A stretch of DNA of 64,000 nt from Anodontia alba (Eukaryota; Mollusca; Bivalvia; Lucinida; Lucinidae). The notes beneath the pieces were generated by a model. It worked only from the letters and a program-made list of their open reading frames with translations, did not search any database and was not told where the DNA came from. The DNA lies in contig OZ024823.1 of assembly GCA_964016985.1 (NCBI GenBank), forward strand, positions 113,917,459 to 113,981,458. Reading direction: 5' to 3'. Made by a program: the position numbers and the translations under genes. Below are positions 1 through 64,000 of this stretch, piece by piece. Numbering within the stretch: the first letter of the stretch is position 1; every line of letters begins with the position of its first letter.

Positions 1-1038
1 TTGGCAATCAATCAGTTCAGATTGTTAGCGTAGCCGGGCAACAATGTCACATACGGGCTAGCCAGAAAAAAATCTGGATTAGTTTCACTGGATTCCTGGG
101 TTGGCATGGCAATGTCCCAGTCCAGGTTTTACAGATGAACCTACTCTGACGTCACAGTGATAAAAATAGCGCGGCTATAAATAACCGTTACCTGGATTTC
201 GTGCAAACGCGCGGTTTGATTTTAATGGATGGACAACAACCTTAGGGAAATTTTGATGTATTTACCAATCAGTTAGCGGAATTAGGGAGTAAATACCAGT
301 CTGAGAACAACTTACCACGGGTCAGACTGATCAGTGGTAAATTGTTCTAAGACAGGAACTTACTCCCTATTCCCTAGTGTTGATTTAACAGCGTTAATTG
401 TTCTCTGTCACATTAGTTCACACTGGTCTGGCATTCATAACAGGCAACGAAACAAACGTACGTGGTAACGACACTTACTAACCAGAAAATATAATTTTCT
501 TTACAAGTTACTTAACTTTCTTTTAGTTTATTATTCTTTCGGACCGCCCACATCTTTGTTCTTTGAATACGCATGACAGTCTTTATTGAGTTGGCATGAA
601 TATGCCTACAATGCTGAATTAAGTTTATTTAGTAAAACGTATATGGAAACGATCGAAATGTTTGATTTTTACACTATGCCTAGGTTAGATGGAATGCATT
701 TGCAAACCCTCTCTGGATAAGAGATTCAACTAAGGACAGGATCCGTAAGAATAAAAGTCTGAAAGAACAGTAAGATACGTGTGAAGAAAGTCGATTTTAT
801 GGTTAGAAAGTTTCGTTGCCAGACCAGTGTGTTAGTTGCCTCTGGATAACAGGTGAGTTAACATTAAACATATAGCAAAACTCTATAAACGGAGGAATCA
901 CATTCTAGGAAAAATATATGCAAACAGTTATTGTGTATGCCAGCATTTTCCATAAACTTTGTTGTATCATGTATCTTATGACAATGGTCAATCCAAGTAC
1001 GATATTCTGAAATATGACATAACAGAAAACTGACGATA
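1..1038. other. Intergenic, no gene seen
   Basis: No exon with credible splice sites or family resemblance was found. It holds one copy of a direct repeat (110-263) and an imperfect foldback at about 281-376, whose arms (from about 284 and about 332) share the motif for an AACAACTTACCAC-like stem and end in TTACTCCCT. The rest is AT-rich and featureless to me. Confidence 0.6.
110..263 (+). repeat. Direct repeat, copy 1 (partner 2879-3057)
   Basis: This block and 2879-3057 share the same order of landmarks: an AATGTCCCAGTCCAGG start, a TTTTACAGAT step, ATAACCGTTA, a CTGGATTTC, a GGTTTGATTT and a GGACAACAA. Small insertions separate them. It looks like an old dispersed repeat or a local duplication 2.8 kb apart. 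No coding potential is visible. Confidence 0.7.
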
Positions 1039-1317
1039 CATTACAAAAGCATGCCTATTCAAATGTATTGAAAATTTCACCACCAAAAACTGAAAGTTTT
1101 CAGATATAAAAATTCTGATATTTTTCATATTTCCGCTCAAAACATAATTTGTGGGTACTCGTTAGAACCGCCTCGACGAGGCGGTTCTAACGAGTACCCA
1201 CAACCTATGTTTTGAGCGGAAATAAGAAAAATAGTGTATACCCCTGTAAACCCCAGTTTTACTATATAAAAGTGGGGTTTAAGGGGGTTAAAATTACATA
1301 GGTATGTTTTCATGATG
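1039..1317 (+). mobile_element. MITE family A copy 1 (hairpin-core MITE)
   Basis: This copy defines family A. The ends are inverted and read CATYACGAAAACAYGCCTAT in consensus. The left arm carries a TTTTCAGATA / TTCTGATATTTTTCATATTTCTGCTC block. The centre is a near-perfect hairpin with 20-nt arms GTACTCGTTAGAACCGCCTC. The right arm holds a CCCCTGTAAACCCCAG / GGGGTTTAAGGGGGTC stem. The length is about 280 bp and there is no ORF for a transposase, so it is non-autonomous. I could not settle the target duplication, so the superfamily is open. Confidence 0.85.
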
Positions 1318-1544
1318 TAGTTTGTTTTTTTTTTTTTATCAAAAGAAAACAAGACAAATAAAGTGACATCTTCGTCCGCTCATCTGGACTTTTACAAACT
1401 CGTGCATCCATTGTGCCACATTACGTTTGATACTCTTGCTCGCGGTATAACTTGATGGTACCCGATTTGGTGATAGTTTCCAATAATTAGAAACTATAGT
1501 CCCTTGTATACTACGTAGGCTAATCATCGGCCCTCTTTCCCTCT

Positions 1545-1821
1545 CATTACGAAACCACGCCTCTTCAAATATAGAGAACATTTCACCTCCAAAAATTGAA
1601 AATTTTCAGATAAAAAACTGATAGTTTTCATATTTCTGCTCAAAACATAGATTGTGGGTACTCGTTAGAACCGCCTCGGCGAGGCGGTTCTAACGAGTAC
1701 CCACAATCTATGTTTTGAGCAGAAGTAAGAAAAATAATATATACCCCTGTAAACCCCAGTTTTACTGTAAAAAAAGTGGGGTTTAAAGGGGTCAAAATAT
1801 TATAGGTATTTTTTCGTGATG
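1545..1821 (+). mobile_element. MITE family A copy 2
   Basis: A full-length copy with the central hairpin intact, in the same orientation as copy 1 and only 0.23 kb from it. Its left end is slightly degenerate (GAAACCACGCC instead of GAAAACACGCC). Confidence 0.85.
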
Positions 1822-1836
1822 TCCCAACTACTACAG

Positions 1837-1938
1837 AATTTTGTATTTTTAAGGCTGTTATTAGAGAATATGTACGAAGAAGAAGGGATCTATGTCACCA
1901 AAGACTGTTTTAACTACACAAAAGAGGATCTTATACCG
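1837..1938 (+). CDS. Possible isolated exon, unassigned
   Basis: There is an open stretch of exactly 34 codons between an acceptor-like CTACTACAG and a strong donor-like CCG/GTAGGT. It encodes a stretch rich in Glu and hydrophobic residues, ending NYTKEDLIP. The G-x-x-V...F-N-Y...E-D-L spacing loosely recalls the strand before the nucleophile in BAAT/acyl-CoA thioesterases (…HNYEDLP). Together with the plus strand this could make it an upstream exon of the gene at 6678-12169. The match is weak, the region abuts a MITE, and downstream sequence is repeat-derived. It may be chance. Confidence 0.22.
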
Positions 1939-2878
1939 GTAGGTAATTTATATGGAATAGACATCAGTTGGGTCGCACCATGCGAAAACGTGTCTTCGGG
2001 CATATACGAACAGCGAAGGTCCATATCAGCCCGCGTATCCGCACAGTCTGATCAGGGCATTCGCTGTCCGCTAACAGAATCATTGGATACTATAAAATGT
2101 ATCAATGGAGAGCAAATGTCCGGATAAGACTTGAATCTGAATCCGTGCATTTAGCGCATTCTTCGGGACTCATTTCGCTAGGCGCGGCCAAGTTAAGGTG
2201 AATAGATAGATATACCTGAATAGTTTCCGTCATTTTCCGAAGCGAGCCAATTTTTAAATACTTAAGCGCTCATTACAACTACAGCAGAAGACAATTTGAT
2301 TTTTATTAAGTTTCAGAGAAAATAAGTCTTGACATTTGCAGATGGTTTCTCTGACAAATAAATGTAATTTTGGAATGTCGTCTAGTACAAATTTGCTTAG
2401 CGTTGTAAAGGTTAAAGACATGAAATTGCCTCCCTAATATATGAAGCTTTCAAACTAGAGTGTATCCTTAAAGGAAACAATTTTCACCCACCCCTCTCCT
2501 ACCTATGTATCCTTACATTTTTGTTTATATATACTGTTAAGTAAGACTAAATTGATATTAGAACACATGTACTAACTAAGACTTTTGCATTGAAAAAGAA
2601 AATAAGACATTTACTAAGCAGTAAAGAAGATGCCCAAGAAGAGATACATTCACAGAACATAGCCTGCCATTGACAACAAGAGGAACAGTGAAAAAACCTA
2701 CGATGGATATCACACATACTAAAGCACTGACAGCACTGGTGGGACGATTGTCTCTGAATGTAGGATTGGAAACTGGTCCTGAACGCGAGACTTAAGACTG
2801 TTTCATTTAACCCTTAACTTCCTGTAATTTAAGCAAACAGTTCAGACCATGATCATGGTCTTGGTCTGCACTGTTTGC
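1939..2878. other. Intergenic, no gene seen
   Basis: It contains a fragment of the common GCAGTCTGATCAGGG-type repeat at about 2020-2130, and a degenerate hairpin ending in CTGCACTGTTTGCC at about 2832-2879. Otherwise it is AT-rich with no recognisable gene. Confidence 0.5.
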
Positions 2879-3057
2879 CAATGTCCCAGTCCAGGTTTTA
2901 CAGATAACCTTCTTTACACGGCACTCTGGTGTCACAGTGACAAGACTATCACGGCCATAGATAACCGTTAACTGGATTTCATGCACAATCGAGGTTTGAT
3001 TTCATTGGTCGATGATAATCACGTGGACAACAATTTTAAGGAAACATTGGTGCATGT
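2879..3057 (+). repeat. Direct repeat, copy 2 (partner 110-263)
   Basis: Second copy of the block at 110-263, in the same orientation. It begins directly after a hairpin ending in CACTGTTTGCC, so it may be the flank of a larger composite repeat. Confidence 0.7.
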
Positions 3058-3213
3058 ATATTCTGGATCGACTGTAAATAATCGATTAAAAAAAAAAACA
3101 AAAAAAAACGGGCCGCTTCCTCTACCATAACGAGGTGATCACAGTGCCAGACAGTACCAACCAAATATTTCAAACAAAAACTAGAGGCCCAAGTGGACCG
3201 GAATCGCTCACCT

Positions 3214-3760
3214 CATTACGAAAACACGCCTATTCAAATACAGTCGACTCCCGTTATCTCGAATTCCAAGGGACTCACTGAAACACTTCGAGATATCCGT
3301 ACTTCGACATATCAGAGTTAAGAGAGTGAGGAAAACAATAAATTGAACAACCACATTTAACAAATGAATGTGTTATTTGACTCCTGAAGTTAGAAATATA
3401 TATATAAATAATGTGGAAAAGAGGAGAAATTGCTCCTTAGGAGCAATTTCTCCTCTTTTCCACATTATTTTGTTACCTGTTGCCATAGTTTCATGTTAAA
3501 ACAGGGACCAGATTTTCACTTCGAGATAAGCGGTAATTCGAAATAAGCGAGTTCGAGATAACGAGGTTCGACTGTACATTGAAAAATTCACCATCAAAAA
3601 ACTAAAAGTTTTCAGATAAAAATTCTGATGTTTTTCACATTTCTGCTCAAAACAAAGATTGTGGTATTCGTTAGAACCGCCTCGCCGAGGCGGTTCTAAC
3701 GAGTACCCACAATTTATAGTGTGAGCAGAAATAAGAAAAATAATGTACACCCCTGTAAAA
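3214..3760 (+). mobile_element. MITE family A copy 3, split by a nested insertion
   Basis: The left end begins CATTACGAAAACACGCC at 3214. It is interrupted at 3241-3574 by a pogo-like MITE, then resumes through the GTT-AGAACCGCCTC hairpin core, and stops at about 3760 after CCCCTGTAAA. The CCCCAG / GGGGTTTAAG right arm is missing, so this copy is 3'-truncated. Confidence 0.8.
3241..3574 (+). mobile_element. MITE family B (pogo-like, TA target), nested in MITE A
   Basis: The ends are inverted: CAGTCGACTCCCGTTATCTC on the left and its counterpart ...GAGGTTCGACTG on the right. TA lies on each side (3239-3240 and 3575-3576). CAGT-type TIRs rich in TCGA with TA duplications are typical of pogo/Tigger-like Tc1-mariner elements. 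The centre has a near-perfect hairpin (arms GAGGAGAAATTGCTCCTNAGG region, 3412-3467), different from the core of other family B copies. Confidence 0.85.
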
Positions 3761-5651
3761 CTGAATGATTTAGCAATTTTGAATCTCCATGTCAACCCGA
3801 TGCCTCCCTTCGAGTTTCAGCGCAATCTGACTCACTGTATTGGAGGAGATGTTGTTTGAAGAATTTCAAGATGGCTGCTACATGTATCTTGGACATAAGA
3901 ACAGAATAATTTTAGCAATTCTGAATTTCCATAACACACCAATGTCCCGTCAAGTTTAAGCTCAGACTTTCCGTTCTGGAGCAGATGTTATATGAAGATT
4001 TTCAAGATGGCTGCCATGGTGGCCATCTTGGATACCAGAACGGAACCATTTAAGTAATTCTTAATCTTCATGCTGCCTGCCCGGATGCCTTCCACAAAGT
4101 TTCCGCTCCATCCGACTTACTGTTCGGGAGCAGATAACAATTGAAGACTTTCAAGAAGGCCGCCATGGCTGCCAACATGGATACGATTCAGATGGAGATG
4201 TTTTAAAATGTGAAAAGTTACTGACGGACATATGGATGAAGGATGGACCATGGTCAACAGACCACGGCATAATCTCCAGGTGAGCTAACAATAGAAGATC
4301 TTCAAAAATGCTGCTGCGGTGGCCATCGTGGATATCGCAACAAAATGCTTTTAGCAATTCTGAATCTCCATGTCACCCCAATGCCTCCCACCAAGTTTTG
4401 GCTCAATCTGATTTACCGTTAGGGAGCAGATGAGTGAAGATTTTCAAGATGGCCACCTTGAAGGCCATCTCAGATATCGGACTAGAACAATTTCAGTAAT
4501 TCTGAATCTCCATGTCACTCCGATGCCCCCAGTCAAGTTTGGGCTCAATCCGCATTACGGTTAGGGAGGAGATTTCATTTGAAGAATTTCAATCTTAGAT
4601 GTCGGAACGGAATGAATTTAGCAATTCTGAATCTCCATGTCTCCCCAATGCCTCACACCAAGTTTCAGCTCAATCCGACATACCATTCGGAAGCATATGC
4701 CGTTTCAAGATTTTCAAGAAGGCCACTGTAGTGGCCATCTTGGATATCAGAACGGATTCATTTTAGCTATTCTAAATCCCTATGTTGCTCCGATGCCTCC
4801 CATTAAGTTTCAGCTCAATCCGACTTACGGTTTGGGAGGAGACGCCGTTTTAATATTTTCAAGATGGACGACATGGCAACCATCCTAGATATCGGAATGG
4901 AATGATTTAACAATTCTAAACCTCCATGTGGCCCCAATGCCATCCACCAAGTTGGGCTCAATCTCTTAGCGTTCCGGAGCAGATGTGGTTTCAAGATTTT
5001 CAAGATGGCGCCCAGGTGGCAAGATGGCCGCCATCTTGGATATTGGAACTGAACGATTTTAGCAATTCTGAAACTCTATGTTGCTCCGATGCCTCCCATC
5101 AAGTTTCGGCTCAACCCAACTTACGGTTCGGGAGGAGATGTCGTTTAAAGAATTTCAAGATGGCGGCCATCTTTGATATCGGAACGGAACGATTTAATTA
5201 ATTCTGAATCTCTTTGTCGCTCCGATGCCTCCCATCAAGTTTCGGCTCAATCTGATTAAATATTTGGGAGGAGATGTTGTTTGAAGAATTTTAAGTTGGC
5301 CGTCATGGCGGCCATCTTGGATATCGGGATGGAACAATTTTAGCAATTCTGAATCTTTATGTCACTGTGGTGCCTCCCATCAAGTTTCGGCTCAATCCAA
5401 CTTACAGTTTTGGAGTAGATGTCGTTTGAAGAATTTCATGGCGGCCATCTTGGATATCGGAATGGAACAATTTAAGCAATTCTAAATCTCCATGTTGCCA
5501 CAATGCTTCCCCCTAAGTTTCAACTTAACCCAACTTATGGTTCTAGAGGAGATGTCGAAAATGTGAAAAGCTAATGACGGACGACGGACGGACGACGGAC
5601 AACAGGCCATGGCATAAGCTGACCTAGAGCAAAGCTCCAGGTGAGCGAAAT

Positions 5652-6061
5652 ATGCCTCGGTCACGAAGCACACTCCTTCCGAACCCCACATATGAAACCG
5701 CCTATTCACAATAGAAAGACACAAAAACTTGTCTCCGTGACACAAAATGGAGATAAATCTACTAAATCAATCCAGTTCCTTCAGATAGTTGGTTCAAACG
5801 GTGATTAGAATGTTTAAGTTTGTTAAATATCTTGCAGATATAAACTAAAAAAAAACAACTATAGTGATACCCAGGAAAGACCACAGTCACGGACACGACC
5901 TTCACAAGGCACCGGATAAGGTTTAAATACATGAAATGACACAAAAAAATCACCCGATCGTAAACAGAACACAGAAATGAAAATAGAGGAACAAATGAAG
6001 AGGAACTTTTATAGAAATTCTCCGTTTGAACGGTTCACAGTAAAACCGTTGGGGTTTAAAC
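5652..6061. other. Intergenic, no gene seen
   Basis: AT-rich sequence between the pearl-like array and the next MITE. I see no repeat family, exon or RNA gene. Confidence 0.5.
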
Positions 6062-6307
6062 CAGGGCCCAGTTGTTCAAAGCGTCGTTAGCTTAACGAGC
6101 TCGTTAAGGGTATTTTCGTTAACTGTTTTAGCGGATTCAATATACAATATTCTGATTTTTTTTGCTGAAAAAAATGTAAGTGCTTTTACTGCAAAAGCTA
6201 CTCACATTTTTTCAGCAAAAAATTTCAGCATATTTGCGTATCACTCAATGTAAATTTTAACGAATCATTAACTAACGACATCATTAGCTTTGAACAACTG
6301 GGCCCTG
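6062..6307. mobile_element. MITE family C copy 1
   Basis: It has long inverted ends, CAGGGCCCAGTTGTTCAAAG, with GTCGTTAGCTTAACGAGCTCGTTAA inside. The middle is an inner foldback around TGTAAGTGCTTTTACTGCAA / GCAAAAGCTACTCACA. It is about 246 bp and non-coding. Other copies are at 37685 and 39514. Confidence 0.85.
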
Positions 6308-6461
6308 ATTTTTATGGGCAGTCAACTGTCGTCCTTAATCCTGATCCAGTTCGAGCTACAAATGAATTTTTGGTCTGCATAGGATTCCCTAACTCTTCTG
6401 ATGTTAATTGATACCCTTTCAAGGGAGACAACTCTGTAAAATTGGTTTTATCTCCTTCTGA

Positions 6462-6536
6462 AAAGGGTCTACTCTATAAGGAAAGAATTTGCTCCCAGAG
6501 GGAGCAAATTCTTTCCTTATAGAGTATAACCCTTTT
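6462..6536. repeat. Long hairpin, GAAAGAATTTGCTCCC family
   Basis: A near-perfect foldback. The arm AAAGGGTCTACTCTATAAGG continues into GAAAGAATTTGCTCCC, with a 4-nt loop. Related sequence appears at 20390-20520 (degenerate) and 58965-59035. It sits 140 bp upstream of the BAAT-family exon and is likely the core of another MITE family. Confidence 0.7.
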
Positions 6537-6677
6537 TAAAAAAGGCTTGGTGCGGAGGTAAGCAAACACAAAGTCACAAAAGTTGTCTCCCTTGGCTGAA
6601 ATGGCAAAAAAAAAAAAACTACCAGCTGTACCTAGTCTACTTAAATATTCTTTCTTATCAATGTGTTATTTATTTAG

Positions 6678-6879
6678 GTATGGAACAATGATGCTAAGAT
6701 TCTCAACATAGTGGGTGAGGATGATAAATGCTCGCCCTGGGCATGTATACAGTTAATGAAGGACAACTACCCACCTGAAAAGAGGGATAACTTTGAAATT
6801 GCGTTCTATCCTGGGGCAGGTCACATAATAGAACCACCATATACGCCACTTTGTAGGATGTCATATCATAAAACATTTG
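6678..6879 (+). CDS. BAAT/ACOT gene, penultimate exon
   Basis: It follows TTATTTATTTAG and ends before GTATGT. The frame opens VWNNDAKIL, then IVGEDDKCSPW and a helix LMKDNYPPEKR. The strand with the catalytic His (YPGAGH) follows, then IIEPPYTPLCRMSYHKTF. 202 nt gives 67 codons plus one base. Both splice sites are canonical. A plus-strand ATG within it (6711) is only an internal artefact start. Confidence 0.9.
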
Positions 6880-9815
6880 GTATGTTCTATGTTCAGTATG
6901 TCTCCTAGTTTTGCTAATTGATTTATTACTCGGCCCCACTGGATTTTTATTATATAAATATCTAAACGATTTTCGAAGAAAATCGAAGGATGAAGACTCC
7001 AGCAGCTGAAAAGGAGGTTTCGGGTGAATTTTGTGGTAAGTAACCACATACAGATTACTGTATTTACTCTTGTCATTGCGAACCACTTCCGCCACACATT
7101 ACACTTGGCTTTAGCTTGCCTGTCATACACCATGCAACCCTCAGGACACATTCACTTTTTAGCTCACCTGAGCTGAAGGCTCAAGGTGAGCTTTTGTGAT
7201 CACTCACCGTCCGTCGTCGTCGTCGTCGTCCGTATTTCCGTCCGTCCGTCCACAATCTTTAAACAACATCTCCTCCTAAACCACTGATTGGATTTTGACC
7301 AAACATCACAGGAATGATCCTTGGTTGGTCCTCTTTCAAAGTTGTCCAAATGGTTCCGGTCCGTTGCATATCTAGGTCACAGGAGCTAAAAATAGATTTT
7401 TTAACTAAAACTTAAAAAATCTTCTTGTCAGAAACCACTGGACCGATTTCAATATAATTTTGCAGAAATGTTCCTTTGGTGATCCTCTACTAAGATTGTT
7501 CAAGCCATTCGGATTCGTCAAAAAACATGACCGCCAGGGGGCGGGGCTTATTTTCCCTATATATCTATATAGAAAACTTTAAAAATCTTCTTGTCAGAAA
7601 CCACTGGACAGATTTCAATATAATTTTGCAGAAATGTTCCTTTAGTGATCCTCTACCAAGATTGTTCAAGCCATTTGGATTCGTCAAAAAACATGGCCGC
7701 CAGGGGGCGGGGCTTATTTTCCCCATATATCTATATAGAAAACTTTAAAAGTATTCTGGTCCGAAACCACTTGACTGATTTCAATATAATTTTGCAGAAA
7801 TGTTCCTTTGGTGATCCTCTACCAAGATTGTTCAAGCCATTTGGATTCGTCAAAAAACATGGCCACCAGGGGGCGGGGCTTATTTTTCCTATATATCTAT
7901 ATAGAAAACTTTAAAAATCTTCTTGTCCGAAACCACTGGACCGATTTCAATATAATTTTGCAGAAATGTTCCTTTAGTGATCCTCTACCAAGATTGTTCA
8001 AGCCATTTGGATTCGTCAAAAAACATGGCCGCCACGGGGTGGGGCTTAATTTCCCTATATATCTATATAGAAAACTTTAAAAATCTTCTCGTCAGAAACC
8101 ACTGGACTGATTTCCATATAATTTTGCAGAAATGTTCCTTTGGTGATCCTCTACCAAGATTGTTCGAACCATTTAGATTAGGTAAAAAATCATGGCCGCC
8201 AGGGGGCGGGGCTTATTTTCCCTATATATCTATATTGAAAAATGTAAAAATCTTCTTGTCCGAAACCACTGGACCGATTTCCGTATAATTTTGCAGAAAT
8301 GTTCCTTTGGTGTTCCTCTACCAAGATTGTTCAAGCCATTTGGATTTGTCAAAAAAACATGGCGACCAGAGGGCAGGGCTTATTTTCCATTTCCCCTATA
8401 TATCTATATAGAAAACTTTAAAAATCTTCTTGTCCGAAACCACTGGACCGACTTCAATATAATTTTGCAAAAATGTTCCTTTGGTGATCCTCTACCAAGA
8501 TTGTTCAAGCCATTTGGATTCGTCAAAAAACATGGCTGCCAGGGGGGCAGGGCTTATTTTCCCTATATATCTATATAGAAAACTTTAAAAATCTTCTTGT
8601 CAGAACCACTGGACCGATTTCCATATAATTTTGTAGAAATGTTCCTTTAGTGATCCTCTACCAAGATTGTTCGAGTCATTTGGATTTGTCAAAAAACATG
8701 GCCGCCAGGGGGCAGGGCTTATTTTCCCTATATATAGAAAAATGTAAAAATCATCTTGTCCCAAACCACTGGACCGATTTCCATATAATTTTGCAGAAAT
8801 GTTCTTTTGGTGATCCATGATTGTTCAAGCCGTTTGGATTTGTCAAAAAACATGGCCGCCAGGGGGCAGGGCTTATTTTCCCTATATATGTATCTATATA
8901 GAAAACTTTAAAAATCTTCTTGGCAGAAACCAATGGACCGCTTTCAATATAACTTGGAAGGAATGTGTCTTTGGTCACCCTCTTCCAAGGTTGTTCAAGC
9001 CATCATGATTCGTCAAAAAATATGGCTGCAAGGGGGTGGGGCTTATTTTCCCTATATATCTATATAGAAAACTTGAAAAAAAAATCTTCTTGTTTTCCCT
9101 ACATATGTAAATAGAAAACTTTAAAAATCTTCTTGTCAGAAACCACTGAACAGATTTCAGTATAACTTGGCAGGAATGTTCCTTTGGTGACCCTCTACCA
9201 AGTTTGTTCAAGCTGTCATGATTCGTCAAAAAACATGGCCGTTAGGGCGTAGGGCTTTATGGCTATATAAAACTTTTTAAACCACTGGACCAATTTCAAT
9301 ATAACTTGGCAGAAATGTTCCTTTGGTGACCCTCTTTTAAGATTCAGTTCAAGTTGTCAAGATTTGTAAAAAAACATGGCCGGGGGTGTGGTGCAGAGGA
9401 GAAGTACTTCTCCCATTCGCAATAATATGAACATACATGTATAAACTAGCCTGCATGCACTTGGTTACCACGAACCCGAAATATGTTGTATCAGCTGAGA
9501 AGTGACCGTCATTCGCTTTGTTTCGAAAAAAGTATAGACATTTATATAATAAAATTATTTCAAGTCCCTGTATTCGCTCCTAAAAACTTCTGAATAGAAC
9601 GAATTCATATAATTAACGCTAAGCATGTTGGGTAAAAAATTCAGCTGACACTATTTCGAACTAGTTTGCTTGTTTTGTTTTTTTTGTTTTTGTTTTTTGT
9701 TGTTTTTTTTTTTGTATTTTTTTTTTTTGTTTTTTTTTTGTTGTTTTGTTGTTGTTTTTTGTTTTTTTTGTTTGTTTTTTTTTTTTTGTTTTTGTTTTTT
9801 TTGTTGGTTTTTTTT

Positions 9816-9850
<35 letters not shown>

Positions 9851-12169
9851 TTTGTTGTTTTTTTTGTTCTTTTCCCCCAGAAAGTAGACTTTGACCTTTG
9901 TAAGGTCACAACATATGTTTGGACTATAACCCATTGAGCGTGTTTAAATAACTCCCTACAAAGTAAACGCTATTTTCTTACGTATATAATATATTTCTTA
10001 AATCTGAAGATCCAGTAGTAGATACTTAATGTCCCTTATCAGAATCAAAGGACATTTGTTTACATCCAAACGATGAAATAGCATTACGAAAACATGCCAA
10101 TTCAAATATATAGAAAATTTCACCCCAAACAAACTGAACATTTTCAGATAAAAAAAACTCTGATATTTTTCATATTTCTGCTCAAAACATAGATTGTGGG
10201 TACTCGTTAGAACCGCCTCGGCGAGGCGGTTCTAACGAGTACCCACAATCTATGTTTTTTGCAGAAATAAGAAAAATATTATAGACCCCTGTAAGCCCCA
10301 GTTTTACTGTATAAAAGTGGGGTTTAAGGGGGTCAAAATTATATAGGCGTGTTTTCGTGATGGAAAACAAACTGGGTGTGTGGGATGGGAAAATAGTGAA
10401 TTGCAACATACTCATCGGTCAAATTTTGTTTTAAATTCTGCGACGAAACGAACAGTGTCACTTCTAGTATGCATGAATCATGTTAGAGATTAATACAAGC
10501 TGTTGAATGCTTTTACCTTAACACTTTGCATGTTGGGTAAAAATTTCAGCAGGCGACATTTTGAAATTATTTTTCTTATTTTTCCTAGAAATAGGATTTG
10601 ACACTTCACAGGCCTCATCAAATAGTGAAGACCCAGGTCAGATGCAACAGAAAACGGCGTCTGACCTGGGTCTGCTCTGTTTGCCACGCATTTAACAGTT
10701 TAAAGCACACACATTATGAGGAGGCAATCATTGTTAACTGTACCTGATCAAACTTTAGGGTAAGTATGGTAAAGAGTTTTTGTGTCCGAATATTCAGGGT
10801 AAATAAGTTGATCGGGTTATCACCTTTCCGTCTGTCCGTCGTCCGTTCGTCAATCCACACCTTTGAACAACTTCTCCTCTGAAATCCCTGGGCCAATTTT
10901 CTTCAAACTTCATGCGGACACTTCTTTCAAAGGGAGACTGAAAATTTGTACAGTCAGGGTCCGTTAAAAAACGTAGTCACCATGCCCATATATGGTAAAA
11001 CACTGAAAAATCTTCTCCAGAAACAAGAAAGCTTTTAAGCTGAATCTTGATATGTATCAGTTTCTCAAAATGTATTGATGACTAATGGCTAAAATGTATA
11101 ATGTATGATTAAAGTAGTAAAACCTTTTAGTTCCAGTCAAACTGTTGTCCCCTGTGGGTTATATGCCCTTGCCCTTGGGCGAAATACATATATAAAATCA
11201 TACAATCTCTAAATGTCTTCTCGGAAACCGCTTCACCAAGTTTCAGCACATTTGATACGGGACTTTCTGTCGAAGGGGTCAATTTGTTGAAAGGTTCTTC
11301 ACTATTGAACGAAATGGCCGCAATGCCCGTATATGCGAAAAGACTTAAAAATCCTTTTCCAGAACCAAAAAGGCTTAACAAGCTAATTCTTGGAATATAG
11401 CATTAGGGCTGCAAGGTCTACTAAGTTTCTTCAAATGATGGTCCTATGAGGACCTCAAATCTCTGCCCTAGTTGATGTAGCATTTGTGAAAAGTTGTTAC
11501 ATGGCATCTGCAGATATACAATGGCTGTTTTATTCAGGTGAGCGAATCATGGCCCCTGGGCCTCTTGTTTTTATTCCAAATGGCCTTATGATATATGCGA
11601 CCAGATATGACCTAGATCAGCCAGCAATCTGAGCAGTATGATCAGTGCGCTGGTCATTAACATAATGTAAGGATGCGGTCTACGCTGCTCGCATATGCTA
11701 TAAAGTTTCATTACGAAAACACGCCGATTCAAATATATTGAAATATCACCACCAAAAACTAAAGGTTTTCAAATAAAAAAGTCTGATATTTTTTCCTGTT
11801 TCTGTTGAAAATATAGATCGTGGTACTCGTTAGAACCGCCTCGCCGAGGCAGTTCTAACGAGTACCCACAATCTTTGTTTTTGAGCAGAAATAAATAATA
11901 TATACCCTGTAAACCCCAGTTTTACTATATAATAGTGAGGTTTAAGGGGGTCAAAATTATATCGGTATGTTTTCGTGAGGTTTTCTATTCAGAAGTGCTT
12001 TATTTCATGGAAATGTTTAATCATTTCAGATGCTATGTTTTGGTGGGGTGGATATCCAGAGCAACATGCTTTTGCTCAAGAAGACTCCTGGCGCAGAATA
12101 CTAGAACATTTCAAAAAATACATACCTCGTACTTCTAAAACTGATTCAGGAAATACAAGCAAACTTTGA
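6678..12169 (+). CDS. BAAT / acyl-CoA thioesterase family gene, 3' part (two exons)
   Basis: This is the C-terminal part of a bile acid-CoA:amino acid N-acyltransferase / acyl-CoA thioesterase (alpha/beta hydrolase) protein. Known members hydrolyse acyl-CoA or transfer the acyl group to glycine or taurine, in peroxisome or cytosol. Two exons join 6678..6879 to 12030..12169 with matching phase (1 + 2 nt make an Asp codon) and yield 112 residues. Visible motifs are VGEDD (acid of the triad), YPGAGHIIEPPYTPLC (catalytic His and the family signature), WGGYPEQHAFAQEDSW and a terminal helix. The nucleophile motif and N-terminal domain would lie in upstream exons, which I cannot find in 6.6 kb. Either they are farther upstream or this is a gene remnant. 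The last residues, SKL, are a classical peroxisomal targeting signal. Family call confident; enzyme subtype not determined. Confidence 0.88.
7156..9395 (-). mobile_element. Pearl-like element b: ~165-bp tandem array
   Basis: It opens with TTTTAGCTCACCTGAGC and a CGTC / GTCCGTCC microsatellite, the reverse complement of the right end of element c, so it lies in the opposite orientation. About eleven tandem units of roughly 163-169 bp follow. Each contains AAATCTTCTTGTC, GAAACCACTGGACCGATTTC, TTGCAGAAATGTTCCTTTGG, AAGATTGTTCAAGCC and GGGGCGGGGCTTATTTTCCC. It decays after 9380 with no clear far terminus. Long open frames here come from the repeat alone. It occupies the intron between the two BAAT-family exons. 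Confidence 0.7.
9662..9880 (+). repeat. T-rich low-complexity tract
   Basis: About 200 nt of T runs broken by single G, and rarely C or A. Apparent poly-Phe or poly-Lys frames on either strand are artefacts. Such tracts are prone to assembly and slippage errors. Confidence 0.9.
10082..10362 (+). mobile_element. MITE family A copy 4
   Basis: Full-length, with both CAT(T/C)ACGAAAACA-type ends and an intact central hairpin. It lies in the BAAT-family intron. Confidence 0.88.
10628..10685. repeat. Hairpin E copy (GACCCAGGTCAGA type)
   Basis: A short foldback of the family whose arm reads GTAGACCCAGATCAGACGCC and which ends in CTGTTTGCC. Here the arm is altered to GACCCAGGTCAGATG. The flank (10500-10620) has GGGTAAAAATTTCAGCAGGC and TAGGATTTGACA, parts shared with hairpin family F at 28 and 62 kb. 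Confidence 0.7.
10800..11572 (-). mobile_element. Pearl-like element, degenerate fragment
   Basis: It starts at a TCCGTCTGTCCGTCGTCCG microsatellite and continues with ACAACTTCTCCTCTGAAATCC. It contains two partial units (AATCTTCTCCAGAAAC / AATCCTTTTCCAGAACC). It ends TTCAGGTGAGCGAATCATGG...GGGCCTCTTGTTT, matching in reverse the GAGGCCC...GCTCACCT end of elements a and c. It is also in the BAAT-family intron. Confidence 0.65.
11709..11979 (+). mobile_element. MITE family A copy 5
   Basis: Nearly full length. Its right end (TTTTCGTGAGG) lies only 50 bp upstream of the last BAAT-family exon, so the polypyrimidine/branch region of that exon starts almost at the MITE boundary. Confidence 0.85.
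12030..12169 (+). CDS. BAAT/ACOT gene, last exon; tail is repeat monomer
   Basis: The acceptor is TTAATCATTTCAG. The first two bases complete an Asp codon, then AMFWWGGYPEQHAFAQ and DSWRRILEHFKKYI follow, the usual C-terminal end of the family. The final 17 codons (IPRTSKTDSGNTSKL region) and the TGA are homologous base for base to the start of the 96-bp satellite monomer that follows. The gene's C-terminus and stop codon are thus the first unit of the array. SKL at the end fits a peroxisomal PTS1 signal. Confidence 0.9.
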
Positions 12170-15100
12170 ATAATTTCTGTCTTTACAGTAGGAAAGTAGA
12201 CGTTTAATTTTTCAACAAATACATAACTCATACTTCTAAAACTGACTCCGGAAGACCAGCAAACTTTGAATAATTTCTGTCTATATAGTAGGAAAATAGA
12301 CGTTTAACCTTTCAACAAATACATAACTCATACAGTCGAACTTCAATGGCTCGAACACCTTTGGGATCATGGAAAATTGTTCGAGCCATGGGTAGTTCGA
12401 GCCAATGAAGGTTAATCATGGCGCTTCGTCGGGAAGCAAATATCGCTAATTCTGGGAAATCTATCGATCTTCTACACAATAATTGTATGTTGAGTGTACT
12501 CATTAGAATCGCCTCGAAGAGGCGATTCTAATGAGTACACACAACATAAAATTTCATAAAATAAAAAAAGCTTCCTTAAATATTTGTTTTCTTGATCTAT
12601 CGGAAGAATTTCATAGGGACTCAAAACCGAGTTCGAATTAGCCATGGTGAACGAGCCATCGGTGTTCGAGCTATTGAGATTCGACTGTACTTCTAAAACT
12701 GACTCCGGAAGACCAGCAAGCTTTGAATAATTTCTGTCTTTACAGTAGGAAAGTAGACGTTTAACCTTTCAACAAATACATACCTCATACTTCTAAAACT
12801 GACTCCGGAAGACCAGCATTGAATAATTTCCGTCTTTACAGTAGGAAAATAGACGTTTAACCTTTCAGCAAATACATACCTCATTCTTCTTAAACTGACT
12901 CCGGAAGACCAGCATTAAATAATTTCTATCTTTACATTTGGAAAGTAGACGTTTAACCTTTCAACAAATACATAACTCATACTTCTAAAATTGACTCCGG
13001 AAGACCAGCATTCAATAATTTCTATCTTTACAGTAGGAAAATAGACGTTTAACCTTTCAACAAATACATACCTCATACATCTAAAACTGACTCCGGAAGA
13101 CCAGCATTGAAAAATTTCTATCTTTACAGTTGGAAAGTAGACGTTTAACCTTTCAACAAATACATAACTCACACTTCTAAAACTGACTCCGGAAGACCAG
13201 CATTGAATAATTTCTGTCTTTACAGTAGGAAAATAGACGTTTAACCTTTCAACAAATACATACCTCATACATCTAAAACTGACTCCGGAAGACCAGCATT
13301 GAATAGTTTCTGTATTTACAGTTGGAAAGTAGACGTTTAACCTATTAACAAACACATAACTCATACTTCTAAAACTGACTCCGGAAGACCAGCATTGAAT
13401 ACTTTCTGTCTTTAGGAAAATAGACATGTAACCTTTCAACAAATACATACCTCATACATCTAAAACTGACGACTCCAGAAGACCAGCATTGAATAATTTC
13501 TGTCTTTACAGTTGGAAAGTAGACGTTTAACCTTTAAACAAATACATAACTCATACTTCTAAAACTGACTCCGGAAGACCACCATTGAATAATTTCTGTC
13601 TTTACAGTTGGATAATAGACGTTCAACCTTTCAACAAATACATAACTCATACTTCTAAAACTGACTCCGGAAGACCAGCATTGAATAATTTCCGTCTTTA
13701 CAGTAGGAAAATAGACGTTTAACCTTTCAACAAATACATAACTCATAAATCTAAAACTGACTCCGGAAGACCAGCATTGAATATTTTCTGTCTTTACAGT
13801 AGGAAAATAGACGTTTAACCTTTCAACAAATACATACCTCATACATCTAAAACTGACTCCGAAAGACCAGCATTGAATAATTTCTGTCTTTACAGTAGGA
13901 AAGTAGACGTTTAACCTTTCAGCAAATACATAACTCATACTTCTAAAACTGACTCCGGAAGACCAGCATTGAATAATTTCTCTCTTTACAGTAGGAAAAT
14001 AGACGTTTAACCTTTCAACAAATACATCTCATACTTCTAAAACTGACTCCGGAAGACCACCATTGAATAATTTCTGTCTTTACAGTTGGATAATAGACGT
14101 TCAACCTTTCAACAAATACATAAAACTGACTCCGGAAGACCAGCATTGAATAATTTCCGTCTTTACAGTAGGAAAATAGACGTTTAACCTTTCAACAAAT
14201 ACATAACTCATAAATCTAAAACTGACTCCGGAAGACCAGCATTGAATATTTTCTGTCTTTACAGTAGGAAAATAGACGTTTAACCTTTCAACAAATACAT
14301 ACCTCATACATCTAAAACTGACTCCGAAAGACCAGCATTGAATAATTTCTGTCTTTACAGTAGGAAAATAGACGTTTAACCTTTCAGCAAATACATAACT
14401 CATACTTCTAAAACTGACTCCGGAAGACCAGCATTGAATAATTTCTCTCTTTACAGTAGGAAAATAGACGTTTAACCTTTCAACAAATACATCTCATAAT
14501 TCTAAAACTGATTCCGGAAGACCAGCATTGAATAATTTCTGTCTTTACAGTTGGAAAATAGACGTTTAACCTTTCAACAAATACATACCTCATACATCTA
14601 AAACTGACTCCGGAAGACCAGCATTGAATAATTTCCGTCTTTACAGTAGGAAAATAGACGTTTAACCTTTCAACAAATACATAACTCATACATCAAAAAC
14701 TTACTCCGGAAGACCAGCATTGAATATTTTCTGTCTTTACAGTAGGAAAATAGACGTTTAACCTTTCAACAAATACATACCTCATACATCTAAAACTGAC
14801 TCCGGAAGACCAGCATTGAATAATTTCCGTCTTTACAGTAGGAAAATAGACGTTTAACCTTTCAACAAATACATAACTCATACATCAAAAACTTACTCCG
14901 GAAGACCAGCATTGAATATTTTCTGTCTTTACAGTAGGAAAATAGACGTTTAACCTTTCAACAAATACATACCTCATACATCTAAAACTGACTCCGGAAG
15001 ACCAGCATTGAATAATTTCTATCTTTACAGTAGGAAAATAGACGTTTAACCTTTCAACAAATACATAACTCATACATCTAAAACTGACTCCGGAAGACCA

Positions 15101-18100
15101 GCATTGAATAATTTCTGTCTTTACAGTAGGAAAATAGACGTTTAACCTTTCAACAAATACATACCTCATACATCTAAAACTGACTCCGGAAGACAAGCAT
15201 TGAATAATTTCCGTCTTTACAGTAGGAAAATAGACGTTTAACCTTTCAACAAATACATACCTCATACATCTAAAACTGACTCCGGAAGACCAGCATTGAA
15301 TATTTTCTGTCTTTACAGTAGGAAAATAGACGTTTAACCTTTCAACAAATACATACCTCATACATCTAAAACTGACTCCGAAAGACCAGCATTGAATAAT
15401 TTCTGTCTTTACAGTAGGAAAATAGACGTTTAACCTTTCAGCAAATACATAACTCATACTTCTAAAACTGACTCCGGAAGACCAGCATTGAATAATTTCT
15501 CTCTTTACAGTAGGAAAATAGACGTTTAACCTTTCAACAAATACATCTCATACTTCTAAAACTGACTCCGGAAGACCACCATTGAATAATTTCTGTCTTT
15601 ACAGTTGGATAATAGACGTTCAACCTTTCAACAAATACATAAAACTGACTCCGGAAGACCAGCATTGAATAATTTCCGTCTTTACAGTAGGAAAATAGAC
15701 GTTTAACCTTTCAACAAATACATAACTCATAAATCTAAAACTGACTCCGGAAGACCAGCATTGAATATTTTCTGTCTTTACAGTAGGAAAATAGACGTTT
15801 AACCTTTCAACAAATACATACCTCATACATCTAAAACTGACTCCGAAAGACCAGCATTGAATAATTTCTGTCTTTACAGTAGGAAAATAGACGTTTAACC
15901 TTTCAGCAAATACATAACTCATACTTCTAAAACTGACTCCGGAAGACCAGCATTGAATAATTTCTCTCTTTACAGTAGGAAAATAGACGTTTAACCTTTC
16001 AACAAATACATCTCATACTTCTAAAACTGATTCCGGAAGACCAGCATTGAATAATTTCTGTCTTTACAGTTGGAAAATAGACGTTTAACCTTTCAACAAA
16101 TACATACCTCATACATCTAAAACTGACTCCGGAAGACCAGCATTGAATAATTTCCGTCTTTACAGTAGGAAAATAGACGTTTAACCTTTCAATAAATACA
16201 TAACTCATACATCAAAAACTTACTCCGGAAGACCAGCATTGAATATTTTCTGTCTTTACAGTAGGAAAATAGACGTTTAACCTTTCAACAAATACATACC
16301 TCATACATCTAAAACTGACTCCGGAAGACCAGCATTGAATAATTTCCGTCTTTACAGTAGGAAAATAGACGTTTAACCTTTCAACAAATACATAACTCAT
16401 ACATCAAAAACTTACTCCGGAAGACCAGCATTGAATATTTTCTGTCTTTACAGTAGGAAAATAGACGTTTAACCTTTCAACAAATACATACCTCATACAT
16501 CTAAAACTGACTCCGGAAGACCAGCATTGAATAATTTCTATCTTTACAGTAGGAAAATAGACGTTTAACCTTTCAACAAATACATAACTCATACATCTAA
16601 AACTGACTCCGGAAGACCAGCATTGAATAATTTCTGTCTTTACAGTAGGAAAATAGACGTTTAACCTTTCAACAAATACATACCTCATACATCTAAAACT
16701 GACTCCGGAAGACAAGCATTGAATAATTTCTATCTTTACAGTAGGAAAATAAACGTTTAACCTTTCAACAAATACATAACTCATACTTCTAAAACTGACT
16801 CCGGAAGACCAGCATTGAATAATTTCTGTCTTTACAGTAGGAAATAGACGTTTAACCTTTCAACAAATACCAACTTCATACATCTAAAACTGACTCCGGA
16901 AGACCAACATTGAATAATTTCTGTCTTTACAGTTGGAAAGTAGACGTTTAACCTTTCAATAAATACATAACTCATACTTCTAAAACTGACTCCGGAAGAC
17001 CAGCATTGAAAACTTTCTGTCTTTACAGTAAGAAAATAGACGTTTAACCTTTCAACAAATACATACTTCATACATCTAAAACTGACTCCGGAAGACCAGC
17101 ATTGAATAATTTCCGTCTTTACAGTTGGAAAGTAGACGTTTAACCTTTCAATAAATACATAACTCATACTTCTAAAACTGACTCCGGAAGACCAGCATTG
17201 AATAATTTCTGTCTTTACAGTAGGAAAAGAGACGTTTAACCTTTCAACAAATACATACCTCATAAAACTGACTCCGGAAAACCAGCATTGAATAATTTCT
17301 GTCTTTACAGTAGGAAAATAGACGTTTAACCTTTCAACAATTACATAACTCATACATCTAAAACTGACTCCGGAAGACCAGCTTTGAATAATTTCTATCT
17401 TTACAGTAGGAAAATAGACGTTTAACCTTTCAACAAATACATACCTCATACTTCTAAAACTGACTCCGGAAGACCAGCATTGAATAATTTCTATCTTTAC
17501 AGTTGGAAAGTAGACGTTTAACCTTTCAACAAATACATAACTCATACTTCTAAAACTGACTCCGGAAGACCAGCATTGAATAATTTCTGTTATTACAGTT
17601 TGATAGTAATTTCTGTCTTTACAGTAGGAAATAGACGTTTAACATTTCAACAAATACATACCTCATACATCTAAAACTGATTCCGGAAGACCAGCATTGA
17701 ATAATGTCTGTCTTTACAGTTGGAAAGTAGACGTTTAACCTTTCAACAAATACATACCTCATACTTCATACCTCATACTTCTAAAACTGACTCCGGAAGA
17801 CCAGCATTGAATAATTTCTATCTTTACAGTAGGAAATAGACGTTTAACCTTTTAACAAATACATAACTCATACTTCTAAAACTGACTCCGGAAGACCAGC
17901 ATTGAATAATTTCTATCTTTACAGTAGGAAATAGACGTTTAACCTTTTAACAAATACATAACTCATATATCTAAAACTGACTCCGAAAGACCAGCATTGA
18001 ATAATTTCTATCTTTACAGTTGGAAAGTAGACGTTTAACCTTTCAACAAATACATAACTCATACATCTAAAACTGACTCCGGAAGACCAGCATTGAATAA

Positions 18101-18410
18101 TTTCTGTCTTTACAGTAGGAAATAGACGTTTAACCTTTCAACAAATACATAACTTATACTTCTAAAACTGACTCCGGAAGACCAGCATTGAATAATTTCT
18201 GTCTTTACAGTTGGAAAGTCGACGTTTAACCTTTCAACAAATACATAACTCATACTTCTAAAACTGACTCCGGAAGACCAGCAAACTTTGAATAATTTCT
18301 GTCTTTACAGTTGGAAAATAGACGTTTAACCTTTCAACAAATACATAACTCATACATCTAAAACTGACTCCGGAAGACCAGCAAACTTTGAATAATTTCT
18401 GTCTTTACAG
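12107..18410 (+). repeat. 96-bp satellite array derived from the BAAT/ACOT last exon
   Basis: About 60 head-to-tail units. A typical unit contains ACTCATACTTCTAAAACTGA, CTCCGGAAGACCAGCATTGA, ATAATTTCTGTCTTTACAG, TAGGAAAATAGACGTTTAAC and CTTTCAACAAAT. Most units are 96 bp. Units at both ends keep an extra CAAACTTTG stretch, as in the gene exon; inner units have the shorter CATTG. Blocks recur at offsets of 465, 192 and 1519 bp, so there is higher-order structure. Because 96 is a multiple of 3, the minus strand shows long open frames of a 32-residue repeat; I do not regard them as genes. Each unit has a TTTCTGTCTTTACAG acceptor-like site on the transcribed strand. Confidence 0.95.
12333..12687 (+). 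mobile_element. MITE family B (pogo-like) inserted in the satellite
   Basis: Ends are CAGTCGAACTTCAATGGCTC on the left and ...GAGATTCGACTG on the right. TA is duplicated at 12331-12332 and 12688-12689. Removing it restores a normal monomer (ACTCATA/CTTCTAAAAC). The centre is a hairpin with arms GTACTCATTAGAATCGCCTC, related to the family A core. It is 355 bp and non-coding. Confidence 0.93.
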
Positions 18411-18793
18411 TCGGTCCACACTGTTTACTATTCCGAAAAGATTCGGAAGACGATCAATTGATGGTGTTTTTCTTTTTCTTTCAAAACACCAAGAGGACAG
18501 TTTGCATGAAACGTTATGGCCATTTTTTCCACAACAAATAAGCTTGACATTCATATAGATTATCTCCTTCCAAAACTTAGGCTTTGACATTACATGCAAA
18601 TTGTCTGTCATGCAAAATTTCTCCCAAGAAAACAATATGCATGAAACGCCGGTCTAATTATGGGGGAAAGTATGAGAAAAATATTTCAAAATGACATCTG
18701 TTGATTTTTTCCCACGTGCTATTAGCTTTAAAAAAGGCTTTAATCGTATGTTTGCTTTCCTTCCGTTACACAGTGTTATAGTCAGTCTGTTAT
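18411..18793. other. Flank of satellite; degenerate hairpin F
   Basis: Unique-looking sequence directly after the last monomer, containing a degenerate copy of hairpin family F at about 18570-18650 (GGCTTTGACATTACATGCAA ... ATGCATGAAACG). No exon was found. Confidence 0.5.
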
Positions 18794-19072
18794 CATTACG
18801 AAAACATGCCTATTCAAATATACAGAAAACTTTACCACCATAAAATAAAATTTTTCAAATAAAAAATTCTGATAATTTTCATATTTCTGCTCAAAAACAT
18901 AGATTGTGGGTACTCGTTAGAACCGCCTCGACGAGGCGGTTCTAACGAGTACCCACAATCAATGTTTTAAGCAGAAATAAGAAAAATAATGTATACCCCT
19001 GCAAACCCCAGTTTTACTATATAAAAGTGGAGTTTAAGGGGGTCCAAATTATATAGGCATGTTTTCGTGATG
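18794..19072 (+). mobile_element. MITE family A copy 6
   Basis: Full-length copy with an intact hairpin. The left end is CATTACGAAAACATGCC and the right end TTTTCGTGATG. Confidence 0.88.
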
Positions 19073-19204
19073 TTTAGCCATATTACCATAACCCATTAAT
19101 GCCGGGTGGACTCTGCTACCTCAGCAAAGGTCCTTTTTTCATAGTTGGGTTTGCCTGGTTATTTTTTATTATTACCGTATATTTAAGAAATTCCTGTATT
19201 TAAT

Positions 19205-19273
19205 GCAAACAGTTTAGACCCTGATCTGACGCGGCGTTCCGCCTTATCTGATCTGGGTCCACACTGTTTGCCA
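19205..19273. repeat. Hairpin E copy
   Basis: Foldback from GCAAACAGTTTAGACCCTGA to CTGGGTCCACACTGTTTGC with a GCGGCGTTCCGCC apex. Stand-alone, no TIR seen. Confidence 0.8.
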
Positions 19274-19359
19274 GTGTCCCTTTTATAGGACGATAGGCTT
19301 AATGTTTACCAGTTCACAAGGTAGAACTAATAATTGAGGTACAAGAAAAAAAAATAATT

Positions 19360-19716
19360 CAGTCGAACCTCGATGGCTCGAACACCGATATCTCGTTTAC
19401 CGTGGCTTATTCGAACTCGTTTTTGATTCCCTACGAAATTCTTCCGATAGCTCAAGAAAACAAATATTTAAGGACATTTTCTTATTTCATCGTGAAATTG
19501 TATGCTGTGTGTACTCATTAGAGTCGCCTCTTCGAGGCGATTCTAATGAGTACACTCAACATACAATCACTGTGTAGAAAATCGAAAAGATTTCCCTAAA
19601 TTATCGCTATTTGCTTCCTGAACTGGTGCCATGATTAACCATCAATGGCTCGAACTACCCATGTCTCGAACGAATTTCCATGGTCTCAAAGATGTTCGAG
19701 CCATTGAGGTTCGACT
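19360..19716 (+). mobile_element. MITE family B copy (pogo-like)
   Basis: The left end is CAGTCGAACCTCGATGGCTC and the right end ...GAGGTTCGACTA, with the last base changed. The central hairpin has arms GTACTCATTAGAGTCGCCTC. The TA duplication is not clean on the left. Confidence 0.85.
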
Positions 19717-19997
19717 ATATATTTTCACTACGGAAACAAATCATGAAATTACAGTGTTTCCGGATATACAAAATCAACATTCCAAGCCAATAAGTTTCTT
19801 GGTGCTGAATGGAAAGTTCAGGCATTTTCTTATTTTACCGCAAATCCCTCTTTGATATTACTTTACATACCATTAAGAAGGTAGAAAGTCTAGATATTGT
19901 ATATGTGAGGTGTGGACCGCGACCAGACTGGGTATTTAAGATGAAGATAGCCTGGGCTTTCCCTGTTCAAATTTCTGAACTTCTTGAGGTCTTTGGG

Positions 19998-19998
<1 letters not shown>

Positions 19999-20048
<50 letters not shown>
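19999..20048. repeat. (AT)n microsatellite
   Basis: About 25 uninterrupted AT units. Confidence 0.95.
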
Positions 20049-20049
<1 letters not shown>

Positions 20050-20210
20050 TTGGCTAATAGCTAATATGGCTGTTTTGTCCAGCCTGCCTCAATTACTATG
20101 TGTACAACTAGGAAATATGTAATGGGTAATATGAATGTCCCGGTGATTCGTTATTATTAAACTATTACACGTATGTGTTCTGATGGTGTTCTTATAAACA
20201 AGAAGCCGAC

Positions 20211-20265
20211 AGTATAGGACCACATTAGACGCAGCAGAAAGTGCCGTCTGATCAGGGTCTACACT
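20211..20265. repeat. Hairpin E, degenerate copy
   Basis: AGTATAGGACCACATTAGAC pairs imperfectly with GTCTGATCAGGGTCTACAC. Confidence 0.55.
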
Positions 20266-20756
20266 CGGCGCCATTTAATCTCCACTTTTCAGAAAAATCA
20301 CAAATAGTTATAAGGACTTGTTCAAATTTTAGAATTGATACTCTTTCAAAGGTGGCACTTCTGTCAAATTGTTATGCTTCCTTTTTGAAAGAAGAAAAGA
20401 GAGTGCTGTCCGTGGGAGCAAATTCTTTTCTTTTAGAGTAGAGTTCTTTTCAGAAGGGAGTGTGGGTATAGGAAAGAAAACAGGAAGTCACAAAATTTAT
20501 CTCCCTTGTAAAATGGATGATCTACCAAATGTATACAGTCTGTAATTGATGATGTGTTAAAACATTAACTTCTAAATAACGTTTATCTTATTTAAGACTG
20601 ACGATGAGAAAAAAAGTTTTTTCGGGCATATGCGGTCAGCTGAAGCCAAAATCAGGCAAACTCAGTCTAATGCAGTTTTCTCTAAAATCTTTGTATAATG
20701 AACTAATGAACAATATGTTTAGGCACATCCAGCACCCTGATTAGACAATCTATTTC

Positions 20757-20757
<1 letters not shown>

Positions 20758-20793
<36 letters not shown>

Positions 20794-20891
20794 CAGTTCA
20801 AGTTCATGTGCAAAACTTATGCGTTCTCAATAATGAATCACTTCTAAACAAGAAGCACGTTCAGAAAATAAGATAAGCGGCGAAGAATAGT

Positions 20892-20926
<35 letters not shown>
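20758..20926. repeat. Two poly(T) tracts
   Basis: Pure T runs at about 20760-20787 and 20896-20925, about 110 bp apart. They may be tails of retroposed or MITE sequence in the minus orientation. No element body was identified. Confidence 0.6.
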
Positions 20927-21016
20927 ATTTGATAGGTGCTAGGGGCTGATCATGTGAGAAAAAACTCATTGGTGACTTAGCCCATTGTAGTCTAGAGGCC
21001 CCTAGAAGGGTAATTG

Positions 21017-21084
21017 GCAAACAGCGCAGACCCAGATCAGACGCCGCAGAACGCGGCGTCTGATCAGGGTCTCCGCTGTTTGCA
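21017..21084. repeat. Hairpin E copy
   Basis: Near-perfect foldback: GCAAACAGCGCAGACCCAGA / ATCAGACGCCGC arm, AGAACG loop, and complementary arm to GTTTGC. Confidence 0.85.
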
Positions 21085-21666
21085 AATACTTTACCCATTT
21101 TTCTCTATGAATATCTAACTCTCATAGCAGGACGTACCTTAAACTGAAATTCCCGCCATGGGAATGTGTGTATTTTGGGCATAGGTTCAGGCGCAGATCA
21201 GCGTGCGTATCCGCGCAATCTGATCAGCGTCTTCGCTGTCCACTAACAAAATTATTGGAAATGAGTCAATTGACCCATAGCAGAGTCCGTGATCAGATCG
21301 ACGGTTTTGCTGGCTAATCAGTATCTTAATTGTTCGTAAATGCGTCGAAGACACATTTTTCAGCGGATATATGGGCCGTGTTAAGAAAAAAAGGCCTTCA
21401 GCCATATGCAAACAGCGAAAGCCCAGGTCAGTGTTCGCATCCACGGAGTCTGATCAGGGCCTTCGCTTTCCGCTAACAGAATACTTGAACGCTATAGAAT
21501 GTATCAGTAGAGCGTAAAATGCCTGACTGCGCATGCGCGGGATACATCTGACCCTGTGCAGTTTGCGCACACACGAAGAAACCTCTTCGCTTGGCACGGT
21601 CCATGTAGTGGAACTGAACACAAAACTCTACAATTCATCTCATACTTTGCTGTGCAAGTTTTGTGC

Positions 21667-21790
21667 TAAGGTTTTTCGACGCAGTCAATCCTATGGGGTC
21701 ATGTCGAGCGCGGTCAGTTTACCTAACCACACATTTACTGGGTAGACTTAGTCCTGTAAGCGGTTAACCAGTATTGTGCACATACTGAAG
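21667..21790 (-). mobile_element. SINE tail fragment
   Basis: Matches, on the minus strand, the 3' part of the SINE at 36279-36583 (GTGCACAATACTGGTTAACC ... CGCTCGACATGACCCC). The tRNA-related head is absent. It lies 50 bp beyond the stop of the Dispatched-like gene, so it may be in its 3' UTR. Confidence 0.75.
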
Positions 21791-21843
21791 TATTGTTGTT
21801 TCCTGGAGCAATAAAGCAAATGTTCACAACTGATATACTCTAG

Positions 21844-22263
21844 TTAAAAACGTGTTTTATAAACAACGCTCTTTCCTTGATTTTGTTCTGCAGTATGGTC
21901 TTCTCTTTTGGAACCAGTTAATCTGCGAAAAATTTCTCTGATATCTCCAGTCTTGCCAGTTGGTCCAAACATTCCCATTATTGTTGTAAAACAGCCGAGG
22001 GAGAATATCAGTGAAAATCCTGTAGTACAAAGCAAGAATATACCGAATTTAATGAGAAATTGAATTTGAGCAAACAGCAAGAAAACTGCCGCTCCTAACG
22101 TGGTGCAGGCGCCGGAAAAAACTGAGATTCCAACTTCCTCTAACATATCTCGAACGCGTGACATCCTGTCTGCGTGCGCCGACATGTGATATCCTTCCGC
22201 AAGATGAACAACGTAGTCCACAGAAAGACCTACCACCATACACATGTTCAAAGACTCGAGCAA
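21844..22263 (-). CDS. Dispatched-like exon 10 (last)
   Basis: Acceptor TTTCCATTTGTAG, then TTG CTC GAG, encoding LLESLNMCMVVGLSVDY with the second transmembrane Asp (D985), VVHLAEGYHMSAHADR, GISVFSGACTTLGAAVFLLF and two more helices. A 30-residue basic tail ends VVYKTRF and TAA. The TTG is an internal Leu, not a start. Confidence 0.93.
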   Translation of the reverse strand: MLESLNMCMVVGLSVDYVVHLAEGYHMSAHADRMSRVRDMLEEVGISVFSGACTTLGAAVFLLFAQIQFLIKFGIFLLCTTGFSLIFSLGCFTTIMGMFGPTGKTGDIREIFRRLTGSKREDHTAEQNQGKSVVYKTRF

Positions 22264-25200
22264 CTACAAATGGAAAGAAAAAATGACATATGACGAATAC
22301 AAGGCAGAGGTACGTCAGAAGCTTGTTTTATTTTAATTTATTGCACTCAGATTCTTGTAAGGGTCTAGTTGTAGTTAAGTAAACTTCGTTCAGACGGCTT
22401 TATGCCGGGCATCTACATTACGAAAACACGCCTATTCAAATATATAGAAAATTTCACCTCCAAAAAACCGAAAATTTTCAGATAAAAAACTGATATTTCT
22501 GCTCAAAACATAGATTGTGGGTACTTGTTAGAACTGCCTCGCGGAGGCAGTTCTAACGAGTACCCACAATCTATGTTTTTGAGCAGAAATAAGAGAAATA
22601 ATGTATACCCCTCTAAACCCCAGTTTTACTATATAAAAGTGGGTTTTAAGGGGGTCAATATAATATAGGCATGTTTTCGTGATAGAAAACAGGATATCGC
22701 CCCTTAACGACCTGTATTGTAACCTGCTATCGAATATGCGAATCGATTTGAAGGATTTTCACAAAGCTTGACAGGGATGTACGCATTTGGGTCTTGTAGT
22801 CCCGATTTTTCTATCAATATGACTGCCAGGGGCACCCATTAGTTTTTCTCGTTATCATGTCTCCCTTCTTTCGAAGTAATACCATGGCTGTTATCGAATG
22901 GAAACCATTTAAGAGAACTTTAAATATATATTACTTACATGGGCCTCTTTAGTCATGATTTGATTGAGTCTGTTTGATAAAAACACGCAGTTAGTCTAGT
23001 ACATCCATATTTCTTGAGAGAAAACATTTTAGTAAGATTACGAATTTTGTATTCAGTAAAAAACTATATACAATATAATCTGCTTTAAGTTGAAGAAAAT
23101 GTCCTGAACAGCTTACGTTAGTGTTCCTTTTAAATGGGATTTATTCGCCTCCTTTTTATTTCAGTATTTTATTTCAGTCACGAAGACTTGCAAATTATTG
23201 AATATAATAAATGCATAACAAGAGGCCCACGGGCCACAACTCGCTCACCTGAGTGAAACCGCCACTGCAGATATGCAGATGGCATGCCACATTTTTCCAG
23301 TACTCTTATGACAAGCAATGGCTTAAACAGTTTTTGAAATATCTTGCTTACAAGGTTAAAATGCTGAAATTTTCAAAACGTCACAAGTAAAACATATCAC
23401 TCCAATGCCTCCTACCAACTTTCGAGTCAACTGGCATTTCGCTGCAGTAGAAAAAGCGAAACATTGATTTTCCAGATGACGGCCATCTTGGATTTCCGAT
23501 CGGAACGATTATAGCTATTTTTGATCTACAAGTCACCCTGATGCTTCCTACTAAGTTTTGAGTCAACTGACTTTTAGGTTTAGGAGTAGAAGCGAAAAAA
23601 ATAGATTTTCAAGATGGCTGTCATGGCGGCCATCTTGGATTTCCGATTGGCATGATTTTAGCTATTTTGATCTGCAAGTCATCCCGATGCTTCCTAGCAA
23701 GTTTAGAGTCAATTGGCCTTGCGGTCCAGGAGAAGAAGCGAAAATAGATTTTCAAGATGGCTGCCATGGCGGCCATCTTCGATTTCCAATCGGCACGAAT
23801 TTAGCTATTTTTGATTTATAAGTCACTCCAATGCTTCCTAACAAGTTTGGAGTCAACTGGCTTTTGGGTTTAGGAGTAGAAGCGAAAAATAGATTTTCAA
23901 TATGACTGCCATGGCGGCCATCTTGGATTTCTGACCGGCACGATTTTAGCTATATTTGATCTACAAGTCACCTTGATGCTTCCTAGCAAGTTTGGAGTCA
24001 ATTGGCCTTTCGGTTCAGGAGTAGAAACGAAAAATAGATTTTCAAGATGGCGGCCATCTCGGCAATCTTGGATTTCCGATCGGAACGATTTTAGCTATTT
24101 TGGTCTACAAGTCACCCTTAAGCTTCCTACCAAGTATCGAGTCAATTGGCCCAGGGGCGTAGGAAGAGTAGGCTTTTAAAGCAATTGTTCACGCCGCATG
24201 ACGCACGCCGCACAACCCATGATGGACGACGGACATTGACTGACCACAATAGCTCACCATGAGCACTCCATGCTCAGGTGAACTAAAAATCTGAGCAAAT
24301 TTGGCTCAATGGCTTCAGAGGAGAAGTCGTCTGAAATTCTCAACAATTTTCCCATACAAATGTTATGGGGCTCATACAAATGCATCGGGAAGCAAACGAT
24401 CTTGCCGTAAAAAGGTCAAATGTTAACGTACGACAATCTTTTTAGCAATTTTGGTAGATCTCCTGTCCCTGATGATTTATGCACAGATTCAGCCCCAAGG
24501 CATCCTCAGTTCTGGAGAAGAAGATTTTTAAAGAGTTTTATCATATATGGGCATGGCGGCCATCTTGGTCAATGAACCGCGACCATTTTAGCAATCTTCC
24601 GTTCCTCCGACTTAAGAAGGCTCAATATGAAATTTGAGCAAATTTGGCTCAGTGGCTTCAGAGAAGAAGTAATTTAAAATTCTCAACAATCTTCCTATTC
24701 AAATGTATGGGACTCAAGCAAACTTGACCCTGCTGTAAAAAAATCAAATGTCAATGTACGATAATTCTTTTAGCAACTTTGGTAGACCTCTTGTGCCCGA
24801 TGTTTTGTGCAAAGATTCAGCCCCAAGGCATTCTCGGTTCTGGAGAAGAAGATTTTTAAAGGTTTTTACCATATATGGGCATGGCGGCTATCTTGGTCAA
24901 CGGACCGAGACAATTTTAGCAATCTTTTGTTTCCCCACCCTAAGGTGGCTCCATACGGAATTTGAACAAAATTGGCTCAGAGGCTTCAGAGGAGAAGTCG
25001 TTTGAAATTCTCAACAATTTTCCCATTCAAATGTATAGGGCTCATACAAATGCATAGGGAAGCGAACTTGACCTTGCCGTAAAAAGCATCAAACGTCAAC
25101 GTACGACAATTCTTTTAGCAACTTTAATTGACCTCCCGTCCCCGATGATTCGTGCAAAGATTCAGCCCCAAGGCATCCTCGGTTATGGAGAAGAAGATTT

Positions 25201-28200
25201 TTAAAGGTTTTTACCATATATGGGCATGGCGGCAATTCTGGATGACGGACCGCGACCATTTTAGCAATATTTCGTTCCCCCACCCTAAGGACGCTCCATA
25301 TGATATTTGAGCAAAATTGGCTCAGCGGCTTCAGAGAAGTCGTTTGAAAATGTTAACGGACGGACGCACGGATGGACGGACGATGGACGAAAAGTGATCA
25401 CAATAGCTCATCCTGAGCATAGCTCAGGTGAGCTAAAAATACTATAAAACAACCAGTCCTGTTCAAATCTGATGATCCTCTTTAGCCAGGATCTTAACCC
25501 TTGTCCTGCTGAACCCGGATATACCCTGTCTTTGCAAACAGTATAGATCCAGATCAGTTGGCTTCTGAAGAAGCCAACTGATCTGGATCTGCACTGTTTG
25601 CCTCTAAGAATATGAATTTGTAGCAACAATTCGGATCAAGCAATCTGATTGGCTGAAAATTAGAAATAGGCATGGCATCTTAATCTATTCAGCATGACAA
25701 GGGTTAAGCGGTTATATTTGTCTTACTCGTTACTAAGCTCTACTGTTTTATCACCGCCGTGACCGTACAGACTTACCCCTAATTTCCAGCCCGCCAGCGG
25801 TATAATACCAATGACACATACAGTACAACAGCACATGCTTAGTGTGGCGAAAACACCAACTATGATATTCTGTGTGGCCAGAATAAGGATCGGAAGGGCG
25901 CACAGTATCCCCAGAGTTATACCGAAGATGGCGTTGTTAGCCATTGTCTGAAATGCACAAAACACTACCAGGAATTATCGTACTACAGGAACTGTCACTC
26001 AGGTTATCGATATTCCAATTTAGATCGGTTTCGATTAATTCCCTTTGACTGGAGGCCCGTAAGCGTCGTCTTACCTGTGTAGCTGGTGTGTAATCAACCC
26101 AGTATCACACACCTACAGTACTACTACAATTCAGATTAAATCATGTGTGGATGCATTGCTCTTGGACCCAATATACACTGGAATAGGTCCGAGTTAGAAT
26201 GAATGAATGAATGAATGAATGTCAGCAGATTATTCAGTATGATTTTCAAAAGAATATCAATTGTTTAACCTAAGAATTGATTAATAATGATAACAAAATA
26301 TTAATTAATTGATTAAAATAAATTATTATTACTATTATTATTATTATTATTTCATTATTTCAAATTGAATAAAAAGTGTTGTATTTAGTTATAGATAATT
26401 CAATATGATTTTTAAACGAATTTAAATAGTTTAACCTAAGAAAACAAAAGCAATTAATAAATTAAAAAAGTGTTATATTTAATGAATGGTAATTCAGTAA
26501 GATTTTAAAATGAAGAACAATAGTTAATCTAAGAGAACAAATGAGTTGATTAATTAAGGTTGTATTTAATTACTGATGATAGTTTGGTACAATTTTTGAA
26601 AGAAAAACGATCATTTCACCTGGAGAAAACAAATGGGAAAATTTAATTAAATATAAGTAATTTGAAAAAAAAAATGAATGAATGAATAAAAAAAATTACT
26701 TTATGATAACCATAAACTAAAGAAAGAAAGAAAGAAAGAAAGAAAGAAGCCTATGGATAATGAATACGGGAGAAAGACCTATGTCATCCACTTCTTAACA
26801 TCATAGGACAGTCTGCGTACCTCCGTTATTAAGTTATCCTAAGACATTTGTTGTTACAATACGAAAGAAAGAAAGAAAGAAAGAAAAAAGCATATGGATA
26901 ATGAATACAGGGGAAAGGCCTATGTCATCCACTTCTTAACCTCAAAGGGCAGTCTCCATACCTCCATTATTAAGTTAGGTTATCCTAAGACATTTGTTAG
27001 TACAGTAATTAAAGCTACCTACTCTTTAAGGTGATCTAGGTAATCTATTTCATATCAGTACTATCACCACAGATTAAAGAAACCTATTAATCAGAATGCA
27101 ATCAAGTGTGTTTAATCAATGCTCACCAGACACCATGATATGCGGCGTCTGATCTGGGTCTAAAGTTCTTATCTATTTGTCAATATCCTTTTTTTTAGCA
27201 TAAATGAGTAATATCAAATATTACTGTGTTTTAAGCAACCTTCAGGTATGTGCCCTTTGTGGACCAAGACCCCATTGCGCTTTCTGAGCAAGGTTATGCT
27301 CTTTGCTTAATGTGTGTTACAGATCTGATTGTTAAGATCAGTATGTGCAGATGCTTATGCTAAACAATCCTACTGGCCATTCTGTGCCTGAGCATAGTAG
27401 TAGTATTAGGGTACATACATGATTAGAAAAAAAAAAAAAAAAAACACGCAAATTTAGAGGTTTAAATTATTGGTAATTTGATAATTTAGTAGTTTGAAAC
27501 CAGTCTGCAAAGCTCACACAGACCATCAGCTGGACAGAGGTGTACAAACAGGACATTTCTTTCAAGAGAGGTACATAAATAGCTTTGGGCTATTTGTTCA
27601 CAGCATAAAGACAATTAGCTATTTCATAAACTTCGGACCCATTGGTGGCGCGAATTAGCATAGTACTTATCAGTTAGCACTTTGGGTAAAAGTTTTGCAG
27701 ACAACATAAATATGGGACAATTTTCTCCAGTTCTCCATTAAAACATATGTTGTAGGTATTAATTTGATGCACCTCGGTGAAGCAAAAACATGTTATGAGT
27801 ACTCATTTGAAGAACCTTGGTGAGGCTCATCTAATGAGTACCCACAACATATGTTTTTATTGAGAAAAAAATACAATCACCAAATACTTATCCTGAACAA
27901 TTTTCCTCTGTATGTTTTATTTTCAAAACAGGATTTGACATTTCATGAAAATTGTCTCCAATGAAGACTATTTGCATGAAGTGTCAAATCCTATTTTCTG
28001 GATAAACTAAGACAATAACCACTTTATCGCATGCTGAATTAGCCCAGAAAGTGACAAACGTTTAGGGATCAAATATCACCCCCACCCAAAAAAAGGAAAT
28101 GGTTTGACATTTCTTGCAAAGCATCTCCATTGCAAACAATTTGCATGAAATGTCAAATCCTATTTTCTGGGGAAAATTCAACAAATATCACCAGTTTTTT

Positions 28201-29061
28201 GCTGCTGAAGTAGCCCAGAGAGTGGAAAAGGTTAAGGGTTAAAATTTTTACCCCTTCCCCACCCCCACAAAAAAGAAACCAACAAAAAATAAAGTTTGAC
28301 AGTCCATACAAACTGTCTCTGTTGGAGACAGTTCGCATGACATGTCAAAGCCTACTTTCTGGGAAAAATAAGAATATCATCATCACTTTTCCCTTGATGC
28401 ATGAACGTTGTTTAACAATCATTTAAACTTAAGGAAAAAAAAATAGACAAACTGTCAAAAAACTTTCATAAAAATTAATGTAGAATATGCTATTTCTAGT
28501 TTTATCTTATCATCTCAAGAATTGCAGGACCATGTGACCTGTCTCAGATAAAGGGCAGTTGTGTCAGATTATGAAAAAAGGGAAATTATGTATTATACAA
28601 ACACTAAAGATCCAGATCAGTCTGCGCATCTGCACACTCTGATCAGGATTTTAAATCTTAATCAATATATTCTACAGTAATTAGTGTTTATTTAGTTACA
28701 GGGTTAAAGATGGTGCTTTGTTTGCCCATATTCCTTGATCATAGTTATAATGGTCCTTTTCAAATGTTGATATTCATTTGATATTTTGACCACTTTGTTT
28801 TTATTGCATGAGGTATAGATTAAGCTATTATTACATTGTCCAGTGGCCCGAGGCTTCTAGTTCCCACGGGATAATAATAATAATGGTAGACAAATGGAAC
28901 CAGAAAATAAACAACTTGCTGTTATTTAACTTGTATTTATATATGTTTGAACAATTTTTTTAATGCTAATACAAATGAAAGTAAAATGTTTTGTTGATCG
29001 TTTCAAGAACTTTGAGATATCTTCAAGTAACATAAGAAACAATTATGATTGAATCTTTTTC

Positions 29062-29092
<31 letters not shown>

Positions 29093-32000
29093 GCCTTATG
29101 AATTATGCGATCAATGTAGACCCGATTAGTCTGTGTCCGCTGAAATACATTGATCAGTCTATACTGCATGTTGAATACAGCTTGCACAATCTATCAAAGA
29201 AAAATGTATGCAAACGCTGATCTGGAACTACAATGGTTGCTGCTTTTATTTGGAGAGACTCGTGTTATTTTTGTGTTGGGTAATTAGCAAATATGGATAA
29301 AATGTCGTTTTCCTTGGATTATGACTGTTACTACTATCCTAGATTTTTAGACAGAGAGGTCTGTGCCAACGGTGTAGACCCAGATCAAATGTCACATTAC
29401 GCATTGTGTGTTCAGGGTCTACACTATTTTACACTTACCCAGCAATGTTTAGACAAATCAGCTGGTTCTGTAATGGCATTGTTAAAAAGATAGGGCAAGT
29501 GTTGTAAAGAGTAGAACTTGATCGAATCATCTGGTATCCCAGGTTTGTTTTTGAAACAATTGTCTTTAGAGTAATGTTTGAAAAGGTGTGTACTGAACAA
29601 TTTTTTGAATCTGACTGAGAAAGTGGTTTATAGTATTTAACCTCGGGATTCTGATAAACACACCATAAGAAAAGGCAGTGACCCTGATCAGACATTACAT
29701 CACAGAGTATCTTAACAAAGGTCTACACTGTTTGCCACTCAGATAGCAGGTATAAGCTGTGTCAATAGGTAGCCAAACGGACTTGATCAAATTTCAATAT
29801 GATAGTAATTTAATGTGTCTAATAGGGTTTATTCGGTAATTACCAATATTTTACCCCTAAATACACATGTACGATAGTATAAACTGTCCGTGTGGCTATT
29901 TTACAAATAAAACATTTCGAATATGACCAGCTTAATAATATTTATTCTTCGGAATTGTGATGTACAACATACTAATAATAATAGTAGTAGTAAATACTAC
30001 TACTACTACTAATAATAATAATAATATCATTAGTATCATTATGTTTTAATTTCCTAGATAACCATTTTATGAAACAAAATTTCTGAAAATAATATCAATT
30101 ATCATTTTGTTTTAATGTATTTTGTTTTAAATATTATATTTTTTTTTATTAAATATACATATTTAACACCGCATGTTGAATAGAGCTTGCACATTCTATC
30201 AGAGAAAAAAATGTATGCACATGCTGATCTGGAACTACAATGGTTGCACGTTATATTTAATGCTGCTTTTATTTGGAGAGACTCTTGTTATTCACAGATT
30301 TAGAGAAGGTTTGAGAGAGAGAGACTCAATCTCATTCATTTAGTCCTTATTTGTGTACAGGAATCTAAAATGAGCAAATCGTGTCAATTAAAGTGCTAGT
30401 TTATGCAAAAAGATCAAATATTGGATTTGATTCTGTTTGTGCAATTAGAATTGCGCATAAGCATGTATGTCAATTATGTAAAAAGTCATTTTCGTTGTTT
30501 TCTTTTGTCAAGATAAGGACATAATTGGCATTCATTAGCAGTAATTGTTATTAAGAAAACATCGCAAGAGTGGCCGCGCATTTAGGTATTTTTCTTGTAT
30601 CCCGACAAAGCATTTTTTTTTTCATCATTAAACAAACAAACAAAAAAAAAAAAACAAAAAAAAAAAAAAAAAAAAAAACAAGTAATTAAGCAGTTTGTAG
30701 TTTTCCTATGGTCAAAAGTAATTATATCAAATTTTCATTAAATCTTCAATAAATTGCCGAATAAAAACATAATTCGACACAAACAAAAATTAAATAAATT
30801 AGTTTATATTATCATAAATATATATCTTTGTTTTCCTTTTTGAAGCTAAATAATCTTTATAATACTATCAATGGATACCAATTCTTTTATATTTTCCAAT
30901 TCTTACAACCTCTTTTGCAATTCCTGCTAGTATCATGTGTACACAAGACCTGCGTCTGTGTAATCATTACACATTTTCTCTCCGCATTTTTAAAATATAG
31001 CTATATTCTGCAACCTGTGGGCCATTTTTAATAAAATAATTTATTCAATATTTTATTACATAACTATAGTTATTAAATAGATCTATCGAATGAGAGGTTA
31101 TAATGAACGGAGAAATTTTAAAAAATATGACTTTTGGGCGATTGAATCAAGGCAATTTTTCATTTTTATTGTAAAATACAAAGACTTAATAAGGAAAAAC
31201 CCTTGTAGCATTCATTACAATCTGGGCCATTTTAAAAATTATCTTATTTCAACAAATTTGGTATCAAATTGAAGCAGATACATTTTCCCATTTATTGCGA
31301 GGTTATAATAATATCTCGTATTATTGAAAATAAATGATTTTATTAGTTAAATGATGGGCTCCTATATAATTCTATACATTTCCACACTAGTACCTGTCTG
31401 AGAACTAGCGACATGCTGTGACGTCACAGAAGGGACCGATTGGTGCGGATTAGTACCTGTAGTACGAGAATTCCTGCATATGATGTAAAAAGGGCCACAT
31501 ATTAATTAATACATCATAACTAAATATAGCTAAAAGAAAAACTTGATCTCTTGTCAGTTGGCGTAAATGTGTACCTACACTAGTTGGTGACTGTTGTATG
31601 AGAACATTTAAACGAATATCTTTTTTAAGTTGTATATTTTGTATTTATTTGCTATTTTACAGGGATGAAGAAGCTATTTTCTAAAGGAAGTCAAGGTCTT
31701 GTTTTTCTCAGTGATTTTTTGTCTTAAATATGGGTATTTCTATGTAAATATATTTAGCATGTTCTTGTTAATACATAGTTTGGAATTTAGATATTGGTAA
31801 TATCTTTGTCCTAAACAACCTTGTTTACCAATCTGGAACGTAATTGAGAGGCTGATACCCGACATTCCTCAGAGCTGTTAATGGCGTCAGACAAAAATTA
31901 TGGGGCGCATGTTGGCTTCTCTATAAAACAAAGAAACTGTTTTGTATTTCTGTTCTAAAAAGGACATGGTGTTTGGGAAACTGAAGCTAGGCATGTTTGA

Positions 32001-35000
32001 ACAAAAATTATGGGGTGCATGTTGGCTTCTCTATAAAACAAAGACACTGTTTTGTATTTCTGTTCTAAAAAGGACATGATGTTTGGGAAACTGAAGCTAG
32101 GCATGTCTGAACATTCAGAAGCAATGAGAGGCAACTGAAAATTACAGACTTCTGCATCTTAATACTCATTATTATCCTTTCTTGTAAAAAAATGTTTGTG
32201 GGAAAAGATACGGATTTACTTTTGTATTTGGTAATCTGGGCCGTGCCAATGTATGCCTGCCTGTCCGGTGGTCTGAATCTTTGATAACTGCCTTACACTT
32301 TTCTATTGTTTTCTTGTCAGCTGGTAGCAAGCACATGCGCATTACGCTCGTTTGGATAATAACAACGATTTAAACAGCTTTATAGAATTCTTAGTACTCA
32401 CAAAAATGCAAAGGAAGCATTAAACAAGCAAAATAAAACAGTTTGGCAATGTCAAGGATATTGTAGTAAAATACTAATAATTAGTCCTTCATGCTGATGT
32501 GTTTTTCTGAGAAGCCATGCAGAAATCATAAAAGTATTATGAAAAGCGATCCATTATGAAAACAAGCCTATTCAAATATACTGAAAATTTTACCTCCAAA
32601 AAATGAAAATTTTCAGATAAAAATTCTGATATTTTTCATATTTCTGCTCAAAACATAGATTGTGGGTACTCGCTAGAACCGCCTCAGTGAGGCGGTTCTA
32701 ACGAGTACCCACAATCTATGTTTTTGAGCAGAAATATGAAAAATAATGTATACCCCTGTAAACCCGTTTCACTATATAAAAGTGGGGTTTAATGGGTCAA
32801 AATTATATAATGCATACGATTTAGTGTCATTAGCCTTTAGTGACGCAATTCGCCACCTGACCCGCTACCCTGTCCTTCGCGTGACAGAATTAGAATAATG
32901 AAAATCGAGCAGATTATTACCTTTTGTACGGATAAGGTGTGCCAGTAAGTTTTAGTTAGCTGAAAGCCTTTTTGTAAACCCGGTGGCATTCGTCGTATCT
33001 GAAACAATAATATTATGAGAGTCGTTTGATAATAAGCAATAACATGGGAAAATTTACTTTTTGATAGATTGCCCAGACAAAGACTTTGAGCAGACTGGTT
33101 AGAGTCTTTTTTGGGCACTATGTGTATTATAAAAACACGCCTGTTCAAATATATTGAGAATTTAACCACCAAAAAATGAAAAATTTCTGATGAAAAATTC
33201 TGTTGGGTTTCATATTTCTGCTCAAAACATAGATTGCGGGTACTTGTTTGAACCACCTCGGCGAGGCGGTTCTAACGATTACCCACGATCTATGTTTTTG
33301 AGCAGAAATAAGAAAATTAATGTATACCCCTGTAAACCCCAGTTGTACTGTATAAATCTGGAGTTTAATGGGGTCAAAACTATATAGGGGGATAGCCAAA
33401 GCTCAGAGACGTGTTCAGGCGGACAGCGAAGACTGATGCAACTGCCATTGAAGTAAATAATTAAGCAGTAAAACAGTACTACCTCTTTCTAAAAGCAGAA
33501 CAAATGCGACGAAACTTTAACCTTACTATTTTTTTCAAGTGACTCTCATGTTTTAAGCCTAGAGTTTGTAGTCAGGTGCTCATCTTTATTGCATCATTGT
33601 GTTGGAACATTATTTTTTTATGTTTGTTGTGTTGATGCATGAATGTATTTCAGAACATCTACAAGAACTTTACAATAATGCCTAGCTGGAACTTAGCAGT
33701 ATTAAGGGCGAGGTTTAGCGTCTATGAAACCAAGTTTAAGCCTCCAACAGATCTGTTCTGTCGGCCGTTCCATCACGAAAACATACCTATATAATTTTGA
33801 CCCCCTTCAACCCCTCTTTTATACAGTAAAACTGGGGTTGATAGTGGTATATATTATTTTTCTTTATTTGCTAAAAACATAGATTGTGGTTACTCGTTAG
33901 AACCGTCTCGTCGAGGCGGTTCTAACGAGTACCGACAATCTATGTTTTGAGCAGAAATATGAACAATATCAGAATGTTTTTATCTGAAAATTTTCTTTTT
34001 TTGCCTGTAAATTTTCAACAGATTTGAATAGGCGTGCTTTCTTAATGCAAAGGGGTATTTCTGCTGCAGCTCCTCATCATTTGTTCGTTCTGTTTTCGAC
34101 TTAGTGTTGTTTTTTATCGCCACTTTATGTCGTTCTTAATTATCCAGCTTCGTGTCCTCGATGTTTTCGACCTAGTGTTGTTTTTTATCGTCACTTCATG
34201 TTGTTCCTTCTTTTCCAGCTTCGTGTTTTCGTTTTTCGCGACTTGGTGCTGTTTTTATCGCCACTTCATGTTCTACTTGTCCAGCTTCGTGTTTTCGCTG
34301 TTTCAACTTAGGGTTGTTTTTAATCGTCATCCCATGCCGTTTGTACTTGTCCAGCTTCGTGTTTTCATTGTTTTCGACTTGGTGCTGTTTTTTATCGCTA
34401 CTGCATGTCGTTCCTACTTGTCCAGCTTCGTATTCTCGTTGTTTTCGCCTTGGTGCTGTTTTTATTGCAATTTCATGTCGTTCCTACTTGTCCAACTTCG
34501 TGTTCTCGTTGTTTTTTACTTAGTGCTGTTTTTATCGCCACTTCATGTCTTTCCTACTTGTCCAGCTTCCTGGTTTCGTTCTTTTCGACAGTGTTGTCTT
34601 TATCGTCACTTCATGGCATTCCTGTTTGTCCAGCTTCGTGTTTTTGTTGTTTTCGACTTAGTGTTGTCTTTATCGTCACTTCATGACATTCCTATTTGTC
34701 CAGCTTCGTGTTTTTGTTGTTTTCGACTTAGTGTTGTCTTTATCATCACATCATGGCATTCCTGTTTGTCCAGCTTCGTGTTTTTGTTGTTTTCGACTTA
34801 GTGTTGTCTTTATCATCACTTCATGACATTCCTATTTGCCCAGCTTCGTGTTTTCGTTGTTTTCTACTTAATGTTGTCTTTATCGTCACTTCATGACATT
34901 CCTATTTGTCCAGCTTAGTGTTTTCGTTGTTTTCGACTTAGTGTTGTCTTTATCGTCACTTCATGCCATTCCTTCTTGTCCGGCTTTGTGTTTTCGTTCC

Positions 35001-38000
35001 GTTTTTGACTTAGTGCTGCTATGCATATCCACATTATGTCGTTTGAATTTGTCTAGCTGTCTTTGTTTGTTCTCTTTTCGATGAAGTCATGTTTGGTACT
35101 GTAATTTCATACCATACAACCCTTGTCTTGTGCTATAGTGGGATGTGTTCTTTGACTGTGGTCTTTTCTGGGTTTCAACAATTTATTTTAGAAGGTTCAT
35201 TTTACAGAGAAAGAGAACGTTTCCAAAGAGACTGCAACAAACCAAATCTTGCAGTTAAAGGTTAAGAGGGGTAAATATGGTTTAAGTGCATCTAAGCTCG
35301 ATATTCTGATGTTGATCCAGGGTGCTGTATATCTAGCATTGTGGTTATCTAATATCTGGCTGCTTCTTAGCTTTCTGATTTGTTTTCATGTGTTATGTGT
35401 CATTATTTTCATGCTAGAACTGTGATCAATTTGAATGGCTCTCAGCATAGCTTTCTGTTTTATTTGTGTTTTTACTTTCGTTTGTTTTATATTCTTATGT
35501 TTTTCTGCAGCTACTTCAGGACACAAGGGTGAGGTTTTGAACGAGTAAAACTATTTTTTTGATTTCTGCTGACCGTTCCAAGGTGGCTCCTCTGTTGCAG
35601 CTCTTTTCTGTTAGTATGTGAGTGATTGCATCCCTGCTGTTGTGTCTTGTCATTGTTCCTCATCTCTTCTCTTGTGGCCTCCGAAAGGTTGTGATCGTGA
35701 CCTTTCCTGAATAACTTCATGTATATTTTTTGTGCGTCCAAACCATTGTAGCAGATATACTTGGAAAATATTAAAGGAAACCCCTTGACTTCTCAGAGTT
35801 TGTGAAAATTCAAAGCTGTTTTGAAACCGCATAACAGCTAGCATGCCCAGAAGATGTCGTGCATGCACCAATACTCGCGAGGCATGGGATAGATACTGAT
35901 CCCTTTGCGTATAAACATTTATTATGCCATTGAACTTTTGCTTCTTTCTACTTGAATTTGGGAGTTCCCTTAAATAATGTCCCTAGTATATATATAGTTT
36001 CAGCCAAATGTTTTGATAAATCGTTATGCCATGGTGGACATATCAATCGGTAATAAGTAATCTCAGCGTAAAGTACATTTTTACGATTGTAGTTGGACAT
36101 ATTAACAAAAATTCAGTGTCTGTTTTAAGATTTAAGGGATTTTTATATTGCATTTTTTTTATTTTTAAACAATTCCAATTAAATGTAATACTATGTCATA
36201 TTAAAAATCAAACATTTACTTTAAACCATAACTCCAGATAAAGTAGTTAGCCAGATAACTTTTTTTCTTATTTCTCTGTTTGTTTGTGTTGAGGTTTTAC
36301 GGCCAAGTCAACCCAATTGGGTCATGTCGAGCGCGGTAAGTTTACCTAACCACACGTTTACTGGAAAGGCTTAGTCCTCCAAGCGGTTAACCGGTATTGT
36401 GCACATTCTTTCGCCAGAAACTGACAACTGCCCTTTCTGAATCAGTGGAAGGGAGAGAATGAACGTAGAAAATATTTCATGATCAATCACCACCAAAAGA
36501 ATGTTGCCGACCCGGATGGGGTCGAACCCGTAACCTCCTGATCACCAATCGGACGCGCATCCAACTGAGCCACCGAGACCGGCTTTTTCTTATACGTCCA
36601 TGAAAATGTACGCTGTGGGTACTCTCGGTAGAAGCGTTTTATTTTCGTGGATAAATAAGAAAAATAACAATACTTTTTGGTTGAAAAAAGACCGTCATAT
36701 CTGGAGCTATATTTTAAACATAGAAGAACTTCGGCATTTTCTGGATTTTATTTTGCTATATAAAAGCGTCTTACATGCGAGGAGACAAACTCCTCCCATC
36801 GGTCCATGACAGGTTTTCCATTTTTATATCCTGTAGAAAATCTTCCTAGGGTGAGATTCACCTCCACTCCAATGTATCTGATCTTGTTTCCGAAGTAAAC
36901 AGCTGTAATATAAATGCATAAAGCAAATAATATAACTCTCTTTCATATAACTGAGCCTCGTAAAATACAACATGGCATCCTGACATATGCGACGAGCCTA
37001 GACCAAGATCAGCCTGCGCATCCGCGCAGTCTGATCAGGGTCTGCGCTATTCGTTAATAGAATTATTATGGTTTACGTATATTGTTAGCTACCAGCGCAG
37101 TCTCTGTTTGTTATCTGACTGTGTAGATGCGTACGTTGATCTGTGCATGTGATCGAATCTGTCACATCACGAAAACATGCCAATATAATTCTGACCCCCT
37201 TAAACCCCACTTTTATATAGTAAAACTGGGGTTTACAGGGGTATATATTATTTTTCTTATTTCTGCTCAAAACATAGATTGTGGGTACTCGTTAGAACCG
37301 CCTCGGCGAGGTGGTTCTAACGAGTACCCACAATCTATGTTTTGAGCAGAAATATGAAAAATATCAAAACATTTTATCTGAAAATTTTCATCTTTTTGGT
37401 GGTAAAATTTTCAATGTATTTGAATAGGCGTGTTTTCGTAATGATAAGGTCGTTTCATTATTTGGAGAATCTCATATATGGCTGAATCTCAGTGTTGTAA
37501 GTGACCAATGAACTATTGATATGTAACAAATATTTGGTAATCTGGTTTCACGGACCGGTTGTCTGTCTCTTGTTTTGTTATACTGCTTGGTGTCTGATTA
37601 TTGTCTACACTATTTATCACTCATCCAAGTGATTTTAGACACATCAACAAGCAGTAAAACGGACTATTGCGTAGCTGATATTTACTGGGCCCAGTTGTTC
37701 AAAAATAACGATGTCGTTTGTTAACGTATCGTTAAAACTTAGATCATTAAATATGGCATATAGGTTAATAGTTTTCTGAAAAAAAAAATGTGAGAAGCTT
37801 TTGCATTTGCAAAAACTACTCACATTTGTTTCCAGCAAAAATACCTTGATAACATATTGTACTTACTAGAACAGTTAACATTTTAGCACTAACGAGCTCG
37901 TTAAGCTATCGATGCTTTGAGCAACTGGCCCTGTCATTTAGGATCACAGAACCCACTGCGGGATTTTTGAAAATTTGTATGACGGTCACTGATAAGACAT

Positions 38001-41000
38001 AATAGGCCGAAACTGGTAACTCTAGTCCAGAAAACTTGAAACCTTAGCTGTTTTAGTTTTATGAGTGTTCATCTTCTCTCAATGATCATTCCTTTTAGAA
38101 TCTAGTGTTCTTATCTATAGACATGTATGGTAACGAAATATAAAGTGCTCCAATATTTAGTGTTAATGCGGCATAATATAAGGTACTAGTACATTATAGA
38201 GCAAATCAAAATAAGAACATTAAAAGAATAAATAAAAATGAAAAACGTAAAAATAGACCATCATGCTATACGCACAATCTGAACAAGACTGTCACTACAC
38301 GTCGGTACAGATCATAGTATCCTGTGATTCTGTAAGCGACCAGTGAAGCCCTTGATTAGACTGCGCAGACATCGCTATTTGCATTTGGCATAAGAAATTT
38401 TCTCCCAGTTGCTTATCAGACATTTAAATGAAGCAATATGAACCGCACCAACCGAAAATGTACCGCATCGGAGCATGTGCGGGCAGTGGTGGCCCAGATC
38501 TGACAGCGCAGACTCTGGACCTTCCATCACGAAAACATGCCTATATAATTTAGACCCCCTTAAACCCCACTTTTATATGGTAGAACTGGGGTTTACAGGG
38601 GTATACATTATGTTTCTTATTTCTGCTAAAAAGCATAGATTGTGGGTACTCGTTAGAACCGCCTCGGCGAGGCGGTTCTAACGAGTACCCACAATCTATG
38701 TTTTGAGCAGAAATGTGAAAAATATCAGATTTTTTATCTGAAAATTTTCCTTTTTTGTTTGTAAAATGTTCAATATATTTGAATAGGCGTGTTTTCGTAA
38801 TGCTGTCCGCTGGCAGAATCATAGGATATTGTAGAATGTATCAATGGAGAGCAAAGGCCGGAATAAGACCTTGCGCATGTGCAGGTTGATTTTAATCCAC
38901 ACATTTTGCACATGCTCGAAGGCACTTTTTCGTTTGACGTGGCCCAAATGAAGTTATCAAATGTAATCTTACAATAGTCTGTGAGTAAAGGCGTTGAAAA
39001 TGGCCCCAAAGCTTCACCAATCAATGAGTGGTAATTATGGAAATCAGTTGTATTCTCAAAACGGTAGCCATCATTTAACCAGTATGATATAGGGATCTGA
39101 AAATAAAGAAAAAAGTACTTTTAGACCAGTCTTTTGAAAGCAGAAAATAAATATTGTAAATATGCCAGTTATAGTTTCTCTTACACTCTTGTGATGTAAT
39201 TCTCTCTTCATTTTCTAAGTTATTTAGCTTCTGGAAGATACTTAATTGAATATAATACAGCGCTGCTTAACCCGTCTCTTGCTGAACACGACATGCCCTG
39301 TCTTAACAAACAGTGTAGATCCAGATCAGTTGGCTTCTGAAGAATCCATTTGATCTGGATCTGCACTGTTTGTCATTAAATACGTGAATTTCTATCAAAA
39401 CCCAGATTAAGTAATCTGATTGGCTGGAAATTAGAAGTGGGCGTGGCATTTTAATTTATTAAGCATGACAAGGGTTAATATGATGATATTCAGTGCCGAT
39501 ATTATTAAATTTTCTGGGCCCAGTTGTTCAAAGCGTCGTTAGCTTATCGAGCTCGTTAGTGGTCAAAATGTTAACTGTTCTAGTAAGTACAATATCAAAT
39601 TCACAAGTATTTTTGTTGAAAAAAATGTGAGTAGCTTTCGCAACTCACATTTTTTAACCAAAAATATTAGCATATATGCCATATTTAATGATCAAAGTTT
39701 TAACGATATGTTAACTAACGACATCGTTAGTTTTGAAGAACTGGACCCTGGTCTATTGCGACATTACAAATAAGGCCTGGTTAGCACGGATGCACAGTGA
39801 TCCGGATCATAGTTTTCCATATATGCACCAAACTCTCATCTTTCATGCATCACGAAAACACGCCTATAGAATTTTGACCCCGTTAAACCCCACTTTTATA
39901 TAGTAAAACTGGGGTTTACAGGGGTATACATTATTTTTCTTATTTCTGCTCAAAAACATAGATTGTGAGTACTCGTAAGAACCGCCTCGCCGAGGCGGTT
40001 CTAACGAGTACCCACAATCTATGTTTTGAGCAGAAATATGAAAAGTATCAGAGTTTTTTTTATCTGAAAATTTTCAGTTTTGGGGGTGAAATTTTCTATA
40101 TATTTGAATAGGCGTGTTTTCGTAATGACACCGCTGACTTGATCATATATATTGTTTCATGCATTTATCTCACTTTCTGAACATACTGTTTTCAATAAAA
40201 ATCATGGTTTTAAAATCTAGAAATTGAGCCAGCGCATGACAAAACCAACAAAATGGCATGTGCACCCAACGAAGACTCAGATCAGCCTGGGCATTCGCCC
40301 AGTCTGATCTGAGTTTCGCTGTCCGCATGAAAAAAAGCTTGGGTTCTTAGCTACCTATTGAGCACGTAGTGAAGACTCTGATCAGACTGGGCGGATGCCC
40401 AGGCTGATCTGAATCTTCGCTTGGCGCACATGCCATTTTGTTGGTTTTGTCATGCGCACAACATGAAAGTAATGCATGTACGACTGTAAAATCAAACATT
40501 TTTTATGAAAATTTAAACCGTAGATTTTGGTCGCGTCTATGCAGTATGTTTCATATAGTAAAACACTTACCTCTAATATATTGGGGAAGGTCTGGTTGAT
40601 CTTTGAAGTATCGTAGAGAAGAGGTCTGTACTTCAGAAAAGACATTGTCTTGTTGTAGTCCCAAGGAAGAGACCAGTCTATGCCTGTTTCCATGGATTCC
40701 CTCTATGGGAGAATAAGAATATTCAGTAGCTTTGATATCAAACAAATACATGTGTGCCAAGTTACACATGCAGTGTCTAATTTAAGCACATTTACAACTA
40801 ATCTACGTATTAAGATATGTTTTTTATGTTTTTTTGTTGTTGCTTTTTTTTTTTTTTTTTCTTTTTTTTTTTTTTTGCTTTTGTTTGTTTGTTTGTTTGT
40901 TTGATTGTTTTGTTTGTTTTTTGTTTTTTTGTTGTTGGTTTTTGTTTTTTGTTGTTTTTTTTGTTTTTGTTTTTTTGTATGTATGTACAATAGCTCGAAC

Positions 41001-44000
41001 ACCGATGGCTCGTTTACATGGCTGATTCGAGCTCGTTTTTGAGTCCCTTCCGATAGCTCCATGAAATTTTATGTTGTGTGTAATTAGAATCGCCTCATCG
41101 AGGCGATTCTAATGACTACACACAACATACCATTACTATATAGAAGATCGAAAAGATTTCGGAATCCCTAAATGGTCGTCATTGTCTTTCTGACCTGGCA
41201 CAATAATTGACCTTCAGTGTCTCGAACCATCTATATAACGAACAATTTTCAATGGCCCCCAAAGATGTTCGAGCCATTGAAGTTCGACTGTATTGTACTG
41301 TTTTGAACTGCATCAGGAGATAAAGATAATGTTTCGCGCGAGCAAAACTGGTTTAAGCACCCCCACCCCCTCCCCCCCCTCCCCCCCCCCCCCCCCTCTT
41401 CCTCCACTTTTCCCGAATAGTTTTCGTACTAACTATTCCAAGGCCCCTGTTGCAGTTCTTTTTTGTGCGTCTGTGGTTTCTTATGTGTCGTTTGTTTTGT
41501 CCTTATTTGTTCCTCATCTCTCCCCCTTCTGGTGTCTCGGGAGGGCTGTGCTTCGTGATTGTGACATTTCCTGGGTATTTTCAATTATATTGTTTCTACT
41601 TATTAGCTGTCTGTTGTAGAGGCGTTTGCACTGTCCAAGAAGAATTAAAATTGAGCCAGCGCACGACAAAACCTACAAAATGGCATGTGCGCCCAGGGAA
41701 GACTCAGATCAGCCTGGGCATCCGCCCAGTCTGATCAGAGTCTTCGCTCTCCGCATGAAGAAAGCTTAGGTCCTTAGCTACCCATTGAGTGCACAGCCAA
41801 GACTCTGATCAGACTGGGCGGATGCTCAGGCAGATCTGAGTCTTCACTGTGCGCACATGCCTTTTTGCAGGAATAAACGAGAGATTTATAGAAAGGAAAC
41901 TTAAAACTACAGTCGAACTTCAATGGCTGGAACATCTTTGGGACCATGGAAATTTGTTAGAGACATGGGTAGTTCGAGCCACTGAGGGTTAATCATGGCA
42001 CCAGTTCAGGAAGCAAATAGCGATATTTTGGGGAAATCTTTTCGATTTTCTACACAACGATTGTATGTTGAGTGTACTTATGAGAATCGCCCCGATGAGG
42101 CGATTCTAATGAGTACACACAACATACAATTCCATGATAAAATAAGAAAAAATCCCCAAATATTTGTTTTCTTCAGCTATTGGAAGAATTTTGTAGGGAC
42201 TGAAAAAAGAGTTCGAATCATCCACGGTAAACAAGCCATCCGTGTTCGAGCCATTGAGGTTATACTGTATTCGCCAAGTGATTTTGGTCACGAATTCGTG
42301 ACTTTATGAATAAAAATTCTGCCGGGCCATTTGGGACTATTGAACTGGTACAATCAATCAATTAATATATAGAGTTCTGTATTTTGTTTTCCATTTGTTC
42401 TGAATTTAAAACAAATATCCAAATGACACCCGTATTGAAGCACAGGCCAGGTCCTGTCTTCCTGCTTTCACCCTAAACATTCAAAGATATTAATCCCTTA
42501 CCATATATATTTTATAACTTGAATAAGTTCAATGTCTTGTATATTCATGTTCGTGTGTCGAAACTATAATTCAAATGAAAAACAGTGCAGAACTATCTGT
42601 TCCTACAGGATATTTAGACGTGTATGTCCAAATATTAGATTAAATATGGTTACTGTATGTCTGATGTTATCTACAAATCATGTAAGAGAGCAACTATTTG
42701 TATTGCATCACGAAAACATGCCCATATAAGTTTGACCCCCTTATACCCCACTTTTATATAGTACAATTTGGGTTTCCAGGGGTATACATTATTTTTCTTA
42801 TTTCTGATCATAAACATAGATTGTGGGTACTCGTTAGAACCGCCTCGCCGAGGCGGTTCTAACGAGTACCCACAATCTATGTTTTCACCAGCAGTATGAG
42901 AAATATCCGAATTTTTATCTGAAAATTTTTTGGTGGTTAAAATGTTCAGTATATTTGAATAGGCTTGTTTTCGTAATGGCATTTACCCTCAATAATGGGA
43001 CTTCTAAACGTTTTCGCATTTCGCTCTTAAAGGCTCCATATTCCTCAAAAATAGCATTTTATTATCAAAAGAAGGTTTAATAAATTGATAGATGGTATTA
43101 ATACAATTATAAAATGTGGAACCTGCAGCCTATAATTATTTCAGTTAGTCTCGTTCTTGAGCTGGGTCAAAATGAAATGATGTTTTATGGCATCTCTGAA
43201 TTGATATTGCCAACATTAATTCAGAGATACGATAAAAAAAATCATTTCAGTGAAAATAAAAACATGTTACTATCTGTTGTTGTGTCCAAATCTGCTGGCT
43301 GAGTATCAAACAGTATAGATCCTGATCAGACGCCGCATTCTGCGGCGTCTGATCTGGGTCTATACTGTTTGCTCAGGCCTGTTTGTTCCAATACTTGGGG
43401 GAAGTAGGATAATTCGAACCTGGATAAAGTTGCGCAGGTCATCCATAAAACATCTTATCTCAGGGTGTCCTGTCTCAGTATCTCTGCGAATGCTAAAATC
43501 ATCGATGTCTTCTAGTGTAAAATTGGTGAGAGTGTCACAGAATTTCTGAAATCAAAATACCATTTAATGTAAGCAGATTAATTACATGCAGTGCAATCGG
43601 ATAAGAAAAAATACGTTTGCAGTAGTTTCAAATATATTTTGTCGGTTACTTTCGTCGAATTTCGGGATATTTGCTATATGAATAAAACTAAATGAATAAG
43701 GAGATACAATGTACCCAGAAAAGGCCACAGCCCGGACACAGCCCACCAGAAAAGGATTGAATGAAACAAAATGACATCAGGAAACAACATTTACAGAATT
43801 TCATTTCTTTTTTAAATTACTCTTAGCGTAATGCCAAAAGAAATTTAAGGAAATGGAAATATATAGATGTCATGATGCATGACGTTGTTATGTAGTGTTG
43901 TTATGCAAAGTTTTTTTCATGCATTTCAAAACGTTGATGGTGATTCTATGGTGAAGGAGACAAAATATAGTTACTACCAATTATTTTGTTATTATACTTA

Positions 44001-47000
44001 AGACGGCAGCATTTCCAAGTTAAAATGCCATGATATATGCGACCAGCGTAGATGAAGCCAGAATTGCACAGTATAAAAAGAGTCCGTCCGTCTCTATGCG
44101 CTACATAATGTATAGGGCACCATGTCATGGCTTCTTTGAAGATGAAGACGTTTACATCTTATTGCGATAATTTGCACAAGCCGATCGCAGCCCTCGCTGT
44201 CTTACAGATCTGTGGGTATTACAAAAATACGTCTACGAAGATATAAAATACTGATCAGTCTGTGTGATTCCTCAGGTCGATCTTGATCTTCACTGTTACA
44301 TACTGACCGTTTTCTTATGTTACGATTCATATTTCCCTGACTAAAGAATGTAACCTGAGTAGTCGGACAACTGGCCCTGATCAGACCCTGATCAGACGCC
44401 GCAGAACGTGGCGTCTGATCAGTGTCTACACTGTTTTTCACTCATACGGCAATTTCAGACATATTTTAGGTAGCAAAATGGACATCAGACAAACCTTAGC
44501 AAACAGTGTAGACCCAGATCAGACGCTTCAAAATGCGGTATTTGATCAGTGTCTACACTGTTAAACAGTTTGCCACTCATACAGCAATTTTAGACATATT
44601 TTAGGTAGCAAAATGGACATCAGACAGACCTGAGCAAACAGTGTAGACCCAGACCAGACGCCGCAACATGCCCTGAGCAAACAGTGTAGACTCAGATCAG
44701 ACGCCGGAAAACGCGGTGTTTGATCAGGTTCTACACTATTTGTCACTCATACAGCAATTTCAGACATATTTTAGGTGGTAAAATGGATATCAGACAGACC
44801 TGAGCAAACAATGTAAAATGGACATTCGACAAACCTGAGCAAACAGTGTAGACCCAGATCAGACACCACAAAACGCGGTGTCTGATCAGGGTCTACACTG
44901 TTTGCCACTTATTCAGAAGTTTAAAACACACAACAGATATATAGGAAAATGGACTTGTTCACAGTTTTAGGCTAAGTGTAGTAAAGAGCCGAGGTGTCCG
45001 AATATTAAGGTAAAATACAGTACCATTTTACACCCATCCAGCAATACGATATATCAACAGGTAGTAAAATGAACCTCAGGCAGGCCTGAGCTAATAGTGA
45101 AGACCCAGATCAGACGCCGGGCTCTGTTTTCAACTCGTAGTTTCAAGTATGCCAACAGGTAGTATAATGGACCTATTATATTGTCATGCTAAGCATGCTA
45201 AGGATTTAAGGTGTCCCAATATTTAAAGTAAATACGGGAGATTTATACCATAAGTGCAATCTGTGCCTCAGGAGTGTTTGGATTAAAAGAGTCGTCATAT
45301 TTCTCTTCTCCTTCACAATGAGCATCAGAAAAGTGACAGCCCGACATATCTCTTGGCTGTAGACCCCAGGCTATATATACAACCACATGTCTGTCAGCCA
45401 AATTCCTCTTAAAACCACGAGAATCGAATTCTATAGCCCTAGCGTAGTTGTGACCGCTTCGATAGAATTGTACCTGAATAGATTACAAATAACAATACCA
45501 CTATTACACACGAAAAATAAAAATCTGAAAATGACATGTTTACCCGCCGCGCCGCGCCAGCCCCACCCCAGCCCCAGCCCCTCCTACTCTCGAACTGTGT
45601 CTGTACACGGATCGGAAAACAAATCCTTAAAAGATTTTGATGACAATATCGCATGTAAATTCCATCTGAGCATATCCCTGACACGGTCATTTAATTGTAT
45701 AGCACTATTGCTATGGTGAAAAAAAAAATAAGGGGAAACAAAGGAGACGTTAATGCCACCAGACATCCGCTGATTCAAAAAGGGCAGGTGTCAGTTTCTG
45801 GTAAACGAATGTGCACAATACTGGTTAACCGCTTAGAGGACTATGCCTGCCCAAAAGTGTGGTTAGTAAACTGACCGCACTCGACATGACCCCACTGTGT
45901 TAATTGGGCCGTAAAACTTCAACACAAACAAAAACAACGACTAACTAACGAGATACTACAACAATGCAAGGCAGTATAATGCCCCTACCGGTATGGTTAA
46001 CCTGTCCAGCCAGGAAAGAATAAATAGCCCTTTTACAACAATACTCCCATCGGGCACACAACGCTGAAACTGTCAGTTCGACGTTGATTCAACATAATGG
46101 CATTGAATCGACGCTGTTTTATGGAACGCCATAGCTTTCTTATGTTGTAAAAGGCTAGTTTATTGTGTTATAAGTTTGGTTACTGTTATATTATGCACTG
46201 ATATATAATGCAGTGATAATAACTAATTGTTAATGAAGAACGACAATGTGTTCAAACTATTATTTAATAAGGTGACTGTCTCTAGCATACAACATACATA
46301 ATCATAGCTACAAGAGAAGTAAAGTATTTTAGAGGCTGACAGTATTTATATTCAGTGAGGTACATCAGTGGGGTTTATCAACAGCTTACATAGAGGATTG
46401 ACTAATAATGTAACATCTCCCTTCTTTAAAAACAACAAAGGTTCAAATTTATTTAAACACCTTAAAATAAAATCCTGTATATCAAACATTTAGTCGTTAG
46501 ATAGCACAAGAAAGTTCAGCCAGTTCAGTGACATACAGATATTTGCAAGGCAGCCAGTTTTTTTTGTTTTTTTTTAGGAGAGCCAGAGTATCTGAATAAC
46601 TTTAATTAGAAATAATTGGTAAACTCATGTTACAATTATTCTAACAGTTTTCACACACACTAATCTGACAAGTTGTTGATAAAGTTAAGTTGATTTTCAG
46701 CAACACGACATTACAAAAATTCCAGGGCAAGAAGAACTGTTTATTTTTCCATTAAAATGTCATGATTTATACCTCGCATGTGTTTTTAACATTATCCTGT
46801 GTCATAGTTCACATAGATTCAATTATTTTTGGTTTCACTGTACGACCAAAGCGCGTAATATATGGCGTCATGTCATTCTTCCCTGGTGGTATAACTGGAT
46901 CAGTATTATTATTCCGCTAAGTGCTGTAAAAATATGATGATAGCATAAAAACCTCCCGGCGCGAAACAGCTTTGGGGCGAATCATGCCCGGTCCCACCTA

Positions 47001-50000
47001 CCAGCCACACAGTCAGGACACCAACTGCTACCGTCTTCTCCTATCGATCCTGAAAACAAGACAAAAACTGTCTTTTCTTTATTCTGATTTGCTGCTTCTT
47101 TGTAAGCATCGTACCCTTCAGCATGCCCAAATATGGATCTTTTCCGGCCGATTTCGCCTTAGCGAATATTCTCTTGCAAATGCCTACCATTTTTTCGACC
47201 ATCCCATTGGACTGACTGTGTTCTGGGGACATTTAAATCAGAGAAAAGTCCCAATCTTTGGCAAACTCTGTGAGCTCTTCAGAGCAAAATTGGGGTGCAT
47301 TGTCAGATAAAAAGTTCATAGGAATGCCATTTCTGGCGAAGGTGGTTTTTAACTTGGCAATGATAGTGCTTGTTTTCATGCTGGGAAGTTTCTGTACTTC
47401 AAAATATTTACTGTAGTAGTCTACAGTGATGAGGAAATTTTTGTCATCCCAAGTAAATATGTCTGAGGCAATGTTCTGCCATGGGTAATCTGGGACCTTG
47501 TGGGGTATAAGAGGTTCTTTGGGATTTGAGCTTCTGCGTTCAAGACAGATAGGGCAGCTTAATACCATCTCGGTAATTTCGGACGAAATTTTTGGCCAAA
47601 ACATCACGTCTCGTGCTCTGCGGAGAGTTTTTTCGCAGCCAAAATGTCCTTGGTGTAATATTTCGAGCATCTTTGGTCTTAAAGCACTCGGAATTACTAT
47701 TTTCTGGCCCTTCAACATTAAGCCGTCGACAACTGTCAATTCATCGCGAAAATTCCAGTAATGTAGTACCTGTTCAGGACAAAGATATCTCTCTTCGGGC
47801 CAGCCTTTTAGGATAACCTGTTTTAGCTGATCCATTTGTGGATCCTGCTCAGTGTGTGCCTTAATCTCTTTCATTTTACGATCACTGATTGGTAGACTCG
47901 ACAACACTGTGTGGACATGTAAATCCATACCCTCGGAAAGTTCTGGGTATGTGTCTGACACATATCTTCGAGATAGTGTGTCAGCGACGGGTATTTTCTT
48001 TCCGCTCACGTATTGAACGTCAGTGTCATACCGCTGTAATTGTAAAAGCATGCGTTGTAGTCTCGGTGGGGCTGTATGAAGAGGCTTTTTCATGATAGAA
48101 CCGATGGGTAAATGATCGGTTTCTACGTGCACTTTGCGACCGTATATGTACTGTTCGAAACGCTTACATCCGAATAAACATGCGTATAGTTCTTTCTCTA
48201 TCTGTGCATATAGGGTTTCTGTGGGTGTAAGGGACTTGGAAGCATATGCGATGGGCTTACCATCCTGCATAATGGTGGCACCGAGGCCTGCCTTCGACGC
48301 GTCACACTGTAAAGTTAGTGGCTTCTTCGGGTCATAATATGCCAGTACAGGGCCTGGGGTCTGAGTTATAACGTCCTTAACCTTCTGAAAGGCATCAGCC
48401 TGGGGCTTATCCCATGCAAATTCCACATCTTTCGCTAAAAGCCTGCGAAGTGGACTCGTAAGTTCCGCCAAGTTTGGACAAAATTTTGAAAGATAGTTTA
48501 TCATTCCCAAAAACGTTTCCAGTTCTGATCTGTTGGTGGGTGGGTCCATATTTCTTACAGCGGAAACCTTATTTGGCGAAGCTTTGACCCCTTGGGCTGT
48601 CAAAATATGACCAAAGTACTCAACTTGTTGGACCCCGACTACCAGTTTGTCCTCATTGAATCTGATACCCTTTTCTAACGAACGTTTAATTACGTTGCAA
48701 AGGTTCTGATCGTGTTCTTCACGCGTTCTCCCATATACAAGGATGTCATCAACGATAGCGACGACCCCTGGGAGGCCTTCTAGGCACTCATCAATTTTCC
48801 TTTGGAACACATCCTGGCTTGACTTCAAGCCAAACGCGAGTCTGAGGTAACGGTACCTTCCGAACGGCGTATTGAATGTAGTGAGGAATGACGACTGATT
48901 TGACAATTTTATAGCCCAATATCCTGATCTAGCATCCAGTTTCGTGAAGTACTTCGCACCTGAGAGGCGAGGTAAGATGTCTTCGAGTGTCCTCATGGGG
49001 TAATGCGGACGCAGAATAGCTTTGTTTAGATGCTGTGGATCTAGGTATACTCGGAGTTTGCCTGTATGTTTACTTTCAACAGCGACCATAGAATTCACCC
49101 ATTCGGTTGGCTCGGTGACCTTGGCGATAATGTTTAGTTTCAACATGCGATCCAGTTCCTGTTTTACTTTATCTCTTAAGGCCACAGGTATCCGTCTTGG
49201 CGGATTTACTACAGGAGAAATGGATGGGTCAAGATGAATTGTACATTCACCTGGAAATAAACCTATACCTTGAAATGCTTTGGCGTACTGTGTCAAAACA
49301 GTAGCTTTCGTGAGATGCTTGGTTTCCAGGAGTTGAGATGCTTGTGTCTCACAGGATAACACTAATTTGATCAATTCCAGATCAATACTTGACCTTAGAC
49401 CAAGTATGGGAGAGGAACACGTCTCTACAATGTAGAAACTAAGGTCTTTCTTTCTGTCTGTACGTTTACAGGTTAATGTGACGCAACCTAATGTGTTGAG
49501 TGTGTTACCACCATAGGCGGTCAATTTGGTTGAAGGTTTTTGAAGTGTGTGATGTAGATTTAGCTTTGTGTAAGTTTGATATGGCAAAATGTTAACTTGA
49601 GAACCAGTGTCTATTTTGAAATTTATAGGTAAAGAACTTGGTCCTACCTCAATTTCCACAAATGCCTGATCATTCACTAATTTATTGCTCTCCACACTAT
49701 CCACAAAGAAATCATCCGAATCACTATTTTGCACTTGTGAATCATAATTCCTCTCAGAAACCTCGTGAACAGACTTTTTAGATCTACACACGATTTCGAA
49801 ATGATTCCATTTATGACAGAAATTGCACTGTTTGCCCTTAGCTTTACACGTTTCTGTCTTTGTGTGTTTATAGCCACAATTGCCACACTTGTCACTTGCA
49901 TATTTCTGTTGCCCTGGTTTGTCCATGCCTCGAGCGCCTCTGTTCCTCTGTTTTCGACCCGATTTCCCCTGTGGTTTAGGATTCGTATGTGTGCCCTTTG

Positions 50001-53000
50001 TCGGTGACGTCTTCTGGGTGGTGTTACTAATGTAATGTACCTCTGTAGAAGCGGCCATGGTCTTCAATTGCTCCTGTGCATATTCGTAGCTTTGAGCTAT
50101 CTGAATAGCTTTGTCCAGCGTGAGTTTGTCCCCTTCGTTTATTAGCTTTTCTCGTATTTTGACTGACGTCACGCCAAACACGATTCTGTCCCTGACCATG
50201 TCATTTTCATAATCTCCGAAGGCGCAGTCCTTGGCTAGAAGTTTCAACTTTGTAATGAACTGTTCAATGGAATGTGTCCCTTGTACTTCATTATTGAATT
50301 TGTAACGTGTGAATACTGGGTTTAGTTTGGGTCTCACATATGCTGCAAATTTGTCATAATGCGGTTTCAGCTTCTTTTTATCGTCATCGTCCAACACCCA
50401 AGTATTATAAATGTCACGACCCTTTTCCCCTACCCATAGGAGAAGATAAGTGCATTTCACCTCTTCCGTTTTTGCCTTTAAGTGGTCCATTGAACACTAA
50501 TTCTACGTGTTGTTGGAATTTTTTCCAAGCCTCGGGGAGGTTGGATGACTCCCAGTCCATGCGCGGCTGTGGAATACCTGATAAGTCCATTTTCACAAGT
50601 TTAAATCCAAGTTTTAAAGCTTAATTAAAGAACAGTTTTTTGTTATGTCAATTGAGTAAAATCCGTTTAGTCTGACACCATGTTATATTATGCACTGATA
50701 TATAATGCAGTGATATTAACTAATTGTTAATGAAGAACGACAATGTGTTCAAACTATTATTTAATAAGGTGACTGTCTCTAGCATACAACATACATAATC
50801 ATAGCTACAAGAGAAGTAAAGTATTTTAGAGGCTGACAGTATTTATATTCAGTGAGGTACATCAGTGGGGTTTATCAACAGCTTACATAGAGGATTGACT
50901 AATAATATAACAGTTACCTTGTCTGAAAAGCGGGAAAATATGTCTATATGATGTGCTATTTTGTTAAAAGCGTATGTTGTTTTGTCCACACAATGTCTTA
51001 TTATGTTAAAAGGTTATGTTATCATGATAAACGCACGTGTTGTTATGGACACACAGTGTCTTATTATGTTAAAACGATATAGTGTTATGTTAAACTCGCG
51101 GGTTGTTTTGTCCGCACGGAGTCTTATTATATTAAAAGGCTATGCTATTATGTTAAAAATTGGTGTATCTTGTCTACGAAGCATGTAAACTTGTCAATAC
51201 AACATGTTATTATGTTAAATGCATATGTTGTTTTGTCCAAAAAGTGTCCTATTATGCTAAAATGTTATGTTATTATGTTAAATGCACGTGCTGTTTTGTC
51301 CAAACAGTGTCCCGTTATGTTAAAATGCTCTCTTATTATGTTTAAAAATGGGTTATCTTGTCTATAAACCGTGTTATAATGTCACACACGCGTGTTGTTT
51401 TGGTCACACACAGTCTTATTCTGTTAAAAGGCTATGTTATGTTAAAAAAGCTTTGGTTAATACATCATGCTATTGTGTTAAACATTTGTGTTGTTTTGTC
51501 CAAACAGTGTCTTATTATGTTAAAAGGCTATGTTATTATGTTAAGAAATCCGGTTATCTTGTTTATGAAGCATGTGAACTTGTCTGTAAACGTGATATTA
51601 TGTTAAAAGCATGGTGTGTTATGTCCACACACAGTCTTATTTTGTTGAAAGGCTACGCTATTATGTTAAAATTTGGGTTATCCTATCTATGAACTATTTG
51701 AACTTGTTTATACAAAGTGTTATTATGTTAAACTGCTATGCTGTTTTGTCCACACTGTATCTTATTATATCAAAAGGCTATGTTGTTATGTGAAAAAGTT
51801 GGGTTATCTTGTCTACGAAACACGTGAACTTGCCTACACAAACTGTTATTGTGTTTAACTCTCATGTTCTTTTGTCCATCCAGTGTCTTATTATGTTAAA
51901 AGACTATATTTTTTATGTTGAACACGTGTGTTGTTTTCTCCACACAGTGTCCTATTATGTTAAAAGGCTATGTTACTATGTTAAAATGTTGGGTTATCTT
52001 GTCTACGAAGCATGTGAACTTGTCTATACAACTTGTTATTATGCAAAGGGGTGTGTTGTTTTGTGTACATAATATCTTATTATGTCAAAATACTATATTA
52101 TTATATTAAAAAGTTGGGTTATCTTGTCTATGAAGTATGTGAACTTGTCTATACTAGGTCTTATTATTTAAACGCACGTCTTGTTTTGTCCACACAGTGT
52201 CTTATTATGGTAAAGGACTATGTTATTATGTTAAAACGCGGTGTTGTCTTGGTGAATCGATATGTTGTCTTGTTTAACTGCGTGGTGTTGTTCCCGAAAA
52301 TTTACGCATGCGACATTGTGTGGACAAAACGACACGTGGGTTTGAAAATAACATATCATCTAGACAAGTTACTCTTAGATATGATGATCCAAACTTTAAC
52401 ATAATGACATACACTTTTGACATAATAAAAACACCGTGTAGACAAGTCAATGCAATATGTTGACAAAATGACATACCTGTGTAAGATAATAACACACTAT
52501 ATAGACAAATTCACATGCTTTTTAGACAAGATTAATCCATGTTGTGACAAAATCAAATGGTTCTTTAACATAATAAAACAGTGCGTGGGCATGTCAATAC
52601 TATATATTGACAAAACAACACGAGTCTTTAAGATAATAACATAATGCATCGCCAAATTCACACAATTCTTAGACAAGACAACAAGAAATATAACAACATA
52701 AGACAGCTTTGGTGTTCCATACTGTTTCAACGTTGTGAGCCTCCAGGCTGTCTACTATCCACTATTATACCACATTTAAAGATTCTGTCTTCAATTAGTT
52801 GGTAAGGAAACGTGGCACATAAGTTCAGTTTTCCAAATACACACATTACAGACAAAAGAAGAAACTAACTAAAAAGGGAAGGAAAAAATACAAATTATGA
52901 CCACAGTTACGTGATCTGACGCTTTGTATCACGTCAAATGGATAACCCCACTTTTATATAGTAAAGCTGGGGTTACAGGGGTATACGTTATTTTTCTTAT

Positions 53001-54500
53001 TTCTGCTAAAAATATAAATTATGAGTACTTGATAGAACCGCCTCGGCGTGGCGCTTCTAACGAGCACCCACAATCTATTTTTGAGCAGAAATAAAAAAAA
53101 TATATCAGAATTTTTATCTGAAACCTTTCAGTTTTTGGTGGTGATTTTTTCAATATATTTGAATAAGCGTGTTTTCGTAATGGGATGTTTGCTTTGAATG
53201 TGATCCAGAGAATGAGAACATACACGAAATGTAATGCAGAACATCCCAGTAAGCATTCGTCATATATCTATAGCGAGCCGTTGTCAGCTGACGGGCCGAT
53301 AGCGGCCCGCCGTAGATTTATAAAGAATGCTAGCTGGGATCAGACCATATTACTGTAGAAATAATGTGTTTATTATTTGCCTTGAAAATATATCTTAAAG
53401 CAAAATTCTCAACACCAGTAGTAACAATTATAGTTTTTCATTTTCCGAGAAGATAAGACATATATTTCATATGAATCGCTTGCTCTGTAAACGGTTCAGA
53501 TGAAATGTAAAGCCTTATTTAATCAGGTCTGTTATCAGGAGCTGCCGCATTTACGTACGATTTTGTTGTTTGCATTTGCAAATGAGTACATTTTAAAGTA
53601 TTTTGCTACAGTAACACACACAAACACACACACACACACATGTCATAGGCAAAGTCCGTCGTACCATCATTTATTACGTCATTGGTTACGTATTTATTGG
53701 TCGCGTCCGTACTTTAATAATTTCTTATGTCGTTGGTCGCGCCTGTTGTAATGTCGTTAGTTATAGCCGTATGTTTCATTCCCCAATCCAAAGTCCCTTA
53801 AAAAAAATAGATAAGTCCGTCATAACTTGATAGTTGCATGTACTGTTGCATGGTCAATTCACGTACTAATATGCATGGTTCGTTGCATTCGCCAGTTAGC
53901 TTTCAGTCTGTAAAGTTATATACTTTATCAGTAGTTGTACATGACTGTCAAGATGTAATTAGTAAAATATATTATATATATATTTTGCAGGTATGTATAA
54001 TTTTAAACTTTTGCTAGGCAGTGTAGTTGTCGTTGTCGTCGTTGTCGTCGGAGTCGTCGTCATTGTATTCGTCGTCGGTGTGATTGTTGTTATTGATGTT
54101 TATCATGCATATTTTGAAATGGTATGATTTAAGTGAACTTGTTGTAAATGAAACTGCAAGATAATTATAAGATATCTCAAGATAGCTTTTTGGGCTTTTT
54201 CAGTAAATCCGTACCAACTGTGAAAGAACATTTATTTTGAACCTATTATATCATTTGATATTATATTGTGATGATTTAATAATCATCAGCATTCGCCAGT
54301 TAGCTTTCAGTCTGTAAAGTTATATACTTTATCAGTAGTTGTACATGACTGTCAAGATGTAATTAGTAAAATATATTATATATATATTTTGCAGATGTAT
54401 GCCATGTTCCAGTGATCATCCTTTCATCATTAAACCCCATTTTCATTATGTAATCGTTGTATTGTTGTGTGAGTATCCGACGTCAGAACCCTCTGCGGTG

Positions 54501-54531
<31 letters not shown>

Positions 54532-57500
54532 TATATATATATAGGAACATATTTATAAACATTTTAACCTACTCATGCTCAATAGATTCTGCCATTCTGT
54601 AAGTGGAACTAATTTCATTTACTCTTTGAAAGGATTGGTTATTGTAATAGTAGAGAGTGCGTCCGACCCTGACCAGACGCCACGTTCTGTGGTGTTAGAT
54701 CTGGGTCTACCGTTGTTTTCCGAAACGGGACGTTAGATAATAATGAATATCTGAGAGATAATGACATGAAAAGGCTAAAGGAAATTTTATTACTAACTTG
54801 TTCATTGTCTGGTTCCAGATGAGAAGCCGAGTAGGCGAACAATCCAATCATAACAACCATGACCGCCAGTATCATCCATCGACACAGTTTATGTGTTACA
54901 AATCTGTAAAAATAAATGCTGAAAAAGCGAACCAGAAGTTTCTTTTCTATTGCAGTGGAACGCTTTGTGGCACCTTCATTAACATCTGAAGTGGTTTCTG
55001 ATTCAGTATTATCTCCTGCTCTTTCAACGTTTGTTAATTTTTTCTCAGTTTCGATTTGTTTGATATTTTCACGATCTTCACAAAACATTGGACTATCTAC
55101 ATCCTTATCCATTTCAAACCCCCTGTTCACATGATCATATTCAGGAATTTTAAAACAAGCATCTTTCCCTGTTTCAAAACTGTTGTGTAATTGATTTTTA
55201 AGCGTATCATTGTTAACAGTTTTAGAGCTTGACCTGTCATTGCCTGCTGTAGGGGTTCTTACAGAAATTATTTTAGATTTATCTGCGCATTGTTTTTCTT
55301 TAGATTTACAGCAACGCCACTTCCCATAGATAAAACATGGCCATCTGTATTTCTTGAAATATATATGGTGTGTCAAAACAACAGGCGGTAAGAAAATAAT
55401 AACAGATATATAGTTAATTATAACCAATAATCCTGCAAATATACCGAATGATCTCGCAGCTAATAAAGGAGAAAAAGCACTTGCAAAGAAAGCGATTGCA
55501 GTTGTTAAAGACGTGACAAACATGCTGCATACTGTTTTTCTGTACGAGTGTGAAAGCCGATGAGCTAGAGTAGGGTAGGTTTTGTAAGCTGTATTCTTCC
55601 ACACATCCAGTAATACAAACAAATCGTCTGCTCCAATTCCTAGAATAATGAATATTGCAACAATATGAAAGAAGCCGAAATACCTGAAATCTAATATTAT
55701 CCTGTATATAAGATTAGAGATGAGGAAGCTAGTACCAATACTCAGTATCGCGAACGACGAAATCCAAAGCGACTTGGTATGATATACAATAAAACAAAAT
55801 ATGAATGTCAGACTTCCAGCAGCGAGTGTTATCTCTTTCACGGCTTGTTCCGCAGTATCCGATTTGAATAACAAATAACTCCAGTAAACAATATCAAACT
55901 CACTAGTATTTGACTTCAGTTTCAGTATCGCTGGTTTGAATGTATCAACTAGAAACTTCTGCATTCTTTCCTCCATTTGTTTGAGGCCTTCCTCCTCTTT
56001 TAGAGGATAACCAATTGGTATTACAGTTCGTGTGAATGAAGCATGGGCAAATGTTTGTGTGATTGTACTATCTTTAGCCAGGAAAACAGACAAATAATGC
56101 TTTGTGTGATTATTGGTACTTGCAGCATGTAATACATTTGAGATGTTATTATAATGTGGATCATAAAATACATGGCTAATATACGCATATGTACCATCAA
56201 AGAACCGTAGAATAGAGGCGGGTTTTGCGCACGTTAAAGGAAGGATTTGTACACAGTAGTTGGAATACTGTTCTAGAGATGTTATATTATTTTCTATGTA
56301 TTCAATTCTTTTGAGATTTTGTGTCGTGAAGATATTTTTACTTCCATTGTCGTAATATAAAACAATATCACCACGTCCATAATGTTTGGAACGATTCCAG
56401 TTTGGTGAACTCTGCAGGTACAGTTTTCTGTTGTATTTTTTTTCGTAGTCGTCACGATATTTCCACGCCCATTCCCGCCGTCGCCAAGGAACGTTCCAGT
56501 CATACATTGGTAGATTGTCAAAATCCGCCGGAAATAAATCAAAGCCTGATAATAACATGGCCACGGTTATAGCTATGATCAGCAGGTTTCCTGTAAGTGT
56601 TATGCCTGCAATGAAAGACATTTCAGGATTAACCATTACGAAAACACGCCTATTCAAATATATTGAAAATTTCACCATATTTCTGCTCAAAATATAGATT
56701 GTGGGTGCTCGTTAGAACCGCCTCACCGAGGCGGTTCTAACGAGTTCCCACAATCTATGTTTTTTTAGCAAAAACAGGAAAAATAATGTATACCCCTGTA
56801 AACCCCAGTTTCACCATATAAAAGTGGGGTTTAAGGGGGTCAGAATTATATAGGTATGTTTTCGTGATGATTTAACTCTTTCCAGTTTAGGAAATGGATT
56901 TTCCATCATTGAATTTGGACTTGTTCATTATTGCAAATAGGGATGTCAGTCAAAAATCAAAACAAAATGGAAAACAGTATAGATAGTGATGATATTACTC
57001 ATTAAGAGCCATCTCATATGAATCTACACTGTTTGCATTGGCATCTTTACCGATCTACAAGATAGAAAGGTTTAAAAAGATAGCTCGAAATGTTTAGATA
57101 TAGCAGGCGGCACATTGAAAGATTTTCTTATTTTTTCGTATTTTTCGGAGAAAATCCGGAGTTGGGAGCGGAAGTAAACGGACAATTGCGATTGTACGTC
57201 ACTTGCGATGTTATACAGTGGACGCTCAGGCACTTGTTCTTAAATATAATTTGGTGGTATACCAAATATATAAAGACAGCAGCCATGAGCATGGACGTAG
57301 AGATTTTTTTTCTTTTATTTACGTAAGTTGCTTATATAACTTCGATGTGTATTGATATCATAAGTCTATCGATGGAAACACTGGCGTTGATCATTGTCCT
57401 GTATCACCTTTTTGCTGACCTACTTTACTGAACAGCGGAGAAAATGTTCAGAAAATATCTAAATTACACTTTGGGCATTTTTGTGACGTATTCAATCATC

Positions 57501-57999
57501 TGTTTAGCCTATTATATAATAAAGATGTGTACATGTATATATATTATGTGACAAAAAAAAAACTCGGAATTTGTATGTCCTTCACTTTTCTTCATTTAAA
57601 CGGTCATATATTAATAGGTTAAACAGACCCTTGCGATCTTTTATTTTTTAAATTAAACAGTCATTTACGATGGTGAATTCACGAAAATAACATTACAGAC
57701 AACTCTCTTTATACCGACACTCGATACAACGACAAAATTCGTAATAATGACAGTTTGACTGTCACGAAACCTTCCCTTAAGAAGTAACAATTAGTCATAA
57801 ATTATGATTTTTGCTGGGGTGCGTAAAGTAAGCCCGTTCTGGTTATGCCACTGACAAAAAGAAAGAATAAAGAAAAAAACTTACCAAAAGCAGTCTTGGG
57901 ATAACTGACCACGAATCTGCAATAAAGAATTGGCGATTTTGTTCGTTTATCCGCAATATTCTTTTCTAACTTTGTATTATCCTTTCCTGAATTTTCCAT
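21844..57999 (-). CDS. Dispatched-like RND transporter, complete, 10 exons
   Basis: Spliced CDS: 57999-57885, 56605-54798, 45473-45249, 43545-43420, 40702-40571, 39096-38973, 36902-36775, 32998-32921, 25947-25777, 22263-21844. The total is 3327 nt (1108 residues and TAA) with consistent phases at all nine junctions. The family is known for releasing lipid-modified Hedgehog from the plasma membrane, driven by a sodium gradient; whether this paralogue does so is inference. TM1 is at about 43-60 and an ectodomain with Cys pairs follows. A sterol-sensing-like block lies at about 296-455 with GIGADDLFVLLDVW (361-374), then a hydrophilic cytoplasmic loop (about 460-600) and TM7 (about 607-632). LEPDNEQVQF opens the second ectodomain, and the last TM block has GLSVDYVVHLAEGY (981-994). 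It is shorter than human DISP1, with a brief C-tail. DISP1, DISP3 or a mollusc-specific paralogue cannot be told apart here. Confidence 0.93.
22416..22683 (+). mobile_element. MITE family A copy 7
   Basis: Full length, 150 bp upstream (minus sense) of the last Dispatched-like exon. The left hairpin arm has one G to A change (GTACTTGTTAG), so the stem has a G-T mismatch. Confidence 0.85.
22684..23218. other. Intron sequence, nothing identified
   Basis: AT-rich sequence of intron 9 with no recognisable repeat ends or exon. Confidence 0.5.
23219..25436 (+). mobile_element. Pearl-like element c: two different tandem cores
   Basis: The left end is ACAAGAGGCCCACGGGCC...GCTCACCTGAG. The right end has GGACGGACG-type repeats, then CACAATAGCTCATCCTGAGC and TCAGGTGAGCTAAAAAT. 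From about 23400 to 24170 it has about five units of about 155-160 bp (AGATTTTCAAGATGGC, GGCCATCTTGGATTTCCGAT, AGTTTGGAGTCAA). A second array of three units of about 345-375 bp follows from about 24290 (CTCAACAATTTTCCCAT, CAGCCCCAAGGCAT, TATATGGGCATGGCGGC). An inner microsatellite-like end at 24190-24290 suggests two elements joined head to tail. Confidence 0.7.
25494..25706. mobile_element. MITE family D copy 1 (piggyBac-like, TTAA target)
   Basis: Ends TTAACCCTTGTCCTGCTGAA and its inverted match TTCAGCATGACAAGGGTTAA. TTAA at both ends followed by CCC is the piggyBac signature. The interior holds a perfect hairpin AGATCCAGATCAGTTGGCTT / AAGCCAACTGATCTGGATCT of the hairpin E kind and a CAATCTGATTGGCTG block. 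213 bp. Confidence 0.87.
25777..25947 (-). CDS. Dispatched-like exon 9
   Basis: 57 codons, phase 0. Acceptor TTTGTGCATTTCAG; donor GGG/GTAAGT. Encodes TMANNAIFGITLGILC and two further hydrophobic helices ending VIGIIPLAGWKLG (TM8-TM9). The open frame continues past the donor but gives a hydrophilic tail out of keeping with the family. Confidence 0.93.
26195..27006. repeat. AT-rich intron block with (GAAT)n, (GAAA)n and a tandem duplication
   Basis: GAAT repeats occur at about 26199-26222 and ATT repeats at 26325-26350. A unit of about 150 bp that starts with GAAAGAAAGAAAG and continues GGATAATGAATAC ... GACATTTGTT occurs twice, at about 26720-26865 and 26866-27002. Part of intron 8. Confidence 0.75.
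27640..28380. mobile_element. Cluster of hairpin family F MITE sequences
   Basis: Three successive foldbacks at about 27925-28000, 28090-28170 and 28295-28370. Each pairs TTTGACATTTCATGCAAA-type with TTTGCATGAAATGTCAAA-type arms and is followed by TATTTTCTGG. Between 27740 and 27860 a degenerate central hairpin appears, with ATGAGTACCCACAACATATG on the right, related to the family A/B core. Related flanks (GGGTAAAA...CAGAC) occur at 10.5 and 62.5 kb. Confidence 0.7.
29059..29089. repeat. Poly(A) tract
   Basis: About 30 A residues in intron 8. No element body was recognised upstream. Confidence 0.85.
29365..29742. repeat. Two degenerate hairpin E copies
   Basis: At about 29368-29431 (GTGTAGACCCAGATCAAATG ... 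GTTCAGGGTCTACAC) and at 29675-29742 (GACCCTGATCAGACATTAC ... GGTCTACACTGTTTGCC). Both have mismatched stems. Confidence 0.6.
29960..30030. repeat. Trinucleotide repeats (TAA/TAG/TAC)
   Basis: AATAATAATAGTAGTAG followed by ACTACTACTACTAATAATAA, which also folds back on itself. Confidence 0.85.
30031..31895. other. Intron 8 interior, no gene seen
   Basis: AT-rich, with a mixed poly(A)/AAAC tract at about 30636-30680. Short ORFs have no family resemblance. A sequence at about 30170-30290 repeats 29150-29260 (AATACAGCTTGCACAATCTA / AATAGAGCTTGCACATTCTA and TGCTGATCTGGAACTACAAT), a direct repeat 1 kb apart. Confidence 0.55.
31899..32113 (+). repeat. Tandem duplication, ~105 bp x 2
   Basis: The unit AAAATTATGGGGCGCATGTT ... 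GAAGCTAGGCATGT occurs twice with about four differences, a recent local duplication. Confidence 0.9.
32551..32812 (+). mobile_element. MITE family A copy 8 (right end decayed)
   Basis: Left end CATTATGAAAACAAGCC; central hairpin intact apart from a GCTAG/GTTAG mismatch. The right TIR after AATTATATAAT is not recognisable. It is about 110 bp downstream of exon 8. Confidence 0.82.
32921..32998 (-). CDS. Dispatched-like exon 8 (78 nt)
   Basis: 26 codons, phase 0: IRRMPPGLQKGFQLT, then KTYWHTLSVQK before GTAATA. The acceptor is TATTGTTTCAG. It is the last ectodomain segment before TM8. Flanked within about 130 bp on each side by family A MITEs in the same orientation. Confidence 0.88.
33126..33390 (+). 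mobile_element. MITE family A copy 9 (diverged)
   Basis: Left end ATTATAAAAACACGCC. The hairpin arms are diverged (CTTGTTTGAACCACCTCG). The right end is lost after ACTATATAGG. It lies 127 bp upstream of exon 8 in the minus sense. Confidence 0.78.
33771..34047 (-). mobile_element. MITE family A copy 10
   Basis: Reverse orientation: begins CATCACGAAAACATACCTAT and ends GGCGTGCTTTCTTAATG. Full length. Confidence 0.87.
34080..35065 (+). repeat. ~70-bp tandem array
   Basis: About 14 units carrying CTTGTCCAGCTTCGTGTTTT, CGTTGTTTTCGACTTAGTG, TTGTCTTTATCGTCACTTCA and TGNCATTCC. Units in the centre-right are most alike; the edges are diverged. The period of 70 is not a multiple of 3, which explains why a 224-codon open frame runs through three phase-shifted versions of the same words. 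Not coding in my view. Confidence 0.9.
35066..36278. other. Intron 7 interior, no gene seen
   Basis: T-rich unique-looking sequence. The segment 35500-35760 (TCTGCTGACCGTTCCAAGGT, GTTGCAGCTCTTTTCTGTTA, CTTGTGGCC) resembles 41420-41620 (ACTATTCCAAGGCCCCTGTT, GCAGTTCTTTTTTGTGC, CATTTCCTGGGTATT). This is an old dispersed repeat of unknown type. Confidence 0.5.
36279..36583 (-). mobile_element. tRNA-derived SINE, full-length copy
   Basis: The head, read on the minus strand from 36583, looks like a tRNA: GCCGGTCTCGGTGGCTCAG, an A-box-like TGGCTCAGTTGG and a canonical B box GGTTCGACCCC, closing with GGGTCGGCA. The body has GTCAGTTTCTGGCGAAAG, GTGCACAATACCGGTTAACC, GCGCTCGACATGACCCAATT and a tail CCTCAACACAAACAAACA. 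Head-less copies at 21.7 and 45.8 kb share the same body, showing a family. The body plan resembles conserved-core metazoan SINEs. Confidence 0.85.
36775..36902 (-). CDS. Dispatched-like exon 7
   Basis: Begins with two bases completing Ser, then VYFGNKIRYIGVEVNLTL and a segment ending VMDRWEEFVSSH before GTAAGA. The acceptor is TTATATTACAG. The IxVEVN...WEEFV arrangement matches Dispatched ectodomain 2. Confidence 0.9.
36985..37066. repeat. Hairpin repeat, GATCAGCCTGCGCATC type
   Basis: AGACCAAGATCAGCCTGCGC / ATCCGCGCAGTCTGATCAGG foldback, common in the window (also near 21190, 21425, 58245). Confidence 0.7.
37165..37443 (-). mobile_element. MITE family A copy 11
   Basis: Reverse orientation, full length (CATCACGAAAACATGCC ... 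GGCGTGTTTTCGTAATG). One G-T mismatch in the hairpin apex arm (GAGGTGGTTC). Confidence 0.88.
37685..37933. mobile_element. MITE family C copy 2
   Basis: TIRs CTGGGCCCAGTTGTTCAAA and ...TTTGAGCAACTGGCCCTG. The inner foldback has GCAAAAACTACTCACATTTG. Confidence 0.83.
38525..38802 (-). mobile_element. MITE family A copy 12
   Basis: Reverse orientation, full length, perfect central hairpin. 170 bp downstream of exon 6. Confidence 0.88.
38973..39096 (-). CDS. Dispatched-like exon 6
   Basis: Acceptor TTTATTTTCAG; donor GTAAGA. Encodes IPISYWLNDGYRFEN, then LIGEALGPFSTPLLTDY and one base that with exon 7 gives Ser. PISYW fits the family's ectodomain motif. Confidence 0.9.
39267..39478. mobile_element. 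MITE family D copy 2 (piggyBac-like)
   Basis: TTAACCCGTCTCTTGCTGAA and ...AAGCATGACAAGGGTTAA. Inner hairpin AGATCCAGATCAGTTGGCTT with one mismatch. Confidence 0.85.
39514..39750. mobile_element. MITE family C copy 3
   Basis: TIRs CTGGGCCCAGTTGTTCAAAG and ...TTTTGAAGAACTGGACCCTG. Only 36 bp from MITE D copy 2. Confidence 0.83.
39848..40127 (-). mobile_element. MITE family A copy 13
   Basis: Reverse orientation, full length (CATCACGAAAACACGCCTAT ... CGTGTTTTCGTAATG). Confidence 0.88.
40226..40462. mobile_element. MITE family G copy 1 (giant palindrome)
   Basis: The two ends are inverted copies: GCGCATGACAAAACCAACAA on the left, TTGTTGGTTTTGTCATGCGC on the right. Each arm contains its own CAGATCAGCCTGGGCATTCG / CGCCCAGTCTGATCTGAG hairpin, so there are hairpins inside a larger foldback. 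No ORF. Confidence 0.82.
40571..40702 (-). CDS. Dispatched-like exon 5
   Basis: 44 codons (RESMETGIDWSLPWDYN ... INQTFPNILE) between TCTCCCATAG and GTAAGT. An in-frame TAG just upstream is the acceptor itself, supporting the exon edge. Second-ectodomain sequence. Confidence 0.88.
40830..40985 (+). repeat. T-rich low-complexity tract
   Basis: T runs with GTTTGTTTG interruptions. It directly abuts a 5'-truncated family B MITE at 40988. Confidence 0.9.
40988..41289 (+). mobile_element. MITE family B copy, left end lost
   Basis: Starts at TAGCTCGAACACCGATGGCT without the CAGTCGAACCT terminus. It has the core hairpin (AATTAGAATCGCCTCATCGA, 41081-41118) and a complete right end GAAGTTCGACTG followed by TA. 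Confidence 0.82.
41358..41397. repeat. C-rich tract
   Basis: CCCCACCCCCTCC then nearly pure C to CCCTCTTCC. Possible i-motif/G-quadruplex former and a likely sequencing trouble spot. Confidence 0.85.
41650..41868. mobile_element. MITE family G copy 2
   Basis: Left arm GCGCACGACAAAACCTACAA; hairpins with CAGATCAGCCTGGGCATCCG and CAGACTGGGCGGATGC. The right arm ends early at GTGCGCACATGCC; the outermost ~20 bp are missing. Confidence 0.78.
41910..42267 (+). mobile_element. MITE family B copy (pogo-like), TA duplicated
   Basis: CAGTCGAACTTCAATGGCTG ... GAGGTTATACTG, with TA at 41908-41909 and 42268-42269. Core hairpin GTACTTATGAGAATCGCC / GGCGATTCTAATGAGTAC with mismatches. Confidence 0.88.
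42706..42978 (-). mobile_element. MITE family A copy 14
   Basis: Reverse orientation, full length, perfect hairpin. The right TIR has one change (GGCTTGTTTTCG). Confidence 0.87.
43307..43372. repeat. Hairpin E copy next to exon 4 donor
   Basis: Perfect foldback CAAACAGTATAGATCCTGAT / CAGACGCCGCA with its complement to ATACTGTTTG. It begins 48 bp downstream of the exon 4 donor on the minus strand. Confidence 0.88.
43420..43545 (-). CDS. Dispatched-like exon 4
   Basis: 42 codons, phase 0. The acceptor is TTTGATTTCAG. It encodes KFCDTLTNFTLED, a basic-acidic stretch and IRCFMDDLRNFIQ. The donor is CAG/GTTCGA, weaker than the other donors, but the only one in phase with exon 5. A 66-bp hairpin lies 48 bp downstream. 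Confidence 0.82.
43573..44360. other. Intron 3 sequence, nothing identified
   Basis: AT-rich with a degenerate GATCAGTCTGTG hairpin at about 44250-44300. No exon or element ends. Confidence 0.5.
44370..45130. repeat. Cluster of hairpin E units in tandem
   Basis: Five or six copies in about 750 bp: near 44375-44435, 44497-44578, 44633-44665 (half), 44680-44752, 44832-44912 and a half copy near 45090. They are joined by a shared spacer (TCATACAGCAATTTCAGACA, TTAGGTAGCAAAATGGACAT, CAGACAAACCTGAG). The repeat of the spacer shows that a unit of about 120-140 bp (hairpin plus spacer) was tandemly amplified, rather than independent insertions. Confidence 0.82.
45249..45473 (-). CDS. Dispatched-like exon 3
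   Basis: 75 codons, phase 0 at both ends, after AATCTATTCAG and before GTATAA. It encodes VQFYRSGHNYARAIEFDS, a strand VVVYIAWGLQP and a Cys-bearing loop, then FNPNTPEAQIALM. This is the beginning of the second ectodomain. Confidence 0.9.
45777..45942 (+). mobile_element. SINE fragment, body and tail
   Basis: Begins near AAAAAGGGCAGGTGTCAG and continues TTTCTGGTAAACGAATGTGC, ACTGGTTAACCGCTTAGAGG, CACTCGACATGACCCC and TTCAACACAAACAAAAAC. The tRNA-like head is missing. Confidence 0.8.
46184..46415 (-). repeat. 3' LTR of the Ty3/gypsy element
   Basis: Same 232-bp length as the 5' LTR, 230 positions alike by eye. Preceded on the minus strand by the purine tract at 46416-46427. Confidence 0.93.
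46416..46557 (-). other. Element 3' region and purine tract
   Basis: After the A-rich run the sequence continues CTGGCTGCCTTGCAAATATC to a purine tract AAAGAAGGGAGA abutting the 3' LTR. Presumably native retroelement sequence. No ORF. Confidence 0.7.
46558..47125 (-). pseudogene. Captured TXNDC17/TRP14-like exon, donor, intron and poly(A) tail
   Basis: In a frame shifted from integrase, 47119-47002 encodes EGYDAYKEAANQNKEK, TVFVLFSGSIGEDG and SSWCPDCVA. This is the N-terminal half of thioredoxin domain-containing protein 17 (TRP14), including its WCPDC active site. It ends G/GTAGGT, an exact splice donor, and then non-coding sequence follows. At 46606-46601 there is ATTAAA, and 25 nt later an A-rich run (46575-46558, 17 A and one C). 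So it has the look of a host transcript that read from an exon into an intron and was polyadenylated there, then joined to the retroelement. It lacks its start and the second half of the thioredoxin fold. Both boundaries lie inside the LTR pair. Confidence 0.85.
47122..47232 (-). pseudogene. Integrase remnant after the in-frame stop
   Basis: The same frame resumes after the TAA with SPEHSQSNGMVEKM, which holds the third catalytic residue (Glu) of the integrase core, and runs to about YLGML. It then leaves integrase homology abruptly at about 47122, where the host-derived segment begins. The C-terminal integrase region is absent. Confidence 0.88.
47233..50596 (-). pseudogene. gag-pol of the Ty3/gypsy element, broken
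   Basis: A first open frame starts at 50596 (gag N-terminus). It slips out of phase at a five-A run (50473-50469) against the long frame that is open from 50490 to 47236 and ends in TAA (47235-47233). Domains along that 1085-codon frame, roughly: gag matrix/capsid region 1-190; two zinc knuckles 200-240 (CGNCGYKH..., CNFCHKWNHFEIVC); aspartic protease with DTGS near 295; reverse transcriptase about 420-640 with IVDDILV; RNase H about 715-850; integrase zinc domain (H-H-C-C, ending CPICLERR) about 930-985; and the first two catalytic Asp (SDIFTWDD, SDNAPQF). The stop falls between the second Asp and the Glu. Mag-like lineage is likely. The chain is too damaged to be autonomous as read. Confidence 0.92.
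50681..50912 (-). repeat. 5' LTR of the Ty3/gypsy element
   Basis: 232 bp. On the minus strand a TATAAATA box lies about 65 bp from the start, and ATTAAA later in the LTR could serve polyadenylation. The two LTRs differ at one internal A/T position and at one position 6 bp from an end. Confidence 0.93.
50945..52720. repeat. Degenerate ~63-bp repeat array with an inverted arm
   Basis: From 50945 to about 52270 the plus strand is built of words such as TTATTATGTTAAAAGGCTAT, GTTGTTTTGTCCACACAGTG, TTATCTTGTCTACGAAGCAT and GTGAACTTGTCTATACAA. From about 52310 to 52720 the same words appear reversed and complemented (GTGGACAAAACGACACGTG, TTTAACATAATGACATAC, GTGTAGACAAGTCAATGC). The array is thus a foldback with a long and a short arm. 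A base unit near 63 bp (21 codons) keeps several plus frames open; none looks like a real protein. Function unknown. Confidence 0.8.
52927..53182 (-). mobile_element. MITE family A copy 15 (left end lost)
   Basis: Reverse orientation. It begins at ACCCCACTTTTATATAGTAA without the CATCACGAAAACA end. The hairpin is degraded (CTTGATAGAACCGCC). The right end TTTTCGTAATG is intact. Confidence 0.83.
53615..53641. repeat. (CA)n microsatellite
   Basis: CACACACAAACACACACACACAC type run. A second one lies at 54501-54529. Confidence 0.85.
53886..53993 (+). repeat. Direct repeat, copy 1 (partner 54289-54396)
   Basis: CATTCGCCAGTTAGCTTTCA ... TATATATATTTTGCAG, practically identical to the second copy 403 bp downstream. 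Both end in TTTTGCAG, acceptor-like on the plus strand, though the Dispatched-like gene is on the minus strand. Confidence 0.9.
54289..54396 (+). repeat. Direct repeat, copy 2
   Basis: See 53886-53993. The sequences after the shared GCAG diverge at once (GTATG versus ATGTATG), giving a sharp right boundary. Confidence 0.9.
54658..54722. repeat. Hairpin E, degenerate copy near exon 2 donor
   Basis: CGTCCGACCCTGACCAGACG pairs with GTTAGATCTGGGTCTAC, ending about 75 bp downstream of the exon 2 donor on the minus strand. The large open frame reads on through it, which is not evidence of coding. Confidence 0.6.
54798..56605 (-). CDS. Dispatched-like exon 2 (large, 1808 nt)
   Basis: The acceptor is TTTCATTGCAG; the donor is CAA/GTTAGT. 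It carries TM1, the first ectodomain (PADFDNLPMYDW, NYCVQILPLTCAKP), TM2-6 with GIGADD, the SMFVTSLTTAIAFFASAFSP segment typical of Dispatched, RSFGIFAG, the loop rich in Lys, Glu and Ser, and TM7 ending LEPDNEQ. The open frame runs past both splice sites, so the exon edges rest on splice motifs and phase. Confidence 0.93.
56634..56869 (+). mobile_element. MITE family A copy 16, abutting exon 2 acceptor
   Basis: Left end CATTACGAAAACACGCC at 56634, only 28 bp upstream (minus sense) of the exon 2 acceptor. An internal deletion removes the TTTTCAGATA block. The hairpin is intact but for one G-A position. Confidence 0.87.
56870..57884. other. Intron 1, no gene seen
   Basis: AT-rich intron with a degenerate hairpin E near 56970-57030. 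A plus-strand open frame at 57090-57326 shows no family resemblance. Confidence 0.5.
57885..57999 (-). CDS. Dispatched-like exon 1 (start codon)
   Basis: ATG at 57999 follows a minus-strand leader with in-frame stops. It encodes a short charged cytoplasmic N-terminus, then SPILYCRFVVSYPKTAF leading into TM1. It ends TTTG/GTAAGT, leaving one base that with exon 2 makes Gly. A later in-frame Met exists only in exon 2, so this start is preferred. No TATA or promoter element could be assigned. Confidence 0.88.
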
Positions 58000-58080
58000 C
58001 TCGTTTATTTATTAGTTATGTAGTAACTGATCATTTGATCATCCAAGTAATAGTTCAACTTTTTTTTGTGTCTGTTTCGT

Positions 58081-58082
<2 letters not shown>

Positions 58083-58122
<40 letters not shown>
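58083..58122. repeat. Poly(T) tract, ~40 nt
   Basis: An uninterrupted T run just upstream of the Dispatched-like start on the minus strand (a poly(A) in the gene's sense). It could affect the promoter or 5' UTR. Confidence 0.9.
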
Positions 58123-58123
<1 letters not shown>

Positions 58124-58326
58124 ACTATGCCGAGTACAGAATACACGTCCATAAAAAAAAAAAAAAAACCGTGAAATATGTATACTTGCGATTACGACTT
58201 ACGCCGGGCACAGCATTTTTAACAAGGTTGTAGGTGGGCCCAGCGAAGACTTAGATCAACCTGTGCATCCGCGCATTCTGATCAGAATCTTCGCGGTACG
58301 TTATATGGATAGCGATGGACTAAAAC

Positions 58327-58516
58327 ATAATGTATCAAATATATTAAAATTTTCACCAAAAAGAAAATTTTCAGATAAACAATTCAGATATTTTTCATAT
58401 TTCTGCTCAAAACATAGATTGTAGGTACTCGTTAGAACCGCCTCGACGTGATGACCCCTCAGTGGCTTGAACAACTTCCTATGGTCCCAAAGATGTTTCA
58501 GCATTGAAGTTCGACT
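58327..58516 (+). mobile_element. Chimeric MITE: family A left half joined to family B right end
   Basis: 58327-58450 follows family A from AATATATTAAAATTTTCACC through GTACTCGTTAGAACCGCCTC, exactly one arm of the central hairpin. At GACG it switches to CCCTCAGTGGCTTGAAC ... GGTCCCAAAGATGTT ... GAAGTTCGACTG, the right end of family B. The second hairpin arm is missing. The junction thus lies at the hairpin apex. Confidence 0.85.
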
Positions 58517-58819
58517 GTTTTCTACAACCTGTCTATCCTGTCATATCTGTACTCGGTATTATAAGAAATCTTGGCTAATTGCTTCAAGCTAATTATAAAT
58601 ATAAAAATTCCTACTTTCTTACTAATAGCTGTCTTAATAGATTATTAATTACGAAAAAATAGCATGTAATAATTTATGTACACCACTTTAATGTAAATAA
58701 GTATTTCTACAGTATACCAAACAGCGATGTATAAATAAACATATATGTATAAATATATTTCAGAGAAATAATTCATTAAATCCATAATACGGACACTAGT
58801 CACTAATATGTATAAAATT

Positions 58820-58822
<3 letters not shown>

Positions 58823-58891
<69 letters not shown>
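58823..58891. repeat. (TA)n(CA)n compound microsatellite
   Basis: About 9 TA units then about 28 CA units. Confidence 0.95.
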
Positions 58892-58893
<2 letters not shown>

Positions 58894-58942
58894 TCAACTA
58901 ACAAGATAGTTTGCTTTTTTACCCAGAGGGACTGCTCTTCAT

Positions 58943-59060
58943 GAAAAGAATATATCGCTTCCAAAATAGGAACTACTCCAAAAGGAAAGAATTTGCACCC
59001 TCTGTGTGCAAATTCTTTCCTATTAGAGTAACCCCTATTTTGGAAGTTATACAAGGGAGA
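58943..59060. repeat. Hairpin, GAAAGAATTTGCAC family
   Basis: CCAAAATAGGAACTACTCCA continues into a foldback GGAAAGAATTTGCACCC ... TGTGCAAATTCTTTCC and the counterpart CCCTATTTTGG, then ACAAGGGAGA. Same family as 6462-6536. Confidence 0.75.
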
Positions 59061-59370
59061 TTTTTTCAAGACATATTCTGGGTGTGCGTTAAAATAGTTC
59101 CGTTCTGGCTACGTCACTGTCTATTTGTCTGTATGCGCGTTTTTCTGAGTGTCGCAATGACATGGTGAATTAGAGTATAGATTAGACGTCGCGTGCATCG
59201 TTACGCTATACCATTTGCTATCAGTAGAAACACAGCTCCAACATTGTCTAAGGCGTAGCGACCTTATTAAACACAGAGCAACAACAACAAAAATCGAAAT
59301 TCCCGGCATTACAAGTGAATTGACGATAGAAACATTTCCTACACAATTTCATGTGGAAAAAAATACGAGA

Positions 59371-59583
59371 TTAACCCTTCTCTTGCTGAACACGACATGT
59401 CCTGTCTTAGCAAACAGTGTAGATCCAGATCATTTGGCTTCTGAAGAAGCCAACTGATCTGAATTTGCACTGTTTGTCATTAAATATGTGAATTTCTATC
59501 AAAAACCCGAATCAAGTAATCTGATTAGCTGGAAATTAGAAGTAGGCGTGACATTTTAATTTATTCAGCATGACAAGGGTTAA
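59371..59583. mobile_element. MITE family D copy 3 (piggyBac-like)
   Basis: TTAACCCTTCTCTTGCTGAA ... TTCAGCATGACAAGGGTTAA. Inner hairpin AGATCCAGATCATTTGGCTT with one mismatch. Confidence 0.87.
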
Positions 59584-59595
59584 AACTGTTAAAAA

Positions 59596-59815
59596 CTTCA
59601 GACATGGTAGTTCTAGCCACTGAGGGTTAATAATAACGCAAGGTCAGTGGGTAAATGGGAGTTATTTAGGGATGCCTTTTCGATCTTCTTTAAAATAATT
59701 TATGTTTAGTGTACTCATTTGAATCGCCTCGGTGAAGCAATTCTGACGAGAACAGACAACATACATTTTCATGATATAATAAGAAAATTTCCTCCCTAAA
59801 ATGTATATGCTATTG
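59596..59815 (+). mobile_element. MITE family B fragment, internal part
   Basis: TAGTTCTAGCCACTGAGGGT through a degraded core (GTACTCATTTGAATCGCCTC) to AATAAGAAAATTTCCTCCC. Both termini are missing. Confidence 0.75.
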
Positions 59816-59832
59816 CACTTCCTATTTCTTAT

Positions 59833-60113
59833 CATGACAAAAACACCCCTATTCAAATATGTAGAAAAATTCACCTCAGAAACTGAAAATTTGCAGATAA
59901 AAAAAACTCTGATTTTTTTCATATATCTGCTCAAAACATAGATTGTGGGTACTTGTTAGACCCTTCTTGATGAGGTGGTTCTAACGAGTACACACAATCT
60001 ATGTCATTTTTAGCAAATTAGGAAAAATAATGTATACCCCTGTAAACCCCAGTTTTATTATATAAAAGTGGGGTTTAAGGGGGTCAAAATTATATAGGCA
60101 TATTTTCGTGGTG
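59833..60113 (+). mobile_element. MITE family A copy 17
   Basis: CATGACAAAAACACCCCTAT ... CATATTTTCGTGGTG. The hairpin is decayed (TTAGACCCTTCTTGATGAGG), among the oldest-looking copies. Confidence 0.82.
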
Positions 60114-60676
60114 TCACATAACAACATCCAAGACCTGTCTTTTTGGATAAAAAGCCATACAATCTGCCGTCTGACTGCCAAAATAAATGAAGCCGAAAAA
60201 AACGTACCTTCTGATAAGTGGGCCCAACGAAGACTGCGTGAAGAAAAATTCGATATGACACTAATGAGAGATAGCAGCAGTGTTTCTATTATATCCCCTG
60301 TCAAGATGAGTCCAAGGTAGATCAAATACTAACCAGATTCTTCTAATTGGAATCCTCTGCTTTTACCATAGGTCACAAGTGGAATTTAACAAATTCTAAC
60401 TTTACATTTCTCCATATCTACATGGAAGATTAATTGATATTATATATTTCGTTGCACAGAAAATGTTTCTTTGGAATATTTTGGAAGCTGTACTGGCATA
60501 TGACCTTGTTAAAATTAGATTTATTAAGGAAAAGGAAGCGATACTTAATGGAAACACTAATGATAAAAGCAGAGGAATCCAGTTAATTGGACCTGGTTAT
60601 TTACAGAAAGTCATCAAGGGAGTTAGCTGACTGCTTTCTCTTATTGGTTGGCTGCGCCATACAACCTCATCTTCCT

Positions 60677-60888
60677 TTAACCCTTGTCATGCTGAATAAA
60701 TTAAGATGCCACGCCCACTTCTAATTTCCAGCCAATCAGATTACTTGATCCGGGTTTTTGATAGAAATTCACATATTTAGTGACAAACAGTGCAGATCCA
60801 GATCAGTTGGCTTCTTCAGAAGCCAACTGATTTGGATTTACACTGTTTGTTAAGACAGGACATGTAGTGTTCAGCAAGAGAAGGTTAA
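60677..60888. mobile_element. MITE family D copy 4 (piggyBac-like)
   Basis: TTAACCCTTGTCATGCTGAA ... TTCAGCAAGAGAAGGTTAA. Inner hairpin AGATCCAGATCAGTTGGCTT intact. Opposite orientation to copies 1-3 by internal sequence. Confidence 0.87.
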
Positions 60889-61708
60889 GAGCGGCTTCAA
60901 TGGTAAAAAGGCAAATTATTTTATATTATATATAGTTGATGTCTCTTTATTGTAACTATTTTTCTTACACATGTTACGCACATGCGCAATGTGCGGAATA
61001 AGCTCTACGCCAATGATATCTACATGGTGTGTTTGGGTGCGTGCGTGCATGTGCATGCGCGCGTACTTTCGTACATGTGTGCGTATTTTTCATCTGAAAT
61101 GTGCCATTATATCATATTGACCGGGAAACAGCATTTCCTGCAAGATCGCATATCTGCCAAGCAATGACTCAGATCAGCCTGGTCAGAGACACTACTTTGC
61201 GCACTGTACGTAACCATACAGCTAAGCTTTCTTTAGATGGACGGCAGAGGTTCTGCTTAGAATGTGTGGATTAGCAGGCTGATCTTAATCTTCGCTGGAC
61301 GCAAAAGCAAACATAGGAAATGCTGCGCCCCGGCTCAAATGCGGACAGCGAAGGACAGGACAAACCTGCATTTTCACGCTGTCAGATCAGGGTCGCTTCT
61401 ATATAGTCTAACTTATCCATTGGACCTGCGAAGGAAGACAGAGACAGAGACAGAGAGAGAATGGTTTATGTTACTCTGGCCTCAATAATCTTTTGTACAA
61501 ATATTCAAAATGTGTCATTTGAACTACATTTTTACATATATATATTTTTAATGTGACTCCAATTACAAAAAAAAAAGAACACGATCACAAAAAAATTGAA
61601 AACGATATGATAACCTGAAAAAAAACAGCAGATATTAGTATAATACGAGACGTAACACCTGCTGGCCTTTTGAAACAAGTGTACACGTGTTTAAAACACA
61701 ACCTTGCT

Positions 61709-61891
<183 letters not shown>

Positions 61892-62660
61892 GCATAGCAG
61901 GTAAGGGTTTCCCATGTTTTTTATTGGGATAGCAATTCTTATCTCACCCATGTTACATGTATCTCACTCAGGTCCTATCAATAGTTTTCTCTTTGGTTTT
62001 TAGTAGAACATAAGTTTTGGCATTACATGCAAATTGTTTTCATCGTGATTAGAGGCAATCTGCATAGAATGTCAAACTCTTTTCTACAGAACACAAAACC
62101 AATATTTCAAAATGTCATTTGTTGAAACGTTTATCAAGCATGCGTAGCACTGGGCGTAGACAAAAAATGACAACTACGTTGCTTATGTCACCAGTCCGTA
62201 TTTCATGACTAAGAAAAACTTAAGGCAAAGAAGGAAAGGAAAAACAAGTATATGAAAAACGAAATCGGTATCTGACTAGATCATGACTGAAATGTTAATG
62301 GCTTTAATGTTTAGCATTGTCACTGCAAACTCAGCAGATGACAAATTAATATTTTTTATTATATTAGAAAAACACGGGAAGAGCTTACATGAGAATTTAG
62401 AAGACATTTCATATGCATTGTCAAGTTCTGATTACTGTGAGCAATCCGAAAAAAAAAACTTCAAAGTGTCGTCTGAAGCTATCAGTAAGTCCATCAGGTT
62501 AAATGTTGACGCGATACTGATCCCGCTGGCTTCTCGATGCTTCTTAACGTTTAACACTCTGGGTAAAAAAAATCAGCAGACGTCATTTTAAAATATTTTT
62601 TTCTTATTTTTCCAAGAAATCAGGTTTTGACATTTCATGCAAACTGTCTCCAACACAATA
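61892..62660. other. Intergenic with hairpin F remnants
   Basis: A foldback at 62013-62083 (TTTTGGCATTACATGCAAAT / ATCTGCATAGAATGTCAAAC) and a half copy at 62540-62655 (TAACACTCTGGGTAAAAAAA, CAGGTTTTGACATTTCATGC). A 102-codon plus frame at 62283-62591 overlaps the latter and has no recognised family. Confidence 0.55.
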
Positions 62661-64000
62661 CGTCATTACACTATCAATTTTAAGTAAGAATTTAATATAT
62701 ACATAATAAGAGAATGTATTTAAACATTCTATAAACATGCAGGGGTTATTATTGGTTGTACAGACCGTGATTCGAGGGTAGCAGCTGCGTAATCCTAGGA
62801 TAAGAATCACTGTTGATCATCAACAGTCTATAAATATAGCCTCTGTAGTTGTTGATGAACCAACTGGCACGGTCCCAAGTCCGTGACAGTCTGTCCAACT
62901 AGATAACCAACATGTCAGCTTTTATATATAGCTCCGCTGACATCACAAGGAAATATAAACAAAAAGAAAGAAACAACAAAAAGAAAATATCTTTTATTTT
63001 GGTGTTTACATTACAGATTTGCTTGGGTGGTGAATTTGCAAATCTTGGATCACTATTAATAGAATATAAATAGAAAGAATGTGTAATAAAATACTGGTCA
63101 CGTTATCCGCTCTATCTTTCTCTTTTGTTCATACAGAAAAACAAATTAATAAACTGATTTTGAAAGAGCAAGTCGCCACTATTGATAAACAGGACAGTCA
63201 ATAGTTATGCGACACAATGTATACAAGCTGCACCTGTATGGATGAAGTTTTGTTTACGCTACTTTACATAAATAAATTGTATATATAATGTTTTGTTTAG
63301 TAAAATATTTAAATGTAGAAGACAAAGAATAAAGTAAATTTCTACCTTAAATTGGAACAAATATCACACCGCATTTACATTATGTATTAAATAAGAAATA
63401 CTCTTAAGTAATATATATTATATTAAACTAAAAATGCTAAGTACTGGTTATGTGTGTGCCACTGCTGTCGTGATTTTTATTAAAAGTGACATTAATAGTG
63501 TTACAAGGCAATAATGTCACCTTGTGGTACTGCAAAATTATACATTAACATAATGTGTAAAATGTGTGCATGCCATGTTGAGTATAAAATTGTTATTTAT
63601 GTTACTGATATACAATATTGTATTCAGTGGAAATAATTAGTTTTGAATGCATGTTTACTTATAATGTGCAGTACACAATTCTACTTCATAAACAGTGGTT
63701 CTCCTGATAAAGATAATTTTAATTCCTTAACACCAAGACCCAGTCTATAAAGGAGAAATACCTCAGTAGATATAAGGTATGTGTGTATACACATGTACTG
63801 ATATTTATTTAAAAAAAAGAAAACTTTTTCGTCCTAAACGCATGTTTATACTTATAACGTGCAGTTTTCAATTCCACTTTATGACTAGTGGTTCTCCAAA
63901 TAAAGATAGTTTTAAATCATTAACACAGCTTAGACCCATAATTCTGCACGCGGTAGGGAAACCAGCCCAGACATGCCAAAGTATGTCTCAGAGTGTCCTT
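62661..64000. other. Intergenic, AT-rich; one diverged direct repeat
   Basis: No gene was recognised. About 63650-63755 and 63838-63945 share TTATAATGTGCAGT...CAATTC, ACTTCATAAACAGTGGTTCT and CCTGATAAAGATA-like words, about 190 bp apart. The rest is featureless to me. Confidence 0.5.

What the first reader, a model, noticed from the sequence alone, without database searches (positions are those of the whole stretch)
46558..47125. LTR retrotransposon carrying a piece of host TXNDC17 (TRP14)
Seen: between integrase and the 3' LTR, on the element's own strand, 47119-47002 encodes the N-terminal half of a TXNDC17-like protein, including the WCPDC active site. The LTRs and a 5-bp target duplication enclose it, so it moved with the element. 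Known: TXNDC17/TRP14 is a small cytosolic thioredoxin-fold protein, with no role in retroelements. Inference: this is a gene-fragment transduction by a Ty3/gypsy element, seldom documented in molluscs.
Basis: partly seen in the sequence, partly recalled or inferred. Interest (0 to 1): 0.9.

Follow-up and report, generated by a model that had tools for sequence, protein, structure and literature searches.

The report
Gypsy retrotransposon with a host-gene scrap
A broken copy of what is probably a mollusc jumping element has lost the end of its integrase gene and carries in its place about 200 bases that include the first exon and the start of the first intron of a host thioredoxin-like gene; this kind of gene-fragment capture is known from other organisms, and here it is probably without function.

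Summary
The TXNDC17 (TRP14) match is real. It lies inside a young Ty3/gypsy-type element on the minus strand: 232-bp LTRs with 2 differences and a GTTAC duplication. The foreign stretch is 206-209 bp (47125/47122 to 46917), not 46558-47125: the element's own pol C-terminus (46916-46812) follows it, so the A-rich run near 46558 is not the tail of a captured mRNA. It replaces 163 integrase residues found in a 97%-identical relative; 0 of 120 listed relatives carry TXNDC17. A probable parent exon 1 exists (P0321): 45 of 47 residues agree, including five read from the intron and the same end point. So the piece is unspliced: end of exon 1 plus at least 20 bp of intron 1; 65 bp beside it are unassigned. 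"It moved with the element" is not shown: repair of an already inserted copy would look the same, and the host genome could not be searched. I favour template switching onto unspliced host RNA slightly over DNA repair. Gene-fragment capture by LTR elements is a known kind; this looks like a dead copy.

The parts
46179..46183 (.). target-site duplication GTTAC, left copy
   Evidence: bases just outside the LTR
46184..46415 (-). 3' LTR, 232 bp
46416..46427 (-). purine tract next to the 3' LTR (AAAGAAGGGAGA)
   Evidence: sequence; role given from general knowledge
46812..46916 (-). element's own pol C-terminus (35 residues), stop codon following at 46811-46809
   Evidence: 33 of 35 residues identical to P0002; frames
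46917..46981 (-). 65 bp of unassigned origin (more of intron 1, or another source)
   Evidence: no match in the window better than E 0.15, none in Rfam up to E 1, no signal against intron translations of six relatives
46982..47001 (-). start of TXNDC17 intron 1 (GTAGGT donor), 20 bp supported by reading RWDRA and the same end point as P0321
47002..47125 (-). 3' part of TXNDC17 exon 1 (HAEGYDAYKEAANQNKEKTVFVLFSGSIGEDGSSWCPDCVA + first base of the split codon)
   Evidence: PF06110 E 2.6e-10; PDB TXNDC17; P0321 45 of 47 residues identical over exon and intron start
47123..47125 (-). 5' joint; CAT fits both the element (Gly-Ile codons) and the host exon (His codon)
   Evidence: inferred from the proteins P0002 and P0321; the nucleotides of both parents were not seen
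47126..50496 (-). gag (part), protease-like DTG motif (by eye), RT, RNase H, integrase core, with an in-frame stop (47233-47235) inside integrase and no integrase C-terminal part
50414..50620 (-). ORF with the N-terminal part of gag, in another frame than the rest
50665..50680 (-). primer-binding-site position just after the 5' LTR (TGGTGTCAGACTAAAC)
   Evidence: matching tRNA not identified
50681..50912 (-). 5' LTR, 232 bp
50913..50917 (.). target-site duplication GTTAC, right copy

Best explanation
A defective Ty3/gypsy-type copy in which the C-terminal part of integrase (163 residues in the nearest relative) was replaced by a 206-209-bp stretch that includes the end of exon 1 and the start of intron 1 of the host TXNDC17 gene, in sense orientation. 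Shown by sequence comparison: host exon, intron start, own pol C-terminus after it, LTRs and duplication. Inferred: while copying the element's RNA from its 3' end, reverse transcriptase left the template near the pol C-terminus, copied part of an unspliced TXNDC17 transcript packaged by chance, and returned to the element RNA inside integrase at a short shared stretch (CAT); the chimeric cDNA was then integrated, with enzymes supplied by relatives that have a complete integrase. The captured piece encodes nothing useful here: integrase enters it in another reading frame and stops within it.
For: Element anatomy. TXNDC17 identity. Probable parent exon 1: (45 of 47). Retained intron: of the 220 TXNDC17 proteins listed carry the motif; 177 have Ala or Ser at the position after the exon end (spliced type), 1 has Val, and 17 have Gly, as an intron read-through would give (14 of the 17 are 47-111 residues long); P0321 is of the Gly type, as is this copy. 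Replacement, not addition. Relatives without it: 120 of 120 listed. Short overlap at the 5' joint. Sense orientation and two switches fit the published model of template switching at microsimilarities inside virus-like particles (PMC5408686, passages). Host piece and LTR divergence are of the same order (at least 2 changes in 141 bp against P0321; 2 in 232 bp between LTRs), so the capture is not clearly older than the insertion.
Against: The retained intron speaks for a DNA or nuclear source, while such particles form in the cytoplasm around mRNA (PMC5408686, passages). The 3-base overlap is weak and inferred from proteins. Sense orientation has a one-in-two chance. No second copy with the same joints was seen, since no host DNA outside the window was at hand. 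The 65 bp at 46981-46917 have no known source, and the test for intron there gave no signal.
Confidence: 0.48

Rival explanations
1. DNA-level event: a break inside an already inserted copy (or in its unintegrated cDNA) was repaired with loss of about 490 bp and a templated insertion copied from the TXNDC17 locus. The fragment then never moved with the element.
For: Intron start retained; loss and gain at one place; short overlap at a joint; templated insertions from distant regions are described in the human genome (PMC5110952, start of abstract in a listing).
Against: Nothing found against it; it explains the structure equally well. It needs an independent rare event in the element, whereas template switching is part of the element's own cycle.
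Confidence: 0.4
2. The segment is an ordinary domain of this element family that merely resembles TXNDC17.
For: None found.
Against: 0 of 120 listed relatives have it; the 97%-identical relative P0002 has integrase C-terminus at this place; P0321 has a normal TXNDC17 start (MSKVIHAEGYD) in place of element sequence.
Confidence: 0.01
3. A variant of the best explanation: a lineage of chimeric elements carries the fragment and spreads it, helped in trans by relatives with complete integrase; the TXNDC17 piece in element transcripts might then affect the parent gene through small RNAs.
For: Young LTRs and relatives with complete integrase exist (P0002, 50 member sequences).
Against: No second chimeric copy seen; the host genome could not be searched. 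A small-RNA effect on the parent would normally need antisense RNA (general knowledge).
Confidence: 0.07
4. Assembly or library chimera.
For: The assembly was not checked against reads.
Against: It would need two false joins 206-209 bp apart inside one element with LTRs and duplication in place, and the copy differs from P0321 at two residues.
Confidence: 0.04

Closest known systems
Gene-fragment capture by LTR retrotransposons in plants (Bs1 of maize, PMC13317346, passages; 425 intact elements with gene fragments from at least 189 captures in maize B73, 168 of the elements Gypsy, PMC2774510, passages)
   Same: host gene piece inside the internal part of an LTR element
   Different: animal host; exon-intron joint kept; only one copy known here
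LTR-mediated retroposition in metazoans (Tan et al. 2016, not held; described in PMC5408686 and PMC8232201, passages)
   Same: host sequence between element sequences, LTRs in place, short similarity at a joint
   Different: those retrocopies are intron-less (PMC8232201); here intron 1 begins inside the piece
Extra ORFs captured by bdelloid rotifer LTR retrotransposons (PMC5408684, title and start of abstract in a listing)
   Same: added sequence in an animal LTR element
   Different: there whole ORFs kept in element families; here a broken fragment in one copy
Templated sequence insertions at DNA breaks (PMC5110952, start of abstract in a listing)
   Same: copy of a distant locus placed elsewhere
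   Different: here inside a mobile element; whether before or after its insertion is unknown

Membership tests
Ty3/gypsy LTR retrotransposon | two direct LTRs with TG...CA ends, target duplication | tested here: met
   232-bp LTRs, TGTTA...AACA ends, GTTAC duplication
Ty3/gypsy LTR retrotransposon | pol order RT - RNase H - integrase | tested here: met
   Pfam order RVT_1, RNase H, Integrase_H2C2, rve; no tree against named clades was built
TXNDC17 (TRP14) | PF06110 match above cut-off with WCPDC motif | tested here: met
   40.4 bits against 23.1; positions 3-43 of 119 only, so a fragment
LTR-mediated retrocopy (spliced mRNA copied) | introns of the parent absent | tested here: not met
   intron start RWDRA shared with P0321
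LTR-mediated retrocopy (spliced mRNA copied) | poly(A) at the 3' joint (may be present) | tested here: not met
   pol C-terminus follows at 46916; the A-rich run 46575-46558 lies beyond it
Gene-fragment capture by an LTR element | host gene exists elsewhere in the genome | tested here: inconclusive
   P0321 is a probable parent, but comes from unnamed contigs; same species likely, not shown
Gene-fragment capture by an LTR element | fragment mobilised with the element (same joints at other loci) | not testable with these tools
   The genome search did not answer in 18 tries
Templated insertion at a DNA break | normal version of the same insertion in other individuals | not testable with these tools
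   no second individual's DNA at hand

The most novel reading that the evidence does not exclude
An active bivalve gypsy element packages unspliced nuclear transcripts and has given rise to a small lineage of chimeric copies with the TXNDC17 exon-intron joint, so that this element family takes up pre-mRNA, not only mature mRNA.
Probability: 0.08. Interest if true: 0.55.

Novelty: new member of a known kind. Interest (0 to 1): 0.3.

Why it matters
It adds one well-bounded case of host-gene capture by a gypsy-type element in a probable mollusc, with the joints placed almost to the base and an exon-intron border kept. That border makes a clear test possible between RNA-level and DNA-level capture. 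By itself the copy is defective and is not likely to have a function.

Tried and rejected

Ordinary element domain: rejected.

The 65 bp at 46981-46917 as more of intron 1: tested by aligning them to back-translated intron readings of six relatives (P0326, P0329, P0333, P0334, P0335, P0341). For P0326 73 of 200 shuffles, for P0329 99 of 200, for the other four 54 to 152 of 200 reached the score: no signal, and the test is weak. A seventh relative, P0337, was put in and skipped by the script because its tail was too short.

Parent gene in the window: none; besides the piece itself, tblastn gave three matches, best E 0.056.

Nucleotide relatives: none in viral contigs, genome contigs or phages; the tools say that records of the window's own genome may be left out there. 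Rfam gave one sub-threshold match in the element, far from the insert; ARAGORN found no tRNA gene in the window, so the primer tRNA was not identified. Host genome: the genome search did not complete in 18 calls.

Literature: no held paper has both 'TXNDC17' and 'retrotransposon'. Searches (20 of 61 papers listed; 12 of 65; 10 of 13) showed no mollusc case in the titles and abstract starts listed. Of the papers opened, one reports retrocopies in a land snail and, in the passages seen, does not place them in single LTR elements (PMC9719178); a survey of mollusc LTR retrotransposons has no hit for 'captured', 'host gene', 'additional ORF' or 'transduc' (PMC6238403). This does not show that none is in print.

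Full report
What the element is. On the minus strand, 46184-50912 is an LTR retrotransposon: LTRs of 232 bp at 46184-46415 and 50681-50912 with two differences, GTTAC on both outer sides, a purine tract at the 3' LTR and a primer-site position after the 5' LTR. The long ORF 50496-47233 holds RT, RNase H, the integrase zinc part and the integrase core in that order, the order of Ty3/gypsy (general knowledge; no tree was built). The copy is broken in several ways: the N-terminal part of gag lies in another frame (ORF 50620-50414), integrase has an in-frame stop at 47233-47235, and its C-terminal part is gone. Close relatives exist: P0002 is 97% identical over residues 700-1080 (1267 aa, 50 member sequences); 2331 proteins were found and the best 120 listed, and the named ones listed include several bivalves, abalone and fishes.

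What the insert is. tblastn of the C-terminal part of P0002 on 46416-47500 gives two strong matches: 128 residues (122 identical) ending at 47116, the last two better read as host sequence (below), and 35 residues beginning at 46916, 33 of them identical. The 163 residues between (P0002 1070-1232) are absent from the window. They are found in 113 of 120 listed relatives, P0002 itself included; 0 of the 120 hold a TXNDC17-like piece at E 1 or a CPDC motif. The seven without the 163-residue match are P0005, P0012, P0046, P0074, P0078, P0098 and P0116; I did not ask whether these are cut-off records. So the insert replaced element sequence; it is no domain of the family as listed.

Which host gene. 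The piece matches PF06110 at positions 3-43 of 119, E 2.6e-10, and solved TXNDC17 chains. Among named species in the proteins compared the nearest is Dreissena polymorpha, 72% over 39 residues. A better match is P0321, an 80-residue record from two unnamed contigs of up to 1.24 Mb: it reads MSKVIHAEGYD, a TXNDC17 start, after a stretch unlike the element, matches PF06110, and agrees with the window at 45 of 47 residues from H to the end. The two differences change residues, so at least 2 of 141 bases differ. Two further unnamed records, P0326 and P0329, match at 82% and 80%.

Unspliced. Of 220 listed TXNDC17 proteins, 195 carry the motif. In 177 of these the second residue after CV is Ala or Ser, as in full-length proteins; in 17 it is Gly, as expected when a genomic frame runs from exon 1 through a phase-1 border G|GT (14 of the 17 are 47-111 residues long; three are mammalian records of 158-167 residues); 1 has Val; 25 of the 220 lack the motif. 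The window and P0321 both read VAG-RWDRA and both end there. I take the last five residues as intron. The captured piece thus runs from exon 1 into intron 1 by at least 20 bp, with a good donor (G|GTAGGT; donor quality from general knowledge).

The joints. At the 5' joint, 47126 is G: the host Ile codon cannot end in G, so this base is the element's. At 47122 the base is G: the element Ile codon cannot end in G, so this base is the host's. CAT at 47125-47123 between them fits both. This rests on the proteins P0002 and P0321 as stand-ins for the parents. At the 3' joint the element resumes at 46916. The insert is 206-209 bp. The 65 bp at 46981-46917 have no assigned source.

How it came about. 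Two routes explain the same anatomy. In template switching, reverse transcriptase copies a co-packaged host RNA and returns, with short similarities at the switch points, as described for LTR elements in animals (PMC5408686, passages); this is part of the element's own cycle and fits the LTRs and duplication. In break repair, an inserted copy loses about 490 bp and gains a templated patch (templated insertions: PMC5110952, listing); this fits the retained intron better. The age signals do not decide: 2 of 232 between the LTRs, at least 2 of 141 to the probable parent. I give 0.48 to the first and 0.40 to the second.

Function. Downstream of its in-frame stop, the integrase frame passes into the host piece in a frame other than that of TXNDC17, runs on for 24 residues past 47116 and stops at 47043-47041; the TXNDC17 frame itself ends after five intron residues and lacks most of the domain. 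I see no product and expect none.

Standing. Capture of gene fragments by LTR elements is well known in plants (425 elements, at least 189 captures in maize, PMC2774510, passages), and LTR-made retrocopies are reported in mosquito, Drosophila, zebrafish and chicken (PMC5408686, passages). This is a new member of that kind, with the unspliced border as its one unusual trait. The main gap is the host genome search, which could not be run.

Noticed in passing
window 46606-46558 (-): ATTAAA, then 25 bases later A9-C-A8, in the element's 3' untranslated part; looks like a poly(A) tail with its signal, but lies beyond the pol stop and its origin is unknown.
   Followed up: partly
window 50914-52300: array of related units with 21-bp and 125-bp spacings (TGTTATTATGTTAAA...) directly next to the 5' LTR, open in some frames on the plus strand.
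   Followed up: no
window 54639-56711 (-): 690-residue ORF with sterol-sensing/Patched domain.
   Followed up: partly
window 1039-1318, 1544-1822, 10082-10362, 18794-19073, 37443-37164, 40127-39848 and others: family of repeats up to about 280 bp, 81-94% alike in the 100 rows printed, in more than a dozen places on both strands.
   Followed up: no
window 3759-5557 and 7407-9382: two long tandem arrays, seen as many shifted self-matches.
   Followed up: no
P0005, P0006, P0082, P0113: gypsy-type proteins filed under bacterial MAGs (Candidatus Thiodiazotropha, Sedimenticola): probably animal host DNA in the bins.
   Followed up: no
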